A stretch of DNA of 64,000 nt, from NCBI RefSeq assembly GCF_039655865.1, contig NZ_JBBYXL010000010.1, positions 124,001 through 188,000 of the forward strand, given 5' to 3'. Below the pieces are notes generated by a model. It saw nothing but the letters and a program-made list of their open reading frames with translations. It ran no database searches and was not told where the DNA came from. Source of the DNA: Prosthecobacter sp. SYSU 5D2 (GTDB lineage: Bacteria > Verrucomicrobiota > Verrucomicrobiia > Verrucomicrobiales > Verrucomicrobiaceae). The translations under genes were made by a program, and so were the position numbers. Of this stretch, positions 1 to 64,000 are shown one piece after another (the stretch's first letter is position 1; each line of letters begins with the position of its first letter).

Positions 1-1982
1 AAGACATGATGGCCCCCAGTGATGTGGTGATCAAGAACGAGTTTGAGAGCATCACGAAGCCGGAAACGCTTTATCCCGTCATTGAGAAGCTGGATCTGCA
101 AAAACGCTGGGCGCTGCCCAACCGGCAGGCGGCGCTCTCGAAATTGAAAGGCAATCTGGACACGCAGTCGAGCGTGCGTTCGGATTTTGTCGTCATCGAG
201 TTTTTTGATCCGGATCCGGTGCTGGCGGCGGAGGTGGCCAATGCGGTCTATCAGAGCTACATGACACGCCGGGTGGAGGTGGAATCCAAGCAGAAGCAGG
301 ATGCCCTGGCCATGCTCGGCAAGCAGATATCCGAGCAGGAACAGCTGCGGGACCAGGCGCGGCTGAAAATGCAGGAAGCCCGGAAAAAGGGGAACATTGT
401 CGGGGAGTGGTTTTCCAGTGGTACGAATTCCACCGCGCCCGGGGCGAACCTGCGCACGACGGAGGATTCCATGGTCATGACGCGCGAGCAGGCGCTGCTG
501 CAGGCGGATCTGGAGGTGCAGTCGCTGCGGGCAGAGATCGAGGAACTCAGCAAGCTGGAGGGAGATGAACTGGTTTCGCGAGCATCGGGCCTGAAACTGG
601 AGAATACCAATGTCACAAGCATGATGGCAGAGCTGAACAAGCTGCAGGTGACACGTGAGGGTCTGGTGAATGCCGGGCGGGGACGTAAGCACCCGGAGGT
701 GATGGGGGTGGACAGCCAGATCGTCCTGTCCAAACAGCTCATCCTGGATGCGGTCAAAGCGCACCTGGCGGCCTTGCAGACGCGGCTGGACTTTGCGCAG
801 AAGCGTTATGAGGCCCTGAAAAATTCCAATGAGGATGCTAAGGCGGAGATGTTCGACCAGCAGTCGGCACAGAATGATTACAAGACGGCGGTGGATGATG
901 TGGCCTACATTGAGAACCTGCTTCTGCAGCTCAAGTCCAGCTACTTTGAGACCAAGGCCGGGCTGGAGCTGGTGAAATCTCCCGCCACCCTGTATGCAAA
1001 GGCGGAGCCTGAGGGCAAGCCGGCCAAGCCCAATGTGGCGCTGAACCTCGCGCTGGGCGGGGTGCTGGGGCTGATGCTCGGGGTGGGGCTGGCCTTCTTC
1101 CTGGAGTACATGGACACGTCGGTGAAGAGCCTGGATGATGTGGAGCGTTTCCTGGGTGTGCCGGTGCTGGCGGTCATTCCCAAGGACGTGGCTGTTTTGC
1201 ATCGTGCCAGCGGCTTTAACCCGGATGCGGAGGCCTACCGAATTTTGCGGACTAACATTGAGTTTAACAGAAGGAATCCGGATGCGAATTGCATCACTGT
1301 GACCAGCGGCGGTGCCGGGGAAGGGAAGTCCACCACGCTTTGCAACCTGGCCTTTGTCTGTGCGCAAGGAGGCTACAGCGTGCTGCTGATTGATGCGGAT
1401 CTGCGCCGTCCGCGCATGCACACTCTGTTTGATGTCAGTAACGCAGTCGGCCTGACCAATTATCTGACCACGAATGTGCAGCTGGAGGAGGTGGTGGTGC
1501 GCACGCCGGTGGATAACCTGTATTTCCTGCCCAGCGGCATGCTGCCGGCGGACAGTGCCGGAGTGCTGAACTCCCAGCGGATGTCCGAGCTGATTGCCGA
1601 TGCGAAAAGCCGATTCGACCTAGTGCTCATTGATTCACCACCCATTCTGGGGGTCAGCGATGCATCGGTGCTTTCCAATGAGGCGGATCTCACACTCATC
1701 GTGGTGCAGCATCGCAAGCTGCCCCGTCACATGCTGATGCGGGTTAAGCAGACGGTGGAAAATGTCGGTGGTACGGTCCTGGGCGTGGTGCTGAACAATG
1801 TGGATCTGCGCAGCGACTCGCAGTACCAGTACTACACCAGCTACTACACTTATTACTCGCCTAACAACACGGCGGCTCCGGCGGGCAGCAAACCTGAAAA
1901 GCGTAAAAAACAGGTCCAGCCGGGGCATGTGGCCCAGGCATCCCCTGCACCTTCGCAGACTCCCCGTGGCGATCTTTTTTAA
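1..1982 (+). CDS. Wzc-like polysaccharide co-polymerase / bacterial tyrosine autokinase (5' partial)
   Basis: Inner-membrane chain-length regulator fused to a BY-kinase, acting in export of exopolysaccharide or capsule. The frame is open from the window edge; numbering here starts at the first ATG (position 6), but the first transmembrane helix and early Wzz region are missing, so the true start lies outside. Seen: coiled-coil periplasmic part (about residues 90-320), a second membrane helix near 345-368, then the kinase with Walker A SGGAGEGKSTT (about 433-443), Walker A' LLIDADLRRPR (about 462-472) and Walker B LVLIDSPP (about 540). The tail holds a tyrosine cluster (about 605-618, YQYYTSYYTYY), the expected autophosphorylation site. 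The export gene starts 18 bases downstream, so they are probably one operon. Confidence 0.92.
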   Translation, partial: DMMAPSDVVIKNEFESITKPETLYPVIEKLDLQKRWALPNRQAALSKLKGNLDTQSSVRSDFVVIEFFDPDPVLAAEVANAVYQSYMTRRVEVESKQKQDALAMLGKQISEQEQLRDQARLKMQEARKKGNIVGEWFSSGTNSTAPGANLRTTEDSMVMTREQALLQADLEVQSLRAEIEELSKLEGDELVSRASGLKLENTNVTSMMAELNKLQVTREGLVNAGRGRKHPEVMGVDSQIVLSKQLILDAVKAHLAALQTRLDFAQKRYEALKNSNEDAKAEMFDQQSAQNDYKTAVDDVAYIENLLLQLKSSYFETKAGLELVKSPATLYAKAEPEGKPAKPNVALNLALGGVLGLMLGVGLAFFLEYMDTSVKSLDDVERFLGVPVLAVIPKDVAVLHRASGFNPDAEAYRILRTNIEFNRRNPDANCITVTSGGAGEGKSTTLCNLAFVCAQGGYSVLLIDADLRRPRMHTLFDVSNAVGLTNYLTTNVQLEEVVVRTPVDNLYFLPSGMLPADSAGVLNSQRMSELIADAKSRFDLVLIDSPPILGVSDASVLSNEADLTLIVVQHRKLPRHMLMRVKQTVENVGGTVLGVVLNNVDLRSDSQYQYYTSYYTYYSPNNTAAPAGSKPEKRKKQVQPGHVAQASPAPSQTPRGDLF

Positions 1983-2000
1983 ACGGGTGTATATTGGATC

Positions 2001-2570
2001 ATGATTATGAAAACACTGCTTTCCCTCCTGGCCGCTGCGGCGGTGGGGCTGCCTTGTGCGTATGCCCAAAACGGCGAGCTTCCGCTTCGTCCGGGTGACC
2101 GCATCACCATTTCCGTGGGGGCGATTCCGGACAACGAAGTGCCGCAAATACGTGGTGTCTATACGGTCAGTGACGGGGGGACCATCAACCTGCTGCACAT
2201 CGGTGAGGTGCGGGCCAGCGGTCTGAAACCTTCGACGCTTCAGCGCACCATTGAGCAGACCTACATCAGCCGGGAGATCTACACCCGGCCAAACGTGCTG
2301 GTTTCCATTGACAGCGTGGGGGATGCGACGATGCGGCAGGTGACGGTGACAGGCGTGAACAAGCCTGGCGGGGTGCCTTATCAACAAGGGATGACGCTTT
2401 CCCGCGCGATCATGTCGGCTGGCGGGCCGACCCCGTTTGGCAGCATGAAAAAGGTGAAGCTGCTGCGTGCCGGGCGGGCACCCACCATTCATAATCTTTC
2501 CAACGGCATCGGCAATCCTGCCGTGGATGTGCTGGTGCAGCCGGATGACCAGATCATCGTGCCTGAATAA
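2001..2570 (+). CDS. Small polysaccharide export (OPX/Wza-like) protein with one SLBB domain
   Basis: Periplasmic or outer-membrane partner of the Wzc-like kinase just upstream. A signal peptide (about residues 1-22, ending AYA) is followed by a Poly_export domain starting LRPGDRITISVG and an SLBB segment around TVTGVNKPGGVPYQQGMTLSRA. At 189 residues it is about half the length of Escherichia coli Wza. It lacks a lipobox cysteine and any C-terminal stretch that could form the membrane-spanning helix, so it probably belongs to the short OPX class that needs a separate outer-membrane pore (inference). The ATG at 2001 is followed by a second in-frame ATG at 2007; either could be used. Confidence 0.9.
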   Translation: MIMKTLLSLLAAAAVGLPCAYAQNGELPLRPGDRITISVGAIPDNEVPQIRGVYTVSDGGTINLLHIGEVRASGLKPSTLQRTIEQTYISREIYTRPNVLVSIDSVGDATMRQVTVTGVNKPGGVPYQQGMTLSRAIMSAGGPTPFGSMKKVKLLRAGRAPTIHNLSNGIGNPAVDVLVQPDDQIIVPE

Positions 2571-2578
2571 TTCCTGCT

Positions 2579-3019
2579 GTGGCCCGCAAGCAGCCTGATC
2601 CCGCCCTCCGTGCCACCTACGAGGAGGTGAAGGCCGTGTATGCGGAGCTGGAGAAGCGGCCGATGGAGCGCGACTGTCAGATGCGCACCCAGTGCTGCCA
2701 TTTCCGGCTGACGGGGAAGACGCCGTTTTTAACTTTGGGGGAGGCGCTGTATGCCGCCCAGGGAGTGCGCGCGAGCGGGCGCAAAGTCATCAAGCCCCAT
2801 CCGGACGGCGCCTGCCCGCTGCTGGGCAAGGAAGGGCGCTGCACCATCTATGCCCACCGGCCTTTTGGCTGCCGCACCCATTTCTGCCAGCCTGCCGGGG
2901 GCATGTATCCGCGCAAGCACATTGCGGATCTCATTCACCGGCTGGAGGCCCTGGATGAAAAACTGGGCGGCGATGGCTCCCGGGAACTGGAGCCTGCGGT
3001 GGCGGATGCGCTGAAGTGA
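2579..3019 (+). CDS. YkgJ-type cysteine-cluster (zinc/iron-chelating) protein
   Basis: A 146-residue protein with eight conserved-looking cysteines: CQMRTQCC near residues 38-45, then CPLL, CTIY and CRTHFCQ between about 79 and 104. This is the pattern of the CxxxCxxCC YkgJ family, proposed to bind Zn or Fe-S; its biochemical role is not established. The start is GTG at 2579, eight bases after the stop of the polysaccharide export gene, so co-transcription is likely although a functional link is not obvious. Confidence 0.8.
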   Translation: MARKQPDPALRATYEEVKAVYAELEKRPMERDCQMRTQCCHFRLTGKTPFLTLGEALYAAQGVRASGRKVIKPHPDGACPLLGKEGRCTIYAHRPFGCRTHFCQPAGGMYPRKHIADLIHRLEALDEKLGGDGSRELEPAVADALK

Positions 3020-3071
3020 GGGGGCAGACGCCCAACGACTCAGGATTTCGGTGCTACGAAGTGTAAGAATC

Positions 3072-3857
3072 TCACAGCTTCCGCTTGTACCCGTCGCAGC
3101 GGTTATGCCAGCCAGCGAGCCAGCGCTGTTCTTTGCGCGCAGCGGGAGCATTTTGTACGCGGCGCGAGAGGACGGCTTTGGCGGATTCGGCAAAACCGGC
3201 CGGGGTTGGCTGCTTCATGCCTTCCAGGACTTGCAGGAGGCCCCAGCCCTGGCCGTTATAGCGCTCCGTAGGGGCGGTGCCCTCACCTTTGAAATTGACG
3301 TAATCAATGAGGCAGAACGCTCCCTCCGGGGTGGCCAGGAGAGCATCGAAGTGAGCCTGAACCAGACTGGGCTTTTTGCTGCTGGCCTTCATTTTCGGCA
3401 GGGCACGCTGCAGGCGGGCGATGATGAATTCCGTCTGCAGGCCGACGGTTTTGGAAAGGGTGCTGCGCAGTTCCGTCTGGCGGGGACCGTTTTTGTCCGC
3501 CTCAAAGGCGGCCTTTCTGGGCCAGGGGCATGGGCCCTGGGTCCAGGCAGGCATGGCCACGCCACGTGATTGCAGGAAGGCGGCGAGGGGCGGGAAGCTT
3601 TCTTCAAACGGGCCTCTTTTCCCGGCCGGATACCAAATGAAATGGCCGATGCCCAGGGAGGCGAAGGCCTCGCCAGCATTCCAGCTGGTCAGGCCGGCGA
3701 CGGTGCCTGCGCATTCGTTCTGCCAGATACGCTGTCCCACCCGCTGCAACTGGGCGGCGCTGAGCTGGACGCCTGCGCTGGGTGCCGAAACTGGGGCGGT
3801 ACAGGCTCCCAGAAGAAAAATTAGCCCAGAAAGTTTTAAAACTCTGCGGAGATTCAT
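3072..3857 (-). CDS. Conserved lipoprotein of unknown function
   Basis: 261 residues. The N-terminus has a lipoprotein signal with lipobox LLGAC (cysteine near residue 19), so it should be anchored to a membrane. The body has a striking Trp/Gly-rich motif around residues 46-75 (NECAGTVAGLTSWNAGEAFA followed by SLGIGHFIWYP) and a C-terminal WHNRCDGYK. Several aromatic and charged residues in that motif suggest an enzyme, perhaps cell-wall active, but I do not recognise a catalytic family. It is convergent with the cysteine-cluster gene and its start faces the promoter of the FHA gene. Confidence 0.75.
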   Translation of the reverse strand: MNLRRVLKLSGLIFLLGACTAPVSAPSAGVQLSAAQLQRVGQRIWQNECAGTVAGLTSWNAGEAFASLGIGHFIWYPAGKRGPFEESFPPLAAFLQSRGVAMPAWTQGPCPWPRKAAFEADKNGPRQTELRSTLSKTVGLQTEFIIARLQRALPKMKASSKKPSLVQAHFDALLATPEGAFCLIDYVNFKGEGTAPTERYNGQGWGLLQVLEGMKQPTPAGFAESAKAVLSRRVQNAPAARKEQRWLAGWHNRCDGYKRKL

Positions 3858-3952
3858 ATTTTGGTTAGATTAAGTTAATCTGGCAGTTCTGGCAGGAGTC
3901 TGAAATGATGGCATGCCGATGCGAACTGAGCAGCCAACTTGGTTTATTAAGA

Positions 3953-3981
3953 TTGATTCAATGATTTTCCAAAATTAATCT
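3953..3981 (+). promoter_or_regulatory. Candidate sigma70-type promoter of the FHA/coiled-coil gene
   Basis: TTGATT (3953-3958), a 17-base spacer and TAATCT (3976-3981) lie in a locally AT-rich stretch, with the ATG about 31 bases beyond the -10. Hand-found match only; no experimental support. Confidence 0.4.
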
Positions 3982-4012
3982 CGCCGTCCCGATCCACAGT
4001 TACGCTCCCTGC

Positions 4013-7000
4013 ATGCCTTATCTGGCCTTCAACCTCAATGACGGAAACGAATTCGTCTTCGACATCCTCGAAGAACGTCTCTCCATTGGCAGGGACTCCA
4101 AGAATGACATCGTTATTGACAATACTTATATCTCCGGGTTTCACGCCGAGTTCATCCGTCAGGCGGATGGGGGTTACGAATTGCTGGATCTGAAGTCATC
4201 GAATGGTACCTTCGTGAATGGGAAGCGCATTGAGCGTACCGGAGTGAAAGGGGGGGATAAAATCCGTTTTGGCCAGTTGGATTCCCGTTTCCGGGAGCGC
4301 CCGCCCAAAGGCATGGCTCCAGCCGCAGAAGTGAAATCCCCCTCCACTGGCAAGGGACAGCCGGTCCGCACAGACGGACGGCGCGGCGATACAGAATCAA
4401 TCCCCGCCAGGGACACGGCGGCGAAATCCGACACCAGTCCAATAGCCCCTGTCAAGGTCCCGCTTGTCCGGACGGAAGGAACAGGAGGGGAGGGGCCATC
4501 GCTGGCTGCTCCACAGACCAGCCCCATCCAGCGGCCTGCGGGGCTGGACCCTGCTTTGCAAAAACAGACGGAAGAGTTACGGCTGGAAACGACCGCGCTG
4601 AAAAAAGAGCGTGACCTTTTGCGGGAAGAAAATGAAAAGGAGCGCGGACGTCGCGAAGAGATGCTGGAGTTGGAAAAGCGCATCGAAGAGCGGCAGAAAT
4701 CCGCTGAGGAGCTGGAGACCCGGATCGCCGGGCTAAAGGCGACGCTGGGCAGCGCGGAGGCGGACATCTCCCAACTCGAGATCAAACGACGGGAGGCTGC
4801 CAACCTACACAGCCAGGTGGAGTCCTCCCGCAGTGAGCTGGCCAAAGTCCAGGGGGACATCGCGATGGCGGCCAAGAGTCTTCAGTCTCTCCACATGGAG
4901 GCTGACAAATCCAACGCTGAGCGCAGCACAATGGTGAAAGAAAGGGAGGTGGCTCTGGCGGAACTGGCCGCCTTGCGTGAGCAGATCCAGCAGGCCGAAG
5001 CAAAGACAAAAGAAGCCATTGAGAAGCTGACGGAGGCGCAAAAATCTGAAAGCACGGACGTTCAAGGCCGCAGCGCAGAATTGCGGGCGCTGGAAGAGCA
5101 GGCCGTGGTCCGAAAGATGGAGATCAAGGACCTGGAAGGGAAACTTGAAGAGCTCCGTCAGGAAGAGGCGAAACTGGCCGTGAGGCTGAAGGAACAGCAG
5201 ACCCTCAACGCGGACATGCAGCAACTGGAAGCCGAGGTCAAAAAGCTGCAGACACAAAGAGACCAGCTTCGTGAACGGGAGCAGAATGCGGAGGCGGAAG
5301 CCGCACAGAAGCTGGCCGGACTGGAAGAAAAAGTCCGCGTCAAGACAGACGAGTTGCAAGCCTTGGAACGGCGCTCGGCCGATCTCACCAACAGGCTCGA
5401 CGATCTGGCTGCAGCAGATACGCAGCTCAAGAGTTCCAGTGATGCTCTGAAAGCGGTGGAATCCCACAAAGCTGAACTGGCTGCCTCCATCACCCAGATG
5501 ACCCGTGAGCGGGATGCCCTCTCGCGTGATCTGCTGGAAAGAACGGAGAAAGGCCGTGCGCAGCACACGCTTACCCAGACGCTTGGCAGCAGACGCGAAG
5601 CCCTGGAGAAAGAAATCCGCAGTCTGGAGGAGCAGAAAGAAACAGTCTCCACCGAGCTGGGCAAATCTCGTGAAACCCTCCGCCAGACAGAAGCCACCCT
5701 GGAGGACTGCCAGCAGCAGGTCAAAGCCGCTGAGGCCAAAACCCATGAGCTGGCTGGCAGCCTGAAAACCCAGCTGGAAGCCAGCCAGCAGGAGCTCACG
5801 TCGGCTGAGGCCAGACTGGAAAGCCTGAAAGGCCAGATCGCAGAAAAGGAAAAGCAGTTTGCCGAACTTGGCGAGTCTGAGAAAAAGCTGGCGGAGGTCC
5901 GGGCAGAGCTTGCCACGGCCAAGCAGGACCAGGAGAAGGCCAAAGGCGAATGCCAGCGTCTGCAGACGGAGCAGTCCGGGCTTGAAAACCGGGTGACTGT
6001 GCTACGCACCGACGCGGACAAACTGCAGTCCGAGTTGGCCGGCAAGCTGAAGGAACTGGCTGACAGCGAAGCCCGTATGAGCCAGCTCACCGGGGAAACA
6101 GCCGGGCTGGAGATCAAGGTCAAGGAACTCGCGTCAGTGGAAGAGCGGCTGGAACAAAGCCGTGCTTTGCTGGCCAAAAGCCAGGAAGAGCATGAAAAAC
6201 TGACTGCGATTCTGCTGCCCATGGCGGCAGAGCGGCAGGAACATGAAAAGGTGCTGCCCGGCCTCAAGGCGGAAACCGACAGCCTGCGTGCGCATATGTC
6301 CGCGCTGCTGCGTGACAAGCAGGCCACGACTGCCGCCCTGGAGAAGGCGCAGACGGACCGCAAGGCGGCCCTGGACCAGACGGAAGCCCTGCGCACGGAA
6401 GCTGCCAACCTGGAAAAGCTGCTCCACGACAAACGCAACAATCTGGAGGCTGAAACGAAGGCCAAACTGGCGGATGCAAGTGCTGCAGATGCCCGTTTGC
6501 GTGAACTCCAGGCGCAAATTTCCGCCAGCGAAACTCGCACTGCCGAGCTGGCCGGGAAAGAGCAGCAGCTGACCATTGCCAGCGCAGCACTGATTGAGGC
6601 TGAGAAGCAGCGCCAGGCCGAGGAGAAGACCCTGGCGGAGCTGTCAGGACTGCAGGAAAGTCTGCGCAAAGAGATTTCGCGATACGAAGCGGAATCCAAA
6701 ACCCTCCTTTCCCAGATCACTGAACTGGGAAAGAAAGCCAAAGCGGAGGAAACCCGCGCAGGCGATGCGGAGACCCGTCTTCAAAAGGCTACCGCTGCGG
6801 CCCAGTCCACAGAAGCGAAGCGGCTGGAATCTGAAGCCGCCATCGCCAAAGCCCGGGAGGAGGAAAAACTTCTGCGCAAGCAAATCCCGACGCTCAATAC
6901 AGAGCTCGCCGGTTTGCAGGCCATGCTGACCAGCCTCACCAAAGAAAGGGAGGAAGCCTCCCAGTTTGTCACCCGGCTGAATGTCACGACGGAGAATGCC

Positions 7001-8242
7001 AACAAGAAACTGGCTGACGTCCAGCAACAGATTTCCCAGCTTGAGGCTGCCCACCAGGTGCGTGAGGAACGGCTGATGAAAGCCCAGGAGGAGGTGGACA
7101 GGGAAGCCGCCCGGCTGAAAGCAGCCCAGGAAGCCACCCGTGCTGCCGAGCAGTCCCTGCAAGTCCTGGAAAGGGAGGTGCGGGAATCCCGCCAGAGGTC
7201 AGATGCGGCGCGCACGCAGGCCACCGGACTGGAAGCGGAACTGAACACCCGCATGGACCGCGTGGAAAACCTGAAGCTCGAAGAAACACGCCTCCTCAAG
7301 GAAGTGGATTCGCAAAGGCTGGAGGTGCAGAGCAGCAAAGCGGTGCTGGCCGAACTGCAGGACAAAATACGTCAAGAAGAAAGCCGCCTGGCCGAGTTTA
7401 CCCAGACCGGCGGCAAAGTGCTGACACTCGGCGCGGCTCTGGCCGGACTGGAAGCCCGGCAGGGCGAGGTCGGAAAATCCCTGCGGGATGCGGCTGAGCG
7501 GGAGCTGGCCCTGCAAGTCAAGATCAATGCCCTGCAGGAAGCCGTAAACCGGGAATCCGCCCGTGTGGAGCAGGTGAAGAAAGAGCGCACTGCCGTGGAG
7601 GCCGAGCTGGGGACCTACACCCAGCAGGCAGAAAAACAGGCCGCCAGTTTGCAGGCAGCAGAGAGCGAGCAGCGCAAGCGCCTGGCGGACATTGATACCC
7701 AGGTCCGCGAGCACTCCGCCACAGCGGACCGCCTGAAGGCCGAGATCACGTCCCTTCATGACCGTCGCGCTGAGTTTGCGCAGGCTGAAGCGCAGTTGCA
7801 TCACTGGCAGGAGATTGAGGCAAGGCTGCGCGGCCAGCTTCTGGAGCTGGAGGAAAAGCACGAAATCCTCCGCCGCGGACTGGCCACGGAGGAATCCACC
7901 GTGGTCATGTTTGCCCATGACATCATCAAGCGCATTGACCTCATTGATGCGCTCAGCTCCCGCTATGCCGGTCACAATGGAGGTGACGTGGTGGCCCAGT
8001 TGCGCACCTTGCGGCATTCCTTTGAAGACATCCTGTTCCAGCACGGCATCAGCGAATTTGACGTGGGGGGCGGGCTGGAGGTGGATGTGGAGCTGCGCCG
8101 GCGCATCACCGTTGTGGAATCCATCCCTGGTAAAAATAAACCACGCGTGGTGGAAACCTGCCGTTCCGGGTTTATCTACTCCCGCGAGGAAGGCCATGAG
8201 CTCATCCTGCGCAAGGTGGAGGTGAGAACTTCCAGCCAGTAG
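4013..8242 (+). CDS. FHA-domain giant coiled-coil protein (1409 residues)
   Basis: N-terminal FHA domain (about residues 5-80) with the phosphothreonine-binding signatures GRDSKNDIVI and SSNGTFVNG. A Pro/Ser/Thr-rich linker (about 95-180) follows, then roughly 1100 residues of heptad-like Glu/Lys/Ala/Leu/Gln sequence (about 181-1295) typical of a long coiled coil. A non-coiled C-terminal domain (about 1296-1409) ends the protein. No membrane segment or signal peptide is visible, so it should be cytoplasmic. A coil this long could span well over 100 nm, suggesting a scaffold or filament that docks a threonine-phosphorylated partner (inference). An Hsp70 begins 24 bases after the stop. Function unknown. 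Confidence 0.9.
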   Translation: MPYLAFNLNDGNEFVFDILEERLSIGRDSKNDIVIDNTYISGFHAEFIRQADGGYELLDLKSSNGTFVNGKRIERTGVKGGDKIRFGQLDSRFRERPPKGMAPAAEVKSPSTGKGQPVRTDGRRGDTESIPARDTAAKSDTSPIAPVKVPLVRTEGTGGEGPSLAAPQTSPIQRPAGLDPALQKQTEELRLETTALKKERDLLREENEKERGRREEMLELEKRIEERQKSAEELETRIAGLKATLGSAEADISQLEIKRREAANLHSQVESSRSELAKVQGDIAMAAKSLQSLHMEADKSNAERSTMVKEREVALAELAALREQIQQAEAKTKEAIEKLTEAQKSESTDVQGRSAELRALEEQAVVRKMEIKDLEGKLEELRQEEAKLAVRLKEQQTLNADMQQLEAEVKKLQTQRDQLREREQNAEAEAAQKLAGLEEKVRVKTDELQALERRSADLTNRLDDLAAADTQLKSSSDALKAVESHKAELAASITQMTRERDALSRDLLERTEKGRAQHTLTQTLGSRREALEKEIRSLEEQKETVSTELGKSRETLRQTEATLEDCQQQVKAAEAKTHELAGSLKTQLEASQQELTSAEARLESLKGQIAEKEKQFAELGESEKKLAEVRAELATAKQDQEKAKGECQRLQTEQSGLENRVTVLRTDADKLQSELAGKLKELADSEARMSQLTGETAGLEIKVKELASVEERLEQSRALLAKSQEEHEKLTAILLPMAAERQEHEKVLPGLKAETDSLRAHMSALLRDKQATTAALEKAQTDRKAALDQTEALRTEAANLEKLLHDKRNNLEAETKAKLADASAADARLRELQAQISASETRTAELAGKEQQLTIASAALIEAEKQRQAEEKTLAELSGLQESLRKEISRYEAESKTLLSQITELGKKAKAEETRAGDAETRLQKATAAAQSTEAKRLESEAAIAKAREEEKLLRKQIPTLNTELAGLQAMLTSLTKEREEASQFVTRLNVTTENANKKLADVQQQISQLEAAHQVREERLMKAQEEVDREAARLKAAQEATRAAEQSLQVLEREVRESRQRSDAARTQATGLEAELNTRMDRVENLKLEETRLLKEVDSQRLEVQSSKAVLAELQDKIRQEESRLAEFTQTGGKVLTLGAALAGLEARQGEVGKSLRDAAERELALQVKINALQEAVNRESARVEQVKKERTAVEAELGTYTQQAEKQAASLQAAESEQRKRLADIDTQVREHSATADRLKAEITSLHDRRAEFAQAEAQLHHWQEIEARLRGQLLELEEKHEILRRGLATEESTVVMFAHDIIKRIDLIDALSSRYAGHNGGDVVAQLRTLRHSFEDILFQHGISEFDVGGGLEVDVELRRRITVVESIPGKNKPRVVETCRSGFIYSREEGHELILRKVEVRTSSQ

Positions 8243-8266
8243 ATTTCTTTTTTTATCCTTTTTGTT

Positions 8267-9757
8267 ATGGCAGAATACGTTGGCATTGATCTTGGCACCA
8301 CGCTCTCGGGCCTGGCTTATTTGAAACCTGATGGCAATCCCGAGATCGTGCCAAATTCCGATGGGGAGCGTCTGACTCCATCCGTGGTGTTTTTTGAAGC
8401 GCATGAAGATGTGAAACTGGTGGGCAGCCCGGCGCGTGACGGCGGGGAGCCGGACCGCACCATTTTCCAGATCAAGCGTCACATGGATGACCCGGAATAC
8501 CTGGTGGAGATTGACGGCAAAAAGTGGACTCCGGCGGAGATCTCTGCGCTCATCCTGGCCAAACTGAAGCGGGATTGCTCCAAGATCATCGGGGACATTG
8601 AGGAAGTCGTCATCACCGTACCGGCGAACTTCAATGAACTGGCCCGCAAGAGCACCATCGCCGCCGCAGAGATGGCGGGGATGCGCGTGAAGAGGTTGGT
8701 CAATGAGCCGACAGCCGCAGCCGTTTATTATGCGCACAGCCAGAGCGTGCAGGGCCGGATCCTGGTCTTTGATATGGGCGGTGGCACGTTGGATGTGACC
8801 ATCCTGCAGGTGGAAGGCGATAATATCCGCATCCTGACCAGCGAAGGCGCGCGGCACCTGGGCGGCAGCAATATTGATGACATGCTGCTGACGGCTTATG
8901 CGGAGCAGTACACCAAGCAGACAGGTGCGCCGCTTTACAACGAGGAGCGCCACCGCCGCCGCGTACTCCTGGCCACGGAAGATGCCAAGAAGATGCTCTC
9001 CAAGCTCCAGCGTGTGAATGACACGGTGGCCAATGACAAGAACGACGGCCTGGCCCGAATTGACCTGTCACGGGACGCTTTTGAAAAGATGATCCGCCAC
9101 ATGCTGACCCGCACGCTAATGCTGGTGGAGCAGGCCCTGGATTCGGCCAAACTGAAGGTGGGGGACATAGATCATGTGGTCCTCGTCGGCGGTTCCACCC
9201 GCATCCCGAAGGTGAAGACCATTCTGGAGAAGATGTTTTCCAAGACGCCCAAGTCCTGCGGCAATGTAGATGAATGTGTAGCGCTCGGCGCGGCCCTCTT
9301 TGCCAAAAAATCCGCCCGCATCCAGGAGGTCTGCAATGCCAGCTACGGCACGGTGGCCATGGTGTACAACGCCAAGACGGGGGAGGAGAAGCTGATGAAC
9401 TCCGTGGTCATTCCAAAGAACACTCCCATTCCCTGCTCCCGCACCCAGGTCTATCAGACCAGCGAGGACAACGAGCGTGTCATCGAGGTGGACATCACCC
9501 AGGGCGAGGATGAGGACGCCAAATTTGTGGACATCATCGGCCGCATCACTCTGGAGGTGCCGCCGAACCGGCCCAAGGGCTGTGAGGTGGCCGTGACCTT
9601 CAGCTATGATGAAAACCAGCGTGTGCGTGCTCTGGTGCTGGACAAGCAGTCCGGACGCAGCCGTGAGGTGGCGGTGAGCTATAAAGGTGCAGGGGTGCTC
9701 TCCGATGAAGATCTCAAGCGCAAGAGCGCGCATCTGCGCACGATGAGAATCGAATAA
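8267..9757 (+). CDS. Hsp70-family protein lacking the C-terminal lid
   Basis: 496 residues against about 640 for DnaK. The ATPase domain is intact: phosphate 1 motif GIDLGTTLSGLAY (about 5-17), phosphate 2 FDMGGGTLDVT (about 168-178) and adenosine motif LVGGSTRIPKV (about 306-316). A shortened beta substrate-binding part follows (about 370-480), and there is no helical lid or EEVD-like tail. It is therefore a DnaK paralogue, not the housekeeping chaperone. The gene is 24 bases behind the FHA/coiled-coil gene and 34 bases ahead of a small helical protein, which suggests it assembles, remodels or binds the giant coil (inference). Confidence 0.92.
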   Translation: MAEYVGIDLGTTLSGLAYLKPDGNPEIVPNSDGERLTPSVVFFEAHEDVKLVGSPARDGGEPDRTIFQIKRHMDDPEYLVEIDGKKWTPAEISALILAKLKRDCSKIIGDIEEVVITVPANFNELARKSTIAAAEMAGMRVKRLVNEPTAAAVYYAHSQSVQGRILVFDMGGGTLDVTILQVEGDNIRILTSEGARHLGGSNIDDMLLTAYAEQYTKQTGAPLYNEERHRRRVLLATEDAKKMLSKLQRVNDTVANDKNDGLARIDLSRDAFEKMIRHMLTRTLMLVEQALDSAKLKVGDIDHVVLVGGSTRIPKVKTILEKMFSKTPKSCGNVDECVALGAALFAKKSARIQEVCNASYGTVAMVYNAKTGEEKLMNSVVIPKNTPIPCSRTQVYQTSEDNERVIEVDITQGEDEDAKFVDIIGRITLEVPPNRPKGCEVAVTFSYDENQRVRALVLDKQSGRSREVAVSYKGAGVLSDEDLKRKSAHLRTMRIE

Positions 9758-9791
9758 CGCCAGCGGCATCCACCCCCAGCCCAACACCGCG

Positions 9792-10127
9792 ATGTTTAAA
9801 AAAATCCTACAATCCCTGTCGAAGTCCCAGGCTGCCAAACCGGCCGCCGCCCCTGTCAGCAAACCGGCGGAAACCGCCCGGCCCGGTTCTGTCTTGCAGC
9901 GGATGGCTCCTGTTCCGGTAGCTGCTGCGCCCTCAGTCCGCAGCCCGGAAGATCTGTGCGAAATCCCCCCCAAGATGCCGAAGGAACAGATCCAGGCGCG
10001 GCTGAAACTGCTTTACCGCCGTTACAACCGCAGCGCCTCCAGCCTGGATCCCAAGATCCGTGGTGAAGCCGATGCGATGCTGGATGCTATTGTCCGCGTC
10101 CGCGAAAAACACTTTGGAGAGATCTGA
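9792..10127 (+). CDS. Small helical protein, third gene of the FHA-Hsp70 unit
   Basis: 111 residues, not recognised. The N-terminal half is low-complexity Ala/Pro/Lys. The C-terminal half (about 62-111) is predicted by eye to form two charged helices (KEQIQARLKLLYRRYN and PKIRGEADAMLDAIVRVREK). No signal peptide. Its position directly behind the Hsp70 makes it a candidate co-factor or client adaptor, without sequence proof. Confidence 0.7.
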   Translation: MFKKILQSLSKSQAAKPAAAPVSKPAETARPGSVLQRMAPVPVAAAPSVRSPEDLCEIPPKMPKEQIQARLKLLYRRYNRSASSLDPKIRGEADAMLDAIVRVREKHFGEI

Positions 10128-10132
10128 GATGA

Positions 10133-10149
10133 CACCGCCCGGCGCGGTG
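10133..10149. terminator. Short GC hairpin between convergent genes
   Basis: CACCGC (10133-10138), a five-base loop and GCGGTG (10144-10149) lie between the stops of the small helical gene and the SNF2 gene. No T-run follows on the + strand, so this is only a possible terminator. Confidence 0.3.
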
Positions 10150-10156
10150 CAGCCAT

Positions 10157-13100
10157 CTAGCCTAACAAAAAGCTAAAGTCACTAAGGGTAAGGCCCTGGG
10201 CGAAGCTTTCCTCCCCCAGGATGTCCTGGGCAAGCGCGCCTTTCTGCTTTTGGAGCATGCGGATTTTTTCCTCGATGCTGTCCTTGATGAGCAGGCGGTA
10301 GGCAAACACGGTCTGCTTCTGGCCGATACGGTGGGTGCGGTCAATGGCCTGGGCCTCCACGGCAGGATTCCACCAGGGGTCGTAAAGGATGACGTAGCTG
10401 GCGGCGGTGAGGTTAAGCCCGAACCCGCCTGCCTTGAGGCTGATGAGGAAGATGGCCGGACCGTCATGCTCCTGAAAGGCGCTGACCAGGGCACCCCGGT
10501 CCTCCGTAGCACCGGTGAGAATGAAGGTGGTCCAGCCTTGCTGACTGGTCTCTGCCTGGATGATCTCCAGCATCTCCACGAACTGGGAGAAGACGAGCAC
10601 CTTCTGGCCCTCCTCCATGATGGGCTCCATCTGCTCGATGAGAGCGGCCAGCTTGGCGCTTTCGACCTTGGAGGCGGCGGCTTTCTTTTTGCGCTTGCCG
10701 GGCTGGGCTTCTTCAGGAACGGCGGCCTTTTCCAGGCCGATAAGGCGTGGGTCGCAGCAGATCTGGCGCAGGCGCAGGAGGCTGGTGAGAATGTTAAAAC
10801 GAAACTTGTCTAGCTGGCGGCTGGTTTCGACTTTGAGGAGCTGCGCGCGTGCACGTTTGATCTCCGCCTGGTAGAGGGTGGCCTGGGTGCCTTCCATTTC
10901 CACGATGAGGTCTTCCTCCACGCGGTCCGGCAGGTCGGTGGCGACTTCTTGTTTGGTGCGGCGCAGGAGAAAGGGCTTGGTGCGGGCGGCCAGGCGGCGG
11001 CGGGCCAGCGGGTCCTCGCTAGCATCAAAGATGCGGTTAAAGCTGGCACGGCTGCCGAGGATGCCGGGCATGGCAAAGGCGAAGATGGACCAGAGATCCA
11101 GCAGGCGGTTTTCAATTGGCGTGCCGGTGAGTGCCAGGCGATGCCGGGCATCCAGAGCGCAGGCGGCTTTGGCACTTTGGGAGGTGGGGTTCTTGATGGC
11201 CTGGGCCTCGTCCAAAATGACGGCTCCCCAGCTCACCTCACGGAGGGTTTCTTCGTGGATGCGAAGATGCGGGTAGTGGATGACGAGGAGGTCTGCCTGG
11301 CCATCCAGACCGGTTTTGCCGGCATTGCTACGGTTCCAGACTTCCACTTTCAAGTCCGGGCAGAAGCGGGCGGCCTCGGCACGCCAGTTGTCCTGGACGG
11401 ACTTCGGGCAGACGACGAGCAGTGGTTCCTTTACTTTTTGTTCGGCGCGTAGCCAAGCCATCCAGGTGAGGGCTTGCAGGGTCTTGCCCAGGCCCATGTC
11501 ATCCGCCAGCACGCCGCCGAAGCGGTTGGTGGAGAGGTAGGCCAGGAAATGGAATCCCTCGGTTTGATACTGGCGCAGCGTGGCACTGATCGCGGCAGGT
11601 TGGTCCGGGGTGACGCGGGTTTCGATTTCCTCCAGCCGGCGGCGCACCTGCTGCGCGCGTTCCGCAGGAAGGAGATGGCTGTCACCACGGGCCACACTGC
11701 CGAGCTGCAATGCGTGAAGACGTTGTTTCTCCCCGGTGAGCTGATGGGTGGAGAGGCCCAGATCGGCCAGGTCCTGCTGCTGCTGGGTGGAGAGGTCGAA
11801 TTCAAGCTTCCGCCAGCCTTTGCTCCCCAGCTTGACCCATCTGCCCTTGGCCTTCAGCAGGAGGTCAATTTCTTCTTGAGTCAGGGTGTGGTCGCTTACA
11901 TCCAAGGCCAGGCTGAGATCAAACCAGTCCACACCGCTTTTGGATTCCTCAATGTCCAGGCGCATCGTCCCGGCCACCTTGCCATCGCGAAGGGTGGCCA
12001 GCTCGGCATCCAGTTCCACGTTGATGCCGGGCGGACGGCGGTCCAGCCAGGCGAGGAACTGGTCCGGCCAGTCTTTGCCGACGATGCGTTGTTCCACTTT
12101 TGCTTCGCCGTCGCTGGTGGGGCGCAGGGACATCTGGCGCAACCAGGCCCCTGTCGGGGAAAGGGCGGATTTGTCGAGCTGGATGAGCTGCGCGGAATTC
12201 TTCTGGGAGGCCTGGTGGCGGTAGTGGGTGATCCATTGGCTGCCATTCCAGACCCGGGGTGCTTCCACGCCGCCGAAAGAGGCTTTGGCGTCCAGGCGAA
12301 AGTATTCACTGGGGGAATGGGAATAGCGGTGGATCCCGCTGCGGATGGTAATGTCCGCCTTGACCAGCTTGATTTTCCCGGCCAGCCGGGCCGGTGGTTC
12401 GAGGCCCAGCTTGGCCAGGGCACTGACGCCCTCGCGTGTCTCCAAGGCCTGGGCAGGAATGGTGACCGGCCAGGTTTGCCGTTCATTTTTGAAGGGCCAG
12501 TAAGACAGGGGATAAACCACCTCGCTGGTGACGTAATGCATGGGGCTGCCGGGAAGAATGGCGACGGGCGGTGGCGGTGCTATGCCTTCTGCGGTCAACA
12601 GGCGCAGCTTGTAATTGCCGGTGGCGTCCAGGGCTGGCAGAAGCTCCCATTTCAGGGCTTCTTCAGAAATCTGTACCGGCTCCCCGGAGGCGGAGGCGAC
12701 ATGCAGGAAAAACATGTCCTGACTGCTGATCAGGCGGGCCAGACTGCGGTTCAGGCTTTCTGACATCGCACCAATCTCTGAGCCGATGACTTCGCGGTAC
12801 ATGCCCTGGGCTGACTGCAGCACGATGCTGGAGCCAGCGCTGAGCTGGGGGACTTGTGGCCCGTAAGAAGGGCCATAGGAAGGCCCGTGAGAGGCATTTT
12901 GACTGAGTTCCTTGAGCAGTTTTTGGGTGACTTTGCCAAACTCCGCATCGCCTGGATGACGGACCTGGATCAATGCGGCGCTGGAATGCAGGACGAGGCG
13001 GAGTTCTGGAGCGGGAGCACCGGCTTCCTCCTCAGGCTCCTGCCAGCTGCCGAGATTTTTTTTCCACTCTTCGATCTCCTGAAGGCGCTGCCATTTTTTC

Positions 13101-13801
13101 AGAAGCTCTTTTTGCAGCATTGGGTCCACGACTTCGGGGAGTGGGGGCGGCATCTCCAGGCTGGATTTCTTCATGGCCATGGCCAGGTAGGCGATGAATT
13201 CCCAGAGAGTGGTGGGAGGCAGTTCATCCGGCCACAGGCTGAGCTGACGGTAGCCCCAGTAATTGCTGCGGCCACAGGCCTGATGAATCTCCATTTGATC
13301 CACCAAGGAGGTTTTGTTCAGCCACCAGGGCTCCACTGTAGCGAGGAATTTGAGGGCTGTTTTGTTCAGCTTTTTGCCCACTTTGGCTTCGATCTGGCCG
13401 GCGAAAGAATCGGGAGGAAGGGATGGGACTTCGAATGCCGTGGGTTTTTCCGGTCTGCCTGAAAGAGTGCCGGCTGGGGATGCGACGGATTTGGCATGGC
13501 CAGCGTGTTTGCGCAGTTCCAGGATGACGGCGGCGGCGTGTTTGCAGTCATGTTGGTAGGGGCAGGTGCAGTCTGTGACGGCTTCCGGGCCATCAAAGAA
13601 AAGAGTGGTCGTATAAAGCTTCCCCCCCTGGACCCTGGCCTCCAGCCCCAGCCCGTCCTCCACCCGGCGCAGGCTGCGCACCGCCCGTTCACGCATGAGG
13701 GCCGCACCCCGGCTGACGATGTGAGACTCAAAGAGATTCAGCGCTGCAATGATGGATTCTCTTTGTTCCTGGGTGAGCTGAATGACGGCGGCAGCGGACA
13801 T
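10157..13801 (-). CDS. SWIM zinc-finger SNF2-family helicase
   Basis: 1214 residues. A SWIM zinc finger sits near the N-terminus (about 70-95; CTCPYQHDCKH gives the CxC...CxH pattern). A long middle region follows, then a complete Swi2/Snf2 ATPase: motif I DDMGLGKTLQAL (about 762), motif II DEAQ (about 862), LTGTPIENR motif III, and motif VI RTHRIGQKQ (about 1152). Family members are ATP-dependent DNA or RNA-polymerase remodelling translocases, and the bacterial SWIM-SNF2 subgroup is mostly uncharacterised. A lysine-rich insert (about residues 1040-1055) lies between the helicase lobes. It points towards the FHA/Hsp70 unit but is separately transcribed. Confidence 0.93.
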   Translation of the reverse strand: MSAAAVIQLTQEQRESIIAALNLFESHIVSRGAALMRERAVRSLRRVEDGLGLEARVQGGKLYTTTLFFDGPEAVTDCTCPYQHDCKHAAAVILELRKHAGHAKSVASPAGTLSGRPEKPTAFEVPSLPPDSFAGQIEAKVGKKLNKTALKFLATVEPWWLNKTSLVDQMEIHQACGRSNYWGYRQLSLWPDELPPTTLWEFIAYLAMAMKKSSLEMPPPLPEVVDPMLQKELLKKWQRLQEIEEWKKNLGSWQEPEEEAGAPAPELRLVLHSSAALIQVRHPGDAEFGKVTQKLLKELSQNASHGPSYGPSYGPQVPQLSAGSSIVLQSAQGMYREVIGSEIGAMSESLNRSLARLISSQDMFFLHVASASGEPVQISEEALKWELLPALDATGNYKLRLLTAEGIAPPPPVAILPGSPMHYVTSEVVYPLSYWPFKNERQTWPVTIPAQALETREGVSALAKLGLEPPARLAGKIKLVKADITIRSGIHRYSHSPSEYFRLDAKASFGGVEAPRVWNGSQWITHYRHQASQKNSAQLIQLDKSALSPTGAWLRQMSLRPTSDGEAKVEQRIVGKDWPDQFLAWLDRRPPGINVELDAELATLRDGKVAGTMRLDIEESKSGVDWFDLSLALDVSDHTLTQEEIDLLLKAKGRWVKLGSKGWRKLEFDLSTQQQQDLADLGLSTHQLTGEKQRLHALQLGSVARGDSHLLPAERAQQVRRRLEEIETRVTPDQPAAISATLRQYQTEGFHFLAYLSTNRFGGVLADDMGLGKTLQALTWMAWLRAEQKVKEPLLVVCPKSVQDNWRAEAARFCPDLKVEVWNRSNAGKTGLDGQADLLVIHYPHLRIHEETLREVSWGAVILDEAQAIKNPTSQSAKAACALDARHRLALTGTPIENRLLDLWSIFAFAMPGILGSRASFNRIFDASEDPLARRRLAARTKPFLLRRTKQEVATDLPDRVEEDLIVEMEGTQATLYQAEIKRARAQLLKVETSRQLDKFRFNILTSLLRLRQICCDPRLIGLEKAAVPEEAQPGKRKKKAAASKVESAKLAALIEQMEPIMEEGQKVLVFSQFVEMLEIIQAETSQQGWTTFILTGATEDRGALVSAFQEHDGPAIFLISLKAGGFGLNLTAASYVILYDPWWNPAVEAQAIDRTHRIGQKQTVFAYRLLIKDSIEEKIRMLQKQKGALAQDILGEESFAQGLTLSDFSFLLG

Positions 13802-13937
13802 GATAATTAAACCGCAGAAAGAAGCATGCTGCGGTCTGGCTTCCAGAGTTTTCCCATGAATACTGTGGGATGGCTGTGGCCAGGCAGATGCGCCGATGGC
13901 GTGCCAATGGCCGCTTCATGATAGGGCTTGAGCTGCT

Positions 13938-14420
13938 TCAAGGATTCATCCGCCAGAGAGTGAAATTGAGCGTCGTTGCAAAAGTCACCCAGGCCAGATA
14001 GGGAACCAAGAGCAGGCCAGAAGACAACCTCACCCGCCAAAAGTTAATCAGCGTCAGCAGGATGGCCAGCCATAGGGCGATGATGACAGCCAGGGCGGCA
14101 CCCATTTGATGGGCACCGAAGAAGACGGGAGTCCAGGCGGCATTGAGGGCCAGTTGAATGAAATACAAGGTCAGGGGTCGGCGCTGCCGGGTCCACCCGC
14201 CCTGCTTCCACACCAGCCAGGCGGCGACGGCCATGAGGGTATAAAGCAGCGTCCAGGCGGGACCAAAAACCCAGGAGGGCGGATTCCAGGAGGGTTTGTT
14301 CAGGCCCGCATACCACTCGCCAGGAAGGGTAAAGGCTCCCAGGGCCGGAGCACAGAAGGTGATTACCAGGAACCCCAGCAGAGCCAGGGTTGAGTTCCAT
14401 TTGGAAAGAGCAGGTTTCAT
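13938..14420 (-). CDS. TspO/MBR (tryptophan-rich sensory) family protein
   Basis: 160 residues with five predicted membrane helices and the family hallmark WNPPSWVFGPAWTLLYTLM (about residues 45-63), plus a Trp-rich first loop (WYAGLNKPSW). TspO proteins bind tetrapyrroles or sterols in the outer or cytoplasmic membrane and modulate stress or pigment responses. The gene is divergent from the serine hydrolase at 14517, with a 96-base shared upstream region. Confidence 0.92.
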   Translation of the reverse strand: MKPALSKWNSTLALLGFLVITFCAPALGAFTLPGEWYAGLNKPSWNPPSWVFGPAWTLLYTLMAVAAWLVWKQGGWTRQRRPLTLYFIQLALNAAWTPVFFGAHQMGAALAVIIALWLAILLTLINFWRVRLSSGLLLVPYLAWVTFATTLNFTLWRMNP

Positions 14421-14516
14421 TCGGAATCACTCTATACACCTTGTCAGGCATTCGCCAGCGTGCAGTCTGATCATCTTCAACGGAAAGGAGGCGGGCGCAG
14501 ATGAAGTAATGGGTTT

Positions 14517-16562
14517 ATGCCCATCTCTTCTTTGCGCGCCTGCTTTTTTCTGCTGGTTCTTCACAGCGCCTTGCAGGCCCAGGTTCCGGGAGGCTCTTGG
14601 GAAAAGCTGGCCGATCCTGCCAAAAAAGGCTGGTCAGTGGGAAAGCTCCAGGCCGCACGGCAATACACCAGCACGCTGGACACGGAAGCTGTGATGATCG
14701 TCGTGGACGGCAAGGTGCTGGATGAATGGGGCGCGGTTGAGCAGCGCTTCAATGTACACTCCATCCGCAAGAGTTTCCTGAGCGCACTCTATGGCATTCA
14801 GGTGGAGGGGGGCAGCATCAAAATGGAGGAGACGATGGCTGACCTGGATGTGGGTGATAACGAACCCGGCCTAACTGATATTGAAAAAAAGGCCACCGTG
14901 GCGGATTTGCTGAAGGCGCGTTCCGGCATCTATCATCCTGCCCTTTATGAGACAGCGAAAATGAAGGCGGCACGCCCGCAGCGGCACAGCCACAAGCCGG
15001 GGGAGTTCTGGTATTATAACAACTGGGACTTCAATGCCCTGGGCACCGTCTATGAGCAGAAGACCGGGGCTGGCATTTATGAGGACTTCAAAAAGCAAAT
15101 TGCGGATCCCATAGGCATGCAGGATTACCGCGTGGAGGATGGCGAGTATGTGACGGGCGCGGATTCCATCCATCGGGCCTATCCATTCCGCATGACTGCG
15201 CGGGACATGGCACGCTTCGGCCTGCTGTTTTTACGCGGAGGCCAGTGGGACGGCAAGCAGGTGATCCCGGCGGCGTGGGTGGAGGAAAGCACCACCTCGT
15301 ATTCCAATGCTGGCAACAGCGGCGGATACGGCTACCTTTGGTGGATCGCCACCGGTGGGAAGCATTTTCAAGGTGTAAGTCTGCCGGATGGCAGCTATTC
15401 GGCACGCGGAGCAGGCGGCCATTACATCCTGGTCGTGCCGCCGCTGGATCTCGTCATAGTGCACCGGGTGAATACGAACAAGTCGGGCCGCAGAGTGGAA
15501 TCCACCCAGTTTGGTGAGCTGGTGCGCCTGATCCTGCAAGCCCATGAAACGGCAGGAGAGACCTCTTCGTCCTCCTCTGTTCTGGACCGGGAGGTGCCGG
15601 TGCTCATGACGAAGCACCATGTGCCTGGCGTGGCGGTCATTGGCATTGAAAACCACCGCATCACCTGGGAGAAATACTTCGGTGTGCGCGAGGCCGGAAA
15701 GGAGGCACCGGTGGATGAGCGCACCGTTTTTGAGGCGGCTTCCATGACCAAACCGCTGGCGGTGTATGCGGCCTTGAAGCTGGTGGAGCAAGGCAAGCTG
15801 GACATGGACCGTCCTCTGAACGAATACCTGCCCGCGCCTTACCTGCCGGATGAGCCGTTGCACCTCAAAATTACCGCACGCATGGTGATGAGCCACACGG
15901 GCGGCTTCCCGAACTGGCGGGGTGACAAGCCGCTGAAGGTCATGCATGAGCCAGGCACAAATCACCTGTATTCGGGAGAAGGCATACTCCTTCTCCAGCG
16001 CGTCATGGAGCAGATCACCGGGGAGGATTTGCAGCCCTATCTGCAGCGGACCCTCATGGAGCCGCTGGGCATGAAAAGCAGCAGTCTCATCTGGCAGGAG
16101 GCCTATACAGTCCATGCCGCTGCCGGTCATGATGATGAAGGCAGGGCCAAAACCGGGCGTAAGCTCTATACACGACCAAATGCCGCCTACAGTCTGTATT
16201 GCACCCCACGGGACTATGCGGCCTTCGTTTTGGAAATGATGAACCCGGATCGCAGCGCCCCGCATTCCCTCACTGCTGAATCCATCAAGTCCATGCTCAC
16301 CCGCACCGGTCCGGTTACAGATAAAGAGGGACTCACACGGCGGGATGGCCGAACCGGCGAGGAGGTTCGCTACGGCCTTGGCTGGAGCATCGAAAGCACT
16401 GCCTCTGGTGATCGCATCCGCCATGGCGGCTCCAACGGTACCGGTTTCCGCAGCTACACGGAGTTTGATCCCAAGTGCGGACATGGAATGGTGATCATGA
16501 CTAACAGCACCCAGGGAGATGAGCTTTGGCAGGAGGTGGTCAGGCTCATAGGCACCCCATGA
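14517..16562 (+). CDS. Secreted protein with two tandem beta-lactamase-type serine hydrolase domains
   Basis: 681 residues with a signal peptide (about 1-21). Domain 1 (about 30-345) carries SxxK as SIRK (Ser82, Lys85), a YNN motif near 166-168 and a GGHY strand near 300. Domain 2 (about 355-680) carries SMTK (Ser409, Lys412), YSG near 485 and HGGSNG near 636. Both therefore look catalytically complete. Class C beta-lactamase-like hydrolases include esterases, D-aminopeptidases and penicillin-binding enzymes; substrate cannot be assigned. Two complete domains in one chain is uncommon and suggests an in-frame fusion of neighbouring genes. Confidence 0.88.
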   Translation: MPISSLRACFFLLVLHSALQAQVPGGSWEKLADPAKKGWSVGKLQAARQYTSTLDTEAVMIVVDGKVLDEWGAVEQRFNVHSIRKSFLSALYGIQVEGGSIKMEETMADLDVGDNEPGLTDIEKKATVADLLKARSGIYHPALYETAKMKAARPQRHSHKPGEFWYYNNWDFNALGTVYEQKTGAGIYEDFKKQIADPIGMQDYRVEDGEYVTGADSIHRAYPFRMTARDMARFGLLFLRGGQWDGKQVIPAAWVEESTTSYSNAGNSGGYGYLWWIATGGKHFQGVSLPDGSYSARGAGGHYILVVPPLDLVIVHRVNTNKSGRRVESTQFGELVRLILQAHETAGETSSSSSVLDREVPVLMTKHHVPGVAVIGIENHRITWEKYFGVREAGKEAPVDERTVFEAASMTKPLAVYAALKLVEQGKLDMDRPLNEYLPAPYLPDEPLHLKITARMVMSHTGGFPNWRGDKPLKVMHEPGTNHLYSGEGILLLQRVMEQITGEDLQPYLQRTLMEPLGMKSSSLIWQEAYTVHAAAGHDDEGRAKTGRKLYTRPNAAYSLYCTPRDYAAFVLEMMNPDRSAPHSLTAESIKSMLTRTGPVTDKEGLTRRDGRTGEEVRYGLGWSIESTASGDRIRHGGSNGTGFRSYTEFDPKCGHGMVIMTNSTQGDELWQEVVRLIGTP

Positions 16563-16672
16563 GGCGGGCTATTTCTTATGCCGGGCCGTTATCACAGAAC
16601 CTCTAAAATAGTATCACCACCTCCTTTTTTTGCCAGTTGCCTGGATAAGCTCCTGCTTGTCAGTGCAGACGA

Positions 16673-17671
16673 ATGTTTCGCAGCAAAGTATTTACGTTTT
16701 GGTTCATCGGTGCGCTCATCGTCTGGGCAGGGCTTTTTTACAGCTTCTCGGACCTGGCTTTCCTGGCCTCTCATCTTCATTACCCGGCCATCATGGTGGT
16801 GGGGGCTTTCGTGGCCGGGCTGACACCGGAGGGCGGCGGGGCGGTGGCCTTTCCGGTGCTGAGCGTCTTCTTCAATATTGACCGCGTCATCGCCCGCGAT
16901 TTCAGCCTGATGATCCAGAGCATCGGCATGACCAGTGCCAGCATCTTCATCCTGAGCAATCGGGCCAACCTGCTGCGGGCCTACAAACCGATGCTGTATT
17001 TTATACCGGTCGCCTTTGTGGGTTTTGTCATCGGGATGCTGACGCTGCAGACGATGCCGGTGTATATTATCCAGGCTCTGTTTCTCAGCCTCATCACCAC
17101 CTTTGCCATCGCCTACATCAACAGCAGCCATCGTGGCAACCGGGTCCTTTTGGAGTATAAGGGCGGCTGGGATGCGGTTTATCTGGGAGTGATCCTGCTG
17201 CTGGCCGGGATGTGCGCCAGCCTGTTCGGCACCGGGGCGGACATCATCCTTTATACACTGCTGGTGACGCGGTTCACGATGAATGAAAAGGTGGCCACGC
17301 ACCTGAGCATCATGCTCATGGCAGCCATGAGTGTGCTGGGGTATGCCTACCGTCATTTCGTGGATGCGGGTCTCTCGCACGACCAGGTGCGGACATGGCT
17401 GTGTGCGTATCCGGTGGTGCTTTTCATGGCACCCTTCGGCACCTACATCCTGCACAAGATGAATGTGGAATGGATGCTGCGTGGCGTGGTTCTGCTGAAT
17501 GTCGGCCAGCTTCTTTACTTCAATCTGAACAAGCCTTCCGTGGAGAAATTCATCGCCTCTGCCCTCTTTTCCATCGTCCTGATGCTGGTTTTTGCCGTCA
17601 CTCTTTCACGCCTGGCGAAGAAGAGCCGGAAGGTCAGTGAAGAAGCGCTGCCGCAGCCGAAGGAGGCGTAA
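16673..17671 (+). CDS. TauE/SafE-family membrane permease
   Basis: 332 residues, about eight predicted transmembrane helices in two similar halves, with the glycine-rich motif GLTPEGGGAVAFPV (about 43-56) in the first half and GTGADIILYTLL in the second. The family exports sulfite, sulfoacetate or other small anions. No sulfur genes are adjacent, so the substrate is open. Confidence 0.85.
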   Translation: MFRSKVFTFWFIGALIVWAGLFYSFSDLAFLASHLHYPAIMVVGAFVAGLTPEGGGAVAFPVLSVFFNIDRVIARDFSLMIQSIGMTSASIFILSNRANLLRAYKPMLYFIPVAFVGFVIGMLTLQTMPVYIIQALFLSLITTFAIAYINSSHRGNRVLLEYKGGWDAVYLGVILLLAGMCASLFGTGADIILYTLLVTRFTMNEKVATHLSIMLMAAMSVLGYAYRHFVDAGLSHDQVRTWLCAYPVVLFMAPFGTYILHKMNVEWMLRGVVLLNVGQLLYFNLNKPSVEKFIASALFSIVLMLVFAVTLSRLAKKSRKVSEEALPQPKEA

Positions 17672-17681
17672 AATTCCATTT

Positions 17682-20600
17682 CTACCCCGCCCTCCCCTGC
17701 CGCGCATAGAAGCGCTGGTAGAGGAAGGAGGCACCGAGGGCGATGAGGGCGACGACGATGAGGGCGGCGATGCGGTAGATGCTTTCGATGTTGGCAAGAT
17801 CGTGGAGGAAGAGCTTCAGCAGGGTGATGCCCATGAGGGCGATGCCGGCATAGCGGGCACCTTTGGCATCCAGGCGGAAGCCGATGATGAGCAGGCTGAG
17901 AGCAAAGAGAGCCCAGGCGATGCTGAAGGTCATGCTGCGGGCGAAGTCGCCGCCCCAGCGGGTGGAAATGAAGCGCTCGCCGACGGGAGTGAAATAATCG
18001 GCGATCTCGATGTTAACGAGGAGGAAGAGCAGGATGCCACCGAAGCTCCAGAGCCAGGCGCGCAGGTTGATTTCGCCCAGGCGGTCACGCGGCGGGGCCA
18101 GCCACCAGGCGGCGGCGAACATGGCCATGGCGGTGATGCCATAGGCATAAAGAAACCAGTTCCAGACGGGGGGGCCGCTGCGCTCGTGATACTCCAGCAC
18201 CAGAGGGTTCAGCGACAGGCGGACAAAGGCGGCGGTGAGCAGGCCCAGGCCCACCCGGCGGAGGCCGCTGTGCGGGACGCGGGTGAAGAGCCAGCACAGC
18301 GCGGCTCCTTCCAAGGCCCAGCCGAGGGTCAGCCACTGGCGGTCAAACTGGACCGGAAAGATGAGCGTGATGAAGGCCAGGGCCACGCCCCCGAACCAGG
18401 CAAGCTGCGTGTTGCGCACCAGCCGGTGGATGAGGCTGTCCGCAGGCAGGGGCATTTTAATGACGGCATAGAGCGAGGCCAGCGGCGGCAGGGCCAGCAG
18501 GGCAGGCACCCAGCCCATGCGGTTCTCCATCATGGGCAGGGTATCGCAGACCCAGTAGATGAGCAGCCCTTGCAAAAGCCAGGTGCTGGCGGAGACGACC
18601 CACGGCAGGGCCACTTCTTGAAAGCGTGATTTCCAGACAAAGGGATAGCTGGCGAAGAGGGAGGCGATGCCCAGAAACCACCCGAGTGCCATCCAGGGGC
18701 GGTCAGGGTGGAAGTGCAGGTCCATCCAGACATGCTGCAGCAGCCACATGCAGATGAGCGCGGCCAGGCCGAGCGCGGGCAGAAGTGACAGGCGCATGAG
18801 GACCAGCAGGCCTAACGACAAGAGTACGCCAAGGGTGAAGACCGGGGTGGGGTTGACCAGGTTCAGCCGGTAGGTGGCGATGATGAGCAGGATGAATGGC
18901 AGGCTGGCGGAGGCCATGGGGAGCTGGCCTTCCAGGCTGGTCAGCCATTGAGTGCCGCTGGGTTTTTCACCGCCCTGGCGCAAGCGCACTCGGGCGGAAA
19001 GCACGGCTCCGGCAGCGGCAAACACCAGGGCAAAGCCGCCCAGGGTAAACAGGAAGCACCACGGCCCGGCCAGCGGATCTAGCCGGAAAAGCCAGAAGCC
19101 CATGGCCAGGAGGGTGACGCAGAGGGCCAGCAATACTGGGGCCAGCGCGAAGGTGACCGCCGCCACCGCAATGGTCATGAGGTTTAGCAGCAGGACGGTC
19201 GGCCAGATGAGCCAGGGCACCGTCGGCAGGGCAAACATGGGCGCGATAACCAACAACACCGCGACGGGGCCGAGCCAGATACCATGCTTCTGCGCCTGCA
19301 TCGTCTCTGGTTTCTTGCGCATGGCCAACAGGGCAAAACCGGTGTGCATGAGACCAAAGACCAGGTAACTGACCAAGGCGGGGATCAACGTCGCATCCGT
19401 GAGGCGAAGGGAGCTCCACACGGCCAGATGCACAAAGCTGAGCAAGGCGGCCACCCATTGTGCCAGGGCCACCCGTGGCTGCGTCCAGATCTGCAAGAGC
19501 ACGGCGAGATTGATGGCAAACAAAAAGCCGTTCAAGACCAAAGGCCGCGAGGTGATGTAATCATGATTCAGGAATACAAAGGCCACGACGAAACTCCACG
19601 CCGCGAGCGCCAGCCCGCCATACGCCGGATACAGCGAGGCGTTTTCTTTTGAAGCCAGGCTACTGCGATCCTGCGGCCGGTGCAGCCACCAGGTGGCTGT
19701 GGCGAACAGGGCCGGGAAGAAGACATGCACGGTGACCGGGATCCAGATTTTCGCGCCCAGGTGGTATTCACCCCGGTGGAACCATTCGGCAAACCAGCCC
19801 GCCTCCAGCAGCAGCGTACCAGCGGCTCCGCAGGCGATGAGGTAAAACCAGCCACGCTTTTTGGCCACCGCCATCAGCCCCAGGTCAATGAGCAGCACAT
19901 AACCAAACAGGCCTAACGGATTGTCTGTTCCGGTATTGACAAAGATGGGCGTGAGGAAACCTCCGGCCATGCCCAGCACGGCGATAACGGGGGCCTCCAT
20001 CCTCACGGCCAGTACAAAGGCACCGGCCGTGATCAGCGACATGTAAATGAACGTGCTCAGCGTGCCAAAGGCCGGGAAGTGATACAGCTCATGCGCGGCA
20101 TAGGTGACGCCATAAAGAATGAGCACGCCCGTGGCCGCCAGGGTCTGCGCCAGCACCGCATAGTCTTTGCTGCGGCGCATGACGATGCCTGTAGTGACCA
20201 GGCTGCCGCCGATGATAAAACCAATGATTGTCCGCAAAGCAGGCGAGATGAGATTGCGCTCAAAGGCATACTTCACAAAAAAGACGATGCCCAAAAACAG
20301 CGCCAGCCCTCCGATCCAGGCGAAGAGCTTGACGCCCAGGAACTGCTCCAGCGAGATCTCCGGTCTGGCAATGACAGCCGGTTTGATGACGGGTGCGGGT
20401 TTAGGCGGCAGTGGCTCAGGGGAATTGTCCGCAGGCGGTGGCAGAGGCGGTTCTTCGATCTTTTGAAAAACCGGGAGCGGCGGGGGTAAAGGAGGCTGGG
20501 GGACAAAGACGGGCGCTTCTACACGAGGCAAGAGAGGTTCAGGTGCTGCCAGGACCGGGAGCGGCGGCTCTTCCACCGGCAGGGTGGGACGGTGGGAGAT

Positions 20601-20762
20601 TTCTTTCTGAAGCTGGGCCATCTGAAGGCGCAACTTTTCCATCTCTTCGCGCAGGTCCGAGGCTTCCTTGCGTGCCGCAGAGGCTTGAAACCAGGCGATG
20701 CCCGGGCTGGCCAAAAAGTAAAAAAGCACTCCGAGGCCCAGGAGAAAACCGAGAATTTCCAT
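17682..20762 (-). CDS. DUF2339 polytopic membrane protein
   Basis: 1026 residues. One N-terminal helix is followed by a short coiled coil (about 22-58) and a Pro-rich linker (about 60-135) in which PPLP-type motifs recur. More than 20 predicted membrane helices follow to the C-terminus, starting LEQFLGVKLFAWIGGLALFL. This matches the DUF2339 family of unknown function. It converges with the TauE/SafE gene with only 10 bases between the stops. Confidence 0.87.
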   Translation of the reverse strand: MEILGFLLGLGVLFYFLASPGIAWFQASAARKEASDLREEMEKLRLQMAQLQKEISHRPTLPVEEPPLPVLAAPEPLLPRVEAPVFVPQPPLPPPLPVFQKIEEPPLPPPADNSPEPLPPKPAPVIKPAVIARPEISLEQFLGVKLFAWIGGLALFLGIVFFVKYAFERNLISPALRTIIGFIIGGSLVTTGIVMRRSKDYAVLAQTLAATGVLILYGVTYAAHELYHFPAFGTLSTFIYMSLITAGAFVLAVRMEAPVIAVLGMAGGFLTPIFVNTGTDNPLGLFGYVLLIDLGLMAVAKKRGWFYLIACGAAGTLLLEAGWFAEWFHRGEYHLGAKIWIPVTVHVFFPALFATATWWLHRPQDRSSLASKENASLYPAYGGLALAAWSFVVAFVFLNHDYITSRPLVLNGFLFAINLAVLLQIWTQPRVALAQWVAALLSFVHLAVWSSLRLTDATLIPALVSYLVFGLMHTGFALLAMRKKPETMQAQKHGIWLGPVAVLLVIAPMFALPTVPWLIWPTVLLLNLMTIAVAAVTFALAPVLLALCVTLLAMGFWLFRLDPLAGPWCFLFTLGGFALVFAAAGAVLSARVRLRQGGEKPSGTQWLTSLEGQLPMASASLPFILLIIATYRLNLVNPTPVFTLGVLLSLGLLVLMRLSLLPALGLAALICMWLLQHVWMDLHFHPDRPWMALGWFLGIASLFASYPFVWKSRFQEVALPWVVSASTWLLQGLLIYWVCDTLPMMENRMGWVPALLALPPLASLYAVIKMPLPADSLIHRLVRNTQLAWFGGVALAFITLIFPVQFDRQWLTLGWALEGAALCWLFTRVPHSGLRRVGLGLLTAAFVRLSLNPLVLEYHERSGPPVWNWFLYAYGITAMAMFAAAWWLAPPRDRLGEINLRAWLWSFGGILLFLLVNIEIADYFTPVGERFISTRWGGDFARSMTFSIAWALFALSLLIIGFRLDAKGARYAGIALMGITLLKLFLHDLANIESIYRIAALIVVALIALGASFLYQRFYARQGRAG

Positions 20763-20811
20763 GGCCCATCTTCACCGAGGCGAAGGCAATGTGCGACAAG
20801 GAAATCAACGC

Positions 20812-20840
20812 AAAAAGGCCGCCTCCCGAAGGAGACGGCC
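20812..20840 (-). terminator. Rho-independent terminator of the DUF3494 autotransporter
   Basis: On the minus strand, GGCCGTCTCC, loop TTCG and GGAGGCGGCC (one G-T pair) are followed by TTTTTG. The stable C(UUCG)G loop sits 33 bases past the stop codon. Confidence 0.88.
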
Positions 20841-20872
20841 CATAGATTTGGATGCCTTTCGAGGCGGTCAGC

Positions 20873-23800
20873 TTAGAAGCTGATGCGCATGCCGAGCGTC
20901 ACGTTGTGGGAAGAGTAGTTCTCACGTCCGACCTGGCCGGAATAAAAGGTATAGGCGCTCACCGAAGGGGTGAACTGCACATTGAAACCTGCGGTGATGA
21001 GGGCGCTGTCGCGACCGATCTCGGGACCGTCCACACTGAAGACCGGGCCGGGGCCGGAGGCGAAGGAGGAGTCCATGGACTGGGTGCTGTCCATAAATTC
21101 GTGCTGCCAGGTGATGCGGGCCATCGGAGTGACACGCACGCCGCCCACCAGGGTGGTATAGCTGATGCGCGCACCCAGGTTGGACCGGAGGGATTCCTGA
21201 TGCTGGTCAGGATAACGCAGAGGTGTCAGCGAACCGGATTCGGTGAAGCTGTCCAGGCTGACCCGGGTATAGGCCAGGGAAGCGACGGGGCCGTAGCTCC
21301 AGTTGCCTGAGCGGATGTTATACCCGCCGTTGAGGAGGGCGCTCATTTCCAGACCGTTGGTGCTGCCTTTGGCGCGGCCGAGGAGGGCTTCGCGCTCGGT
21401 ATCGTATTCGTTATACGCCAGGCCCAGGAGACCATCCAGATAGAAACCGCCGCCAAAGACGGTCGCATAGACAGCGCCGCGATAACTTTCGGTATCAATG
21501 CTGCCGCCATTGATGAGACTGGCATCTGAATCGGCATAACCGCCGGTGATGCCGATGGCAAAGTTTTCATTCACCAGGTAATCCGCGCCCATCATGGCAC
21601 CGATCATGTTGAAGTCATAACCGCTGGCGTTGGAGGTGCCGTTCACATTGGCACCGCCGCCGAGACCTTCCACAAACAGATTCCAGCGACCTTCCTGGGA
21701 CGCAGGGGCGGCTTCCGGGGCGGTGTCCACCACGCCTTTGCCACCTGTGGCAGATGCGATGCTCTGGTCCTGGGCATCTACCTCGCCACCGGCGCGGCGA
21801 GCACCGAAGCGCACCTGCTCCAGATGCTGCTGGATGCGGGAAGCCTGGATCTCGGCTGCATGGAAACCCATCTGGAAAATGGCTGTCAGCTCATCTGGAG
21901 CGATCAGGTCATAGAGACCTGGCAGGCTGGCCAGAGGCTGTGCATTGAGGTAAGTCAGTGCGCCATCCAGATCTCCCGGATTCACGGCCTGGTAACCGTC
22001 CAGACCTTCGCCGACGGAGTCCTGGTTGGGGGTGAGACCTGGAGGGGAAGTGTAGGAGTCGCGAACCCAGGTGACATACGCGTTGTTGGCGTCATAAGTG
22101 ATCGTGGGATAAAGCAGAGTCTGGCCTTGGGCGTAATTGATGACGCGGTCAAACTGGGCGTTATAAAACTGCGCTTCAGGCAGGTTGGAGGCGAATTCGC
22201 CGGTCCGGCCGCCGACAGTCTGGACGATGGTCTGCATGTCGCCAGCAGAAGTGCCTGCACGGGCTCCATTCGGCACATAGTTGCCGCTGGTATTGTAAAG
22301 GAAGACGGTGCCGCCGGTCAGGGTGGCGATGCCGCCCGTGTTGTATTGGGTATAGGAACCTGGGGTGGTGCCTTGCAGATGCAGGCCGATTTCGCCACCG
22401 CTCTGGGTATAACCGCCGACGTTAATCTGAAGGACCTGGCCGTTCAGCGTATCCACATAACCCTGCTGGATGTCCAGTGTGCCGGTGCCGTAAGGGGTGC
22501 CTGAAATGGCGGAGGGATTCCCCGCCAGGACAATGCCGGTGGTATTGATGATGCTGCCGCCGCTGAAGGTGTTCGTGCCTTCGAAAACGGTCGTGCCAGG
22601 GCTGATGACAAGCATGCTGCCCGTGCCGCTGATGACGCTGGTGGAGGCCTGGGAATTGCTGCCAGGGGCGATCCAGTGGAGTTCTCCATTGTTTACCACG
22701 TCGTTGGCCCAGTTGCCGCCGTCAATGAGGCTGAGGTGAAGTTCAGCTCCGGCATCAATGGTCACGTTTGAGAGAGCGTTGATGGAGCCGGAGGTGCCGT
22801 CGCCGATCTGCAAAATCCCGTCCGAAACCAGGGTGGTGCCGGTATAGGTATTGGTGCCCAAAAGCACCGTGGTGCCTGTGCCGCTCTGTTCCAGAGCGCC
22901 TGCACCGCTGATCACGCTTGTAGATGCCTGGGTGTTGACCCCTGCGGCGATCCATTCCACGGTGCCAGTATTGGCCACCTGATTGCTGAGGATGCCACCG
23001 TTCACGAGATTGATGAGCAGAGTCGCGCCCAGATCCACTGAAACAGGCGAAGTGGCAAGAATGCTGCCGGTGAGGCCATTGCCCAGCTGCAGGGTGCCTG
23101 CGGAAACGTTGGTTGGGCCGGTATAAATGTTTTCCCCGGTGAGGGTGAGCAAGCCCGTGCCTGCCTTGGTGAGACCGATGCCGCCACCGATGACACCGCT
23201 GACGAGCATGCCGTCATCATTGTTCACCGTGATGGTCTGGGAAGTGCCAGCCAGGGTCAGATTGGAGGCAATGGTGAGCAGTCCGGCTCCGTCGTTGACC
23301 CGGATGCCTGTGATGAGACCGGCCCCGTTGATGGTCAGGGTATTCGGCCCGGAGATGCTGACGGCGACATTGTCATTGATGATCAGACTGGCGATCTCCT
23401 GATTCTTGTCCAGGAGGGTATCCTGGTTCACCGGGACCACACCGGTCACGGAAAAGATGACGTTGGCCCCTGCGGCGGCGAGGTTGGCATTCACTGCGCC
23501 CGTGGTGTCTGGGGACCAGTTGGTGCCGGACCAGAGGTTGCCTCCGGGACCCACGTCTCCCTTCCAATAGGTACCCGTGACCGGGTCCAGAGCGGCAGCC
23601 GCCCCATTGTTGACGATTGCGCTGTCCAGGGTGACGGCTCCGTTAATGGCCAGTGCCCTGCCGTTGGAGATCCCGGCCCCGGTGGCGAGGGTGATGCTCT
23701 GATCCGCCAGAATGTTGCCATAAAAGTCGGTCCCAATGCCCAGGGTGGCGGAAGTGCCAATCTGCCAGAAGACGTTGGGTGACAGGCCCAGGCCAAGAAA

Positions 23801-24355
23801 GTCCACGGCAGAGAAATCCGCCGTGGTCAGGGTGGAGCCGATGAGAAAGTGAAAGGTCTGGTTGGCCAGGCCGCCGGGGTCCAGGGTCAGGATACCGGTG
23901 AGCTGGGCGGAGGTATCAAAGTGGTAAACGCCGGGAGAGAGAGTCATGCCGCCGAGGTCCGAGCCCGTCAGGTCAGTATAAATCAACTGGCCCGCGATCA
24001 AATTATAGGCGGTCACAGTATCCGCATGGGCGGCGACTGCCGGGCCGTCGCTGCCGGTGTAAAGAGTGCCGGTGAGGCTTCCTGGAGGAAAACCCGTGAT
24101 GGCGGAGCCAGGGCTGACGCCGAGATCGCCGGTGATGAGAGTGGGTCCGGTATTGGTCACGGTGGATCCACCGAGCACGGCGAAATCTGCGGCAGCGCCG
24201 AGGGACTGTCCGTGAGCGGCGGGGGCAAAGAAAGCGAATCCGCCTGCCAGGAGGCATAAACTGCCACAGGCTTGTTTGAATAGCCCTTTAAAATTCGCGG
24301 CTGAGAAGCGCGAACCGAACCCGGGGCGGCTTGGTTTATGGATAATTAGTTTCAT
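20873..24355 (-). CDS. Autotransporter with N-terminal DUF3494 (ice-binding-like) domain
   Basis: 1160 residues. An extended signal peptide (about 1-50, ending AAHG) is followed by a DUF3494 domain (about 52-245: AADFAVLGGSTVTNTGPT, LSPGVYHF, NVFWQIGTSATLG), the fold of many bacterial ice-binding proteins. Next come PATR-like strand repeats (about 330-700; TGENIYTGPTNVSAGTLQLG, TNTYTGTTLVSDGILQIG) forming a predicted beta-helix, and a C-terminal 12-strand barrel (about 890-1160) ending in ...TLGMRISF with the terminal Phe needed for outer-membrane insertion. DUF3494 proteins bind ice or act as surface adhesins; which applies here is unknown. It is paralogous to the next autotransporter. Confidence 0.92.
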   Translation of the reverse strand: MKLIIHKPSRPGFGSRFSAANFKGLFKQACGSLCLLAGGFAFFAPAAHGQSLGAAADFAVLGGSTVTNTGPTLITGDLGVSPGSAITGFPPGSLTGTLYTGSDGPAVAAHADTVTAYNLIAGQLIYTDLTGSDLGGMTLSPGVYHFDTSAQLTGILTLDPGGLANQTFHFLIGSTLTTADFSAVDFLGLGLSPNVFWQIGTSATLGIGTDFYGNILADQSITLATGAGISNGRALAINGAVTLDSAIVNNGAAAALDPVTGTYWKGDVGPGGNLWSGTNWSPDTTGAVNANLAAAGANVIFSVTGVVPVNQDTLLDKNQEIASLIINDNVAVSISGPNTLTINGAGLITGIRVNDGAGLLTIASNLTLAGTSQTITVNNDDGMLVSGVIGGGIGLTKAGTGLLTLTGENIYTGPTNVSAGTLQLGNGLTGSILATSPVSVDLGATLLINLVNGGILSNQVANTGTVEWIAAGVNTQASTSVISGAGALEQSGTGTTVLLGTNTYTGTTLVSDGILQIGDGTSGSINALSNVTIDAGAELHLSLIDGGNWANDVVNNGELHWIAPGSNSQASTSVISGTGSMLVISPGTTVFEGTNTFSGGSIINTTGIVLAGNPSAISGTPYGTGTLDIQQGYVDTLNGQVLQINVGGYTQSGGEIGLHLQGTTPGSYTQYNTGGIATLTGGTVFLYNTSGNYVPNGARAGTSAGDMQTIVQTVGGRTGEFASNLPEAQFYNAQFDRVINYAQGQTLLYPTITYDANNAYVTWVRDSYTSPPGLTPNQDSVGEGLDGYQAVNPGDLDGALTYLNAQPLASLPGLYDLIAPDELTAIFQMGFHAAEIQASRIQQHLEQVRFGARRAGGEVDAQDQSIASATGGKGVVDTAPEAAPASQEGRWNLFVEGLGGGANVNGTSNASGYDFNMIGAMMGADYLVNENFAIGITGGYADSDASLINGGSIDTESYRGAVYATVFGGGFYLDGLLGLAYNEYDTEREALLGRAKGSTNGLEMSALLNGGYNIRSGNWSYGPVASLAYTRVSLDSFTESGSLTPLRYPDQHQESLRSNLGARISYTTLVGGVRVTPMARITWQHEFMDSTQSMDSSFASGPGPVFSVDGPEIGRDSALITAGFNVQFTPSVSAYTFYSGQVGRENYSSHNVTLGMRISF

Positions 24356-24382
24356 TATGGTAATTCTTTCTTTTTTCGTAAA

Positions 24383-24411
24383 ATTATAATCTGGCCCATT
24401 AACGGTTAATG
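24383..24411 (-). promoter_or_regulatory. Candidate promoter and palindromic operator of the DUF3494 autotransporter
   Basis: On the minus strand a perfect -10 (TATAAT, 24388-24383) lies 27 bases before the ATG. Eight bases upstream of it is the 15-base palindrome CATTAACCGTTAATG (24397-24411; 7-base arms around one centre base), in the position where a repressor would block the -35. The surroundings are unusually AT-rich. Hand-found. Confidence 0.4.
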
Positions 24412-24556
24412 AAATTAATTGTCAATGAGTAATGCCCCTAAATTGAAAATATATATTTCGTTAACGCATCAATCAGACGGCTTTCTGGAGATTAAATTCA
24501 CTCGTCTTAATTCATTGTATATGAATGTTTTATGACTCTTTCAGAAATGAGCCCCA

Positions 24557-24587
24557 TAAAAAGGCCGCCTCCCGAAGGAGGCGGCCA
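24557..24587 (-). terminator. Rho-independent terminator of the second autotransporter
   Basis: On the minus strand, GGCCGCCTCC, loop TTCG and GGAGGCGGCC form a perfect 10-base-pair stem followed by TTTTTAT, 32 bases past the stop. It is nearly identical to the terminator at 20812-20840. Confidence 0.9.
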
Positions 24588-24618
24588 GATGGATTTTGTG
24601 CCGTTCAGGACGTTCAGA

Positions 24619-27468
24619 TCAGAAGCTGATGCGCACGCCGAGGGTCACGTTGTGGGAGTCGTAGTTTGTCCGGCCGAGCTGGCCTGTATAGAAGGCATAG
24701 GCGGCGACGGAAGGATTGAACTGAACGGTCAGACCCGCTGTGACGAGGGCGCTGTCGCGGCCCATTTCAGGACCGTCCACGGTAAAGACCGGACCAGGGC
24801 CGGAGGCGAAGGAGGAGTCAATGGACTGGGTGGCGTCCATGAACTCATGCTGCCAGGTGACGCGGGCGGACGGGATGATGCGCGCGCGGCCGGCAGGGAT
24901 TGAATAACTGATACGGGCACCGAGATTGGTGCGGAAGGATTCCTGCTCCTGGTCGCTGTAGCTCAGCGGGGTGAGGGAGCCGGATTCCGTGAAGCCGTCC
25001 AGATCCACCCGTGTATAAGCCACGGAGGCCACCGGACCGAAGGTCAGGTTGCCTGCGCGGAAGTCATAGCCCGTGTTCAGCATGGTGGTAAATTCCAGGC
25101 CGTTCGTATCGCCGGTCGCGCGGCCCAGGAGGGCCAGGCGGTCGGTGTCATACGAGTTATAGGCCAGGCCCACAAGGCCGTCGAGGTAGAAGCCGCCCTT
25201 GAAGAAGGTGCCATAGATGGCAGCGCGATAGCTGTCGGTCTCAATGCTGCCGCCGTTGATGAGGCTGGCATCGCTGTTGAGGTATCCACCGGTGAGGCCG
25301 ATGGCGAAGCTCTCATTGACCAGGTAGTCCACCCCCATCATGGCTCCGTACATGTCGAAGTCATAACCTGTTGCGTTGGAGGTGCTGCCGACGTCGGCAT
25401 TGCCGCCCAGACCTTCGATGAACATGTTCCAGCGGCCTTCGGGGCTTTCCACTGCGGGAGCGGGATCTTCAACGTGCTTGCCACCGGCGGAAGCCTGGAT
25501 GCTGTGGCTCTCTTTGTCACCCATGGGGCGGCGGGCGTTGTTACGCACGTATTCCAGATGCTGGACGATGCTGGCGGCCTGCATTTCAGAAGCATGAAAA
25601 CCCATCTGGAAGATGCCGGTGAGCTCTTCTGGAGCGATGAGGTCATACAGGCCGGCCAGGGTACCGATGGCCTGGGCATTGAGGAAGGTCAGGGCACCGC
25701 CGGCATTGCCTGCGTTCAGTAAGGCAAAACCGTCCAGACCGCCGGCCACGGAGCGCTGGTTGCGCGTGAGGCCGGGAACGGACTGATAGGAATCCCGCAC
25801 CCAGGTGACATTGGCGTCGTTCACATCATAGGTGATGGTGGGATAGAGGAGGGTCTGGCCCTGGGCATACACGAAGGTCTGGTCGAACTCGGTGTTATAG
25901 ATCGTCGCAACCGGAGTATTGGAGGCAAATTCACCCACCAGACCACCGGTGGTCTGGACGATGGTCTGCATGTCTCCGGTCGGATTGCCCGCCCAGGCGC
26001 CTTCGGGGACGTAGGTGCCCGTTTCGTCATACAGGCTGACGATGCCACCACTCAGGGCGGCGGAACCGGTCACGTTATACTGTGTATAGGTCCCTGGCAG
26101 GGTGCCGAGAAGGCTGATGGCGATCTCGCCTCCACTTTGAACATATCCGCCGACATTGATCTGGAGGACCTGGCCGCCTACCGTATCCACAAGGCCCTGC
26201 TGGATTTCCAGAGTGCCAGTGCCGAAGGCGGTGGAGGTCAGGAAGGGGCTGCTTACCAGGACAGTGCCGGGGGTATTGATGAGGGTACCGCCGGAGAAGG
26301 TGTTGTTTGCCTCAAGCGTGGTGGTGCCGATGCTGGTGATTTCCATGCTGCCGGTGCCGCTGATGACGCTGGTGGCGTCCTGGGTATTGTCCACAGGGGA
26401 GATCCAGTGGAGTTCGCCATTGTTGGTCACGTCATTTTCCCAGATCCCGCTGTCGGCGAGGCTGATGTGCAGTTCACCTGCGGCACCAATGGTCACGTCT
26501 GAGAGAGCGCTGATGGAGCCGGATGTGCCGTCACCGATCTGCAAAATACCGTCCGAAACCAGGGTGGTGCCGGTATAGGTATTCTCACCCAAAAGCACCG
26601 TGGTGCCTGTGCCGCTCTGCTCCAGAGCACCTGCGCCGCTGATGACGCTGGTGGAGGCCTGGGTGTTGGTCCCTGCGGCGATCCATTCCACCGTGCCTGC
26701 ATTGGCCACCTGGTTGCTCCAGACGGTGCCGTCAGCCAGATTGATCTGGAGGGTGGTCCCTGCGGTCACTGTCACGTCTGAGAGTGCATTGAGGGAACCG
26801 GTGGTGCCGTTTCCGACCTGAAGCACCCCTTCGTTGATGACCGTCGCGCCAGTATAGACGTTGGCGCCGGTCAGGATCAGCTCACCGGTCCCATCCTTGA
26901 TGAGGCCGATGGTGCCGGAGATTTCCCCGGAGATGTTCAGGCCGCCAAGGTTGTCCACAATGATGGTGTTGGATAAGCCATCCAGGACGACATCGCTGAG
27001 GATGGCGACCGGCCCTGCGAGCAGCCCGACATTGATGGCGGTAGCCGCATTGCCGTCGATGGTCAGCGTCCAGTCAGAAATGCTGGCGACTGCCGGGTCA
27101 TTAATGGTTAGGCTGTTGACCGTCTGATTGGCACCCAGGATGGTATTAACCTGATTCGCGGGGTCAATAATGGTCGAAAAGATGACGTCAGAGTTTGGTG
27201 CCAAGGGGCCATTTGCGGCCACCCCGGTGATATCAGTCGTCCAGTTGTCACCGGCCCAGGAACTGTTGCCAGCCGCACCGTCCCAATAATAAGTAGCCTG
27301 CGCCGCAGCCGGGGTGTGAAGGAGGGTCAGTCCGGCAGCGCCCAGGAAAAGACTGCAGCAGGCGGATTTGACAGCAGCCCTGCAGGATCTGGTGATCGTA
27401 TCTAGAGAGGAGGTCTTGCGACCTCTCTTTTTTGTTCCGGCGGGTGTTTGGCTTCTGGATCTTTTCAT
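24619..27468 (-). CDS. PATR-repeat autotransporter
   Basis: 949 residues. A long Arg/Lys-rich signal peptide (about 1-57, ending PAAAQ) leads into a beta-helical passenger starting YYWDGAAGNSSWAGDNWTTD, a typical first strand of PATR autotransporters, with repeats such as GANVYTGATVINEGVLQVG and ENTYTGTTLVSDGILQIG. The C-terminal barrel (about 680-949) ends ...TLGVRISF. No catalytic motif is visible in the passenger, so an adhesin or surface-coat role is likely (family inference). Over most of its length it parallels the DUF3494 autotransporter downstream, but it has no DUF3494 domain. Confidence 0.92.
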   Translation of the reverse strand: MKRSRSQTPAGTKKRGRKTSSLDTITRSCRAAVKSACCSLFLGAAGLTLLHTPAAAQATYYWDGAAGNSSWAGDNWTTDITGVAANGPLAPNSDVIFSTIIDPANQVNTILGANQTVNSLTINDPAVASISDWTLTIDGNAATAINVGLLAGPVAILSDVVLDGLSNTIIVDNLGGLNISGEISGTIGLIKDGTGELILTGANVYTGATVINEGVLQVGNGTTGSLNALSDVTVTAGTTLQINLADGTVWSNQVANAGTVEWIAAGTNTQASTSVISGAGALEQSGTGTTVLLGENTYTGTTLVSDGILQIGDGTSGSISALSDVTIGAAGELHISLADSGIWENDVTNNGELHWISPVDNTQDATSVISGTGSMEITSIGTTTLEANNTFSGGTLINTPGTVLVSSPFLTSTAFGTGTLEIQQGLVDTVGGQVLQINVGGYVQSGGEIAISLLGTLPGTYTQYNVTGSAALSGGIVSLYDETGTYVPEGAWAGNPTGDMQTIVQTTGGLVGEFASNTPVATIYNTEFDQTFVYAQGQTLLYPTITYDVNDANVTWVRDSYQSVPGLTRNQRSVAGGLDGFALLNAGNAGGALTFLNAQAIGTLAGLYDLIAPEELTGIFQMGFHASEMQAASIVQHLEYVRNNARRPMGDKESHSIQASAGGKHVEDPAPAVESPEGRWNMFIEGLGGNADVGSTSNATGYDFDMYGAMMGVDYLVNESFAIGLTGGYLNSDASLINGGSIETDSYRAAIYGTFFKGGFYLDGLVGLAYNSYDTDRLALLGRATGDTNGLEFTTMLNTGYDFRAGNLTFGPVASVAYTRVDLDGFTESGSLTPLSYSDQEQESFRTNLGARISYSIPAGRARIIPSARVTWQHEFMDATQSIDSSFASGPGPVFTVDGPEMGRDSALVTAGLTVQFNPSVAAYAFYTGQLGRTNYDSHNVTLGVRISF

Positions 27469-27704
27469 AGGAGTGTGCGCGTGTGTTTAGGGTGGTATGA
27501 CCGCAAAGCGACCAGCAAGCCGACGGCGTTAGCCACCAGCGTGCCCCTTCATTCGCCCCCCTCCCGGATTCTGGTTGTGTCTCAATCGGCACATAATTTC
27601 CAAGAAATGGATTTTGAATGAATTCAAATATCTATGGAAACTATTTGGGCGGAGGCCCTCTTGATGCACCAAGCCAATCCTTTAGACCCTGCTAACCGGG
27701 CTGC

Positions 27705-27733
27705 TTGACGCTGCGGCCAGGGGCGTCTATTAC
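27705..27733 (+). promoter_or_regulatory. Candidate sigma70-type promoter of nuoA
   Basis: TTGACG (27705-27710), a 17-base spacer and TATTAC (27728-27733), with the nuoA ATG 20 bases beyond the -10. Good hand match; it predicts a very short leader. Confidence 0.5.
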
Positions 27734-27753
27734 TCCACGCTTCCTTTCCCGCC

Positions 27754-28128
27754 ATGACCGAGAACTACCTTCCTGTCCTTTTGCAAGTCGCCATCGCAGG
27801 CGGCTTTGCCGCCGTCACACTGCTGGTTTCCGTGCTCTTCGGCAAATCAGCCAAGCGCAGCGCCATGAAGGACAGCTCCTATGAGTGCGGGATGCTTCCC
27901 CTGATGGAGGGCCAGCCCCGGTTCAGCGTGAAATTCTACATCGTCGCGATGCTGTTTGTGCTGTTCGACATCGAAGTGGTCTTTTTGTACCCGGGGGCCA
28001 TCATTTATAAGGACTATCTGGCCGTTTTCGGAGCGGGCATCGCCTGGTCGGCTTTGGGCTTTATCAGCATCCTGGGCGTGGCTTTCCTTTATGCCTGGCG
28101 CAAAGGGGTGCTGGACTGGAAAAACTGA
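27754..28128 (+). CDS. nuoA: NADH-quinone oxidoreductase subunit A
   Basis: 124 residues, three predicted membrane helices. It carries the NuoA hallmarks SSYECGMLP (about 46-54) and RFSVKFYIVAMLFVLFDIEV (about 61-80), including the cysteine loop and the acidic residue in the second helix. It is a core membrane-arm subunit of respiratory complex I. No other nuo gene is near, which is unusual because nuoA normally leads the nuo operon. Confidence 0.95.
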   Translation: MTENYLPVLLQVAIAGGFAAVTLLVSVLFGKSAKRSAMKDSSYECGMLPLMEGQPRFSVKFYIVAMLFVLFDIEVVFLYPGAIIYKDYLAVFGAGIAWSALGFISILGVAFLYAWRKGVLDWKN

Positions 28129-28147
28129 TTCTTTTTTTGAGGCTGCC

Positions 28148-28465
28148 ATGATTGCCTATCTCAGCCTCTACAAGCTCAGGCCGGAGGTTACGGAGGAAAA
28201 GCAGGAGGACATGATGTCGCGTGCGCGGATGTCTCTGCTGCGCATCCCCGAAGTACTGACGGTGAAAACGGGGAAACGGGTCAACCCCTGTGACCCGTTT
28301 CCCTGGTTCGTCTATTTGGAGGTGGAGAGCATGGACAAGCTAGCCATGTGCCTGGACGATCCCCACTACATTAAATTCCGCGATGAAGTACTGAAGCCCC
28401 ATGTGGCGGAGCAAGAGGCGACCGCCTTTGAAATGGAGCCGCGCAAGAATGTGAAATACTCGTAG
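28148..28465 (+). CDS. Dabb (stress-responsive alpha/beta barrel) family protein
   Basis: 105 residues from the ATG at 28148, 19 bases after nuoA and so likely co-transcribed. Small single-domain protein with the ferredoxin-like Dabb pattern: an initial strand IAYLSLYKLRPEVTEE, a helix with paired methionines, strand FVYLEVES and a C-terminal helix near DPHYIKFRDEVLKPHV. Dabb proteins are dimeric and of varied or unknown function. In-frame codons before 28148 overlap nuoA and do not look like part of the protein. Confidence 0.75.
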   Translation: MIAYLSLYKLRPEVTEEKQEDMMSRARMSLLRIPEVLTVKTGKRVNPCDPFPWFVYLEVESMDKLAMCLDDPHYIKFRDEVLKPHVAEQEATAFEMEPRKNVKYS

Positions 28466-28477
28466 CCGCTTTTAGCA

Positions 28478-29353
28478 TTAGAAGGCCCAACGGATGTTGA
28501 AGGCACCAAAAGGGGCCGGATCCAGATTTTCATCCACCAATACGCGCTCACGCGTGTCGCGGAGTTCAAATTCACCGGCAAAATTGATGCCCGCACGGAG
28601 GGAGAGGGACAGCTTGTCCGTGGCCTTCCAGATGATGGAGGCAGCCCCCTGCCAGCCTGAGAGATCCACGGTATTGATGCCATCCTGGCGGTCCACATCC
28701 CAGGAGCCGCCGCTGGGATACATACTGAGGCTGACGGTCACGGGATCACTGATCTTGTACCCCAGCACCATGAAGGGGGGCGTGACCTGGAGCGTCCAGT
28801 TTCCCGGATTCCAAATGAAGCCCAGAGCCGGAAGCAGGGTGCCGTCATCATTGGCATAACTGGCGAAGACACCACCGGCGATGGTGAAGGTCTCCGTAAA
28901 CTTGTAGCCCAGGAGGCCGAGGGCGGAGATCTGGAAGTCATCAAAAGAGATGCCGTTGAAATCGGTGCCAAGCCCTGGAGTGACGAAACCCAGGCCCCAC
29001 CAGTTGGAGGTAGGGGAGTTCCAAAAATAAGACACCTGAAGCTCCAGGTTGTGCAGATCCATGCGGTCACCCGGATCAAAGTTGAGCTGGGTGATGTTGT
29101 ACCCGAGCGAGGTGGCAATGCGCCCGCCCTCCCCCACCTTGGTGCTCCACACGGGGAGGATGGTGCGGAGTTCAAAGACCTCCAGGCTGCCACGGATGCT
29201 GCCGTCGAAATCCTGCCCGCCAATGACGGTGGTATCCACCATGTAACCTGGGCGGCCAAATCCGAAGGCCGCAGGGTCAATGAGTTCGGCAGCGGAAAGA
29301 GGACCTGCCAGGGACAGGGCGGCGATGATGGAAAGGCTGGCTTTGGAGAGCAT
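28478..29353 (-). CDS. Predicted outer-membrane beta-barrel protein (DUF6268-like)
   Basis: 291 residues from an ATG at 29353 chosen because a clean signal peptide begins there (SKASLSIIAALSLAGPLSAA). The body is alternating polar/aromatic strands with frequent Trp, Tyr and Gly, and ends in FNIRWAF, whose terminal Phe fits a barrel-assembly signal. It resembles DUF6268-type outer-membrane proteins. Substrate and role unknown. Confidence 0.72.
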   Translation of the reverse strand: MLSKASLSIIAALSLAGPLSAAELIDPAAFGFGRPGYMVDTTVIGGQDFDGSIRGSLEVFELRTILPVWSTKVGEGGRIATSLGYNITQLNFDPGDRMDLHNLELQVSYFWNSPTSNWWGLGFVTPGLGTDFNGISFDDFQISALGLLGYKFTETFTIAGGVFASYANDDGTLLPALGFIWNPGNWTLQVTPPFMVLGYKISDPVTVSLSMYPSGGSWDVDRQDGINTVDLSGWQGAASIIWKATDKLSLSLRAGINFAGEFELRDTRERVLVDENLDPAPFGAFNIRWAF

Positions 29354-29423
29354 ATCTTTACAAACGGAAGCCGTTTCTTCCGGGATGCGTGGACCTGAGC
29401 AGAGTGGAAAAATAAGCAGTTCT

Positions 29424-31310
29424 TTAGACCCGGCTCCAGCGCTGGAAGGTTTCAATGGCTTCGTATTCCGGCAGGCCGAGGGCATCGTAATGCTCGGCGT
29501 TCTGGCGGTTGGATTCCGGGGAGGAAAGCTCGAGGCTGGACAGGGAGCCGTAGCGTGAAAGGGCGCGGGCTTTGCGGCCGAGCTGCATGGGGCTGAGGGG
29601 CACGGCCATGTCAATTTCGTGCGCGGCCAGGGGTTTTTCCTTGCCGCGATACAGCCACAGGCTGGTGCTGCCGGCCCAGTCCTCGCCTTTGCAGGCTTTC
29701 ATGGCGCTTTCGAGGACGCGGAAACAGATGCCGGAGACGCTGCTGGGATCGGCGGCATCGCCAGTGGTATAGATCTGGTGAGGTTTGTTTTCGCGCAGCA
29801 GGGCGGTGAGGACTTCGACATCCTCCGCACTGCTTTTGAAGCGGCGGTAACGGCCCTGCTCATAAAAGGGCAGGTCCAGAAAGGTAACGTGGTCCGTGCC
29901 GACATTGCACGCGTGGGCGGCATCACGCAGCTCGCCGCGCAGGATGAGGCCTTTGAGCTGGCGGAGGACGGGTGTGTCCTCGCCGAATTCACCCTTCTCT
30001 TCCAGCAGGCGGAGGACTTCCCGTGCGTAGGCGGTCTGGTTTTGCCAGGCAGGGCTGTCTTCGACGACACCCGCCAGCTCCAGCAAGGTGCCGGCAAATT
30101 TATCGGCCTCGCTGTCGGCCACGCGCAGGCTGCCGCTGGTGAGGGCGACGATGCGGACATCGTGCCCCTGCTCGACCAGGCGCTCGATGGTGCTGCCCAT
30201 GGCGACGATGGCATCCTGGGGTTCCGGGCTGAAAACGAGGACGCGTTTTGGATACGGTGTGGCGCGCTCAGGGCGGTAGGTATCGTCCTCGTTGGGCTTG
30301 CCGCCGGGCCAGCCGGTGATGGTGTGCTGGAGCTGGTTAAAGATGCGGATGTTAAGCTGGTAGGCGGGGCCCTGCTCGGAAAGAAGGTCGCTGAGGCCGT
30401 GCTCGTTGTAATGCTCGTCCGTGAGCTTCAGGACGGGGCGCTGGGTCTTGAAAGCCTGCCAGCAGACGGCGCGGCGGGTCTCGCGCGGGGTCCAGGAAAC
30501 CGGGCCGACCAGCCAGGGCAGCTTGATGCGGGTGAGCTCGCGGGAGGCGCCGCTGTCAATGAAGAAGCGGGCATCCGGATGGTCCTGCAGGAAGGAGGCG
30601 GAGATGGCTTCCGTGACCTGGCCCTCGACGGCCTTGGCCACCATTTCGGCCTTGTTCTCCCCCCAGGCCATAAGGACGAGTTTTTTCCCTCGCAGGATGG
30701 TGCCCACCCCCATGGTGATGGCAAAGTGGGGCACGTTTTCCTCCCCCCGGAAGTCGGCGGCGGCGTCCTGGCGTGTGACGCGGTCCAGGGTGATGCGGCG
30801 GGTCAGGGAATCGCGGCTGGAGCCGGGTTCGTTGAAACCGATGTGACCGGTACGGCCGATGCCGAGGATCTGGAAATCAATGCCGCCAGCGGCGTCTATT
30901 TTCTCCTCATACTCGCGGCAGTGGGCGAAGACCTGATCTCCAGGGACCAGGCCGCTGGGGATGTTGATGTTCGCTTTGGGGATGTCAATGTGATCGAAAA
31001 TCTGCTCGCGCATAAAGCAGGCGTAGCTTTCCGGATGGTCGCCGCTGAGGCCGTAGTATTCATCCAGGTTAAAAGTGATGACGTTCTTGAAGCTGAGGCC
31101 TTCCTCTTTGTGCAGGCGGATCAGCTCGCGGTAAAAGGGGACGGGAGTGGAGCCGGTAGCCATGCCGAGCACGACGTTTTTGCCTTGTTTGGCCCGTTCT
31201 TCGATGAGCGTCTTCACCTCGGCGGCCAGGGCTTTTGCAGCGGCACCGGAACTGGGGAAAACGTGGGTCGGGATGTGCTCGTAGGACTCAGCAAGGGTGC
31301 GGCGGGACAT
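29424..31310 (-). CDS. nagB: Glucosamine-6-phosphate deaminase fused to a PIG-L/LmbE-like domain
   Basis: 628 residues, starting at ATG 31310 (SRRTLAESYEHIPTHVF); codons upstream are not NagB-like. The NagB part (about 1-300) converts glucosamine-6-phosphate to fructose-6-phosphate plus ammonia and keeps NLDEYYGL (about 80) and GIGRTGHIGFNEPGS (about 149-163). The C-terminal part (about 350-628) aligns by eye with the PIG-L deacetylase of long NagB proteins in Bacteroidota. Its metal motif, normally HPDD, is SPEPQDA here (about 361), and the second site, normally DPHGTHR-like, reads DPSSVSGIC (about 518). The deacetylase domain therefore appears to have lost its zinc ligands. Confidence 0.9.
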   Translation of the reverse strand: MSRRTLAESYEHIPTHVFPSSGAAAKALAAEVKTLIEERAKQGKNVVLGMATGSTPVPFYRELIRLHKEEGLSFKNVITFNLDEYYGLSGDHPESYACFMREQIFDHIDIPKANINIPSGLVPGDQVFAHCREYEEKIDAAGGIDFQILGIGRTGHIGFNEPGSSRDSLTRRITLDRVTRQDAAADFRGEENVPHFAITMGVGTILRGKKLVLMAWGENKAEMVAKAVEGQVTEAISASFLQDHPDARFFIDSGASRELTRIKLPWLVGPVSWTPRETRRAVCWQAFKTQRPVLKLTDEHYNEHGLSDLLSEQGPAYQLNIRIFNQLQHTITGWPGGKPNEDDTYRPERATPYPKRVLVFSPEPQDAIVAMGSTIERLVEQGHDVRIVALTSGSLRVADSEADKFAGTLLELAGVVEDSPAWQNQTAYAREVLRLLEEKGEFGEDTPVLRQLKGLILRGELRDAAHACNVGTDHVTFLDLPFYEQGRYRRFKSSAEDVEVLTALLRENKPHQIYTTGDAADPSSVSGICFRVLESAMKACKGEDWAGSTSLWLYRGKEKPLAAHEIDMAVPLSPMQLGRKARALSRYGSLSSLELSSPESNRQNAEHYDALGLPEYEAIETFQRWSRV

Positions 31311-31512
31311 GGGGGCGATTGGGCGGAGGTTGGTGGGAGGATGGCGCGGGCCTGCAAAAGGGCGCATGACTCCATACGCCGAATCTGGCGATGTTTCGTC
31401 AGCGCTCAAGACCGAAGGTGACAACCTGGGAGCGGTGCGCGGCTTCTGCCCATACTTCTGTGACGTAGATGTGCTTTGACGGCACCCTTTTGAAGAAACG
31501 GCACAGGGCTGC

Positions 31513-32145
31513 TCAGGCAAGCGAGCGGACGATTTCCACGGTTTTGGCGGTGGCCTCCCGTACCTTGTCCCAGGCGGCTTCCTGCATCCATTCCCGCCGC
31601 ACCATCCAGGTGCCGCCACAGGCGAAGATGTTGGGGTTTTTGAGATAGGCCCCGAGGTTTTCGAGATTGATGCCGCCGGTAGGCAGGAACTTCATTTTGG
31701 GAAAGGGACCTGTGAGTGCTTCGATGGCGCTGAGACCGCCGAAGGCATGGCTGGGGAAAAATTTGATGAGTTCTACGCCAAGGTTCTGCGCCTGCATGAT
31801 CTCCGTGGGAGTGACGGCCCCGGGGATGACGAGCAGGTCCCGCCGCCTGCCGTGACGGAGAATGTTTTCATCAAAACCCGGGGTGACGATGAACCGTGCG
31901 CCGAGCCGCCAGGCGGCATCAAACTGGGCCAGGGTGGTGACGGTGCCCGCGCCGACAATCATGTCCCGGCGGTCAATGATGCGCTCCAGCGCGGCGAGCG
32001 AATCCGGTGTACGCAGGGTGATTTCCACCACGGGCAGACCGCCTGTAACCAGGGCATCTGACAAGGGTTTGGCGTGGCGATAGTCGTCTATGACAACGGC
32101 CGGAACGATGCGCTGCTGGGAAAGGAGATCGTAGGTCTCGGTCAT
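31513..32145 (-). CDS. eda: 2-keto-3-deoxy-6-phosphogluconate (KDPG) aldolase
   Basis: 210 residues from ATG 32145, chosen because family members begin just before the conserved IVPAVVIDD. An earlier in-frame ATG at 32193 would add 16 residues. Class I aldolase of the Entner-Doudoroff or hexuronate route, giving pyruvate and glyceraldehyde-3-phosphate. Visible motifs: EITLRTP with the catalytic Glu (about 40), AGTVTT, and the Schiff-base Lys in LIKFFPSHAFGG (about 127). It follows the NagB fusion on the same strand, hinting at a sugar-acid/amino-sugar catabolic neighbourhood. Confidence 0.9.
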   Translation of the reverse strand: MTETYDLLSQQRIVPAVVIDDYRHAKPLSDALVTGGLPVVEITLRTPDSLAALERIIDRRDMIVGAGTVTTLAQFDAAWRLGARFIVTPGFDENILRHGRRRDLLVIPGAVTPTEIMQAQNLGVELIKFFPSHAFGGLSAIEALTGPFPKMKFLPTGGINLENLGAYLKNPNIFACGGTWMVRREWMQEAAWDKVREATAKTVEIVRSLA

Positions 32146-32234
32146 GAAAATCGGGTGGCTGGGCTGAAGCTCTGAAGCTTTAAGGAGCTTCATTGCTCAA
32201 TACCGGATTAATCCTGGCCGGTTACAAAAAATCT

Positions 32235-33332
32235 TTACGGGAGGGTGAACTTGCGGGAGATGACAGGCTGTGGCCGGGGTATGGCAGGTTCCGTGACGTC
32301 GGTCTCGAAGGGCTTGACCAGGCTGTTGCCGGCGAGATCTTCAAGAAGGGGATCCATGCGCAGCTCGTAGCTGCCGGGCTGCCAGGGTTGATCTGGCTTA
32401 GCACTCCAATGCGTGCCCGTCCGCAAAACGGTGGGGTGCAAGATCATATCCGCATCTGAGCCGATGGGCCGCACCGTGAGGGCGCTGGTGAGCATGGCGG
32501 TATCCAGCGGTTCATCAAAGGTGATTTTGAGCGGCTCCAGGGTGTGGGAGTGAGGCAGGTCCAGCTTCCATTCGGCAGGCTGCGGGCTTGAGTGATCGGC
32601 AGGGCCGACGGTGAGAGGAAACGATTCATGATTGCCCAGAGGCACTGCGTGCACGCTTCGCCAGGAGGCGGCTACGTGGAGAGTGTAATGACCGCCCTCG
32701 ATCAAGACGGGGCCTTCGTCCTCGTTCAGGTTCACTCCGGTTTTCTGGCGGCCGGGATGGAACCAGACGGTCAGCCTTTTGCCATCGGGCGACCACAGTT
32801 CGGTTTCACGAAACGGGCCGTGGATTTCGTTTCCAGAGGCATCGGTGAGGCGGAGCTTTTCGAGGAATACCCCTTGCTCCATGGGCTGGCTGAAGTGGAG
32901 GTAGAGTTTCAGCGCATTGGCTGGCAGAGGCACGCCTTGAGGCCGCAAGGCGACGGCAGGCCGGGTGAGTTGGGCGGCTTCTAACGCTGTGGTGTAGGTG
33001 ACCTGTTTCCCGGCTTCGTCATGCCACAGCAACTGATAAACCTGCCCGGCGATCAACGGCAGCGCAGGTTCAAAACGGAGGACACCGTCCTCATGCCTGG
33101 TGCTGCCCATGAGGGCAGGACCAGGAGCATCCTTGAACATCGGGCGGACCTCCAGACCGGGCGTCGCGGACGTTCTTCCTGCGACTTCAATCAATGCGGG
33201 AGTGAGCGTGACACTGAATGGAAAAGCTTTGTGGCCAATCCGGGTGAAGCCCCAGCTTATCACCATCGAGATGGCGATCAGGCATGAAGACCCATACAGC
33301 AGGAGCCTGAGGTCGCTCGCTCGATGCCACAT
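32235..33332 (-). CDS. Membrane-anchored protein with Ig-like (Big_5-type) domains, unknown function
   Basis: 365 residues. One N-terminal membrane helix or signal anchor (about 9-30) precedes an extracytoplasmic region with two segments resembling bacterial Ig-like Big_5 folds: around LKLYLHFSQPMEQGVFLEKL (about 130-150) and LEPLKITFDEPLDTAMLTS (about 265-285), each with the F-x-P-hydrophobic pattern. No catalytic motif. Six bases separate it from the stop of the next gene on the same strand, so the two are probably co-transcribed. Confidence 0.65.
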   Translation of the reverse strand: MWHRASDLRLLLYGSSCLIAISMVISWGFTRIGHKAFPFSVTLTPALIEVAGRTSATPGLEVRPMFKDAPGPALMGSTRHEDGVLRFEPALPLIAGQVYQLLWHDEAGKQVTYTTALEAAQLTRPAVALRPQGVPLPANALKLYLHFSQPMEQGVFLEKLRLTDASGNEIHGPFRETELWSPDGKRLTVWFHPGRQKTGVNLNEDEGPVLIEGGHYTLHVAASWRSVHAVPLGNHESFPLTVGPADHSSPQPAEWKLDLPHSHTLEPLKITFDEPLDTAMLTSALTVRPIGSDADMILHPTVLRTGTHWSAKPDQPWQPGSYELRMDPLLEDLAGNSLVKPFETDVTEPAIPRPQPVISRKFTLP

Positions 33333-33338
33333 CTCTGG

Positions 33339-34457
33339 TTAGGGCAGGGCCACGACTTCCAGGGAGATTTTGCCGTCGTTGTCCTTGAGGGCGATGGCGC
33401 TGGTGTTGTCCAGTTTGTCCACCTGGATGGCCCCGAAGAGGGCGTCCACGATCTCGATGCCTTCGGGTCCGGTTTTGGCCTTCACTTCACGCCAGGTGGC
33501 TTTTTCATTGGCCTTGTCCTCGCTGGCGTTGATGTGATCCATGCTGATGCGCGCAGCCCAGAACTTGCTCGGGCCAAAGAGGTTGTCCTTGAAGCGCTGG
33601 GTATGTACCACCACCCACTCCTTGCCGCTGCTGTCAGTGTAATCAAACAGGTCCAGGGGGCGGTTGCCGCTGCCCAACTCTACCATGCTCACGCCTTTGA
33701 CTTTCGCGCCGTTCTCAATGTCATCCACGCGGAACTTGGCCACAGGCGTGCAGGCGAATGCGCCGACGATGTAGCGGCCGTCTTTGGCATTGTAAGGGAT
33801 GAAGCTCTGAATAGGGGCCTTGGTTTCCCATTTTTTATGCGCCACATGGTAGGTCTCGGCGCTGAAGACTTCCGCCGTGCTGCCGTGTTTCACCGGGACC
33901 GGCAGGGTGAAGATGCGGCTGGCGAATTCCTCATTGCTGGAGCCGGTCGCGAAGACTTTTTCACCATCAAAGGCGACATCGGTGATCTTGGTGATTTTGG
34001 TCCCTGTGCCGCCAGGAAGCGTGACGCTGGAATAAGACAGGCCGCTGACATCCAGCGGGGCCACCTTGCCGGCGGCATCCACGGTGAGGATGAGCGCGGC
34101 ATTATCCGGCTTGCGCTGCACGGCCAGGTAAACGGTGCCGCTGGCCGGGTTCACCGCCATGTCCACCAAGGTGATGTTTTCCGCTGTGGTACCCAGGCCG
34201 CCGGCGATGACACTGGTGATGTCCTGCACCGGCGCGCTAAGTTTGGCAAAAGGGCCTGTGTCTTTTGTCTCAATGGCCACCACGCTGGCCGCAGCGGTAT
34301 CCGCCACCAGCAACAGACCCTCTTTGCCAAAGCCGAGAGACGTGATGCTTTTCAGCTTGAGCCCGTTCTTTTGCGGGGAATCGAGCAGGGCGGCGTAGGT
34401 GGTGGAGACCGTTGCCAGGGCAAGAACGGCGAGGCTGGAGAGGAGGAAAGGTTTCAT
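33339..34457 (-). CDS. Secreted beta-propeller-like protein of unknown function
   Basis: 372 residues from ATG 34457, where a standard signal peptide begins (KPFLLSSLAVLALATVSTTYAA). The mature part has repeated strand motifs of the type LLVADTAAASVVAIET, TVYLAVQRK and KVFATGSS, typical of a propeller, but no YWTD, Kelch or PQQ consensus is clear. It is upstream of and close to the Ig-like membrane protein, so the two may act together at the envelope (inference). Confidence 0.65.
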   Translation of the reverse strand: MKPFLLSSLAVLALATVSTTYAALLDSPQKNGLKLKSITSLGFGKEGLLLVADTAAASVVAIETKDTGPFAKLSAPVQDITSVIAGGLGTTAENITLVDMAVNPASGTVYLAVQRKPDNAALILTVDAAGKVAPLDVSGLSYSSVTLPGGTGTKITKITDVAFDGEKVFATGSSNEEFASRIFTLPVPVKHGSTAEVFSAETYHVAHKKWETKAPIQSFIPYNAKDGRYIVGAFACTPVAKFRVDDIENGAKVKGVSMVELGSGNRPLDLFDYTDSSGKEWVVVHTQRFKDNLFGPSKFWAARISMDHINASEDKANEKATWREVKAKTGPEGIEIVDALFGAIQVDKLDNTSAIALKDNDGKISLEVVALP

Positions 34458-34808
34458 GGCAGAAGGGTTGGTTATACCAAACGTCGCGGGATGGGGCGAG
34501 TTATCCGGGGAGTTACACAAGACCCGGGTTAAACTGCAGCATCAAATGAAGGTGACTTGATTGATCGACGGAATGCTCATAGGATTTGTGCTTGTGCCGG
34601 ATAGACAGTGCGAGAATCAGCCAGCCATGAAAGATCCTGCTTCGCAAGCTCTGGGGAAGCTTTCGAGGCATTTCGAAGCGATAAGTTTGGGATTCCAATA
34701 TTCCCCTCAGGAGGCGAAGAAGCCCTCCGAAGCTCGCAGAGCAAAGGATGGGTCCCACATACCGGATGACTCCTGGCCGCTGACGGTGTAGAAAGGCTAC
34801 AATAAAGT
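34458..34808. other. Intergenic region, nothing identified
   Basis: 351 bases between two divergent genes. It should hold both promoters. I see no RNA gene, no clear repeat and no convincing coding sequence; a 76-codon open frame at 34561-34791 has no recognisable features. Confidence 0.5.
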
Positions 34809-35909
34809 ATGAAACGACGCCACTTTATCCACAGCAGCCTGACGGCCTGCCTGAGCTCCCGTGTGTTCGGCTCCCTGCAGCAGGAGAGGTTCGACGAAGC
34901 ATCCGATATCCTGGCACGCGCGACCGTGAATGGCGGGATAAGCACCGCCGTGTTGCATGTGAACCAGCGGGGAAATTCGTTCACGCGGGCGTTCGGCCAA
35001 GCTCCATCGGAACAGGCCATGTTTCTCCTGGGCTCGATCTCAAAGCCGGTCTGCGTCACCGCGCTGATGTCGTTGTTCGAGCGGGGCGAGTTCAAGCTGG
35101 ACGATCCGCTGAAAAAGTTCATTCCGCAGTTTACCGGCGGCGGGAGTGACGATGTGACGATCCAGCACCTGCTCACCCACCTCTCCGGATTGCCGGATCA
35201 GTTGGTGGCTAACAATGAGTTGCGCAGCAAGCACGCCCCGCTCGCGGAGTTCATTGAGCACGCTATTCGTACTCCCCTGGGTTTTGCCCCCGGTTCCCAA
35301 TATCAGTACTCGAGCATGGGGATTCTGCTCGCCACACATGTGGCAGAGATCCTCAGCGGCACGGATATCCTCACCCTTGTTGATCGCACGGTGCTCCGGC
35401 CGCTGCGCATGGAACATTCGGCGCAGGGGCTCGGCCACTTCAAACTCGGAGACATGGTGCAATGTCAGACCGATCGCGCAGCACCCGAATCCGGCGGCGG
35501 TGATCCCGCGGCGAAGAATTGGGATTGGAACAGCGAGTATTGGAGAAAGCTGGGCGCACCCTGGGGCGGCACCCATGCCTCCGCGCCGGACGTGGCGGCA
35601 TTCCTCGCGGAATTTCTCAACGAGGCGGGCGCTGCAGTGAAACCTGAGACGGCACGCCTGATGGTCGCGAATCACAATCCACCCGGCATGACTCCACGCG
35701 GCCTGGGGCTGAGCGTCGGCCCGGCGGCAGGCATCGTCGGATGCTCGGAAAAAACGTTCGGGCACACCGGCTCCACCGGAACGATTGCCTGGGCAGATCC
35801 GGCCACGCGCACGATCTGTGTCGTGCTGACGTCGTTGCCCGCCCGGTCCGTAAATCCTCATCCGCGGGATCTCGCCGCGAATGCCGTCGCGGCCGCCATG
35901 GTCAGGTGA
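34809..35909 (+). CDS. Beta-lactamase-family serine hydrolase
   Basis: 366 residues. The N-terminus KRRHFIHSSLTACL resembles a twin-arginine export signal. Class C-like catalytic motifs are present: SISK (Ser76, Lys79), YSS near 167 and HTGSTG near 319 in the KTG position. The family includes esterases, D-aminopeptidases and penicillin-binding proteins. It is the first gene of a stretch (34809-38788) whose contents differ from the flanks. Confidence 0.88.
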   Translation: MKRRHFIHSSLTACLSSRVFGSLQQERFDEASDILARATVNGGISTAVLHVNQRGNSFTRAFGQAPSEQAMFLLGSISKPVCVTALMSLFERGEFKLDDPLKKFIPQFTGGGSDDVTIQHLLTHLSGLPDQLVANNELRSKHAPLAEFIEHAIRTPLGFAPGSQYQYSSMGILLATHVAEILSGTDILTLVDRTVLRPLRMEHSAQGLGHFKLGDMVQCQTDRAAPESGGGDPAAKNWDWNSEYWRKLGAPWGGTHASAPDVAAFLAEFLNEAGAAVKPETARLMVANHNPPGMTPRGLGLSVGPAAGIVGCSEKTFGHTGSTGTIAWADPATRTICVVLTSLPARSVNPHPRDLAANAVAAAMVR

Positions 35910-35975
35910 TTGGGGTTCCCCTCTGGCCAGCGGTCTTGGCTGACGGTACCGGCCAAAATGCACCTGACTCCTTCG

Positions 35976-36869
35976 CTACTGGCTCCGCGCTTTATCAATC
36001 AGCAAACGAGTGAACCTCTCAGCATGAGGCTTGGGGCGCAAAGCAGGGAGCCCCATCACAATCGGGACACTGGGCAACTTCTGCACAAACGGCCTGGCGA
36101 CCAGAGTCTGCGGCAAGATACCCGCGATCCCCTCGATGAGAATGGCCGCAGCATTTTGTGCTTCCAGCTCCACAAAAAGCGTGGAGAAGTTATCGTTCAC
36201 CAGTGAAATGAATCGTGGCGAGATGCCAAAGGGTTTCAGCAGCTCGCGCGCGCTCGTCACATATTCGGGATAGTTTTCCTTCGCCAGACCCACCAGCCGC
36301 AATTCATTCACTCGCTCGACGGGGATGCGCTTCAGCTTCGCCAATGGATGCCTCGCCGGCAGGACCAGCACAGGCGGCAGGCGATGCAGCTCGGTCCATT
36401 GAAATCCCGGAATCCCGTTCGCGAAGGCAATTTTAGGACTGATCACAAGGTCGAGCCGGCCTTCGCCAGCCATTTCATTGATCTCTCGCGATGAAAGATC
36501 GGCCAGCTAGATCCTCACGCGCGGCGTGGCTGCTTGGAATTCTGCCAGCACGGAGGAGATGATGCCCGTGGTGATCGAAGAGGTGTAGCCCACCCGCAAA
36601 ATCTCCTGGCCCGTTTCCCCACGCACCCGGCGGACCGCAACTTCCGCGCGCGCGAGCACTTCGCGTGCTTCTTCATAAAACACCTCACCCGCTTCCGTGA
36701 GCTTCACTGAGTTGGATCCTCGCACGAGGAGCGTCACTCCCAGTTCCTCTTCGAGGTCCTTCACCTGCCTGCTGAGCGGTGGCTGCGTGAGGTGCAGAAT
36801 CTCCGCCGCACGATTGAACGATCCGTGTGAGGCGACAGCGACAAAATAGCGGAGGTGACGTAGCTCCAT
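35976..36869 (-). pseudogene. LysR-family regulator interrupted by one in-frame TAG
   Basis: Both halves are in the same frame. The first (36869 to 36510) holds the winged helix-turn-helix MELRHLRYFVAVASHGSFNR through TQPPLSRQVKDLEEELG. After codon 120 (...TPRVRI) comes TAG (complement of 36507-36509), and the frame continues LADLSSREINEMAGEGRLDL with a full LysR substrate-binding domain to the stop at 35976. Total length of 297 codons is normal for LysR. The single change could come from CAG, AAG, GAG or TGG; a basecall error is also possible. It is divergent from the quinone reductase at 37008, the usual arrangement of a LysR gene and its target. Confidence 0.8.
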
Positions 36870-36882
36870 GAGCCCATCGTAG

Positions 36883-36946
36883 CTCAACCAAAAAGGTGGA
36901 GCCAGCCAATTAAATAGGCATTGGGCCGTTCTCCGCAATGGCCATA
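36883..36946. repeat. 64-base imperfect repeat, copy A
   Basis: Pairs with 37983-38046 without gaps; about 52 of 64 bases match by hand count. It contains two small inverted repeats (CAACC/GGTGG-like and GCCAAT/ATTGG) and the strictly shared core ATTGGGCCGTTCTCCGCA. It lies between the LysR pseudogene and the quinone reductase. Confidence 0.75.
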
Positions 36947-37007
36947 TTTTCAGCACTTGCCCGGGGACAACCACCTGGCCAGTAAAATCCAAATTTAGGA
37001 GACAAAC

Positions 37008-37961
37008 ATGAAAGTGGTAATCATTGACCAATTTGGGCCTCCAGGCGTGATGAAGCTGATACATCAGCCCACACCCGATCCAGGTGACGACGAAGTTCTT
37101 GTCAGAGTGAAAGCGGCTTCCGTGAACCCTGTCGATATCCAAACCCGAAGGGGAGACTACAAGGATGCCATTGCCTTACCCGCCAGGCTCGGAGTGGATT
37201 GTGCAGGCGTGATTGAGAAAGTAGGTAAAGATGTCCAGGGTTTTCAGGTTGGAGATGAGGTGTTCTATGTCCCGAGGCTGCTGGCAAACGAGGGCAGTTA
37301 TGCAACGCATCATGTCGAGAAAGCCTCCATCGTTGCCAAAAAACCTGAAACGCTTTCTTTTGAGCAGGCTGCGACGTTGCCGTTAGCCGCAGGTACTGCC
37401 TGGGAGTGTTTGATGGAGAGAGGGCGCTTAAAGTCGGGTGATAAAGTTCTCATTCATGGCGGGGCAGGAGGCGTCGGTGTGTATGCAATCCAGATTGCCA
37501 AGTTTTTTGGAGCCCATGTTGTCACGACATCGGGTCCGCATAACAAAGAGTTTGTTGAAGGCCTGGGGGCTGATGTCAGTTATGATTATCGGAGGGAGTC
37601 GTTGTATGAAGAGCTTCGTCACGACTATCCCGCCGGTTTTGACATTATCCTGGATACCGTGGGTCAGAAGACAATAGAAAACAGTCTTTCATTGCTGGCG
37701 GCCTCAGGACGGTTGGTTTCAATTGTGGATATGGCTGTGCCTCAAAACTTGATGAGTGGCTGGCTGGTGAATGCAGAGATCCATTTTGTTTTCACAACTC
37801 AATCCGCCAAAAGGCTCGCTGAACTTGCAAAGGCGGTCGATGCGGGTGGTATAAAGCCTGTTATTGAACGAGTGATGAAGCTAAGTGACATCGTGTTAGC
37901 TCATGAGCTAATCGAGTCTGGAAATAGAAAAGGAAAGATCGCAATCTCCATAGATGAGTGA
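37008..37961 (+). CDS. NADPH:quinone oxidoreductase / zinc-independent medium-chain dehydrogenase
   Basis: 317 residues of the QOR branch of the MDR superfamily: GroES-like N-terminus (VKAASVNPVDIQTRRGDY, about 31-48), then a Rossmann domain with GGAGGVGVYAIQIAKFFGA (about 148-166). No structural-zinc cysteine cluster is present, as expected for quinone reductases. It reduces quinones or enones with NADPH. The DNA looks clearly more AT-rich than flanking genes, and imperfect 64-base repeats lie on both sides, so lateral acquisition is plausible. A GGAG stretch lies upstream of the ATG (ttaggagacaaacatg). Confidence 0.9.
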   Translation: MKVVIIDQFGPPGVMKLIHQPTPDPGDDEVLVRVKAASVNPVDIQTRRGDYKDAIALPARLGVDCAGVIEKVGKDVQGFQVGDEVFYVPRLLANEGSYATHHVEKASIVAKKPETLSFEQAATLPLAAGTAWECLMERGRLKSGDKVLIHGGAGGVGVYAIQIAKFFGAHVVTTSGPHNKEFVEGLGADVSYDYRRESLYEELRHDYPAGFDIILDTVGQKTIENSLSLLAASGRLVSIVDMAVPQNLMSGWLVNAEIHFVFTTQSAKRLAELAKAVDAGGIKPVIERVMKLSDIVLAHELIESGNRKGKIAISIDE

Positions 37962-37982
37962 GCTCCATAACTTCAAACGCAG

Positions 37983-38046
37983 CCCAACCTAGAAGGTTGA
38001 GCAGGCCAATAAACTAAATATTGGGCCGTTCTCCGCACTGGCCATA
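37983..38046. repeat. 64-base imperfect repeat, copy B
   Basis: Partner of 36883-36946, downstream of the quinone reductase. The inverted repeats are conserved with changes: CAACC/GGTTG and GGCCAATA/TATTGGGCC. That the arms still pair despite sequence drift suggests a structured DNA or RNA element. Confidence 0.75.
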
Positions 38047-38134
38047 CCCTCAACGGGTGGTCCGGAAACATCCGCTGAATACTCTGCTCAACGTCGCTCT
38101 CCGGCTCACAAGTGACTAACCCTAAAACACGTTT

Positions 38135-38788
38135 ATGAATGACCCTAAGACCGGCCTCAAAGCCCTCCTCCGCCCCGAAGATAGCATCCTCGTGCTGATC
38201 GACCACCAGCCCTACCAATTCACCAACCTGAACAGCCACGAGCCGACAATGATCGTTAACAACGTCGTTGGCCTTGCCAAGGCCGCGAAGGTTTTCGATG
38301 TCCCCACCATTCTCACCACGGTGATCGAAGAACGCGGCGGCTATATCATCAAGGGACTTCAGGATGTTTTCCCCGAGCAAAAGCCGATTGATCGCACTTT
38401 CATCAACACGTGGGAAGATCCGAAGGTCACTGATCTGGTGAAGAAGAGCGGCCGCAAGCAGCTCATTCTCGCTGCGCTCTGGACAGAGATCTGCCTCGCG
38501 ATGCCAGCGATCCAGGCGCTCGGCGAAGGCTACGACGTTTTCATCGTCACCGACGCCTCGGGCGGCGTCAGTGCGGAAGCCCATGACATGGCCGTGCGCC
38601 GCATGGTCCAGGCTGGAGCGGTGCCGGTCACATGGCTGGCCGTTGCCGCAGAATGGCAGCGTGATTGGGCGCGCGAGAAAACCGCCGCCGGACTCTCCAA
38701 CGTCCTCCTCGAGCATGGTGGTGGCAGCGGGGTCGCCTTAGCATGGGAAATGCAACTCCTGGCGGGCGCCCAAGCGGCCAAGAAGTGA
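38135..38788 (+). CDS. YcaC-like isochorismatase-family hydrolase
   Basis: 217 residues. Cysteine hydrolase fold with catalytic Asp in LVLIDHQPYQF (about 22-32) and the Cys in LWTEICLAMPAI (about 115-126). The downstream block TDASGGVSAEAHDMAVRRM and TWLAVAAEWQRDW closely follows the YcaC subgroup, whose physiological substrate is unknown. Lies 174 bases after the quinone reductase, with repeat copy B in between. Confidence 0.87.
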   Translation: MNDPKTGLKALLRPEDSILVLIDHQPYQFTNLNSHEPTMIVNNVVGLAKAAKVFDVPTILTTVIEERGGYIIKGLQDVFPEQKPIDRTFINTWEDPKVTDLVKKSGRKQLILAALWTEICLAMPAIQALGEGYDVFIVTDASGGVSAEAHDMAVRRMVQAGAVPVTWLAVAAEWQRDWAREKTAAGLSNVLLEHGGGSGVALAWEMQLLAGAQAAKK

Positions 38789-38858
38789 AGTAAAGTGCCG
38801 AGGTAACTGCCACCGCATTAGCACTGTCGGTCATCATGAGTTGATGGCAGCGAAGCTT

Positions 38859-38891
38859 GCCCGCGTCTTGTTAAGCTAACAGGACGCGGGC
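38859..38891. terminator. Bidirectional terminator-like hairpin
   Basis: Arms GCCCGCGTCTTGTTA and TAACAGGACGCGGGC (15 pairs, one G-T) close a 3-base loop between the stops of two convergent genes. No T-run follows, so termination efficiency is uncertain. Confidence 0.6.
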
Positions 38892-38963
38892 ACAGTGTGA
38901 AGGACGGACCATCCTTTTCTCCCCGCTTCGAACGTCACGCCAGCTTTCGAATGAGGCTGCGCC

Positions 38964-40955
38964 TTACAGCTTCGGCAGCGAACCGGCCAGGCGGACAGTG
39001 AGCTGCTTCACCTGCGCGGCTGGGCAGGTCTTTCCGGCGCGGGCGTTCGCACGCCAGTAGCCTTTGGAATCGGGGAACAGGTTCGCGGAGGCAAGATGGT
39101 CGAGGGCTTCATCCACGGTGCTGACGGGCTTGGTAAGTCCGGCGAAGCGGATCAGCAGTCCGCCTACTTTCACCCCGTCAATGTTTTCGCCGGGCTTCAT
39201 CTTTTCCAGCCAGGCAAGATCGCCATCCAGGACCTGGGCCTTTTTCAAACGCAAGACGGCTTCGCTGAAGGGATCCTTAACCTTGGCTTTGGCAGCGGGT
39301 TTCTCATCCTCGGCACCGGCGGGCCGGATTGCGGCGATGAGTGCGGCAGTGCCAAGATGGGCGCGGATTTTTTCGGCGGAGATGGACTGAACGCTTTGCT
39401 TTCCATCAATGGCTTGCGCGGCGGCGAAGGCAGAGGCCTGGCCGAGCATCATGAAGACCGGTTCCATGCGGATGGAGCCATAGGCCGCGTGGGTGGCGGA
39501 AAGGCACACCGGCACGAGCAGGTTAGTGCACTCTTTTTCCTTTGGCACGATGGCGCGGTAGCTCACTGGGTAAGGCCTGACCTTGACGAGAAAGGTGCCC
39601 TCACTTCTCAGCTGGCCTTCCGGGTCGGCAAAGCGCGAGGTGGCGTGGGAATCCATGGAATACGAGGCGAGCATGATTCCGTCCGGTGCCAGCCGGGTCC
39701 GCCGGCAGTCATGCTCGGTCACGATGTAATCACTGGTTAGGCGGCGGGCTTCGCGGACGTAAAGCTGGAAGGGCCAGCCGCCCGTGTCCGTGAACTCGTC
39801 CTTGGGAAATCCCCAGCGGAGCGTCTCGGTCCTGACCATCTCCGGCACGCGTGCGTCGTTGCCGAGGAACCAGAGCCAGCTCTGCACATAGTCCGCATGC
39901 TCCTGCCACATCTGCTCTCGCCGCGCATAGCTGGCCTCGGCCCATTCCGCGCTGCGGCCCACGAAGTCTGTGGAAAAGGGCCCGTGGTTGTTGGAGTCCG
40001 TCTTCCGGTTGGGCATCGGCGTGAGTTTGAAAAGAGACTTGCCGGGTATCGCTGCCTTGGGATTCGCGAGAATCCAGCGAAGGTGTGCTTCATACGCCAG
40101 AGGATCATAACCGGCAGGCTTCGTCACCGGCAGCCGGTTCTCGGCGGCGTCTGTCAGGCACAGGCGGAACGTGTAGGCCTGCACCCGCTTGTCCGCCGCA
40201 CCAGTTTCCTGTGGCGGAGCAGGCTCGATGCCCGGCAGGAGACCACTGGTTGGATCGCCGGGAACCTTATACGGATCAACGGCCTTTTCGTTGGGATAGC
40301 GTGGCCTGGTGCCATTCAGCGTCTCGCCATGCTGGCTGTTCGCCTCGCGGCCCACGAAATGAGAGACCCCGGCACCGGCCATCAGATCGCCCTCATAGCT
40401 GGCATCAATGAAGACTTTTCCGCTGAAGGTCTTCCCGCTTTCGGCGGTGATGCGGACGATGCGGGTGCCTTCTTTTTCGACTCCGCCCGCTTCCCGCTGC
40501 AGACGCTCCCCGGTAATGACCTTCACGCCCGCTTCGGTGAGCATTTCGGTGAGGATCTTGTCCGCCACTTTCGGCTCGAAAAACCAGTGCGTCTCCAGGT
40601 GGTCACTGATGGCATCGTGATGCTTTGGCTTATACTCCGCGCGTGTCTCGTATTTCCAGGCCGCCGGGTCCTGATAGTGCTTCCAGACGCGGTGGTAAAA
40701 TTCACGCGCCAGCCCGATGATGGTGGTCTTCGATCCAATGTCCGTGGCACCCAGTCCGCCCGCCGTCATGCCGCCGATGTGTTTCTGCGGCTCAATGAGG
40801 ACTACGGATTTCCCCAATCGTCCGGCTTCCACAGCGGCAGCCACCCCGCCGCCAGTGGCTCCATAGACGACAATGTCGAATGGCTCCTCGGCTGCGGAGG
40901 AGATCCCTGAGAGCGAGAGGGCGGTGAGGAGAGCAAAGAGCGGGCGGCTTTTCAT
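38964..40955 (-). CDS. Secreted FAD-dependent oxidoreductase (FAD_oxidored family)
   Basis: 663 residues from ATG 40955, where a signal peptide begins (SRPLFALLTALSLSGISSAAE). A Rossmann FAD site follows directly: DIVVYGATGGGVAAAVEAGR and the acidic strand end VVLIEP (about 25-58), then GGMTAGGLGATD. The long C-terminal half matches the PF12831-type family common in Planctomycetota and Verrucomicrobiota, where it is often tied to polysaccharide or carbohydrate breakdown; the substrate here is not known. The last 90 or so residues (KVGGLLIRFAGLTKPV onward) look like a small added domain. Confidence 0.88.
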   Translation of the reverse strand: MKSRPLFALLTALSLSGISSAAEEPFDIVVYGATGGGVAAAVEAGRLGKSVVLIEPQKHIGGMTAGGLGATDIGSKTTIIGLAREFYHRVWKHYQDPAAWKYETRAEYKPKHHDAISDHLETHWFFEPKVADKILTEMLTEAGVKVITGERLQREAGGVEKEGTRIVRITAESGKTFSGKVFIDASYEGDLMAGAGVSHFVGREANSQHGETLNGTRPRYPNEKAVDPYKVPGDPTSGLLPGIEPAPPQETGAADKRVQAYTFRLCLTDAAENRLPVTKPAGYDPLAYEAHLRWILANPKAAIPGKSLFKLTPMPNRKTDSNNHGPFSTDFVGRSAEWAEASYARREQMWQEHADYVQSWLWFLGNDARVPEMVRTETLRWGFPKDEFTDTGGWPFQLYVREARRLTSDYIVTEHDCRRTRLAPDGIMLASYSMDSHATSRFADPEGQLRSEGTFLVKVRPYPVSYRAIVPKEKECTNLLVPVCLSATHAAYGSIRMEPVFMMLGQASAFAAAQAIDGKQSVQSISAEKIRAHLGTAALIAAIRPAGAEDEKPAAKAKVKDPFSEAVLRLKKAQVLDGDLAWLEKMKPGENIDGVKVGGLLIRFAGLTKPVSTVDEALDHLASANLFPDSKGYWRANARAGKTCPAAQVKQLTVRLAGSLPKL

Positions 40956-41305
40956 AAAAAACGTGAAGATGCTGGCAGGCAGGAGAGAAAAGGGAACGAT
41001 GCGAAGAGCGGTGCGCTTATGAAAGAGCACAGGCTGGAGCCGCGCAAACTCAACCCGGTCATTTTTCCTGACAGGCATGGACATCAGCAAGAATAACGTG
41101 GTCGTGCAAACCTGGCTTCGCTTCGTCATCCAGGAAGCACACAGGTTTACCTGATCCGGCTATGCGACGCCGACGGCAGACGCACCCGCAGCCTGACTTC
41201 AAAAGTCTTCCAGCAGGGAGATCACTACCATCATTACAAACACCCACTCCGTTGTGAGACCTGAGGCCGGTGCCGGTTTTTGAATGCCCCTCAGCGCCTC
41301 TCAAA
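40956..41305. other. Intergenic region, nothing identified
   Basis: 350 bases between the FAD oxidoreductase start and the end of the glycosyltransferase pseudogene. No RNA gene, repeat or convincing coding frame seen. Confidence 0.5.
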
Positions 41306-42126
41306 TCAGGCGCTGGCCTTTGCGAGCATCCACTTTCTGGCTGTCTGCACCAGGCGCTTGCACCGAAAGAAGGTCCCATAGCGGTTGCTGATCGTGGGAT
41401 GCCGGAGGACCGGGGACAACCATAAGGATTTCAGCAGGAAACCGGCGGCTTCGCGGAAGCGACCGGCATCATGATAAATGATGGCCGCTTGATAGTACGA
41501 AAAAGCCCAGGTCCTGTTCCAATCAGCACGCTGAAGCCTCTCCCCATGTCGCATCTGTGCCCGCTTCAGCACAGCCTGGCTGGAAGCCAGTTGCCGCAGG
41601 CCATTGTGGCTCATGCTCTGACCGTGCACACGATACTGAACCGTCACCTTGCCCAGGAGAAGCAATGGCCTAGGGGACGCGGCCACCTCAATCCAAAGGG
41701 ACTTGTCTTCACTTCCGCGGTAGACCCGGTCATCGGTTTCAAAACCGCCGAGGGACAGGAGGAATTCCCTCTTCGCAAGCACCGTGGGACAAATGGCGTA
41801 AACATGACCACTTCCTCAAGCAGCACCCGCCTTGTCCCGTCAAAAGTCACCGGGTGCGGGACAATACCAAGGGGCTTGGCATCCGGGTCAACGAGATTTG
41901 CACAGCCGGCCACCACACCGGGCTCCTCCGGTGCCTCTTCATAGGCCTGCAGAAAGTTGACCACCGCGCCCGGGGCCAGCATGTCATCCGCATCCAGGGA
42001 AATCACAAACTCATGGCTCGCCTCCCTCATTCCCTGGTTCCTGGCCGCATCCATACCCCCTGTTTTTTTTCCGCAGACACCGCACTGGCGGCAGATAAAG
42101 ATTCTGATGGCGCATGAAGGATGCAT
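41306..42126 (-). pseudogene. Decayed family 2 glycosyltransferase (truncated and frameshifted)
   Basis: The upstream piece (42126 to about 41810) carries the GT2 centre: GGMDAARNQGMREASHEFVI followed by SLDADDM, the DxD nucleotide-sugar site. It then runs out of frame after LLEEVV. The continuation (VYAICPTVLAKREFLLSLGG and on to 41306) is in another frame, so a frameshift lies near 41800-41815. The N-terminal nucleotide-binding strand (VSVIIPxYN) is absent; the DNA upstream ends at the regulator gene. This is probably a relic of an older version of the polysaccharide locus. Confidence 0.75.
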
Positions 42127-42211
42127 ACTAATGAGCAGGCAAAGCCGGTCAAGATGAGCTGCCCTGCCGGAAGGTAAGTGGCGGGCGTCTTTTTTTGGAT
42201 TCCAGTTGCAA

Positions 42212-42244
42212 TTCGTTCAGATCGTTCAATTAATTCTGAACGAT
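42212..42244 (+). promoter_or_regulatory. Palindromic operator overlapping the regulator start codon
   Basis: Perfect inverted repeat ATCGTTCA (42221-42228), 8-base AT spacer, TGAACGAT (42237-42244), the last two bases being in the ATG. A further half-site TTCGTTCA stands at 42212-42219. The position fits autorepression by the MarR-like product. Confidence 0.5.
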
Positions 42245-42788
42245 GTCCGCAATATTCCACTCATCAAAAAGCTGGACGCAGGAGGTCCATCGTTTTGTCG
42301 AGGCTGGCGGAAACACCACCCATTCTTTTGGGCTTGGACGCATGATCGGGCGCATCTATGCCCTGCTTTACCTCACCCCGACGCCGCTGGCACTGGAGGA
42401 GATCGCAGCCCGGCTGGCCGTCAGCAAAGCCAGCGCCAGCAGCCTGGTGCGGCAACTGGCCGCCTGGCACGCCGTCCGCCAGATCTGGATTCCTGGCGAC
42501 CGCCGGGATTTTTATGAAGCCGAGACCGACTTTTCCATCATCGTCAAAGAAGGCCTGATGCCCGGCATCCGTAAAAAGCTTCATTCCGCCGGCGTCCAGA
42601 TTGAGCACACTTTGGCGGCAGATCTCGACGCAAAGTCTCCGGCTACCGCCTCATCTTCGGCATCTGAAATCCCTGCACTCACACACGCGGAGCAAACTGA
42701 ATTGCGCCGCCGTTTGAAATCGGCGCAAACTCTCCACCGGCGTATCGACCGCCTCCTGGGCAGCAAGCTTCTCTCACGTTTCTTGTAA
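42243..42788 (+). CDS. GbsR/MarR-like transcriptional regulator
   Basis: 181 residues. A winged helix-turn-helix (about 35-95) reads RMIGRIYALLYLTPTPLALE followed by EIAARLAVSKASASSLVRQL, the GbsR-type arrangement in which the N-terminus supplies a dimer helix. The C-terminal third is charged and helical (about 105-181), with an Ala/Ser-rich insert at 125-140. It precedes the CDP-sugar operon by 211 bases on the same strand and is a natural candidate to control it. A palindrome covers its start codon. Confidence 0.8.
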   Translation: MSAIFHSSKSWTQEVHRFVEAGGNTTHSFGLGRMIGRIYALLYLTPTPLALEEIAARLAVSKASASSLVRQLAAWHAVRQIWIPGDRRDFYEAETDFSIIVKEGLMPGIRKKLHSAGVQIEHTLAADLDAKSPATASSSASEIPALTHAEQTELRRRLKSAQTLHRRIDRLLGSKLLSRFL

Positions 42789-42883
42789 CTTTTTCTTTGG
42801 GCACAGCCTCCTATGGCAACCCTGTCTTTATTTTTTTTAATCGTATGCCATCACCTTCAGCAGCCTTCGAATCCACTCGGGAC

Positions 42884-42928
42884 TTGATCATAAAACATTT
42901 GATCCTATCGAAGAAACTTTGGATCAAA
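42884..42928 (+). promoter_or_regulatory. Inverted-repeat region upstream of the CDP-sugar operon
   Basis: TTTGATCC (42898-42905) and GGATCAAA (42921-42928) are perfect arms 15 bases apart, with another TTGATC at 42884. They lie 70-115 bases before the cytidylyltransferase start. The sequence differs from the regulator's own palindrome, so a different factor, or simply chance, must be considered. Confidence 0.35.
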
Positions 42929-42999
42929 CCCGCAATGGATAATCCGGCCACATGCCCGGGGTATTCCGTCCGCGTCTCAACTGTTCATTTAAAAAATTC

Positions 43000-43773
43000 A
43001 TGAAAGTTATTATACTATGTGGTGGCCTAGGCACCCGGCTGCGCGAAGAAACGGAGTATCGTCCAAAACCCATGGTGCCCGTTGGAGGGCAGCCCATTTT
43101 ATGGCACATCATGAAGTCCTATGCTCATCATGGATTTCGTGATTTCGTGCTTTGCCTTGGATATAAGGGTGAAGTCATCAAAGACTATTTCCGCAATTAC
43201 CTTTGGAACCGCAGTGATGTGACGCTCAAATTAGGGCACAATCCGCAGATTACATATCATAATACTCACCAAGAAGAAGACTGGACCGTGACCCTGCTGG
43301 AAACAGGGCTTGCCACCCAGACCGGAGGGCGTCTTTTGCGCGCCATGAATCATGTCGGGGATGAAGATGTGCTGTTCACCTATGGTGACGGCCTCACAAA
43401 CATGAATATCCGTCAGTCAGTTGATTTTCATTACGCTCAGCACGGCATGGTCACCATGTCGGCCGTTCGTCCAGCGGGTCGCTTTGGCGAGCTTGGCATT
43501 AACGGAACGACCATCATGTCATTTCAAGAAAAGCCACTGCAGGAAGATGGCTTTATTAACGGCGGTTACATGGTTCTGAACCAAAGCGTGCGTAATTATT
43601 TGACCGGCGATGAGTGCATTTTCGAGCGTGAGCCGCTGCAAAGCCTGGCTGCAGCAGGCAAATTAAACGCCTATAAGCACGAAGGTTACTGGCAGTGCAT
43701 GGATACTTATCGTGAATTTGAAATTTTGAACAAGCTTTGGGATGCCCGCGAGGCCCCCTGGAAGGTCTGGTGA
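43000..43773 (+). CDS. rfbF: Glucose-1-phosphate cytidylyltransferase
   Basis: 257 residues from ATG 43000 (KVIILCGGLGTRLREET...). Makes CDP-glucose from CTP and glucose-1-phosphate, the first step of CDP-6-deoxysugar synthesis. The nucleotidyltransferase signature GGLGTRLREETEYRPKPM spans residues 8-25, followed by LWHIMKSYAHHGF and the TYGDGLTN metal site (about 126). Length matches characterised DdhA/RfbF proteins. Its stop overlaps the next start (TGATG), so translation is coupled. Base composition is lower in GC than the flanking housekeeping genes. Confidence 0.95.
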   Translation: MKVIILCGGLGTRLREETEYRPKPMVPVGGQPILWHIMKSYAHHGFRDFVLCLGYKGEVIKDYFRNYLWNRSDVTLKLGHNPQITYHNTHQEEDWTVTLLETGLATQTGGRLLRAMNHVGDEDVLFTYGDGLTNMNIRQSVDFHYAQHGMVTMSAVRPAGRFGELGINGTTIMSFQEKPLQEDGFINGGYMVLNQSVRNYLTGDECIFEREPLQSLAAAGKLNAYKHEGYWQCMDTYREFEILNKLWDAREAPWKVW

Positions 43774-44876
43774 TGTTTGGAGGAATATACAGAAACAAGA
43801 AAGTTCTTGTCACGGGTCATACCGGCTTTAAAGGCGGCTGGTTGAGCTTGTGGTTGCATCAGCTGGGCGCAGAGGTCAGCGGCTTTTCCCTCCCCCCCCC
43901 TGCAGAGGATACTTTGTTTCACATCCTGCCCCCAAACTGTTTCACCAGATCAATTTTCGACGATCTCCGGGATGAGCATGCCATTAACAAGGCCGTGGCG
44001 GAAAGTAATGCGGACGTCATATTCCATTTGGCCGCGCAGCCCATCGTCGGGACTTCATATCGCGAACCCATCAGTACATTTACCACCAATGCTCTCGGCA
44101 CTGCGCTGCTGCTGGAAGCAGTCAGGAAGGCTGGCAGCTCTGCGGCCATCGTGGTGGTGACGAGTGACAAGTGCTACCTCAATGACAATAGCGGCAGGCC
44201 GTTCATCGAAACGGATGCGCTGGGCGGCCATGATGTTTATTCGATGAGCAAAGCCGCGACAGAAATGGTGGTTACAGCATGGCATTCCTCCTTTTTTTCC
44301 AAGCAGGCCAAGCTAGGCCCGCTCGCCACCGCAAGGGCTGGGAATGTGATTGGCGGTGGAGATTATGCGGAGGACCGCATCATTCCTGATGCCGTGCGGG
44401 CCTTTGAATACAATCAGCCGCTGGTGCTACGCCGACCACAGGCCACGCGGCCCTGGCAGCATGTGTTGGAATCGCTCAGCGGTTATCTGGCGTTAGGCCA
44501 GCGAATTCTCTCGGAACCGGATTGCTTGCAGCTTATGAACTTTAATTTCGGCCCTGAACATGAAGCCGAACGGAGTGTGCAAGATCTGATGAACGCCTGG
44601 CTGAAAGGCTGGCCCGGAGCTTTCGATCTGCAAATCATGCCCGAACCCACTTATGGCGAAGCAACTCGCTTGAGTTTAAACCACAGCAAGGCAAAGGAGC
44701 AGCTTGGCTGGTTGCCAGTCTGGGACTTTTACGACACCGTCAGCCAGACGACCGCCTGGTATCGCCAGCGGCATGAAAACAAATCCAGCCCTGCGGACAT
44801 GCTGGCCTTTACTCATCAACAAATCGCTCTCTATTGTGACGCAGCCCGCAGTAAGGGGGCCGCCTGGACAGCCTAG
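43773..44876 (+). CDS. rfbG: CDP-glucose 4,6-dehydratase
   Basis: 367 residues, start overlapping the previous stop. Extended SDR converting CDP-glucose to CDP-4-keto-6-deoxyglucose. Motifs: GHTGFKGGWLSLWL (about 14-27) for NAD, the VVTSDKCY strand (about 130-137) typical of RfbG, and the catalytic pair in DVYSMSKAATE (Tyr about 156, Lys about 160). GTARAGNVIGGGDYAEDRI-like sequence follows, as in the family. Confidence 0.95.
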   Translation: MFGGIYRNKKVLVTGHTGFKGGWLSLWLHQLGAEVSGFSLPPPAEDTLFHILPPNCFTRSIFDDLRDEHAINKAVAESNADVIFHLAAQPIVGTSYREPISTFTTNALGTALLLEAVRKAGSSAAIVVVTSDKCYLNDNSGRPFIETDALGGHDVYSMSKAATEMVVTAWHSSFFSKQAKLGPLATARAGNVIGGGDYAEDRIIPDAVRAFEYNQPLVLRRPQATRPWQHVLESLSGYLALGQRILSEPDCLQLMNFNFGPEHEAERSVQDLMNAWLKGWPGAFDLQIMPEPTYGEATRLSLNHSKAKEQLGWLPVWDFYDTVSQTTAWYRQRHENKSSPADMLAFTHQQIALYCDAARSKGAAWTA

Positions 44877-44890
44877 CTCCATACTATCGC

Positions 44891-46120
44891 GTGGAAAATC
44901 TACATTGCCGCTCCTGTAACTCTCCCGGGCTTTTGCCCGTTATTGACCTTGGCTCCCAACCATTGGCCAACAATTTGCTAAACCCTGAGGATCTGGGAAA
45001 ACCGGAGCCTCGATTCCCCCTGAAGGTCAATGTATGCACCAGCTGCTGGCTCATGCAAATTTCCGATACCGTCCCGCCAGTGGACCTGTTCAGCGATTAC
45101 GTTTACTTCTCCTCTTTTTCGGATCACATGCTGCAGCATGCTCGCGAAGCCTCCTTACGATACATCTCTGAAAAGTCTTTGAGTTCTGGCAGCTTTGTAG
45201 TGGAGGTGGCCAGTAATGACGGGTATCTGCTCAGAAATTTTGTGGAAGCCGGAGTTCCCTGCCTTGGCTTTGAGCCGGCGGCCAACATCGCCAAAGTAGC
45301 ACGTGAAAACGGTGTAGAAACTCACTGTAGCTTTTTTGGCTTGGAGTCAGCCTCTGCCCTCAGCGCTGACCGCGGCAGAGCGGATTTGATTTTGGGTAAC
45401 AATGTTTTTGCTCATGTACCAGCTCCCAACGACTTTGTGGCCGGTCTTAAAGAGCTGCTCAAGCCTGCTGGCTGGATCGTTCTGGAGTTTCCATATGGAG
45501 TGGACATGATTGACAAGGTGGAGTTTGACACCATTTACCATGAACATGTTTTTTACTTCACCCTGACTCCGCTGCTCCCGCTTTTCGCACGTCATGGACT
45601 TGAAATCTTCCATGTCGAACGCCTGGCCATTCACGGCGGATCATTGCGCCTGTTCGCCTGCCATCACGGTCAGGAACAGATCCGCCCCAGTGTCAGCTCG
45701 CTGTTGAAGGAAGAGGCTGGCCATGGTGTCGGCACAACAGGCTATTACCAGGAGTTCAGCAACCGGGCTGCAAAGGTGAAGGCAGAACTTACCGCCTTTC
45801 TCGAAGAACAGCAGGCCGCAGGCAAACGCGTGGCCGCATATGGAGCCTCCGCCAAGGGCAGCACCCTCCTTAACTATGTGGGGGAAGCCGCCAGGACGAT
45901 CGAGTTCATCGCTGACCGCAGCACATACAAGCATGGCAAGCTGAGTCCTGGTGTGCATGCACCGATCTTGCCAGCCGAAGAGCTTGCAGCCAAATTTCCA
46001 GATTATGCGCTGCTGCTGGCATGGAACTTTGCCACTGAAATCGTCTCTCAACAGAGTGTCTATATTACCCAAGGCGGTAAATTTGCAGTTCCACTACCAA
46101 AGTTAAAATTAATTCCTTAG
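44891..46120 (+). CDS. Sugar C-methyltransferase (TylCIII/NovU-like) with zinc-binding N-terminus
   Basis: 409 residues, GTG start 14 bases after rfbG. The N-terminal zinc domain has CRSCNSPG and CTSCWLMQ (about 6-55). The central SAM-binding domain has VVEVASNDGYLLRNF (about 103-117), and the C-terminal domain has YGASAKGSTLLNY (about 316-328). This three-part build is the signature of enzymes that add a methyl group to C-3 of NDP-4-keto-6-deoxysugars. Following a CDP-4-keto-6-deoxyglucose producer, it predicts a branched-chain 6-deoxyhexose. No dehydrase removing the C-3 or C-2 hydroxyl is present. Confidence 0.9.
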   Translation: MENLHCRSCNSPGLLPVIDLGSQPLANNLLNPEDLGKPEPRFPLKVNVCTSCWLMQISDTVPPVDLFSDYVYFSSFSDHMLQHAREASLRYISEKSLSSGSFVVEVASNDGYLLRNFVEAGVPCLGFEPAANIAKVARENGVETHCSFFGLESASALSADRGRADLILGNNVFAHVPAPNDFVAGLKELLKPAGWIVLEFPYGVDMIDKVEFDTIYHEHVFYFTLTPLLPLFARHGLEIFHVERLAIHGGSLRLFACHHGQEQIRPSVSSLLKEEAGHGVGTTGYYQEFSNRAAKVKAELTAFLEEQQAAGKRVAAYGASAKGSTLLNYVGEAARTIEFIADRSTYKHGKLSPGVHAPILPAEELAAKFPDYALLLAWNFATEIVSQQSVYITQGGKFAVPLPKLKLIP

Positions 46121-46305
46121 GGATGCAATTTCTAGAGACCTCACTTCCCGGAGTTTTGAAGATTATGCGATCTCCTCAAATTGATAAACGTGGTTCGCTA
46201 AGCTGGACTTATTGTGCATATCGTCTTATTCCTTTGCACTGGTCTCTACAGGCTGACTCCTTGTCATCTTCAGTGCGCATTTGAAGGTTCTTGATCCGTT
46301 GTGTC

Positions 46306-46842
46306 ATGAAATTCACCTCTGCCAGACTGCCAGGCGTTTTCCATATCAGTCTCCAGCCCCAGGAAGACCACCGAGGCTATCTGCTCCGAACCTACTGTGA
46401 GGACACCTTCGCCGCCCACGGCCTGAACACCTGCTGGAAGCAATGCAACCAGACGCTCACCCACGAATTGGGTGCGGTGAGAGGAATGCACTGGCAGACC
46501 GAGCCTCATGCCGAAATCAAACTCGTGCGTTGCCTGTCCGGGCGTGTCTGGGACGTCGTGGTGGACATCCGCCGGGATTCGCCCACATTTGGCCAATGGG
46601 AGGCCTTTGAGCTGTGCGCGGAAAATCCATCCGCCCTGTATATCCCTGCCGGTTACGCCCATGGCTTTCAATGTCTACTTCCTTCCAGCATTCTCTTTTA
46701 CATGATGTCCGCACCCTATATGCCCGAGTACGCCCGGGGTCTTCGGTGGGATGATCCATTGGTCGCTATTCCTTGGCCGCTTCCTGCCTCCGGCATCTCG
46801 GCTCGGGATATGGAGCAACCTCAACTCTCCGATCTCAAGTGA
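46306..46842 (+). CDS. RmlC-like NDP-4-keto-6-deoxysugar 3,5-epimerase
   Basis: 178 residues from ATG 46306; a TTG 15 bases upstream is less likely. Cupin fold with the catalytic-His motif AVRGMHWQ (His about 62), then IKLVRCLSGRVWDVVVDIRR and YIPAGYAHGFQ, all in RmlC order. It should epimerise C-3 and/or C-5 of the keto sugar made upstream. A 185-base gap precedes it, long for this otherwise tight operon and without a recognisable gene. The end overlaps the next start (GTGA). Confidence 0.9.
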   Translation: MKFTSARLPGVFHISLQPQEDHRGYLLRTYCEDTFAAHGLNTCWKQCNQTLTHELGAVRGMHWQTEPHAEIKLVRCLSGRVWDVVVDIRRDSPTFGQWEAFELCAENPSALYIPAGYAHGFQCLLPSSILFYMMSAPYMPEYARGLRWDDPLVAIPWPLPASGISARDMEQPQLSDLK

Positions 46843-47711
46843 AAATCCTAGTGACGGGGGCCAATGGTTTTATCGGCAGATCCTTTTGCCAGAAAGCCTC
46901 GGCAGATGGGAACGAGGTGCTGGGTATGGTGCGCAGCCCATCCGGCCTTCCGCATCCTGAGGTCCTGGGCAGCCTAGAAGCGCCCCCCTGGAAACAGATC
47001 GAAGCGTTTGCGCCGGATGCCGTGGTCCATCTGGCTTGGACAGCCACCCCAGGAGTGTATCTAAACTCGCCTGAAAACCCGGTCTTCCTGGGGCAGAGCA
47101 AATTATTTCTCAACCGTTGCCTTACGATGGGCGTCCGGCACATCGCAGCGGCAGGCACCTGCATTGAATACGCCTCTGACTCCGGCCCGCTTGATGAGAT
47201 GCAGTCACGATTGTCTGCAGCTTTCCCTTATTCAAAGGCCAAGACGGAGTTGTTCCACTGGCTTAAAGACAGCATGGCGGGCACTGGGAACCCCTGGACT
47301 TGGTTCAGGATATTCTATCCCTATGGTCCAGGGGAGCATAGCAACCGGCTTCCAAGCTTCATCACCCGGCAACTCCTCGCCGGGCAGCCAATTCAGTTGC
47401 TTACTCCAGACAGCATCAAGGATTATATATTCATTGATGACCTAACAGCCGCCATGTGCCGCGCCCTGGAGCAGGGTTTCACCGGCCCCCTCAATCTTGG
47501 CACCGGTCGGGGCGTCAGGCTCCGGGACCTCGCGTACGAGGTGGCCAGGGTCGTCGACGCAGACCCATCACTAGTCGGGGACGCCGTGCCCACTGCCCGG
47601 GATCCATGGCCAGTGATGGTAGCTGGCCAGGCAGGTTTGGATCGCCTCGCATGGACACCCCGCACATCCCTCTCCGAAGGTCTCTCCAGGCTCGCTCACA
47701 AACTCCAGTGA
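46839..47711 (+). CDS. NAD(P)-dependent 4-ketoreductase (extended SDR)
   Basis: 290 residues from a GTG at 46839 that overlaps the epimerase stop; the Rossmann motif KILVTGANGFIGRSF starts at once (GxxGxxG at 7-13), fixing the start. Catalytic YSKAK lies near 130-134. As the last SDR in the set it most likely reduces the 4-keto group, finishing the CDP-6-deoxyhexose. The relative AAGTCIEY has Cys where most SDRs have Ser/Thr near the active site, though the Thr beside it may serve. Confidence 0.87.
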   Translation: MKILVTGANGFIGRSFCQKASADGNEVLGMVRSPSGLPHPEVLGSLEAPPWKQIEAFAPDAVVHLAWTATPGVYLNSPENPVFLGQSKLFLNRCLTMGVRHIAAAGTCIEYASDSGPLDEMQSRLSAAFPYSKAKTELFHWLKDSMAGTGNPWTWFRIFYPYGPGEHSNRLPSFITRQLLAGQPIQLLTPDSIKDYIFIDDLTAAMCRALEQGFTGPLNLGTGRGVRLRDLAYEVARVVDADPSLVGDAVPTARDPWPVMVAGQAGLDRLAWTPRTSLSEGLSRLAHKLQ

Positions 47712-47836
47712 CCGGCATGATTCTGTTCCAGCAATGATGTCAAAAAGCAGTTGTGCACAACTTTGGCAAAGCCATAGTGAAACGGCTTTCACTCAAGCCG
47801 GGGCATCTTATAAGTCAGCCATCTCCCGAATATTCT

Positions 47837-48583
47837 ATGTCTAGCGCAGATCCAGTCAGCCAGTTTTTTTCCGAGCGTGAAGCCGATATTGACCGCATGG
47901 GACAGGATTCCGAATTCGGCCGGAAATCGCTGGAGTGGATGCTGCATGCCGACCATTATAAATACAATTACAACTTCACGTGGATGGGCAGGCCGGTCAT
48001 TAAGTTTCCGGGGGACATGATCGTCCAGCAGGAGTTGATGTGGAAGTTGAAACCTGACTTGGTCATCGAAACCGGAATCGCCCATGGCGGCTCGCTGGTC
48101 TTTTCGGCCTCCATGATGGAAATGATGGGTTACGAAGGGGAAGTGGTGGGCATCGACATTGACATACGACCTCACAATCGGGAAGCCCTTGAGGCGCATC
48201 CCTTGATGAAGCGCATCACGATGTATGAAGGCAGCTCCGTCGATACCAAAATCGTCGAAAAAGTCCGCCAACACACGGTCGGGAAGAGGTGCGTGATGGT
48301 CATTCTGGACTCCTTGCATAGTCATGAGCATGTATACCAGGAGCTGCGGGCCTATGGTGAAATGGTCACCTTGGGTTCCTACTGCCTGGTGACGGATACC
48401 TATGTGGAGTTTTTCCCCAAGGGCCACTTTTCCCACAACCGGCCGTGGGATGTGGGTAACAACCCCTACACGGGCATGAAGCAGTATCTGTCCGAGACAG
48501 ACCTTTTCACCACCGACCCGGTCCCGGATCGTAAAGCGGTCATCACGGAAAACACCGAAGGCTACCTCTTGAGAATTAAATAA
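47837..48583 (+). CDS. Cephalosporin hydroxylase (CmcI)-family SAM-dependent enzyme
   Basis: 248 residues from ATG 47837; an in-frame GTG at 47753 would add 28 unconserved-looking residues. SAM-binding core ETGIAHGGSLVFSASMM (about 77-93) and VVGIDIDIRPHNREAL, followed by MVILDSLHSHEHVYQEL with acidic metal ligands, match the CmcI family. Relatives in polysaccharide loci are usually sugar O-methyltransferases, so methylation of a hexose hydroxyl is the likeliest role here (inference). Confidence 0.85.
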   Translation: MSSADPVSQFFSEREADIDRMGQDSEFGRKSLEWMLHADHYKYNYNFTWMGRPVIKFPGDMIVQQELMWKLKPDLVIETGIAHGGSLVFSASMMEMMGYEGEVVGIDIDIRPHNREALEAHPLMKRITMYEGSSVDTKIVEKVRQHTVGKRCVMVILDSLHSHEHVYQELRAYGEMVTLGSYCLVTDTYVEFFPKGHFSHNRPWDVGNNPYTGMKQYLSETDLFTTDPVPDRKAVITENTEGYLLRIK

Positions 48584-48592
48584 CAAACCCTG

Positions 48593-49858
48593 GTGACTAT
48601 CAACGAAGAAAAGCCACGTCCGTTGTTTTCAGTCGTAATTCCTTCCCGGACGAGGGGGGATACACTACCCTTCACCATCGAATCATGCCTGAATCAGAGC
48701 CAGTCCGGCACGTTTGAGTGGGAGGTCCTGGTTTTTGACAATGCCAGCGAGGACGACACGGCAACGAAAATCGCGCTGTTCAACCACCCCCGGATCCGGT
48801 ATGAAAAAATCGGCACACCTTTATGCATGGCGGATTCATGGGAAACCGCCATCGGCCTGGCGCGGGGCGAATATATCGTCCTGGTGGGCGCGGATGATGC
48901 CCTGCTGCCCGGCTGCCTGGCCACGCTGGAGGTGATCCTGCGACAACACCCTGGACAGGTGGTGAGCTGGGCCACCGCCGGTTACCACTGGCCTTCGAGC
49001 GGCGAGGTGCAGAAGCGCAACATCCTTCAGATCCCCCTTGGGCAAACCCTGCGGAGGCTGAATTCTGCCTCGGTGTTGAAAGCTGTCCTGCAGTTTCGCA
49101 TCGGCTATGAGATGCTGCCAACTTTTTATAACAGTTGCATCCCCCGGACGCTGATCGAAGAGGCCCGCCGGGCCACGGGACGGGCCATCCATGCCAGCGC
49201 GCCGGACATCAGCAGCGGCATGATGTTTGCCAGCCTGACCAAAAGTTACCTTTATTTGAACTTCCCCTTGTCCGTCGCCGCGACCTCCGGTGCCAGTAAC
49301 GGTGCCTCCATCCTTAAAATGCGCGATGTCGGCATCACCGCTGAGACGAAGGCCGCCCGCGAGTTTTTAGAGTTGAGCGCCAAGGCGCAGATGAGCTTTC
49401 ATGAAAGCCTGCCCCAGGTCCCCCTGCTGGCGGTGCAGATTGCGGATGCCTTCATCCGGGCCTGGTCCTCGCTCGGCCGGGACCCCGTCGGCAAGGTCAA
49501 CATGAAGGCGTTCAAACAAAACTGTTACGCTGAACTGGGTTACTCCAGCGAGCCAGTGAAGAGCGAATGGGCAGGCATCCTGGCAAGCTACTTCAAGCAA
49601 ACCACGCCTGTCGAAATTGCTCCGGCGGGGAAGCAGCATCTGCGGCTGGGTTACAATATAAAGAGACAGGTCATGCATCTCGATATGTCTAACTGGGGCA
49701 TTAAGGATGCCTGCCAGGCCGCAGCTTTCAGTGACAAGCTGGTTAATCCCCTGGCCATCGTAGGGGATCTGGAAGCCATGCCCCCCGCACGCTTGAGTTT
49801 AGGGAGGAAGATTAAACGGGTGACTAGGCTCTTGTGGGATGGAGAAGGTGAGAGTTAA
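48593..49858 (+). CDS. Family 2 glycosyltransferase
   Basis: 421 residues, GTG start 9 bases after the previous stop. GT-A fold: FSVVIPSRTRGDTLPFTIES (about 12-31), VLVFDNASEDDT (about 45-56) and the metal site VGADDALLPG (about 97-106). The C-terminal 200 residues carry no recognised domain. Transfers one sugar of the repeat unit; donor and linkage cannot be read from sequence. Confidence 0.9.
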   Translation: MTINEEKPRPLFSVVIPSRTRGDTLPFTIESCLNQSQSGTFEWEVLVFDNASEDDTATKIALFNHPRIRYEKIGTPLCMADSWETAIGLARGEYIVLVGADDALLPGCLATLEVILRQHPGQVVSWATAGYHWPSSGEVQKRNILQIPLGQTLRRLNSASVLKAVLQFRIGYEMLPTFYNSCIPRTLIEEARRATGRAIHASAPDISSGMMFASLTKSYLYLNFPLSVAATSGASNGASILKMRDVGITAETKAAREFLELSAKAQMSFHESLPQVPLLAVQIADAFIRAWSSLGRDPVGKVNMKAFKQNCYAELGYSSEPVKSEWAGILASYFKQTTPVEIAPAGKQHLRLGYNIKRQVMHLDMSNWGIKDACQAAAFSDKLVNPLAIVGDLEAMPPARLSLGRKIKRVTRLLWDGEGES

Positions 49859-49980
49859 TTTCCAGTCCTGATGAACTGTTGCAGAATCAAAATGGCTGAT
49901 TTAAATATAATCAGATTTGTATGCTTGTTGAGCCTGCCTGACATGCGCCATTAGCTTGGTCAGCACGGTTATTCCCAGTC

Positions 49981-51069
49981 ATGTCGTCCTCCCCCTTATC
50001 GAGTAAGTTGACATTGGTCGTTCCGACACGGAACCGGCCGGGCATGTTGGACCGTCTTTTGAAATACTGGGAGATGAGCATGCCGCCACTGCCCATCATC
50101 GTGGCTGACTCCAGTGAAGCCAGTCCCATGGCGGTCAACAAGGCCCTATGCGCTGAAACGAAAAAGCATGACATCAGTCATCATGCCTTCGACGGTGAAA
50201 TTGCCTTCATCGAAAAGGTAGCCCGTGCTGTCGAGCTGGTTCGCACCCCATACATGTTCCTTTGTGCAGATGATGATTTTCTGCTACCCAGCCCGTTGGC
50301 TGAGTTTCTAGCCAATCTGGAGGCCGCCCCCGACATCGTCTGCGTTCAGGGGCTCTCCGTATTTTTTCGGCCAGCCATCTCGGTCGGCTACAATGACCGG
50401 CTGCTGCTGGATGTGCATAGCGGCTACCGGCTCGACCAGTCGACGGCGACAGAGCGGCTAAATGCTCATCTGGGACATTACCGGGCGCTCATTTACAGCC
50501 TGCGCCGGACGTCTGAATTCCTGGAGGATGTGCGGCTGGTGGTCCCGCTTCAGGATCAGTTGATGCTCATGGAATTGGCACTCGGCTCCCTGGATGCAAT
50601 CCGGGGTAAGATTAGCCGGCCTGAGAAGGTGATGACAATGATCGAAAGCCATCCCGGCGGAGCCTATCACAAACACAAGAAAGTGACCTACTGGAACCAG
50701 GTCATTTTTGCCCCCGATTTCTCCCATTGGCTGGGCATCTACATCCAGATCATCGCCTCACAGTTGGAGCGTTTTTCAGGGCTGCGTGGTGAGGCCGCCG
50801 AGGAGGAGGTGCGCCGCTCTCTCGTTGCCTTCAGCCAGGAGCACTTCACCATGCGCGCCCCCAAAATAGATAACAAGGCGAAGTTTTTCAATCTGCCTGT
50901 CGTGGGTCCCGTGATAAAGAAAGCCTGGTTGAAGGCGGCCAAACTGTATGACTACTGCCGCTTGATGAACAAGCACGGTCAGGCCCTCAAGGCGGAGGAT
51001 TTCAGGGACTTGATCAAATATCTTGAGAAGCACATTGGCTACGCGCCTGACAAGTCCATCATCCGCTGA
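49981..51069 (+). CDS. TIGR00180-type glycosyltransferase
   Basis: 362 residues. GT-A motif LTLVVPTRNRPGMLDRLLKY (about 10-29) and FLCADDDFLLPSP (about 93-105), the acidic DDD of the TIGR00180 subgroup, which is tied to surface-polysaccharide loci. The stop overlaps the flippase start (TGATG), so the two are translationally coupled. Confidence 0.88.
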   Translation: MSSSPLSSKLTLVVPTRNRPGMLDRLLKYWEMSMPPLPIIVADSSEASPMAVNKALCAETKKHDISHHAFDGEIAFIEKVARAVELVRTPYMFLCADDDFLLPSPLAEFLANLEAAPDIVCVQGLSVFFRPAISVGYNDRLLLDVHSGYRLDQSTATERLNAHLGHYRALIYSLRRTSEFLEDVRLVVPLQDQLMLMELALGSLDAIRGKISRPEKVMTMIESHPGGAYHKHKKVTYWNQVIFAPDFSHWLGIYIQIIASQLERFSGLRGEAAEEEVRRSLVAFSQEHFTMRAPKIDNKAKFFNLPVVGPVIKKAWLKAAKLYDYCRLMNKHGQALKAEDFRDLIKYLEKHIGYAPDKSIIR

Positions 51070-52637
51070 TGGCACTGGCGCGGGCTAGCGCCGTGCCAGG
51101 GCAGAATCACTCTTCAACATCTTCGGCCATCTCTGATTCCTCCCATCTCAAAAACCGGATTTTTTCAGCTTCCGCGCTGAGCCTGCTGGATCAATGCGTC
51201 AAGGTGGCGACTGCCCTGGTGGTGTCTCCCTTCATCATCAACGGGCTGGGATTTAACAACTACGGAGCCTGGCTGCTGGCTACTTCCTTTGCAGGGTATC
51301 TGGAGTTTCTGGACCTGGGCTTCAGCACCGCCGCCGTGCGATCCTATTCCCGGGCGATCGGGACCAACAATACAGGCCAGCTCAGGGGGCTTTTTGAGTT
51401 CCTGCAGAAACATTACCTCCGCCTTGGTGTAGCGGTGATCGGACTTGGCGGCCTGCTGCTATTGGGAGCCCTGTCTTTCAACCCAGGGCTGGCGGTTCCC
51501 AGTGTCACGTTGATGACGGCGCTTTTGATCGTGTTGAACGGGATCGTGTTTTCGTTTAGGGCGCGGGCAACCTTGTTAAAAGCCCGGCTGGAATATGGCA
51601 AGATCATCGGGACCGGACTGGCGCGGCTGCTTGTGTTTACCGGTGTCGTCGTCTGGTGGGGGGAGGAGGGAGTCACTTTGTGGAAGCTCATCGGGCTCCA
51701 AGTGATGCTTCAAATTCTGGAGCAGGTGGCGGTCTATTTCTGGGCCGGACCGCTGGTTCCCAAGGCCAGCGGCGCGGAATTTTCCAAGCAGGACCGTTCC
51801 ATTTTTTTAAGTTTCGCCAAAGACGTGGCTTTGTCAGGGGTGACCACCGCTCTGCGCCATCGCATTGATGTCCAGTTGCTCGGCTGGTATGTCTCCATGG
51901 CCAGCATCTCGCATTATTCGATTGGGTCCCGCCTGCCCTCGTTGTTTTTTGACATGGTGAACTCCGTTTTCGGGGGGCATCTTATGGCTGGCTTTACCCA
52001 AATGGTGGCGACGAACGATCCCGCACGGGTGCAGAACGCCTTATTTCGCATGCTGCGATTAAGCGGGGTCGCCGCAGTCACGGGAGGCACTGGCATCTGC
52101 GTTTTCGGCCCTGTGTTTATCGAGTGCTGGCTGGGAACCCATCTGGCGGCCACGACACCTGTGCTTCAGATGCTGACGCTCGGGGCTGCCGTCACCGCCC
52201 TACACTACCCAGTCATCTCCTTTCTTGGGGCCATCAATGCCTGGGGGACAGTTGTCCGAATGTCCGTGATTTCGGCCGCACTCAACTTCATTTGCAGTTG
52301 GATCCTGGTTCAGCAGATGGGGACCATGGGCGTGGTATGGGGCACTTTCGGAGAGCAACTCGCTTGGAGTCTTTTGCTCTGGCCGGTGATGATCGCCAAA
52401 GAAACCGACATCCCGCTATGGAAGTATGTTCGTGTCGTGTTTTTCGAAAGTGCGCTGCCTCTGACTTTGACGACCGTGCCCCTGTGCTTGGCATTGCGAC
52501 ATTGGATGCAGCCAGACAGTTTCCTGGACCTGGCTCTATGCACCTCGGTGGTCGGCGTCCATGCGGCCGCCGCTTGCTGCGTTCTGGATGTGGAAACCCG
52601 TGATCTGGTCATGCGCAAGCTGGGGATCCGAAAATAG
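51069..52637 (+). CDS. Oligosaccharide flippase (Wzx-like)
   Basis: 522 residues, about 12-14 predicted membrane helices. MATE/PST-type flippase moving undecaprenyl-linked repeat units to the periplasm. N-terminus after about 30 polar residues: KNRIFSASALSLLDQCVKVA followed by TALVVSPFIINGLGFNNYGA, the usual start of the polysaccharide-transporter family. Its presence implies a Wzy-dependent pathway, but no Wzy polymerase is found in the locus. Confidence 0.9.
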   Translation: MALARASAVPGQNHSSTSSAISDSSHLKNRIFSASALSLLDQCVKVATALVVSPFIINGLGFNNYGAWLLATSFAGYLEFLDLGFSTAAVRSYSRAIGTNNTGQLRGLFEFLQKHYLRLGVAVIGLGGLLLLGALSFNPGLAVPSVTLMTALLIVLNGIVFSFRARATLLKARLEYGKIIGTGLARLLVFTGVVVWWGEEGVTLWKLIGLQVMLQILEQVAVYFWAGPLVPKASGAEFSKQDRSIFLSFAKDVALSGVTTALRHRIDVQLLGWYVSMASISHYSIGSRLPSLFFDMVNSVFGGHLMAGFTQMVATNDPARVQNALFRMLRLSGVAAVTGGTGICVFGPVFIECWLGTHLAATTPVLQMLTLGAAVTALHYPVISFLGAINAWGTVVRMSVISAALNFICSWILVQQMGTMGVVWGTFGEQLAWSLLLWPVMIAKETDIPLWKYVRVVFFESALPLTLTTVPLCLALRHWMQPDSFLDLALCTSVVGVHAAAACCVLDVETRDLVMRKLGIRK

Positions 52638-52643
52638 GAAGAT

Positions 52644-53933
52644 CTACCGGACGGCCCGCACCTGCTGCTGCAGACCCTCCAGAATCTCAAACAGCGGCTG
52701 GTTGACGCGGTCGATCTGGTAGCTGGCCATCTTTTCCTTCACGCTGGCGGGCAACCCCCAGGTGCCCAACTCCCATTGCTGGAGGAAATCCTCCAGGACA
52801 CCGGCAATCTGCGCGGCATCAGTCTGGTCCGCAACAGGCAGCCCGCAGTCTTTTAGCACGCGGGAGACAGCGCTGGCAGGTTCAGTAATGCCCAGAACGG
52901 GCTTTTGAAAGGCGAAGTATTCGATCAGTTTTGAGGGAAGGAAAATGCCCTCGCACCCTAAGGTGTCAATCATCACCGGGAGATCGCATTCATCAAGAAG
53001 GCGGTGACATTCCGACAGAGACACGGAGGGCTCAAATGATACCAAGCCTGCCAGTCCAAGGCTTTGGGCCATTCCTCGATAATTTTCGTTCTCGCCACCT
53101 AACAGAGTCAGGCTCAGTCGTCCTTCTAGAGAACGCTTATTGTGCAGCACCCGCAGCGCTTTAAACAAAGTCTCTGGAGTGCGCTGGCCTGGATAAAAAG
53201 CCCCGGCGTGGAGTAGGCGCAGGGGACCGGAACTTGGGCCATGGATGGGATTTGGTGCAGACACTTCCTTAGCGTAGCCGTGAGGAATGATATTGATCTT
53301 TTTTTGCCACGCCTCGGGATACTGGCGCATGACAACATCGGCGGTTTTTTGGGTTACAAAGACCACTTTGTCGGCATCCCGAAGGATTCTTCTCTCAAAA
53401 ATTTTGGCCAAGCATCTGGCAAGTGGAGCCTTCAAATGCATGCTCCAAGGGTCGCTGAAGTGGGCGACCCAAGGCAGGCCGGTGGTACGTTTCAATCGCC
53501 AGCCGCAGACGTTGCTGACGTGCTTCTGCGCACGGGAATAGATGATGGAAGGATTTTCAGCCAGATGCCGCCGCCCCCTCCGGTATGACGAAGGCAACCA
53601 CATCATGTAGCTCTCCGGCAGAAATGTTCGCTCCATGGCCTGCAAGGCCACACCACCAACTCTGGGAAACTTGGCTTTGAACCAAGCGTCATAGCTGACA
53701 GTGCGCAAGACCTTGATCGCCGAGGGCAGTGCATCCAACAACGCGCTGTCGTATTGCTGCTTGGTGTGTTTGAATTCGTGAGACGAAGTCAGAACTGTAA
53801 CTTGGAAGCCTGCCCGGTGCAAGGACACCGCGTTGAGATACACCAGATAAGATTCCGGCCCGACCACAGGGGGGAAATTATGCGAAACGAGCAGCACCTG
53901 CGGATTTTGTCGCCAAGTTGGGTGGGAAATCAT
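52644..53933 (-). CDS. Family 4 (GT-B) glycosyltransferase
   Basis: 429 residues from ATG 53933; a TTG eight codons earlier is a weaker start. N-terminal domain begins QVLLVSHNFPPVVGPES with the flexible PP-G loop of GT4 enzymes; the C-terminal domain has LLHAGAFYPGQRTPETLFKA and the donor-binding E-x7-E motif in CEGIFLPSKLIEYFAFQKPV (about 330-349). It is convergent with the flippase, six bases apart, so it has its own promoter. Confidence 0.9.
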   Translation of the reverse strand: MISHPTWRQNPQVLLVSHNFPPVVGPESYLVYLNAVSLHRAGFQVTVLTSSHEFKHTKQQYDSALLDALPSAIKVLRTVSYDAWFKAKFPRVGGVALQAMERTFLPESYMMWLPSSYRRGRRHLAENPSIIYSRAQKHVSNVCGWRLKRTTGLPWVAHFSDPWSMHLKAPLARCLAKIFERRILRDADKVVFVTQKTADVVMRQYPEAWQKKINIIPHGYAKEVSAPNPIHGPSSGPLRLLHAGAFYPGQRTPETLFKALRVLHNKRSLEGRLSLTLLGGENENYRGMAQSLGLAGLVSFEPSVSLSECHRLLDECDLPVMIDTLGCEGIFLPSKLIEYFAFQKPVLGITEPASAVSRVLKDCGLPVADQTDAAQIAGVLEDFLQQWELGTWGLPASVKEKMASYQIDRVNQPLFEILEGLQQQVRAVR

Positions 53934-54308
53934 GGGTGGTATGTGGGAAGTGTGCAAGGTTCGTGCGTGAACCGTGATTCTTCAAAAAGAGCGGAGAATG
54001 CGGTCATGCATCTCCTTTCTCCACAGACATCATGAAATCAGGACATGCAAAGTTTATTCTGCAACGGATCCGATCAGGGTTTTGAGGTGCTGTAGATTTT
54101 TTGGCCAGGGGCAAAACCAAAAGCACCTACGCGCTCCATGAGTCAAAAAACCATACTCAATGGCTCCTGACAATTGAACTAACTTCGCGGATGAACCGAA
54201 AGAGTTGAGGTCGTGTCAAGGGATTGAGGTGGACCCCATCTTTCGGCCAGGTTTCTGGGGCAGCAGCCCTGCGCGCAGAAGAGTAACGAGTAAAACGTCC
54301 TGCCGCCA
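53934..54308. other. Intergenic region between GT4 and IS remnant
   Basis: 375 bases. It should contain the GT4 promoter. The part nearest 54308 is where the missing N-terminal transposase would lie, but I could not trace it in any frame; no terminal inverted repeat was found. Confidence 0.45.
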
Positions 54309-55046
54309 TTGCTTGCCAGCCTGGAACTCAAAGTTGCCGTGGTGAGCATTGATGCCGTGGCCGGGCATCCCGAAGTGGCCCGCACCCTGCATGAGGCGCA
54401 GGCCGATTACATCCTGGCCTTGAAGAAGAACGAGAAAACAACCTTTACCATGGTGGCCACCTACTTCCGGGGCTTGAGCGGGCAGGACGGACGGCTGCCT
54501 GCCCTCTGGTCACCTGCGTCCCGCTGCATCCCGGCGAGGACGTGCCCATCAGCGGGCCGGCGGAGGTCTCCGTGCACCGCACCTCAGAACTCAGCCACGG
54601 GCGCTACGAGGAGCGTGAGGTGCTGGCCTGTGCGGTCAATAATAAGTGGTTCCCAAAGAACTTCCTGTGGTATGGACTGCGCAGCGCGTTATACGTCATC
54701 CGCCGCAGCATGCGTCTAGGGCACGATGGGGAGAACTCCGACCCATGAGGTGCATTACTACCTGAGCAGCTTGCCGCCGGATGCCGCGAAGCTCGGCGGC
54801 CACATCCGGGCGCACTGGGCCATCGAGAACCAGTGCCACCATGTCCTGGACACCACCTTCCGCGAGGATGAGAGCCAGATGCGGGATGTGCCAGCTGCGC
54901 ACAACCTGAGCCTGATGCGGAAGTTTGCAATGAAACTGCTCATGGACCACTCGCTGAAAGGCAGCCTGCGATCCAAACGCCAGAGGGCCGTCTTGTCCCC
55001 AGAATTTCGCTCTCAATTGATCCAAGCTTTGTTTCCCCATTTTTAA
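54309..55046 (+). pseudogene. ISAs1-family transposase remnant
   Basis: Three pieces in two frames. 54309 onward reads VVSIDAVAGHPEVARTLHEA then QADYILALKKNEK (catalytic Asp block). After a frameshift near 54500-54540, RTSELSHGRYEEREVLACAV. After a second near 54720, HYYLSSLPPDAAKLGGHIRA then HWAIENQCHHVLDTTFREDE (catalytic Glu block), ending KRQRAVLSPEFRSQL. Order and motifs match ISAs1 transposases. The first third, with the leading Asp, is missing, so the element cannot transpose. It abuts the polysaccharide locus. Confidence 0.85.
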
Positions 55047-55125
55047 TGCGTAAGCCCTGGACCTGCACACCTGCTGCCGAAACATCTCGACAACTCGCCC
55101 CGTTATCATTCTCTTACACTGACGC

Positions 55126-56466
55126 ATGAAACTGACCTACTTCCTCGCCCTGACTCTCGCGGCCTCCTTTGCCAATGCTGAAAACTGGCCCAACTGGCGC
55201 GGGCCGGCCATGGACGGCTCCAGCCCAGAGAAAAACTTTCCCGCCAAATTCAGCAAAACCGAAGGGGTCAAATGGTCCGTGGATGTTCCGGCCATCTCCG
55301 CCTCCGTGCCGGTGGTCTGGGGGGACAAGGTCTTCCTGACCGCGCCCATCGTGGACAAGCAGCAGCTGGTCGGTCTTTGCTATGATGCCAAAACCGGCAA
55401 GGAACTCTGGCGCAAGGTCGTCTCCGAAGGCGGTCTGCAGTGGGATAACAAGAGCAACCTGGCCAGCCCCTCCCCCGTCACCGATGGCGAGCGCGTCATC
55501 TTCCTCTTTGCCGATGCCGTTGCCGCCAGTTTTGATCTGGCTGGTAACCTCCAGTGGAAGCGCGACTTCAAAGAAACTCACGGTGCCTTCGCCACCCAGT
55601 GGACCTACGGCAGCAGCCCCATGCTGGACGGTGGCAAGCTCTACATCCAGGTCCTCCAGCGGGATGAACCCTTCGAATTCCAGGGTTTCCCCAAAGGTAC
55701 CCCTGGCAAGGACATGACCAGCTACATCCTCGCCGTGGACCCCGCCACGGGCAAGGATGTCTGGAAGCAGCTCCGCAAAACCCCGGCCGAGGTCGAGTCC
55801 CTGGAAGCCTTCAGCTCCCCTGTCTTTGCCGACCATGACGGCAAGCGCATCATGCTCATCTCCGGCGGTGACACCCTGACCCTGCACGATGCCGCCACCG
55901 GCAGCGAATACGCCCGCCTCACCACCTGGAACCTGGCCGGGGAAGGGTATAACAAATTCTTCCGTCTTGTCCCGTCCCCAGTTGTTGGCGAAGGTATCGC
56001 CCTCGTCTGCGCCCCGAAAAATTCCCCTGTCTTCGCCATGCCTCTGGACAGCAAAGGCAACGAAATCAAACCCCTCTGGGCCAGCGATCCCAAAGAAGTC
56101 ACCACCGACGTCTCTACTCCCGCGTTTTATGAAGGCAGCTTCTACGTCCTGGACAGCGGCCGCCGCACGGTCAGCCGCGTGGAACCAAAGACCGGTAAGG
56201 TCATCTGGACGGGCGAAACGGGCAGCAAAGCCAAGTTTGAAAGCAGCCCCACTGTGGTGGACGGCAAAATCTACATGACCAACTTCTGGGGCGACGTTTA
56301 CGTGGTCAAAGCCGGTGGCGACAAGTTTGAGCTTCTGAGCGTCAACGAAATGGGCAACGGCAGCAAACCCAACGGCGACGCCGCAAGCTGCCGCAGCAGC
56401 ATTGCCGCCGCCAACGGCTGCCTCTTCATTCGCACCCAGGACAAGCTGTACTGCGTTGGCCAGTAA
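55126..56466 (+). CDS. Secreted PQQ-like beta-propeller protein
   Basis: 446 residues with signal peptide KLTYFLALTLAASFANA. The mature protein starts NWPNWRGPAMDGSSPE, the standard opening of planctomycete/verrucomicrobial PQQ-like propellers, and has repeated blades such as LCYDAKTGKELWRKVVSE, SYILAVDPATGKDVWKQL and VEPKTGKVIWTGETG. These proteins may bind PQQ as a dehydrogenase or serve only as a scaffold; no dehydrogenase heme domain is attached. Confidence 0.88.
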   Translation: MKLTYFLALTLAASFANAENWPNWRGPAMDGSSPEKNFPAKFSKTEGVKWSVDVPAISASVPVVWGDKVFLTAPIVDKQQLVGLCYDAKTGKELWRKVVSEGGLQWDNKSNLASPSPVTDGERVIFLFADAVAASFDLAGNLQWKRDFKETHGAFATQWTYGSSPMLDGGKLYIQVLQRDEPFEFQGFPKGTPGKDMTSYILAVDPATGKDVWKQLRKTPAEVESLEAFSSPVFADHDGKRIMLISGGDTLTLHDAATGSEYARLTTWNLAGEGYNKFFRLVPSPVVGEGIALVCAPKNSPVFAMPLDSKGNEIKPLWASDPKEVTTDVSTPAFYEGSFYVLDSGRRTVSRVEPKTGKVIWTGETGSKAKFESSPTVVDGKIYMTNFWGDVYVVKAGGDKFELLSVNEMGNGSKPNGDAASCRSSIAAANGCLFIRTQDKLYCVGQ

Positions 56467-56783
56467 ATCTGTTTAGCCGGGCAGGGAAGGGGAAGTGTTT
56501 CGGGTCCTTCTCACACACTCCTTACAACCCTCTTACCCGGCCCTGACCCAACCTGCCTGCACAACCGCCAGGGTATTTGCAGATGGATGATCCTCTGCGG
56601 TGTCCATCCCTTCAATGCAGGTTGTCTTCTGGCTGTTGGTAACCTTCCATAATACATCAGGGCGGACCGAGTGGTCCGCCCTGAATGTTATGCGACAGGT
56701 CACTTCTCAACGTCTCTGGTTATACCCGGGTGTCACAAGCCACCGCCGTTGGGCTAGTAGCTGAGCACACTATTCCGCCAGCC
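56467..56783. other. Intergenic region with a perfect hairpin
   Basis: 317 bases between the propeller gene and the repeat-bearing protein. Apart from the 12-base-pair hairpin at 56657-56684, nothing was identified. The reading frame of the downstream gene is open from 56685, so a start 33 codons earlier than annotated cannot be excluded. Confidence 0.5.
56657..56684 (+). terminator. Perfect 12-base-pair hairpin
   Basis: TCAGGGCGGACC, loop GAGT, GGTCCGCCCTGA. Exact complementarity, but no T-run follows, and it sits nearly 200 bases past the propeller stop. It could be a terminator or a protein-binding site. Confidence 0.5.
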
Positions 56784-58517
56784 ATGCCTACCAACAGCAC
56801 ACCATTGCCAGTAACTGGCACCCTTTCATTTGACCAAATTTCGCAGCACTTTACCCAAAATGATGACCATCAGTTGCGGGTGCAGAACAACCAGCTTGTG
56901 GCCAAGCTCGCCAACGAAGGCACCCTGGGTGTCCTTTGGAGAAATGGCCAGTTCAATCAGGCTGAGCAAGTGCTCAAAGACGCCTTTCAACGCACCACCG
57001 GCGTCCAGCCATCCCCCGCCATCGAGCCCCTGATCCGCGAAGCCGTCCGGCCAGGGGCCAAATCCGTCAACCAAATCATGGGTGATATCCAGACTGAATG
57101 GAGCAATCAGCTTCAGCAGACCTATGGCCAGAGCTCCCTCAACCTTGCCTCTCCCACCTTAAAGGCCAGCTTGGATAAGGCCATCTCTAAAAGCCTGGAA
57201 TCAGCCACCACCCAAGCCTCCAATCAGAACGTCCTGTTTAGCGACCCGCAGGCACAGCACCTCGCTGCCTCGATGGATGCCAATATACAGGGAATCCTCA
57301 ATGCGGGCTCTCCCGCCGCCGCCATCCAGGCAGCCCAGCAGGCATTGGCCACTCCAGATGCCTCGCACCACATCGGCGGCAGCGTGTTCCATGCCCTCAA
57401 CACCCGAGGAGACGTCCAGGTGGCTGATTACAAGGTCCTCATGGACCAGCTCATGACTGCGGAGCTGGGGCATCCTGCCACCAAGAATGACACCATGTTC
57501 AGACAAGATTCACTGGCCACAGAGTTTGCCCGGGAGTGTCTCACCACTTTGGCAGATCCCTACTTTCAGGCCGTCCAGCAGGATGCGGGCCGGCTTCATG
57601 CCCATCTGGCAGGTGGTGCGGTGCAGACCCAGGCTCAGAATGCTTCGGCGCTCCTGAAATCCATGGATGACAACGCCCAGCTTCTCCAGGATGTGCGCCC
57701 TTTGTTGCAGAGCATCCATCAGGCTGCCCAGGCAAATCCTCTCCTTGGCAATGCCGGTGCCGACAAAGCCGTGACCAACATTCTTTGTTTGCGCTGCACC
57801 AACAACCAGCTCACGGCAACTTACACCCAGTCTATGGCGCAAAGTGTGGGCTCTCAAAAAGCCGCAGACAAAGGCCTTGTCCTGAGTGTCCAGGCCGCAA
57901 ACTCCTTCGTTTCCACCGCTGGTGATCCCGGCGGGGCAAATCACCAGATTCCGGTCAGCACCCCTATTGATAATGTCGTCAATGAAATGCGTGCAGCCGG
58001 TGCCTACAATCAATGGCAGGGCACTCTGGACAAGATTCGTGGCCCTGTCTCACCGGTTATTGCCGTCGCTGTTCCAGTTGCCCCTGTGGCTGTTCCAGTT
58101 GCCCCTGTGGCGGTTCCAGTTGCCCCGGTGGCGGTTCCAGTTGCCCCGGTGGCGGTTCCAGTTGCCCCGGTGGCAGTTTCTGTGTCTGCTCCGCGCCCTC
58201 CTTCATCTCTGGATGTGGCCGCTTATGACTCTTCACCTGAGATCGTATCCGTGTCAGCTCCGCAGCCTGGCAAAACTCAAACACGGGCGGCTCTCATGGC
58301 TGAGGATGAAAACCCGATGGAAGCGTCCTTGCGCCGGCGTGATATGCTCAATGATCTGGATGATGAAATGGACGCCATTTCTGCCAGAGCGGATACTGGT
58401 CCGTCGGTGAAAGATGATTTCAAAAGTGAGTATATGAAGGCCAAGGAGCAGCTTAAAAGCCCCTCGCTGGACACGACACCGAAACTGGAACGCTCGACAT
58501 CATCACAGACACTTTAA
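56784..58517 (+). CDS. Unknown helical protein with a VPVAPVA repeat linker
   Basis: 577 residues from ATG 56784; no signal peptide or membrane helix. Residues about 1-425 are Gln/Asn/Ala-rich and mostly helical by eye, with few recognisable motifs. Residues about 430-465 are five tandem VPVAPVA heptapeptides, a stiff linker. The C-terminal 110 residues are acidic and Ser-rich (RRRDMLNDLDDEMDAISARA). I do not recognise a family. The architecture (helical body, stiff linker, charged tail) recalls secreted effectors or scaffolds but nothing proves that. Confidence 0.7.
   Translation: MPTNSTPLPVTGTLSFDQISQHFTQNDDHQLRVQNNQLVAKLANEGTLGVLWRNGQFNQAEQVLKDAFQRTTGVQPSPAIEPLIREAVRPGAKSVNQIMGDIQTEWSNQLQQTYGQSSLNLASPTLKASLDKAISKSLESATTQASNQNVLFSDPQAQHLAASMDANIQGILNAGSPAAAIQAAQQALATPDASHHIGGSVFHALNTRGDVQVADYKVLMDQLMTAELGHPATKNDTMFRQDSLATEFARECLTTLADPYFQAVQQDAGRLHAHLAGGAVQTQAQNASALLKSMDDNAQLLQDVRPLLQSIHQAAQANPLLGNAGADKAVTNILCLRCTNNQLTATYTQSMAQSVGSQKAADKGLVLSVQAANSFVSTAGDPGGANHQIPVSTPIDNVVNEMRAAGAYNQWQGTLDKIRGPVSPVIAVAVPVAPVAVPVAPVAVPVAPVAVPVAPVAVPVAPVAVSVSAPRPPSSLDVAAYDSSPEIVSVSAPQPGKTQTRAALMAEDENPMEASLRRRDMLNDLDDEMDAISARADTGPSVKDDFKSEYMKAKEQLKSPSLDTTPKLERSTSSQTL
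58071..58175 (+). repeat. Five tandem 21-base repeats inside a coding region
   Basis: Units start at 58071, 58092, 58113, 58134 and 58155 (gttccagttgccccggtggcg and close variants), encoding VPVAPVA. Near-perfect DNA identity suggests recent slippage, so copy number probably varies between strains. Confidence 0.9.
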
Positions 58518-58536
58518 ACACGACGGCAATGGCAGC

Positions 58537-59256
58537 CTAACCCACCATCTCCAGGAAGATCTCCTCCAGTCTCAGGCCCTGCTTCTCCTGGGCCGCATGC
58601 AGCTCCTTCAGTGTGCCGACGAAGAGCAGCTTTCCCCGGTGGATGATGCCGATGCGGTCCGCCACTTCTTCCGCAATGTTCAGCAGGTGGGTGCTCATCA
58701 GCACTGTCGCTCCCGTTTGTGTCTGGCGCTTCAGTTCCTCCTTCACCACCCGTGCATGGATGGGGTCCAGGCCCACCATCGGCTCATCAATCACGAAGAC
58801 CTTCGGCTCATGCAGAAGCGCGCTCGCAATGGCCAGCCGCTGCCGCGTGCCATGGCTGAGGTTTTCAATGCGCTGGCCGCAGTGCTCATGCAGGCCAAAC
58901 TGGGTAAACAAAGCCTTCGTCCTCGCCGCCGCATGGGCGATATCCATTTCAAACAGCTCCGCAATGAAGTGCATGAACTCCGGCGCGCTGAGCTTTTCGT
59001 AAAACACTGCCACATCTGGTACATATCCCAGCAGGGACTTGGCCTTCATCGGCTCTTTCTGGATATCAATGCCGCAGATGCGCACCCGTCCGCTCATCGG
59101 TTTCATGAGGCCCGTCAGCAGCCGGATGGCGGTGGTCTTGCCAGCGCCATTGGGGCCTAGGAAAGCAAAGAGTTCTCCCGGCCGGATCTCCAGCGACAGG
59201 CTGTCCAGCGCCTTCAGGTCGCCATAGTTCATCGTCAGGTCTTCGATCTGGATCAT
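58537..59256 (-). CDS. ABC transporter ATP-binding protein
   Basis: 239 residues. Complete ATPase: Walker A GPNGAGKTT (about 34-42), Q-loop region, signature LSHGTRQR in place of LSGGQ, Walker B KVFVIDEPMVGLD and the H-loop STH. The arrangement and the C-terminal tail resemble ATPases of ABC-2 type exporters. No permease gene is adjacent in this window, so its partner must lie elsewhere or it is an orphan. Confidence 0.9.
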   Translation of the reverse strand: MIQIEDLTMNYGDLKALDSLSLEIRPGELFAFLGPNGAGKTTAIRLLTGLMKPMSGRVRICGIDIQKEPMKAKSLLGYVPDVAVFYEKLSAPEFMHFIAELFEMDIAHAAARTKALFTQFGLHEHCGQRIENLSHGTRQRLAIASALLHEPKVFVIDEPMVGLDPIHARVVKEELKRQTQTGATVLMSTHLLNIAEEVADRIGIIHRGKLLFVGTLKELHAAQEKQGLRLEEIFLEMVG

Positions 59257-59438
59257 GGAGGTTATACACTTTTCCGCCGTCGCCGTTCAGTCTTCGCTTA
59301 ACCACGGATACTTCATCCGCCGTCAAAAAAACTTATCCTGCCATTCTTTGTTCGTCATTACCCATTTTCCCGTTATTTTCAGTCACCCGATCTCCTCTTT
59401 ATGGCACTCCGCCATGAAGCGCCTTCTTATTCATCATC

Positions 59439-60488
59439 ATGTCTTCAGACCTTCCGCCCCTTCGCAGCCCCCTGGATCTTGAGCGTGTGCTTGAGTTTGA
59501 ATTTGTACGTGCCACGGAAAATGCGGCGCTGAATGCCATTCACTGGCTGGGACGTGGGGAAAAAGAGCTGGCGGATGCTGCGGCGTGCAATGCCATTTAT
59601 GGTGTCTTTGACATCCTGGACATCCGGGGAGAGGTCATCATCGGGGAAGGCATCAAGGATGACTCTCCGGGCATTTTGGTGGGGGAGCATCTGGGCACCT
59701 GGAAACCCGGCAGCCCGCGCTTTGACATCGCCCTGGACCCGATTGACGGCACCACCAACATTGCCAAAGGCACGCCTAACAGCATCTCGGTCATCGCTGC
59801 CGCCCAGAAGCCGGATGGTGCGCCGACTGCCATGATGAACATCCCCAGCTTTTACAGCCACAAGCTGGCCTATGGCCCGGCGGTGAAGCGTGCGCTGAAG
59901 GAGAAAGGCGACCGCAATTTTTTGGACATGCCTTTGAAGGAGGTCATCGAATTCATCGCCGACGCCCTGGGAAAAAAAGTCCGCGATGTGGTCGTGGTGA
60001 CCATGGACCGGCCACGCCATGCGCAGATCGTCAAAGAAGTGCGAGACTGCGGTGCCGCCCTGCGGATGATCACGGACGGGGACATCGCCGCTGCCGTGGC
60101 TCCCTCCCTGCCGGAAAGCGGCGTGGACATGTATGTGGGCATGGGCGGCAGCCCGGAGGCCGTGCTGGCCGCTGCAGCGCTGAAGTGTCTGGGCGGTGAC
60201 ATGGACGTGCGCATGTGGTTTCACAATGAGGAGCACCGGGCCGAGGTGGCGGCGAGTACCAGCGAGGAGGAGATGAACCGCACCTACCGCAGTGACGACC
60301 TGATCATTGGTGAAAGCGCGCTGTTTTGCGCCACCGGCATCAGCGACAGCCCGCTGCTGCCGGGAGTGAAGATCATCGGTCATCGCATTGAGACGCACAG
60401 CATCCTCATGCGCTCACGCAGCGGTACGATCCGGCACATTCATGCGAGCCATGATCTGGATCGCAAGGTGGTGCCTTTGAGGGAGTAG
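59439..60488 (+). CDS. glpX: Class II fructose-1,6-bisphosphatase
   Basis: 349 residues. Dephosphorylates fructose-1,6-bisphosphate in gluconeogenesis. Metal and phosphate motifs are intact: GEGIKDD (about 69-75) and DPIDGTT (about 100-106), with the C-terminal ATGISDSPLLPGV of GlpX enzymes. The N-terminus LERVLEFEFVRATENAALNA is the standard GlpX opening. Confidence 0.95.
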   Translation: MSSDLPPLRSPLDLERVLEFEFVRATENAALNAIHWLGRGEKELADAAACNAIYGVFDILDIRGEVIIGEGIKDDSPGILVGEHLGTWKPGSPRFDIALDPIDGTTNIAKGTPNSISVIAAAQKPDGAPTAMMNIPSFYSHKLAYGPAVKRALKEKGDRNFLDMPLKEVIEFIADALGKKVRDVVVVTMDRPRHAQIVKEVRDCGAALRMITDGDIAAAVAPSLPESGVDMYVGMGGSPEAVLAAAALKCLGGDMDVRMWFHNEEHRAEVAASTSEEEMNRTYRSDDLIIGESALFCATGISDSPLLPGVKIIGHRIETHSILMRSRSGTIRHIHASHDLDRKVVPLRE

Positions 60489-60550
60489 TTGGGGGCGGTG
60501 GATTCCAAGGTGTGAGGCCGTCCCGGCCTCATGTTGAGGGCAGGATGCCC

Positions 60551-61489
60551 TCACTCCTTGTTAGCCAAACCAGCGCGCATGGCTTCGAGCGGAGCCGTGT
60601 GGCCGGGGAACCAGTGCTCAAAGGAGATGGCACCCTGGTGCAGGAGAAGGCACATGCCATCGGCATGGCGGGCACCGGCGGTGGTGGCGGCCTGGATGAG
60701 CTCGGTGGGGCCGCTGGCGCGATAGACCATGTCGTAAACGCAATGGCGGGCTTCGAGGCAGCCGTCCGGCAGCAGCTTTTCATCCTCCGGTTTCATGCCG
60801 AGGGAGGTGGCATTGACAATGAGGTCCACGTTGGCCAGTTGTTCGGCCAGATCGTCATGAACGAGGGTGCAGATTTGCAGTGTTGTCTTGGATTCCGGTA
60901 GCGATTCCAGCTCCTGCATGAGTGGAGCCAGCTTGGATTGGGTGCGGGTGGCCAGGAGCAGGTGTCTGCATCCGGCCAGGACACTTTGCACCGCAACGGC
61001 GCGGCCTGCGCCGCCGCCGGCACCAAGGATCAAAATGCGAAGATCCTTCACTTCCGCACCGAAGGCTTCCTTCACACTGCGGAGGAAACCGGGCCCGTCG
61101 GTGTTGTAGCCGTGCATCTTTCCATCACGAATGGCCAGGGTGTTCACTGCGCCCAGACGGCGGGCCAGCGGGTCCACATGATCCACCACATCCAGCGCTT
61201 CAAACTTATGCGGAATGGTGATGTTGGCACCGTGAAAACCGTGCTGGATGAAAAGGCCAAACGCCTCCTTTACACTGCCAACCGGCACCTGCACGCGCAC
61301 ATACTGGGCGCCCAGCCCGCAGGTTTGGAGCGCCGGGTTATGCATCTGGGGGGACTTGGAATGCCCGATGGGATCCCCGATGACAGCCAGCTTTGCAGGC
61401 GGGTTCAAGGAAGGAGCCACATCGGCCCAATGACGAAGCTGGTCGAAGGTGTAAAAGAAAGCCACGGAGGAGACAGGTGAGGCGGGCAC
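60551..61489 (-). CDS. aroE: Shikimate dehydrogenase
   Basis: 312 residues, GTG start. Reduces 3-dehydroshikimate to shikimate with NADPH. Substrate site GHSKSPQMHN (about 41-50), catalytic Lys in ITIPHK (Lys94), NTDGPGF Asp loop and NADP motif GAGGGAGRAVA (about 152-162). About 35 extra N-terminal residues precede the conserved KLAVIGDPIGHS; an internal start is possible. Confidence 0.93.
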   Translation of the reverse strand: MPASPVSSVAFFYTFDQLRHWADVAPSLNPPAKLAVIGDPIGHSKSPQMHNPALQTCGLGAQYVRVQVPVGSVKEAFGLFIQHGFHGANITIPHKFEALDVVDHVDPLARRLGAVNTLAIRDGKMHGYNTDGPGFLRSVKEAFGAEVKDLRILILGAGGGAGRAVAVQSVLAGCRHLLLATRTQSKLAPLMQELESLPESKTTLQICTLVHDDLAEQLANVDLIVNATSLGMKPEDEKLLPDGCLEARHCVYDMVYRASGPTELIQAATTAGARHADGMCLLLHQGAISFEHWFPGHTAPLEAMRAGLANKE

Positions 61490-61536
61490 TTTTGTCCGGG
61501 CGGATCAAGAGTGCCAGTGCAATCCCAAAGGCGGCA

Positions 61537-63060
61537 TCAGGCCAGCGCCCTGCCCTTGGTTTCCGGGGCGAACCAGACGAGCACCATGCCGACGAGGTAA
61601 ATGGCGCAAAGGGCGGAATAGGCATTCGCGGAGGTGCCGAAGGCGTGGACGAGGTTGGCGATCTGAAGTCCGCCGATGGCGGCGATGATGCGGCCGACGT
61701 TGAAGCAGAAACCCTGGCCGGTGGCGCGCACACTGGTGGGGAACAGCTCTGGCAGATACAACGGGAAGAAACCGTAGAAGCTGGCGGTGATCCCGCCCAT
61801 CAGGAAGGCGGAGGTGAAGAACCAGTAGTTGATGGTGTCGTTGGTCTGATAGAACAGAAGCGCTGCGCCGAGGGCGGAGATGCACATGACCAGATAGGTG
61901 ATGCGGCGGTTCAGCATGTTGGCCAGGAAGGGGGCGAACATGGCGAAGAGGATGGCCCCCACGGAGGTGGAAATCTGGGTGTATTGGGCGACGTTGGTCC
62001 AGCCGTTGGGAGCCAGCTCAGTGGACCACTTGGCGGACTGCTGGGCGGCACCCCAGGTGCCCAGCAGGGCGATCCCGGCCAGGGTTGCACCGATGAGGAG
62101 GTTCTTGCCGATGGTGAGCTGGCTTTCGCGGGTGATGCTGTTGGCGGCCTGGGCACGCTGCAGATAGCGGCGCACGGGCAGCAGGTAACCCCAGACCACA
62201 ACGGCAAAACCGACGACGGTAATCACGACCGCCATAAGGGAAGTCACGCCGGCCTCGATGCCCATGGGCGACCAGGACCAGATGATGCCGAGTGCGACGA
62301 CGGCACCAATGAGCACGCCTTTAAGATCGGGGGTGCTCCAGAAGGAAGTCTTGCCAGCGGCTTTTTCATCCTCCCATTTGTCAGACTCGGGCACAAAGAT
62401 CCGGATGAGGAAGATGATGCCAGCAGGCAGGGCACCGATGATCATGAGGAAGCGCCAGGCCTGGTTTTTCAAAAGATAGCCAGCCATAGATTCAGAGCCG
62501 CCCATGGCCAGGATCCATTCGCGCATGGTATCAATGAAGGTGTTCATGCCGAGGCTGAGCGCGGCGACGAGGAGGTAGCCGAAGTTGGCCGCTGCACCGA
62601 TGGCCCCGGCCACCAGAGCGCGGTTGCCTTTGGTCCAGAGTTCATTCACCAGGGCCACTCCCAAGGCCCACTCGCCGCCCATGCCGAGGGAGGCGATGAA
62701 GCGCAGGATGGCCACGTGCCAGGCCTCGGTGGCGAAGCCGCACAGACCGGTGAAGATGGCATAGGTGAAGATGGAAAGGGACATGGCCTTGACGCGGCCG
62801 ATGCGGTCGCCGAGCCAGCCAAAGAAGACGCCGCCAGTGGCTGCGCCAACGAGGAAGGTGGCAATGATGACGCTGAACCAGCGGTCCAGATGGCCGGACA
62901 TGGCCTCCGGTGCGACGGTGGAAGCCAGCAGGTCCTGAAGCGCGGGTTTGCCGATCAGCGGAAACAGCCCCATCTCGAATCCGTCAAACATCCAGCCTAA
63001 AAAGGCGGCAATGAGTGCCATGTTGCGACCGGTGGAGGAGGGAGCTTTGGGAGAAGACAT
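61537..63060 (-). CDS. MFS transporter (organic acid:H+ symporter type)
   Basis: 507 residues from ATG 63060 (SSPKAPSSTGRNMALIAAFL). Twelve predicted helices. First-helix motif GWMFDGFEMGLFPL with the membrane Asp of aromatic- or sialic-acid symporters; loop motif GWLGDRIGRVKAM (about 80-92); RFIASLGMGGEWALGVALV in helix 4-5. Substrate uncertain: an aromatic or sugar acid. It lies 48 bases upstream of aroE on the same strand, so the pair may be co-transcribed. Confidence 0.88.
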   Translation of the reverse strand: MSSPKAPSSTGRNMALIAAFLGWMFDGFEMGLFPLIGKPALQDLLASTVAPEAMSGHLDRWFSVIIATFLVGAATGGVFFGWLGDRIGRVKAMSLSIFTYAIFTGLCGFATEAWHVAILRFIASLGMGGEWALGVALVNELWTKGNRALVAGAIGAAANFGYLLVAALSLGMNTFIDTMREWILAMGGSESMAGYLLKNQAWRFLMIIGALPAGIIFLIRIFVPESDKWEDEKAAGKTSFWSTPDLKGVLIGAVVALGIIWSWSPMGIEAGVTSLMAVVITVVGFAVVVWGYLLPVRRYLQRAQAANSITRESQLTIGKNLLIGATLAGIALLGTWGAAQQSAKWSTELAPNGWTNVAQYTQISTSVGAILFAMFAPFLANMLNRRITYLVMCISALGAALLFYQTNDTINYWFFTSAFLMGGITASFYGFFPLYLPELFPTSVRATGQGFCFNVGRIIAAIGGLQIANLVHAFGTSANAYSALCAIYLVGMVLVWFAPETKGRALA

Positions 63061-63194
63061 GTGGCGTGGATCGGGAGAATGACTGAAAAACCGCAAAAGC
63101 GGTTAAAAAGAACGCAACCAGAAGGGACATTCTTCAAGGAGATGCAACGGCCTGGGAAGAACAAAATGCGATTTGTTTGTGACGCCGAAGAGGA

Positions 63195-64000
63195 TCAGGG
63201 ATCGCCTTTAGGTTCGGCAGGCTTTTCCTGAGGGGGCGGTTTGGGGGTGCGCAGGTCCCTGAGAGTCGCACCCGGTGGCAGCAATACGCGGCCATATTTG
63301 GAAACGGCCACGCGCTGGGCCAGGTAGATGCCGGTGTGGCCGCTGCACAGGTAGGCGATGAAACAGGCCACGGCGATGTACACGCCGTTGGCTGCGCCGA
63401 AGAGCTCGATGCCCATGATGGTGCAGGCCAGCGGGGTGTTGGTGGCTCCGGCAAAGATGGCGACAAAACCCAGGGCGGCGAAGAGGTCCAACGGAGCGCC
63501 GAGGAGTCCGGCGAGGGCATTGCCCAAAGCACCGCCGATGAAGAAAAGAGGTGTCACCTCCCCGCCTTTAAAACCTGCGCTTAATGTCACCACCGTGAAG
63601 ACCAGCTTCCACCACCAGGCGGTGGGATGCACCTCCTGGGTGGTGAAGAGGGAGGCGATAGTGACATGCTCAGGATCTGGCGAGGTGACGCCAAGGCCGA
63701 GATACTGGGTGGTGCCCAGGGCATAGACGAGGCCGATGACGAGCACTCCACCAATGGCAGGCCGCAATGGTGCATAAGGGCAGATTTTTTTATAGCCTGC
63801 CGAGGCGGCATGAGACAGTTCGGAGAACAGATAACTGGCCATGCCAAAAGCCACCGCCGCCAGGGCCACCTTGGCCAGCATCACTGCCTCCAGGTGGAAG
63901 AAGTGTGTGGGCACCATGCCATCACTCATGTAGCCCACATTGTAAAGCGTGTGGCCCACACCCCAGGCGTGGCAGGTCCAGTCGCCAATCATGGCGGAGG
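63195..64000 (-). CDS. ClC-family chloride channel/transporter (5' partial)
   Basis: The frame is open to the window end, so the N-terminal half is missing; an in-frame ATG at 63992 is internal. The visible part is the second ClC half: [20 protein letters not shown] (filter region equivalent to GxFxP), then [20 protein letters not shown] with the gating-region residues and further helices. The tail after about RVLLPPG is short and Pro-rich, without CBS domains. Transports chloride or fluoride; which, and whether as channel or antiporter, cannot be told without the first half. Confidence 0.85.

Follow-up and report, generated by a model that had tools for sequence, protein, structure and literature searches.

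The window, a stretch of 64,000 nucleotides from Prosthecobacter sp. SYSU 5D2 (contig NZ_JBBYXL010000010.1), contains three consecutive genes that code for a long protein with an FHA head, a predicted coiled-coil rod and a GrpE-like end, a lid-less Hsp70 and a small J-like protein (Table 1). The three ORFs are found where the first-pass annotation had placed them, with gaps of 24 bases between genes 1 and 2 and of 34 bases between genes 2 and 3. A scan for promoters and terminators found 1 site resembling a promoter (1.2 expected) and 13 resembling terminators (8.6 expected), and speaks neither for nor against an operon since no site falls between the three genes. Rfam models at their gathering scores had no match in the window.

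Table 1. Genes, domains and motifs of the trio, in positions of the window.
Feature	Position	Strand	Basis
FHA - coiled coil - GrpE-like gene (gene 1)	4013..8242	+	ORF, ATG, 1409 aa
FHA domain, aa 24-87	4082..4273	+	Pfam FHA, E 2.3e-18
Coiled-coil rod (predicted), aa 186-1245	4568..7747	+	heptad periodicity, proline content
GrpE-like domain, aa 1246-1409, with C-terminal LRK(V/A)EV motif	7748..8239	+	Pfam, HHalign, tree
Lid-less Hsp70 gene (gene 2)	8267..9757	+	ORF, ATG, 496 aa
Interdomain linker, clade motif EVCNxSYGT replacing VLLLDVTPL of DnaK	9326..9352	+	alignment of 43 Hsp70s
Small J-like gene (gene 3)	9792..10127	+	ORF, ATG, 111 aa
Small protein: variable N-terminal half, J-like domain in the C-terminal part, about aa 46-110	9792..10127	+	AlphaFold2, structure matches, profile links
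N79-R80-S81 at the HPD position of the J domain	10026..10034	+	alignment

The trio forms one conserved unit, as had been proposed from its tight spacing. Of 141 genomes of the order, 66 have both the Hsp70 and the small gene, side by side in 65 of them; the FHA gene and the Hsp70 are neighbours in 52 of 61. The trio is not a chance grouping, because its genes are found again in tens of relatives. Fisher p values for co-occurrence (1e-32 and 4e-21) take no account of shared descent, and we do not treat them as probabilities. The tally of FHA-GrpE genes retained 71 genomes with strong matches and left out those with weaker matches only, below 76 bits (G002, G028, G031, G035, G061, G083 and G101). 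Two sets of exceptions count against a dedicated set: the FHA-GrpE gene occurs without the module Hsp70 in 10 of the 71 genomes, one of which (G043) has a broken Hsp70 copy adjoining it, and the module Hsp70 is found without a detected FHA-GrpE in 7 of 68, including G007 and G065, where the local FHA gene has no detected GrpE domain at its end. A contig scan across genomes gave, among the matches listed, mostly DnaK-like loci and few useful ones. One weak match of profile A1 in G440 (E 9.4e-4) was judged false, with an internal stop and a Cas9-like ORF nearby by eye.

The FHA domain of gene 1 is a clear Pfam match (PF00498, 66.8 bits against a cut-off of 20.7), and 91-100% of 54 proteins conserve R27, S41, H44, N64 and N69, which we take to be the phosphothreonine-contact residues. 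The link to phosphorylation drawn earlier from this domain is supported: the N-terminus is a predicted phosphothreonine reader and may target the protein to phosphorylated sites. A Yop-YscD Pfam match (aa 16-94) could suggest a secretion system; we rejected this reading, as the match overlaps that of FHA and we saw nothing else in its favour.

After a proline-rich stretch (about aa 97-180), the rod has only 3 prolines in 1060 residues and a hydrophobic signal of 0.62 at a period of 3.5 residues, where shuffled sequences give 0.23 (maximum of 50 shuffles, 0.32), as expected for a coiled coil; SMC-like matches are far below the cut-off. With the coiled-coil rise of 0.1485 nm per residue, it would span about 157 nm. 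Such a long heptad repeat, with an FHA head and a conserved Hsp70 neighbour, agrees with the proposal of a polymerising protein, a phosphorylation-responsive cytoplasmic filament or scaffold remodelled by the Hsp70. However, both the FHA and the GrpE-like ends are found in one ORF in 53 relatives whose whole proteins range nearly ninefold in length, from 276 to 2388 aa, and in the orthologues of 276 and 294 aa both ends remain but the rod is nearly gone. These short orthologues are better explained by a tether of free length than by a polymer, and the far end of the rod protein resembles an Hsp70 cofactor, so we abandon the filament as the main idea and consider it very unlikely.

That far end had been noted as a distinct C-terminal domain of a 1409-residue FHA coiled coil; the architecture was right, while the identity of the domain had been missed. 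Its homology to GrpE is well supported at the sequence level. HHalign against 59 ordinary GrpEs gave 97.3% (E 2.6e-11, 154 columns; reversed control E 0.021), spanning the full helical and beta-wing domain. Pfam GrpE (PF01025, cut-off 25.8) scores the window protein at 20.7 bits by whole-protein hmmscan and 26.8 by frame search, and the C-terminus is above the cut-off in 11 of 13 genus genomes. The module GrpE forms its own clade on a long branch. Searches with its profile recovered 11 ORFs from other phyla which are also hits of the ordinary GrpE profile; within the phylum they gave 11 ORFs, 202 to 347 aa long, at E values of 2.8e-7 to 6.9e-4 or stronger. The profile search of PDB has GrpE (4ani) as its best solved match, at E 0.003 (0.0031), but titin kinase and Src SH3 score close (E 0.0038 and weaker), so this search is indecisive alone and we relied on Pfam and HHalign. 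The structure model is poor (pLDDT 64.6), with helices followed by strands in the GrpE order; Foldseek with this model listed no GrpE among the best 50 of 171 matches, and VIA-align placed GrpEL1 at rank 34 (Z 5.8) over the helical part only. By analogy with GrpE, this end would form a dimer, dock the Hsp70 and exchange its nucleotide.

Gene 2 encodes an Hsp70 (PF00012, 335.7 bits against a cut-off of 20.6, E 5.9e-100), the best conserved of the trio, with a mean column identity of 78% (24 rows) against 54% (29 rows) and 31% (37 rows) for the other two. It is lid-less, as first described: 15 DnaKs extend 108 to 148 residues past its end, and none of the 21 module rows does. The ATPase residues D8, T11, K70, E147, D169, T174 and D176 are kept in all 21 rows, and the changed linker may indicate an Hsp70 without DnaK-type allostery. 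The module Hsp70s group in one clade apart from DnaK (SH-aLRT 100), and we reject an ordinary DnaK locus on this ground; the window protein is also below the cut-offs of the DnaK NCBIfam equivalog (344.9 bits against 822.55) and of the HscA model (290.5 against 708.55). Of the two outcomes that the first-pass annotation had named as fatal to the module idea, rare adjacency in relatives and an Hsp70 grouping with ordinary DnaK orthologues, neither was observed.

In gene 3 no Pfam family was found at E up to 0.01. AlphaFold2 predicts helices at residues 52-55, 64-81 and 87-108, and the first seven VIA-align rows are all J or J-like chains (Z 5.9-6.4), among them chain B of the Tim14-Tim16 entry 2guz, presumably Tim16; these Z values are in the range of common helical arrangements, with unrelated chains next at 5.4-5.6. 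Compared by HHalign with J domains only, the small protein scores weakly (19.6%, E 0.0012), and the profile search of PDB sequences gave nothing convincing (best E 0.14). Further links come from relatives in which the domain is behind TerB. In L190 and L198 the J-like domain follows TerB, beside Hsp70s of the same group, and TerB proteins from one MAG of Kiritimatiellae and one of Planctomycetota connect the small protein to a J domain with HPD behind TerB. Profile A8, used for the J-like domain, matches in register a TerB-DnaJ protein with HPD (Pfam TerB 1.9e-16, DnaJ 8.1e-13), at E 1.3e-4 for one genome, which means about 0.05 such matches expected by chance over 387 genomes. Its best 50 non-member ORFs include 11 J proteins (44 among 5263 ORFs), against 1 of 50 for the reversed profile, and 9 of the 11 share the register within 3 residues while two differ; the hypergeometric p of 1e-13 overstates this, because J proteins are related to each other. 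Another A8 match, in G060 (E 7.6e-4, about 0.4 expected over 387 genomes), was dropped since the 588-aa ORF looks unrelated. The small protein is a candidate J-like domain without HPD, with moderately supported J homology, and we name it J-like instead of classing it among the J-domain proteins. HPD is absent in 43 of 43 small proteins, and N79 is invariant in the 29 aligned sequences, window included.

With a GrpE-like domain at the end of gene 1 and a J-like product of gene 3, the Hsp70 would be the core of a chaperone set. It had earlier been called the filament's own remodelling ATPase; it does appear dedicated, but not as a remodeller added to a filament. We find it somewhat probable that the trio is a dedicated Hsp70 set formed by a lid-less Hsp70, an FHA-tipped GrpE-type exchange factor and an HPD-less J-like partner. 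Its most likely role would be bringing nucleotide exchange by the module Hsp70 to phosphothreonine-marked clients, where we infer the phospho-targeting, the client and the complex. In such a set, the helical stalk of GrpE would have been lengthened into a coiled-coil rod of free length with the FHA reader at its tip. The FHA heads of the dimer would dock on a phosphothreonine mark set by a Hanks-type kinase of the cell (20 kinase domains are over the cut-off). At the opposite end, the GrpE heads would bind the module Hsp70 and carry out its nucleotide exchange on the spot, which would restrict the binding and release of clients to the marked assembly. The J-like protein could fill the J site or tether the client, without the usual HPD-driven stimulation.

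Instead, the GrpE-like end could be a pseudo-exchange factor that only docks the Hsp70, which would then serve passively as a phospho-scaffold or switch and run no chaperone cycle. The missing HPD of the J-like partner, the absence in the Hsp70 of the lid and of DnaK's hydrophobic linker, and the long branch of the module GrpE all agree with it, but intact ATPase residues in every module row and the highest conservation of the trio are not what a passive Hsp70 suggests, and we hold this reading to be unlikely.

The proposed dedicated set resembles DnaK-DnaJ-GrpE in joining an Hsp70 with a GrpE-type exchange factor and a J-type partner, and the genome has its own housekeeping copies of these elsewhere. 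Unlike them, the module Hsp70 lacks the lid and carries a different linker, its GrpE ends an FHA-tipped rod, both belong to separate clades, and the J-like protein has one recognisable domain only, without the HPD of DnaJ. HscA and HscC are also specialised Hsp70 paralogues with their own cochaperone, as in the module, although we know of no FHA-GrpE for either. The mitochondrial import motor Ssc1-Mge1-Pam18/Pam16 likewise has a dedicated Hsp70, a GrpE-type factor (Mge1) and an HPD-less J-like protein. Pam16/Tim16 works with the HPD partner Pam18, according to an excerpt of PMC11349236, whereas no Pam18-like HPD partner is seen in the module, and the import motor has neither FHA nor rod.

The same three chaperone roles are also encoded together by GAP1-N2 GTPase systems, with a dedicated Hsp70, a GrpE and an FNIII-DnaJ, and FHA domains are found in related systems, as stated in an excerpt of PMC7159879. 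The trio could therefore be read as a conflict or defence module of this kind. However, five flanking proteins scanned (three by Pfam, two by NCBIfam) gave no GTPase or FNIII match, and only p261 recurs of nine flanking genes tested, the loci of relatives reaching some kilobases per side. PADLOC on the trio gave only coiled-coil and weak matches. The presence of the Hsp70 and small genes in 28 of 31 genus genomes and an Hsp70 tree that broadly follows the families are as for a core gene, and we consider a defence role highly improbable. The GrpE of GAP1-N2 systems is not described as an FHA fusion in that excerpt (PMC7159879). The first-pass annotation knew of no described system with this trio, and our literature search likewise found no description of an FHA-GrpE fusion.

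The abstract of PMC13254874 ascribes the targeting of Hsp70 machines chiefly to their J-domain partners. In the trio, HPD is gone from the J-like partner, and the domain that probably does the aiming belongs to the exchange factor, which bears it on the other end of a rod whose length evolution has not fixed. If this is true, nucleotide exchange rather than J-driven capture would be the addressed step, and Ser/Thr phosphorylation would be wired directly to a chaperone; borne out experimentally, it would be a new way of aiming Hsp70 at phosphorylated targets. Each of these claims is testable on separately made pieces, since the ends and the Hsp70 are conserved.

Relatives outside the trio architecture suggest where it could come from. 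In L189, L190 and L198 the protein carrying the J-like domain has, by eye, a hydrophobic segment at its start, and the GrpE-like protein is encoded by a gene of its own, which in L198 has no Pfam match. DjlA is a TM-TerB-J cochaperone in the excerpt of PMC11709261, and L190 and L198 are alike in their hydrophobic N-terminus, TerB and C-terminal J-like domain, but they have lost HPD and have an Hsp70 next door, while Verrucomicrobiales retain the J-like domain alone. These arrangements would also agree with a set of cofactors for assembly or for the envelope that descends from a membrane-anchored TerB-J/Hsp70/GrpE system, and in which FHA merely stands in for the lost anchor to localise the protein, with no phospho-regulation; we regard this as quite unlikely given the retention of the phosphothreonine residues of FHA. 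Returning to the dedicated, phospho-addressed set, we tentatively propose, as a possibility short of probable, a long-reach Hsp70 machine that arose in Verrucomicrobiales from a membrane-tethered set of this kind, in which a phospho-anchor took the place of the membrane anchor and the exchange factor came to carry it in place of the J partner. In such a machine, kinases would decide where a private Hsp70 cycles. TerB is joined to a true J domain in L282.

The FHA, Hsp70 and small-protein genes are found where the first-pass annotation had placed them, with intergenic gaps of 24 and 34 bases. The Pfam scan gave an FHA domain for the N-terminal region of gene 1, Hsp70 for gene 2 and no family for gene 3. 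The middle of gene 1 has few prolines and a distinct hydrophobic period of 3.5 residues, in agreement with the coiled coil noticed before, and the Hsp70 indeed lacks a lid, its sequence stopping at the point where the DnaK lid starts.

Features of the window around the trio
Feature	Position	Strand	Remark
Exopolysaccharide chain-length/tyrosine-kinase and export genes	6-2570		Start of window
p261	3072-3857	-	Divergent 261-aa gene, no Pfam match
Gene 1, FHA-coiled coil-GrpE-like	4013-8242	+	1409 aa
Gene 2, lid-less Hsp70	8267-9757	+	496 aa
Gene 3, small J-like protein	9792-10127	+	111 aa
Large Snf2 helicase adjoining the trio	10157-13801	-	Best PADLOC models DpdE and ZorD, matching mainly the C-terminal half; NCBIfam scores under cut-off

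Adjacency was checked in 141 genomes of the order, taken to be Verrucomicrobiales, and bears out the proposal that these genes form one unit. Of these genomes, 70 have the small gene, 68 the Hsp70 (matches with E up to 1e-150) and 71 a strong FHA-GrpE end; all three are present in 60, and another 60 have none. Hsp70 and small gene are adjacent in 65 of the 66 genomes with both, the exception having them at contig ends, and FHA-GrpE adjoins Hsp70 in 52/61, the nine exceptions including one genome (G121) split by a contig break. FHA-GrpE occurs without the module Hsp70 in 10 genomes and the reverse in 7, two of which retain an FHA-coiled-coil gene with no GrpE end detected there.

The module Hsp70 is distinct from DnaK, as had been suggested. 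Its orthologues have about 495 aa and 58 to 95% identity to the window protein, and a tree of 43 Hsp70s unites the 21 module rows in one clade (SH-aLRT 100), separate from 15 DnaKs and from the window genome's own DnaK and second Hsp70. This clade is joined to four Hsp70s adjoining longer J-like proteins, the finer branching order being unsure due to long branches. All 21 rows retain the catalytic residues and the equivalents of DnaK R167 and N170, of the J-contact region. In place of the DnaK linker VLLLDVTPL stands EVCNxSYGT, common in outline to the four joined Hsp70s. Among these four, L190a is missing several catalytic residues.

Conservation in the small protein is confined to the C-terminal 60 residues, the remainder being variable. 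We found this domain outside the order in three loci, each adjoining the same kind of Hsp70: L189 (genome G302), L190 (a Kiritimatiellae MAG, on one contig with L197) and L198 (a Planctomycetota MAG). In these loci it ends a longer protein that, by eye, starts with a hydrophobic segment. Pfam finds TerB in the L190 (E 4.6e-12) and L198 (E 2.6e-7) proteins and none in that of L189; the order hydrophobic segment-TerB-J is that of DjlA, as described in PMC11709261. Each of the three loci also has a GrpE-like gene upstream, recognised by a weak match, and that of L198 has no Pfam match.

A joint profile (A8) matches a G207 protein bearing TerB (1.9e-16) and a DnaJ domain (8.1e-13) with HPD. The small-protein asparagine is aligned over the H of this motif, and the P remains as an insertion. 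The match has E 1.3e-4 per single genome (about 0.05 expected by chance over the 387 genomes searched), and a chance match would hardly fall on a J domain behind TerB. J proteins account for 11 of the 50 best non-member ORFs of A8 (5263 ORFs from 80 scan loci, with 44 J proteins in total), against 1/50 for the reversed profile. The AlphaFold2 model has one short and two long helices (pLDDT about 90). In VIA-align its rows 1 to 7 are all J or J-like chains (Z 5.9-6.4, unrelated chains following at 5.4-5.6), including a DnaK-bound J domain and a Tim14-Tim16 entry; row 1 is the J domain of P58IPK. Foldseek also gives a J domain in the first row, with E 0.75 only. HPD is found in 0/43 small proteins, which we term J-like.

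In the 387-genome phylum sample, the small-protein profile has three matches outside the order (E 1.1e-8, 3.0e-5 and 9.4e-4), and A8 also three, in G302, G369 and G207, the first two being themselves rows of A8. Since such matches are few, the FHA form seems to be a trait of the order. One match of the small-protein profile, in a genome of the phylum, was rejected as false; a 1228-aa ORF, Cas9-like by eye, lies there (L191:2-3688).

Residues 1246-1390 of gene 1 match Pfam GrpE under the cut-off (E 3.5e-4). A search of 19 relatives with the GrpE family put this end above its threshold in 11 of 13 genomes that share the window's genus, each also having an ordinary GrpE; in the other two (G110, G131) the end is present with too low a score. 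HHalign comparison of a profile of this end with 59 ordinary GrpEs gave 97.3% and E 2.6e-11 over 154 columns, against E 0.021 and one column for the reversed profile. Both the module-end and ordinary GrpE profiles match 11 ORFs of other phyla, and within the phylum the module-end profile weakly matches 11 ORFs of 202-347 aa. The module ends form a single clade separate from housekeeping GrpE (SH-aLRT 99). Against the GrpE reading stand a PDB sequence search, in which GrpE 4ani came first with titin kinase only narrowly behind, and a poor predicted structure, with no GrpE among the best 50 of 171 Foldseek rows. In genus g11, 167- and 189-aa proteins with this domain stand alongside the FHA fusion (L066:8051-8554, minus strand; L073:3239-3808, plus strand), and a third, weaker class is found mainly inside ORFs of about 500-670 aa.

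The first-pass annotation read gene 1 as a possible filament or scaffold. Counting the window, 54 proteins have FHA and GrpE-like ends in one ORF; since they vary from 276 to 2388 aa while FHA residues stay conserved in 91-100% of them, a spacer or tether accounts for the variation better than a polymer. GrpE is dimeric, with a long helical stalk preceding the globular end, and stalk extension would be a natural route to reach for an exchange factor. The E. coli GrpE N-terminal tails act on the substrate domain of DnaK, according to PMC12915176. The window genome has 20 kinase domains above the Pfam cut-off and six FHA matches, so a phospho-signal is, judging from its genes, available in the cell.

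The set had been proposed as undescribed, and in titles and abstracts on FHA, GrpE, Hsp70, TerB or J domains, a search covering few subscription papers, we found no description of it. Of what has been described, the GAP1-N2 systems, with their Hsp70-GrpE-DnaJ theme, come closest (PMC7159879). The superfamily of each part is known; the combination and the reader placed on an exchange factor are, within the reach of these searches, new.

Only p261, among nine flanking genes tested, recurs near the trio (19/31 same-family loci, which extend some kilobases on each side). In some genus members a second FHA protein (214-279 aa) is encoded roughly 1 kb ahead of FHA-GrpE (L089:2238-2882, L090:1979-2623, L092:522-1361, L095:14601-15248). 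A further chaperone cluster of the order, with no FHA seen in it, lies at L156:8331-11448 (G003), composed of a J-like ORF (PF00226, E 9e-5, under cut-off), a GrpE-ended ORF (PF01025, E 1.9e-14) and a long-branch Hsp70.
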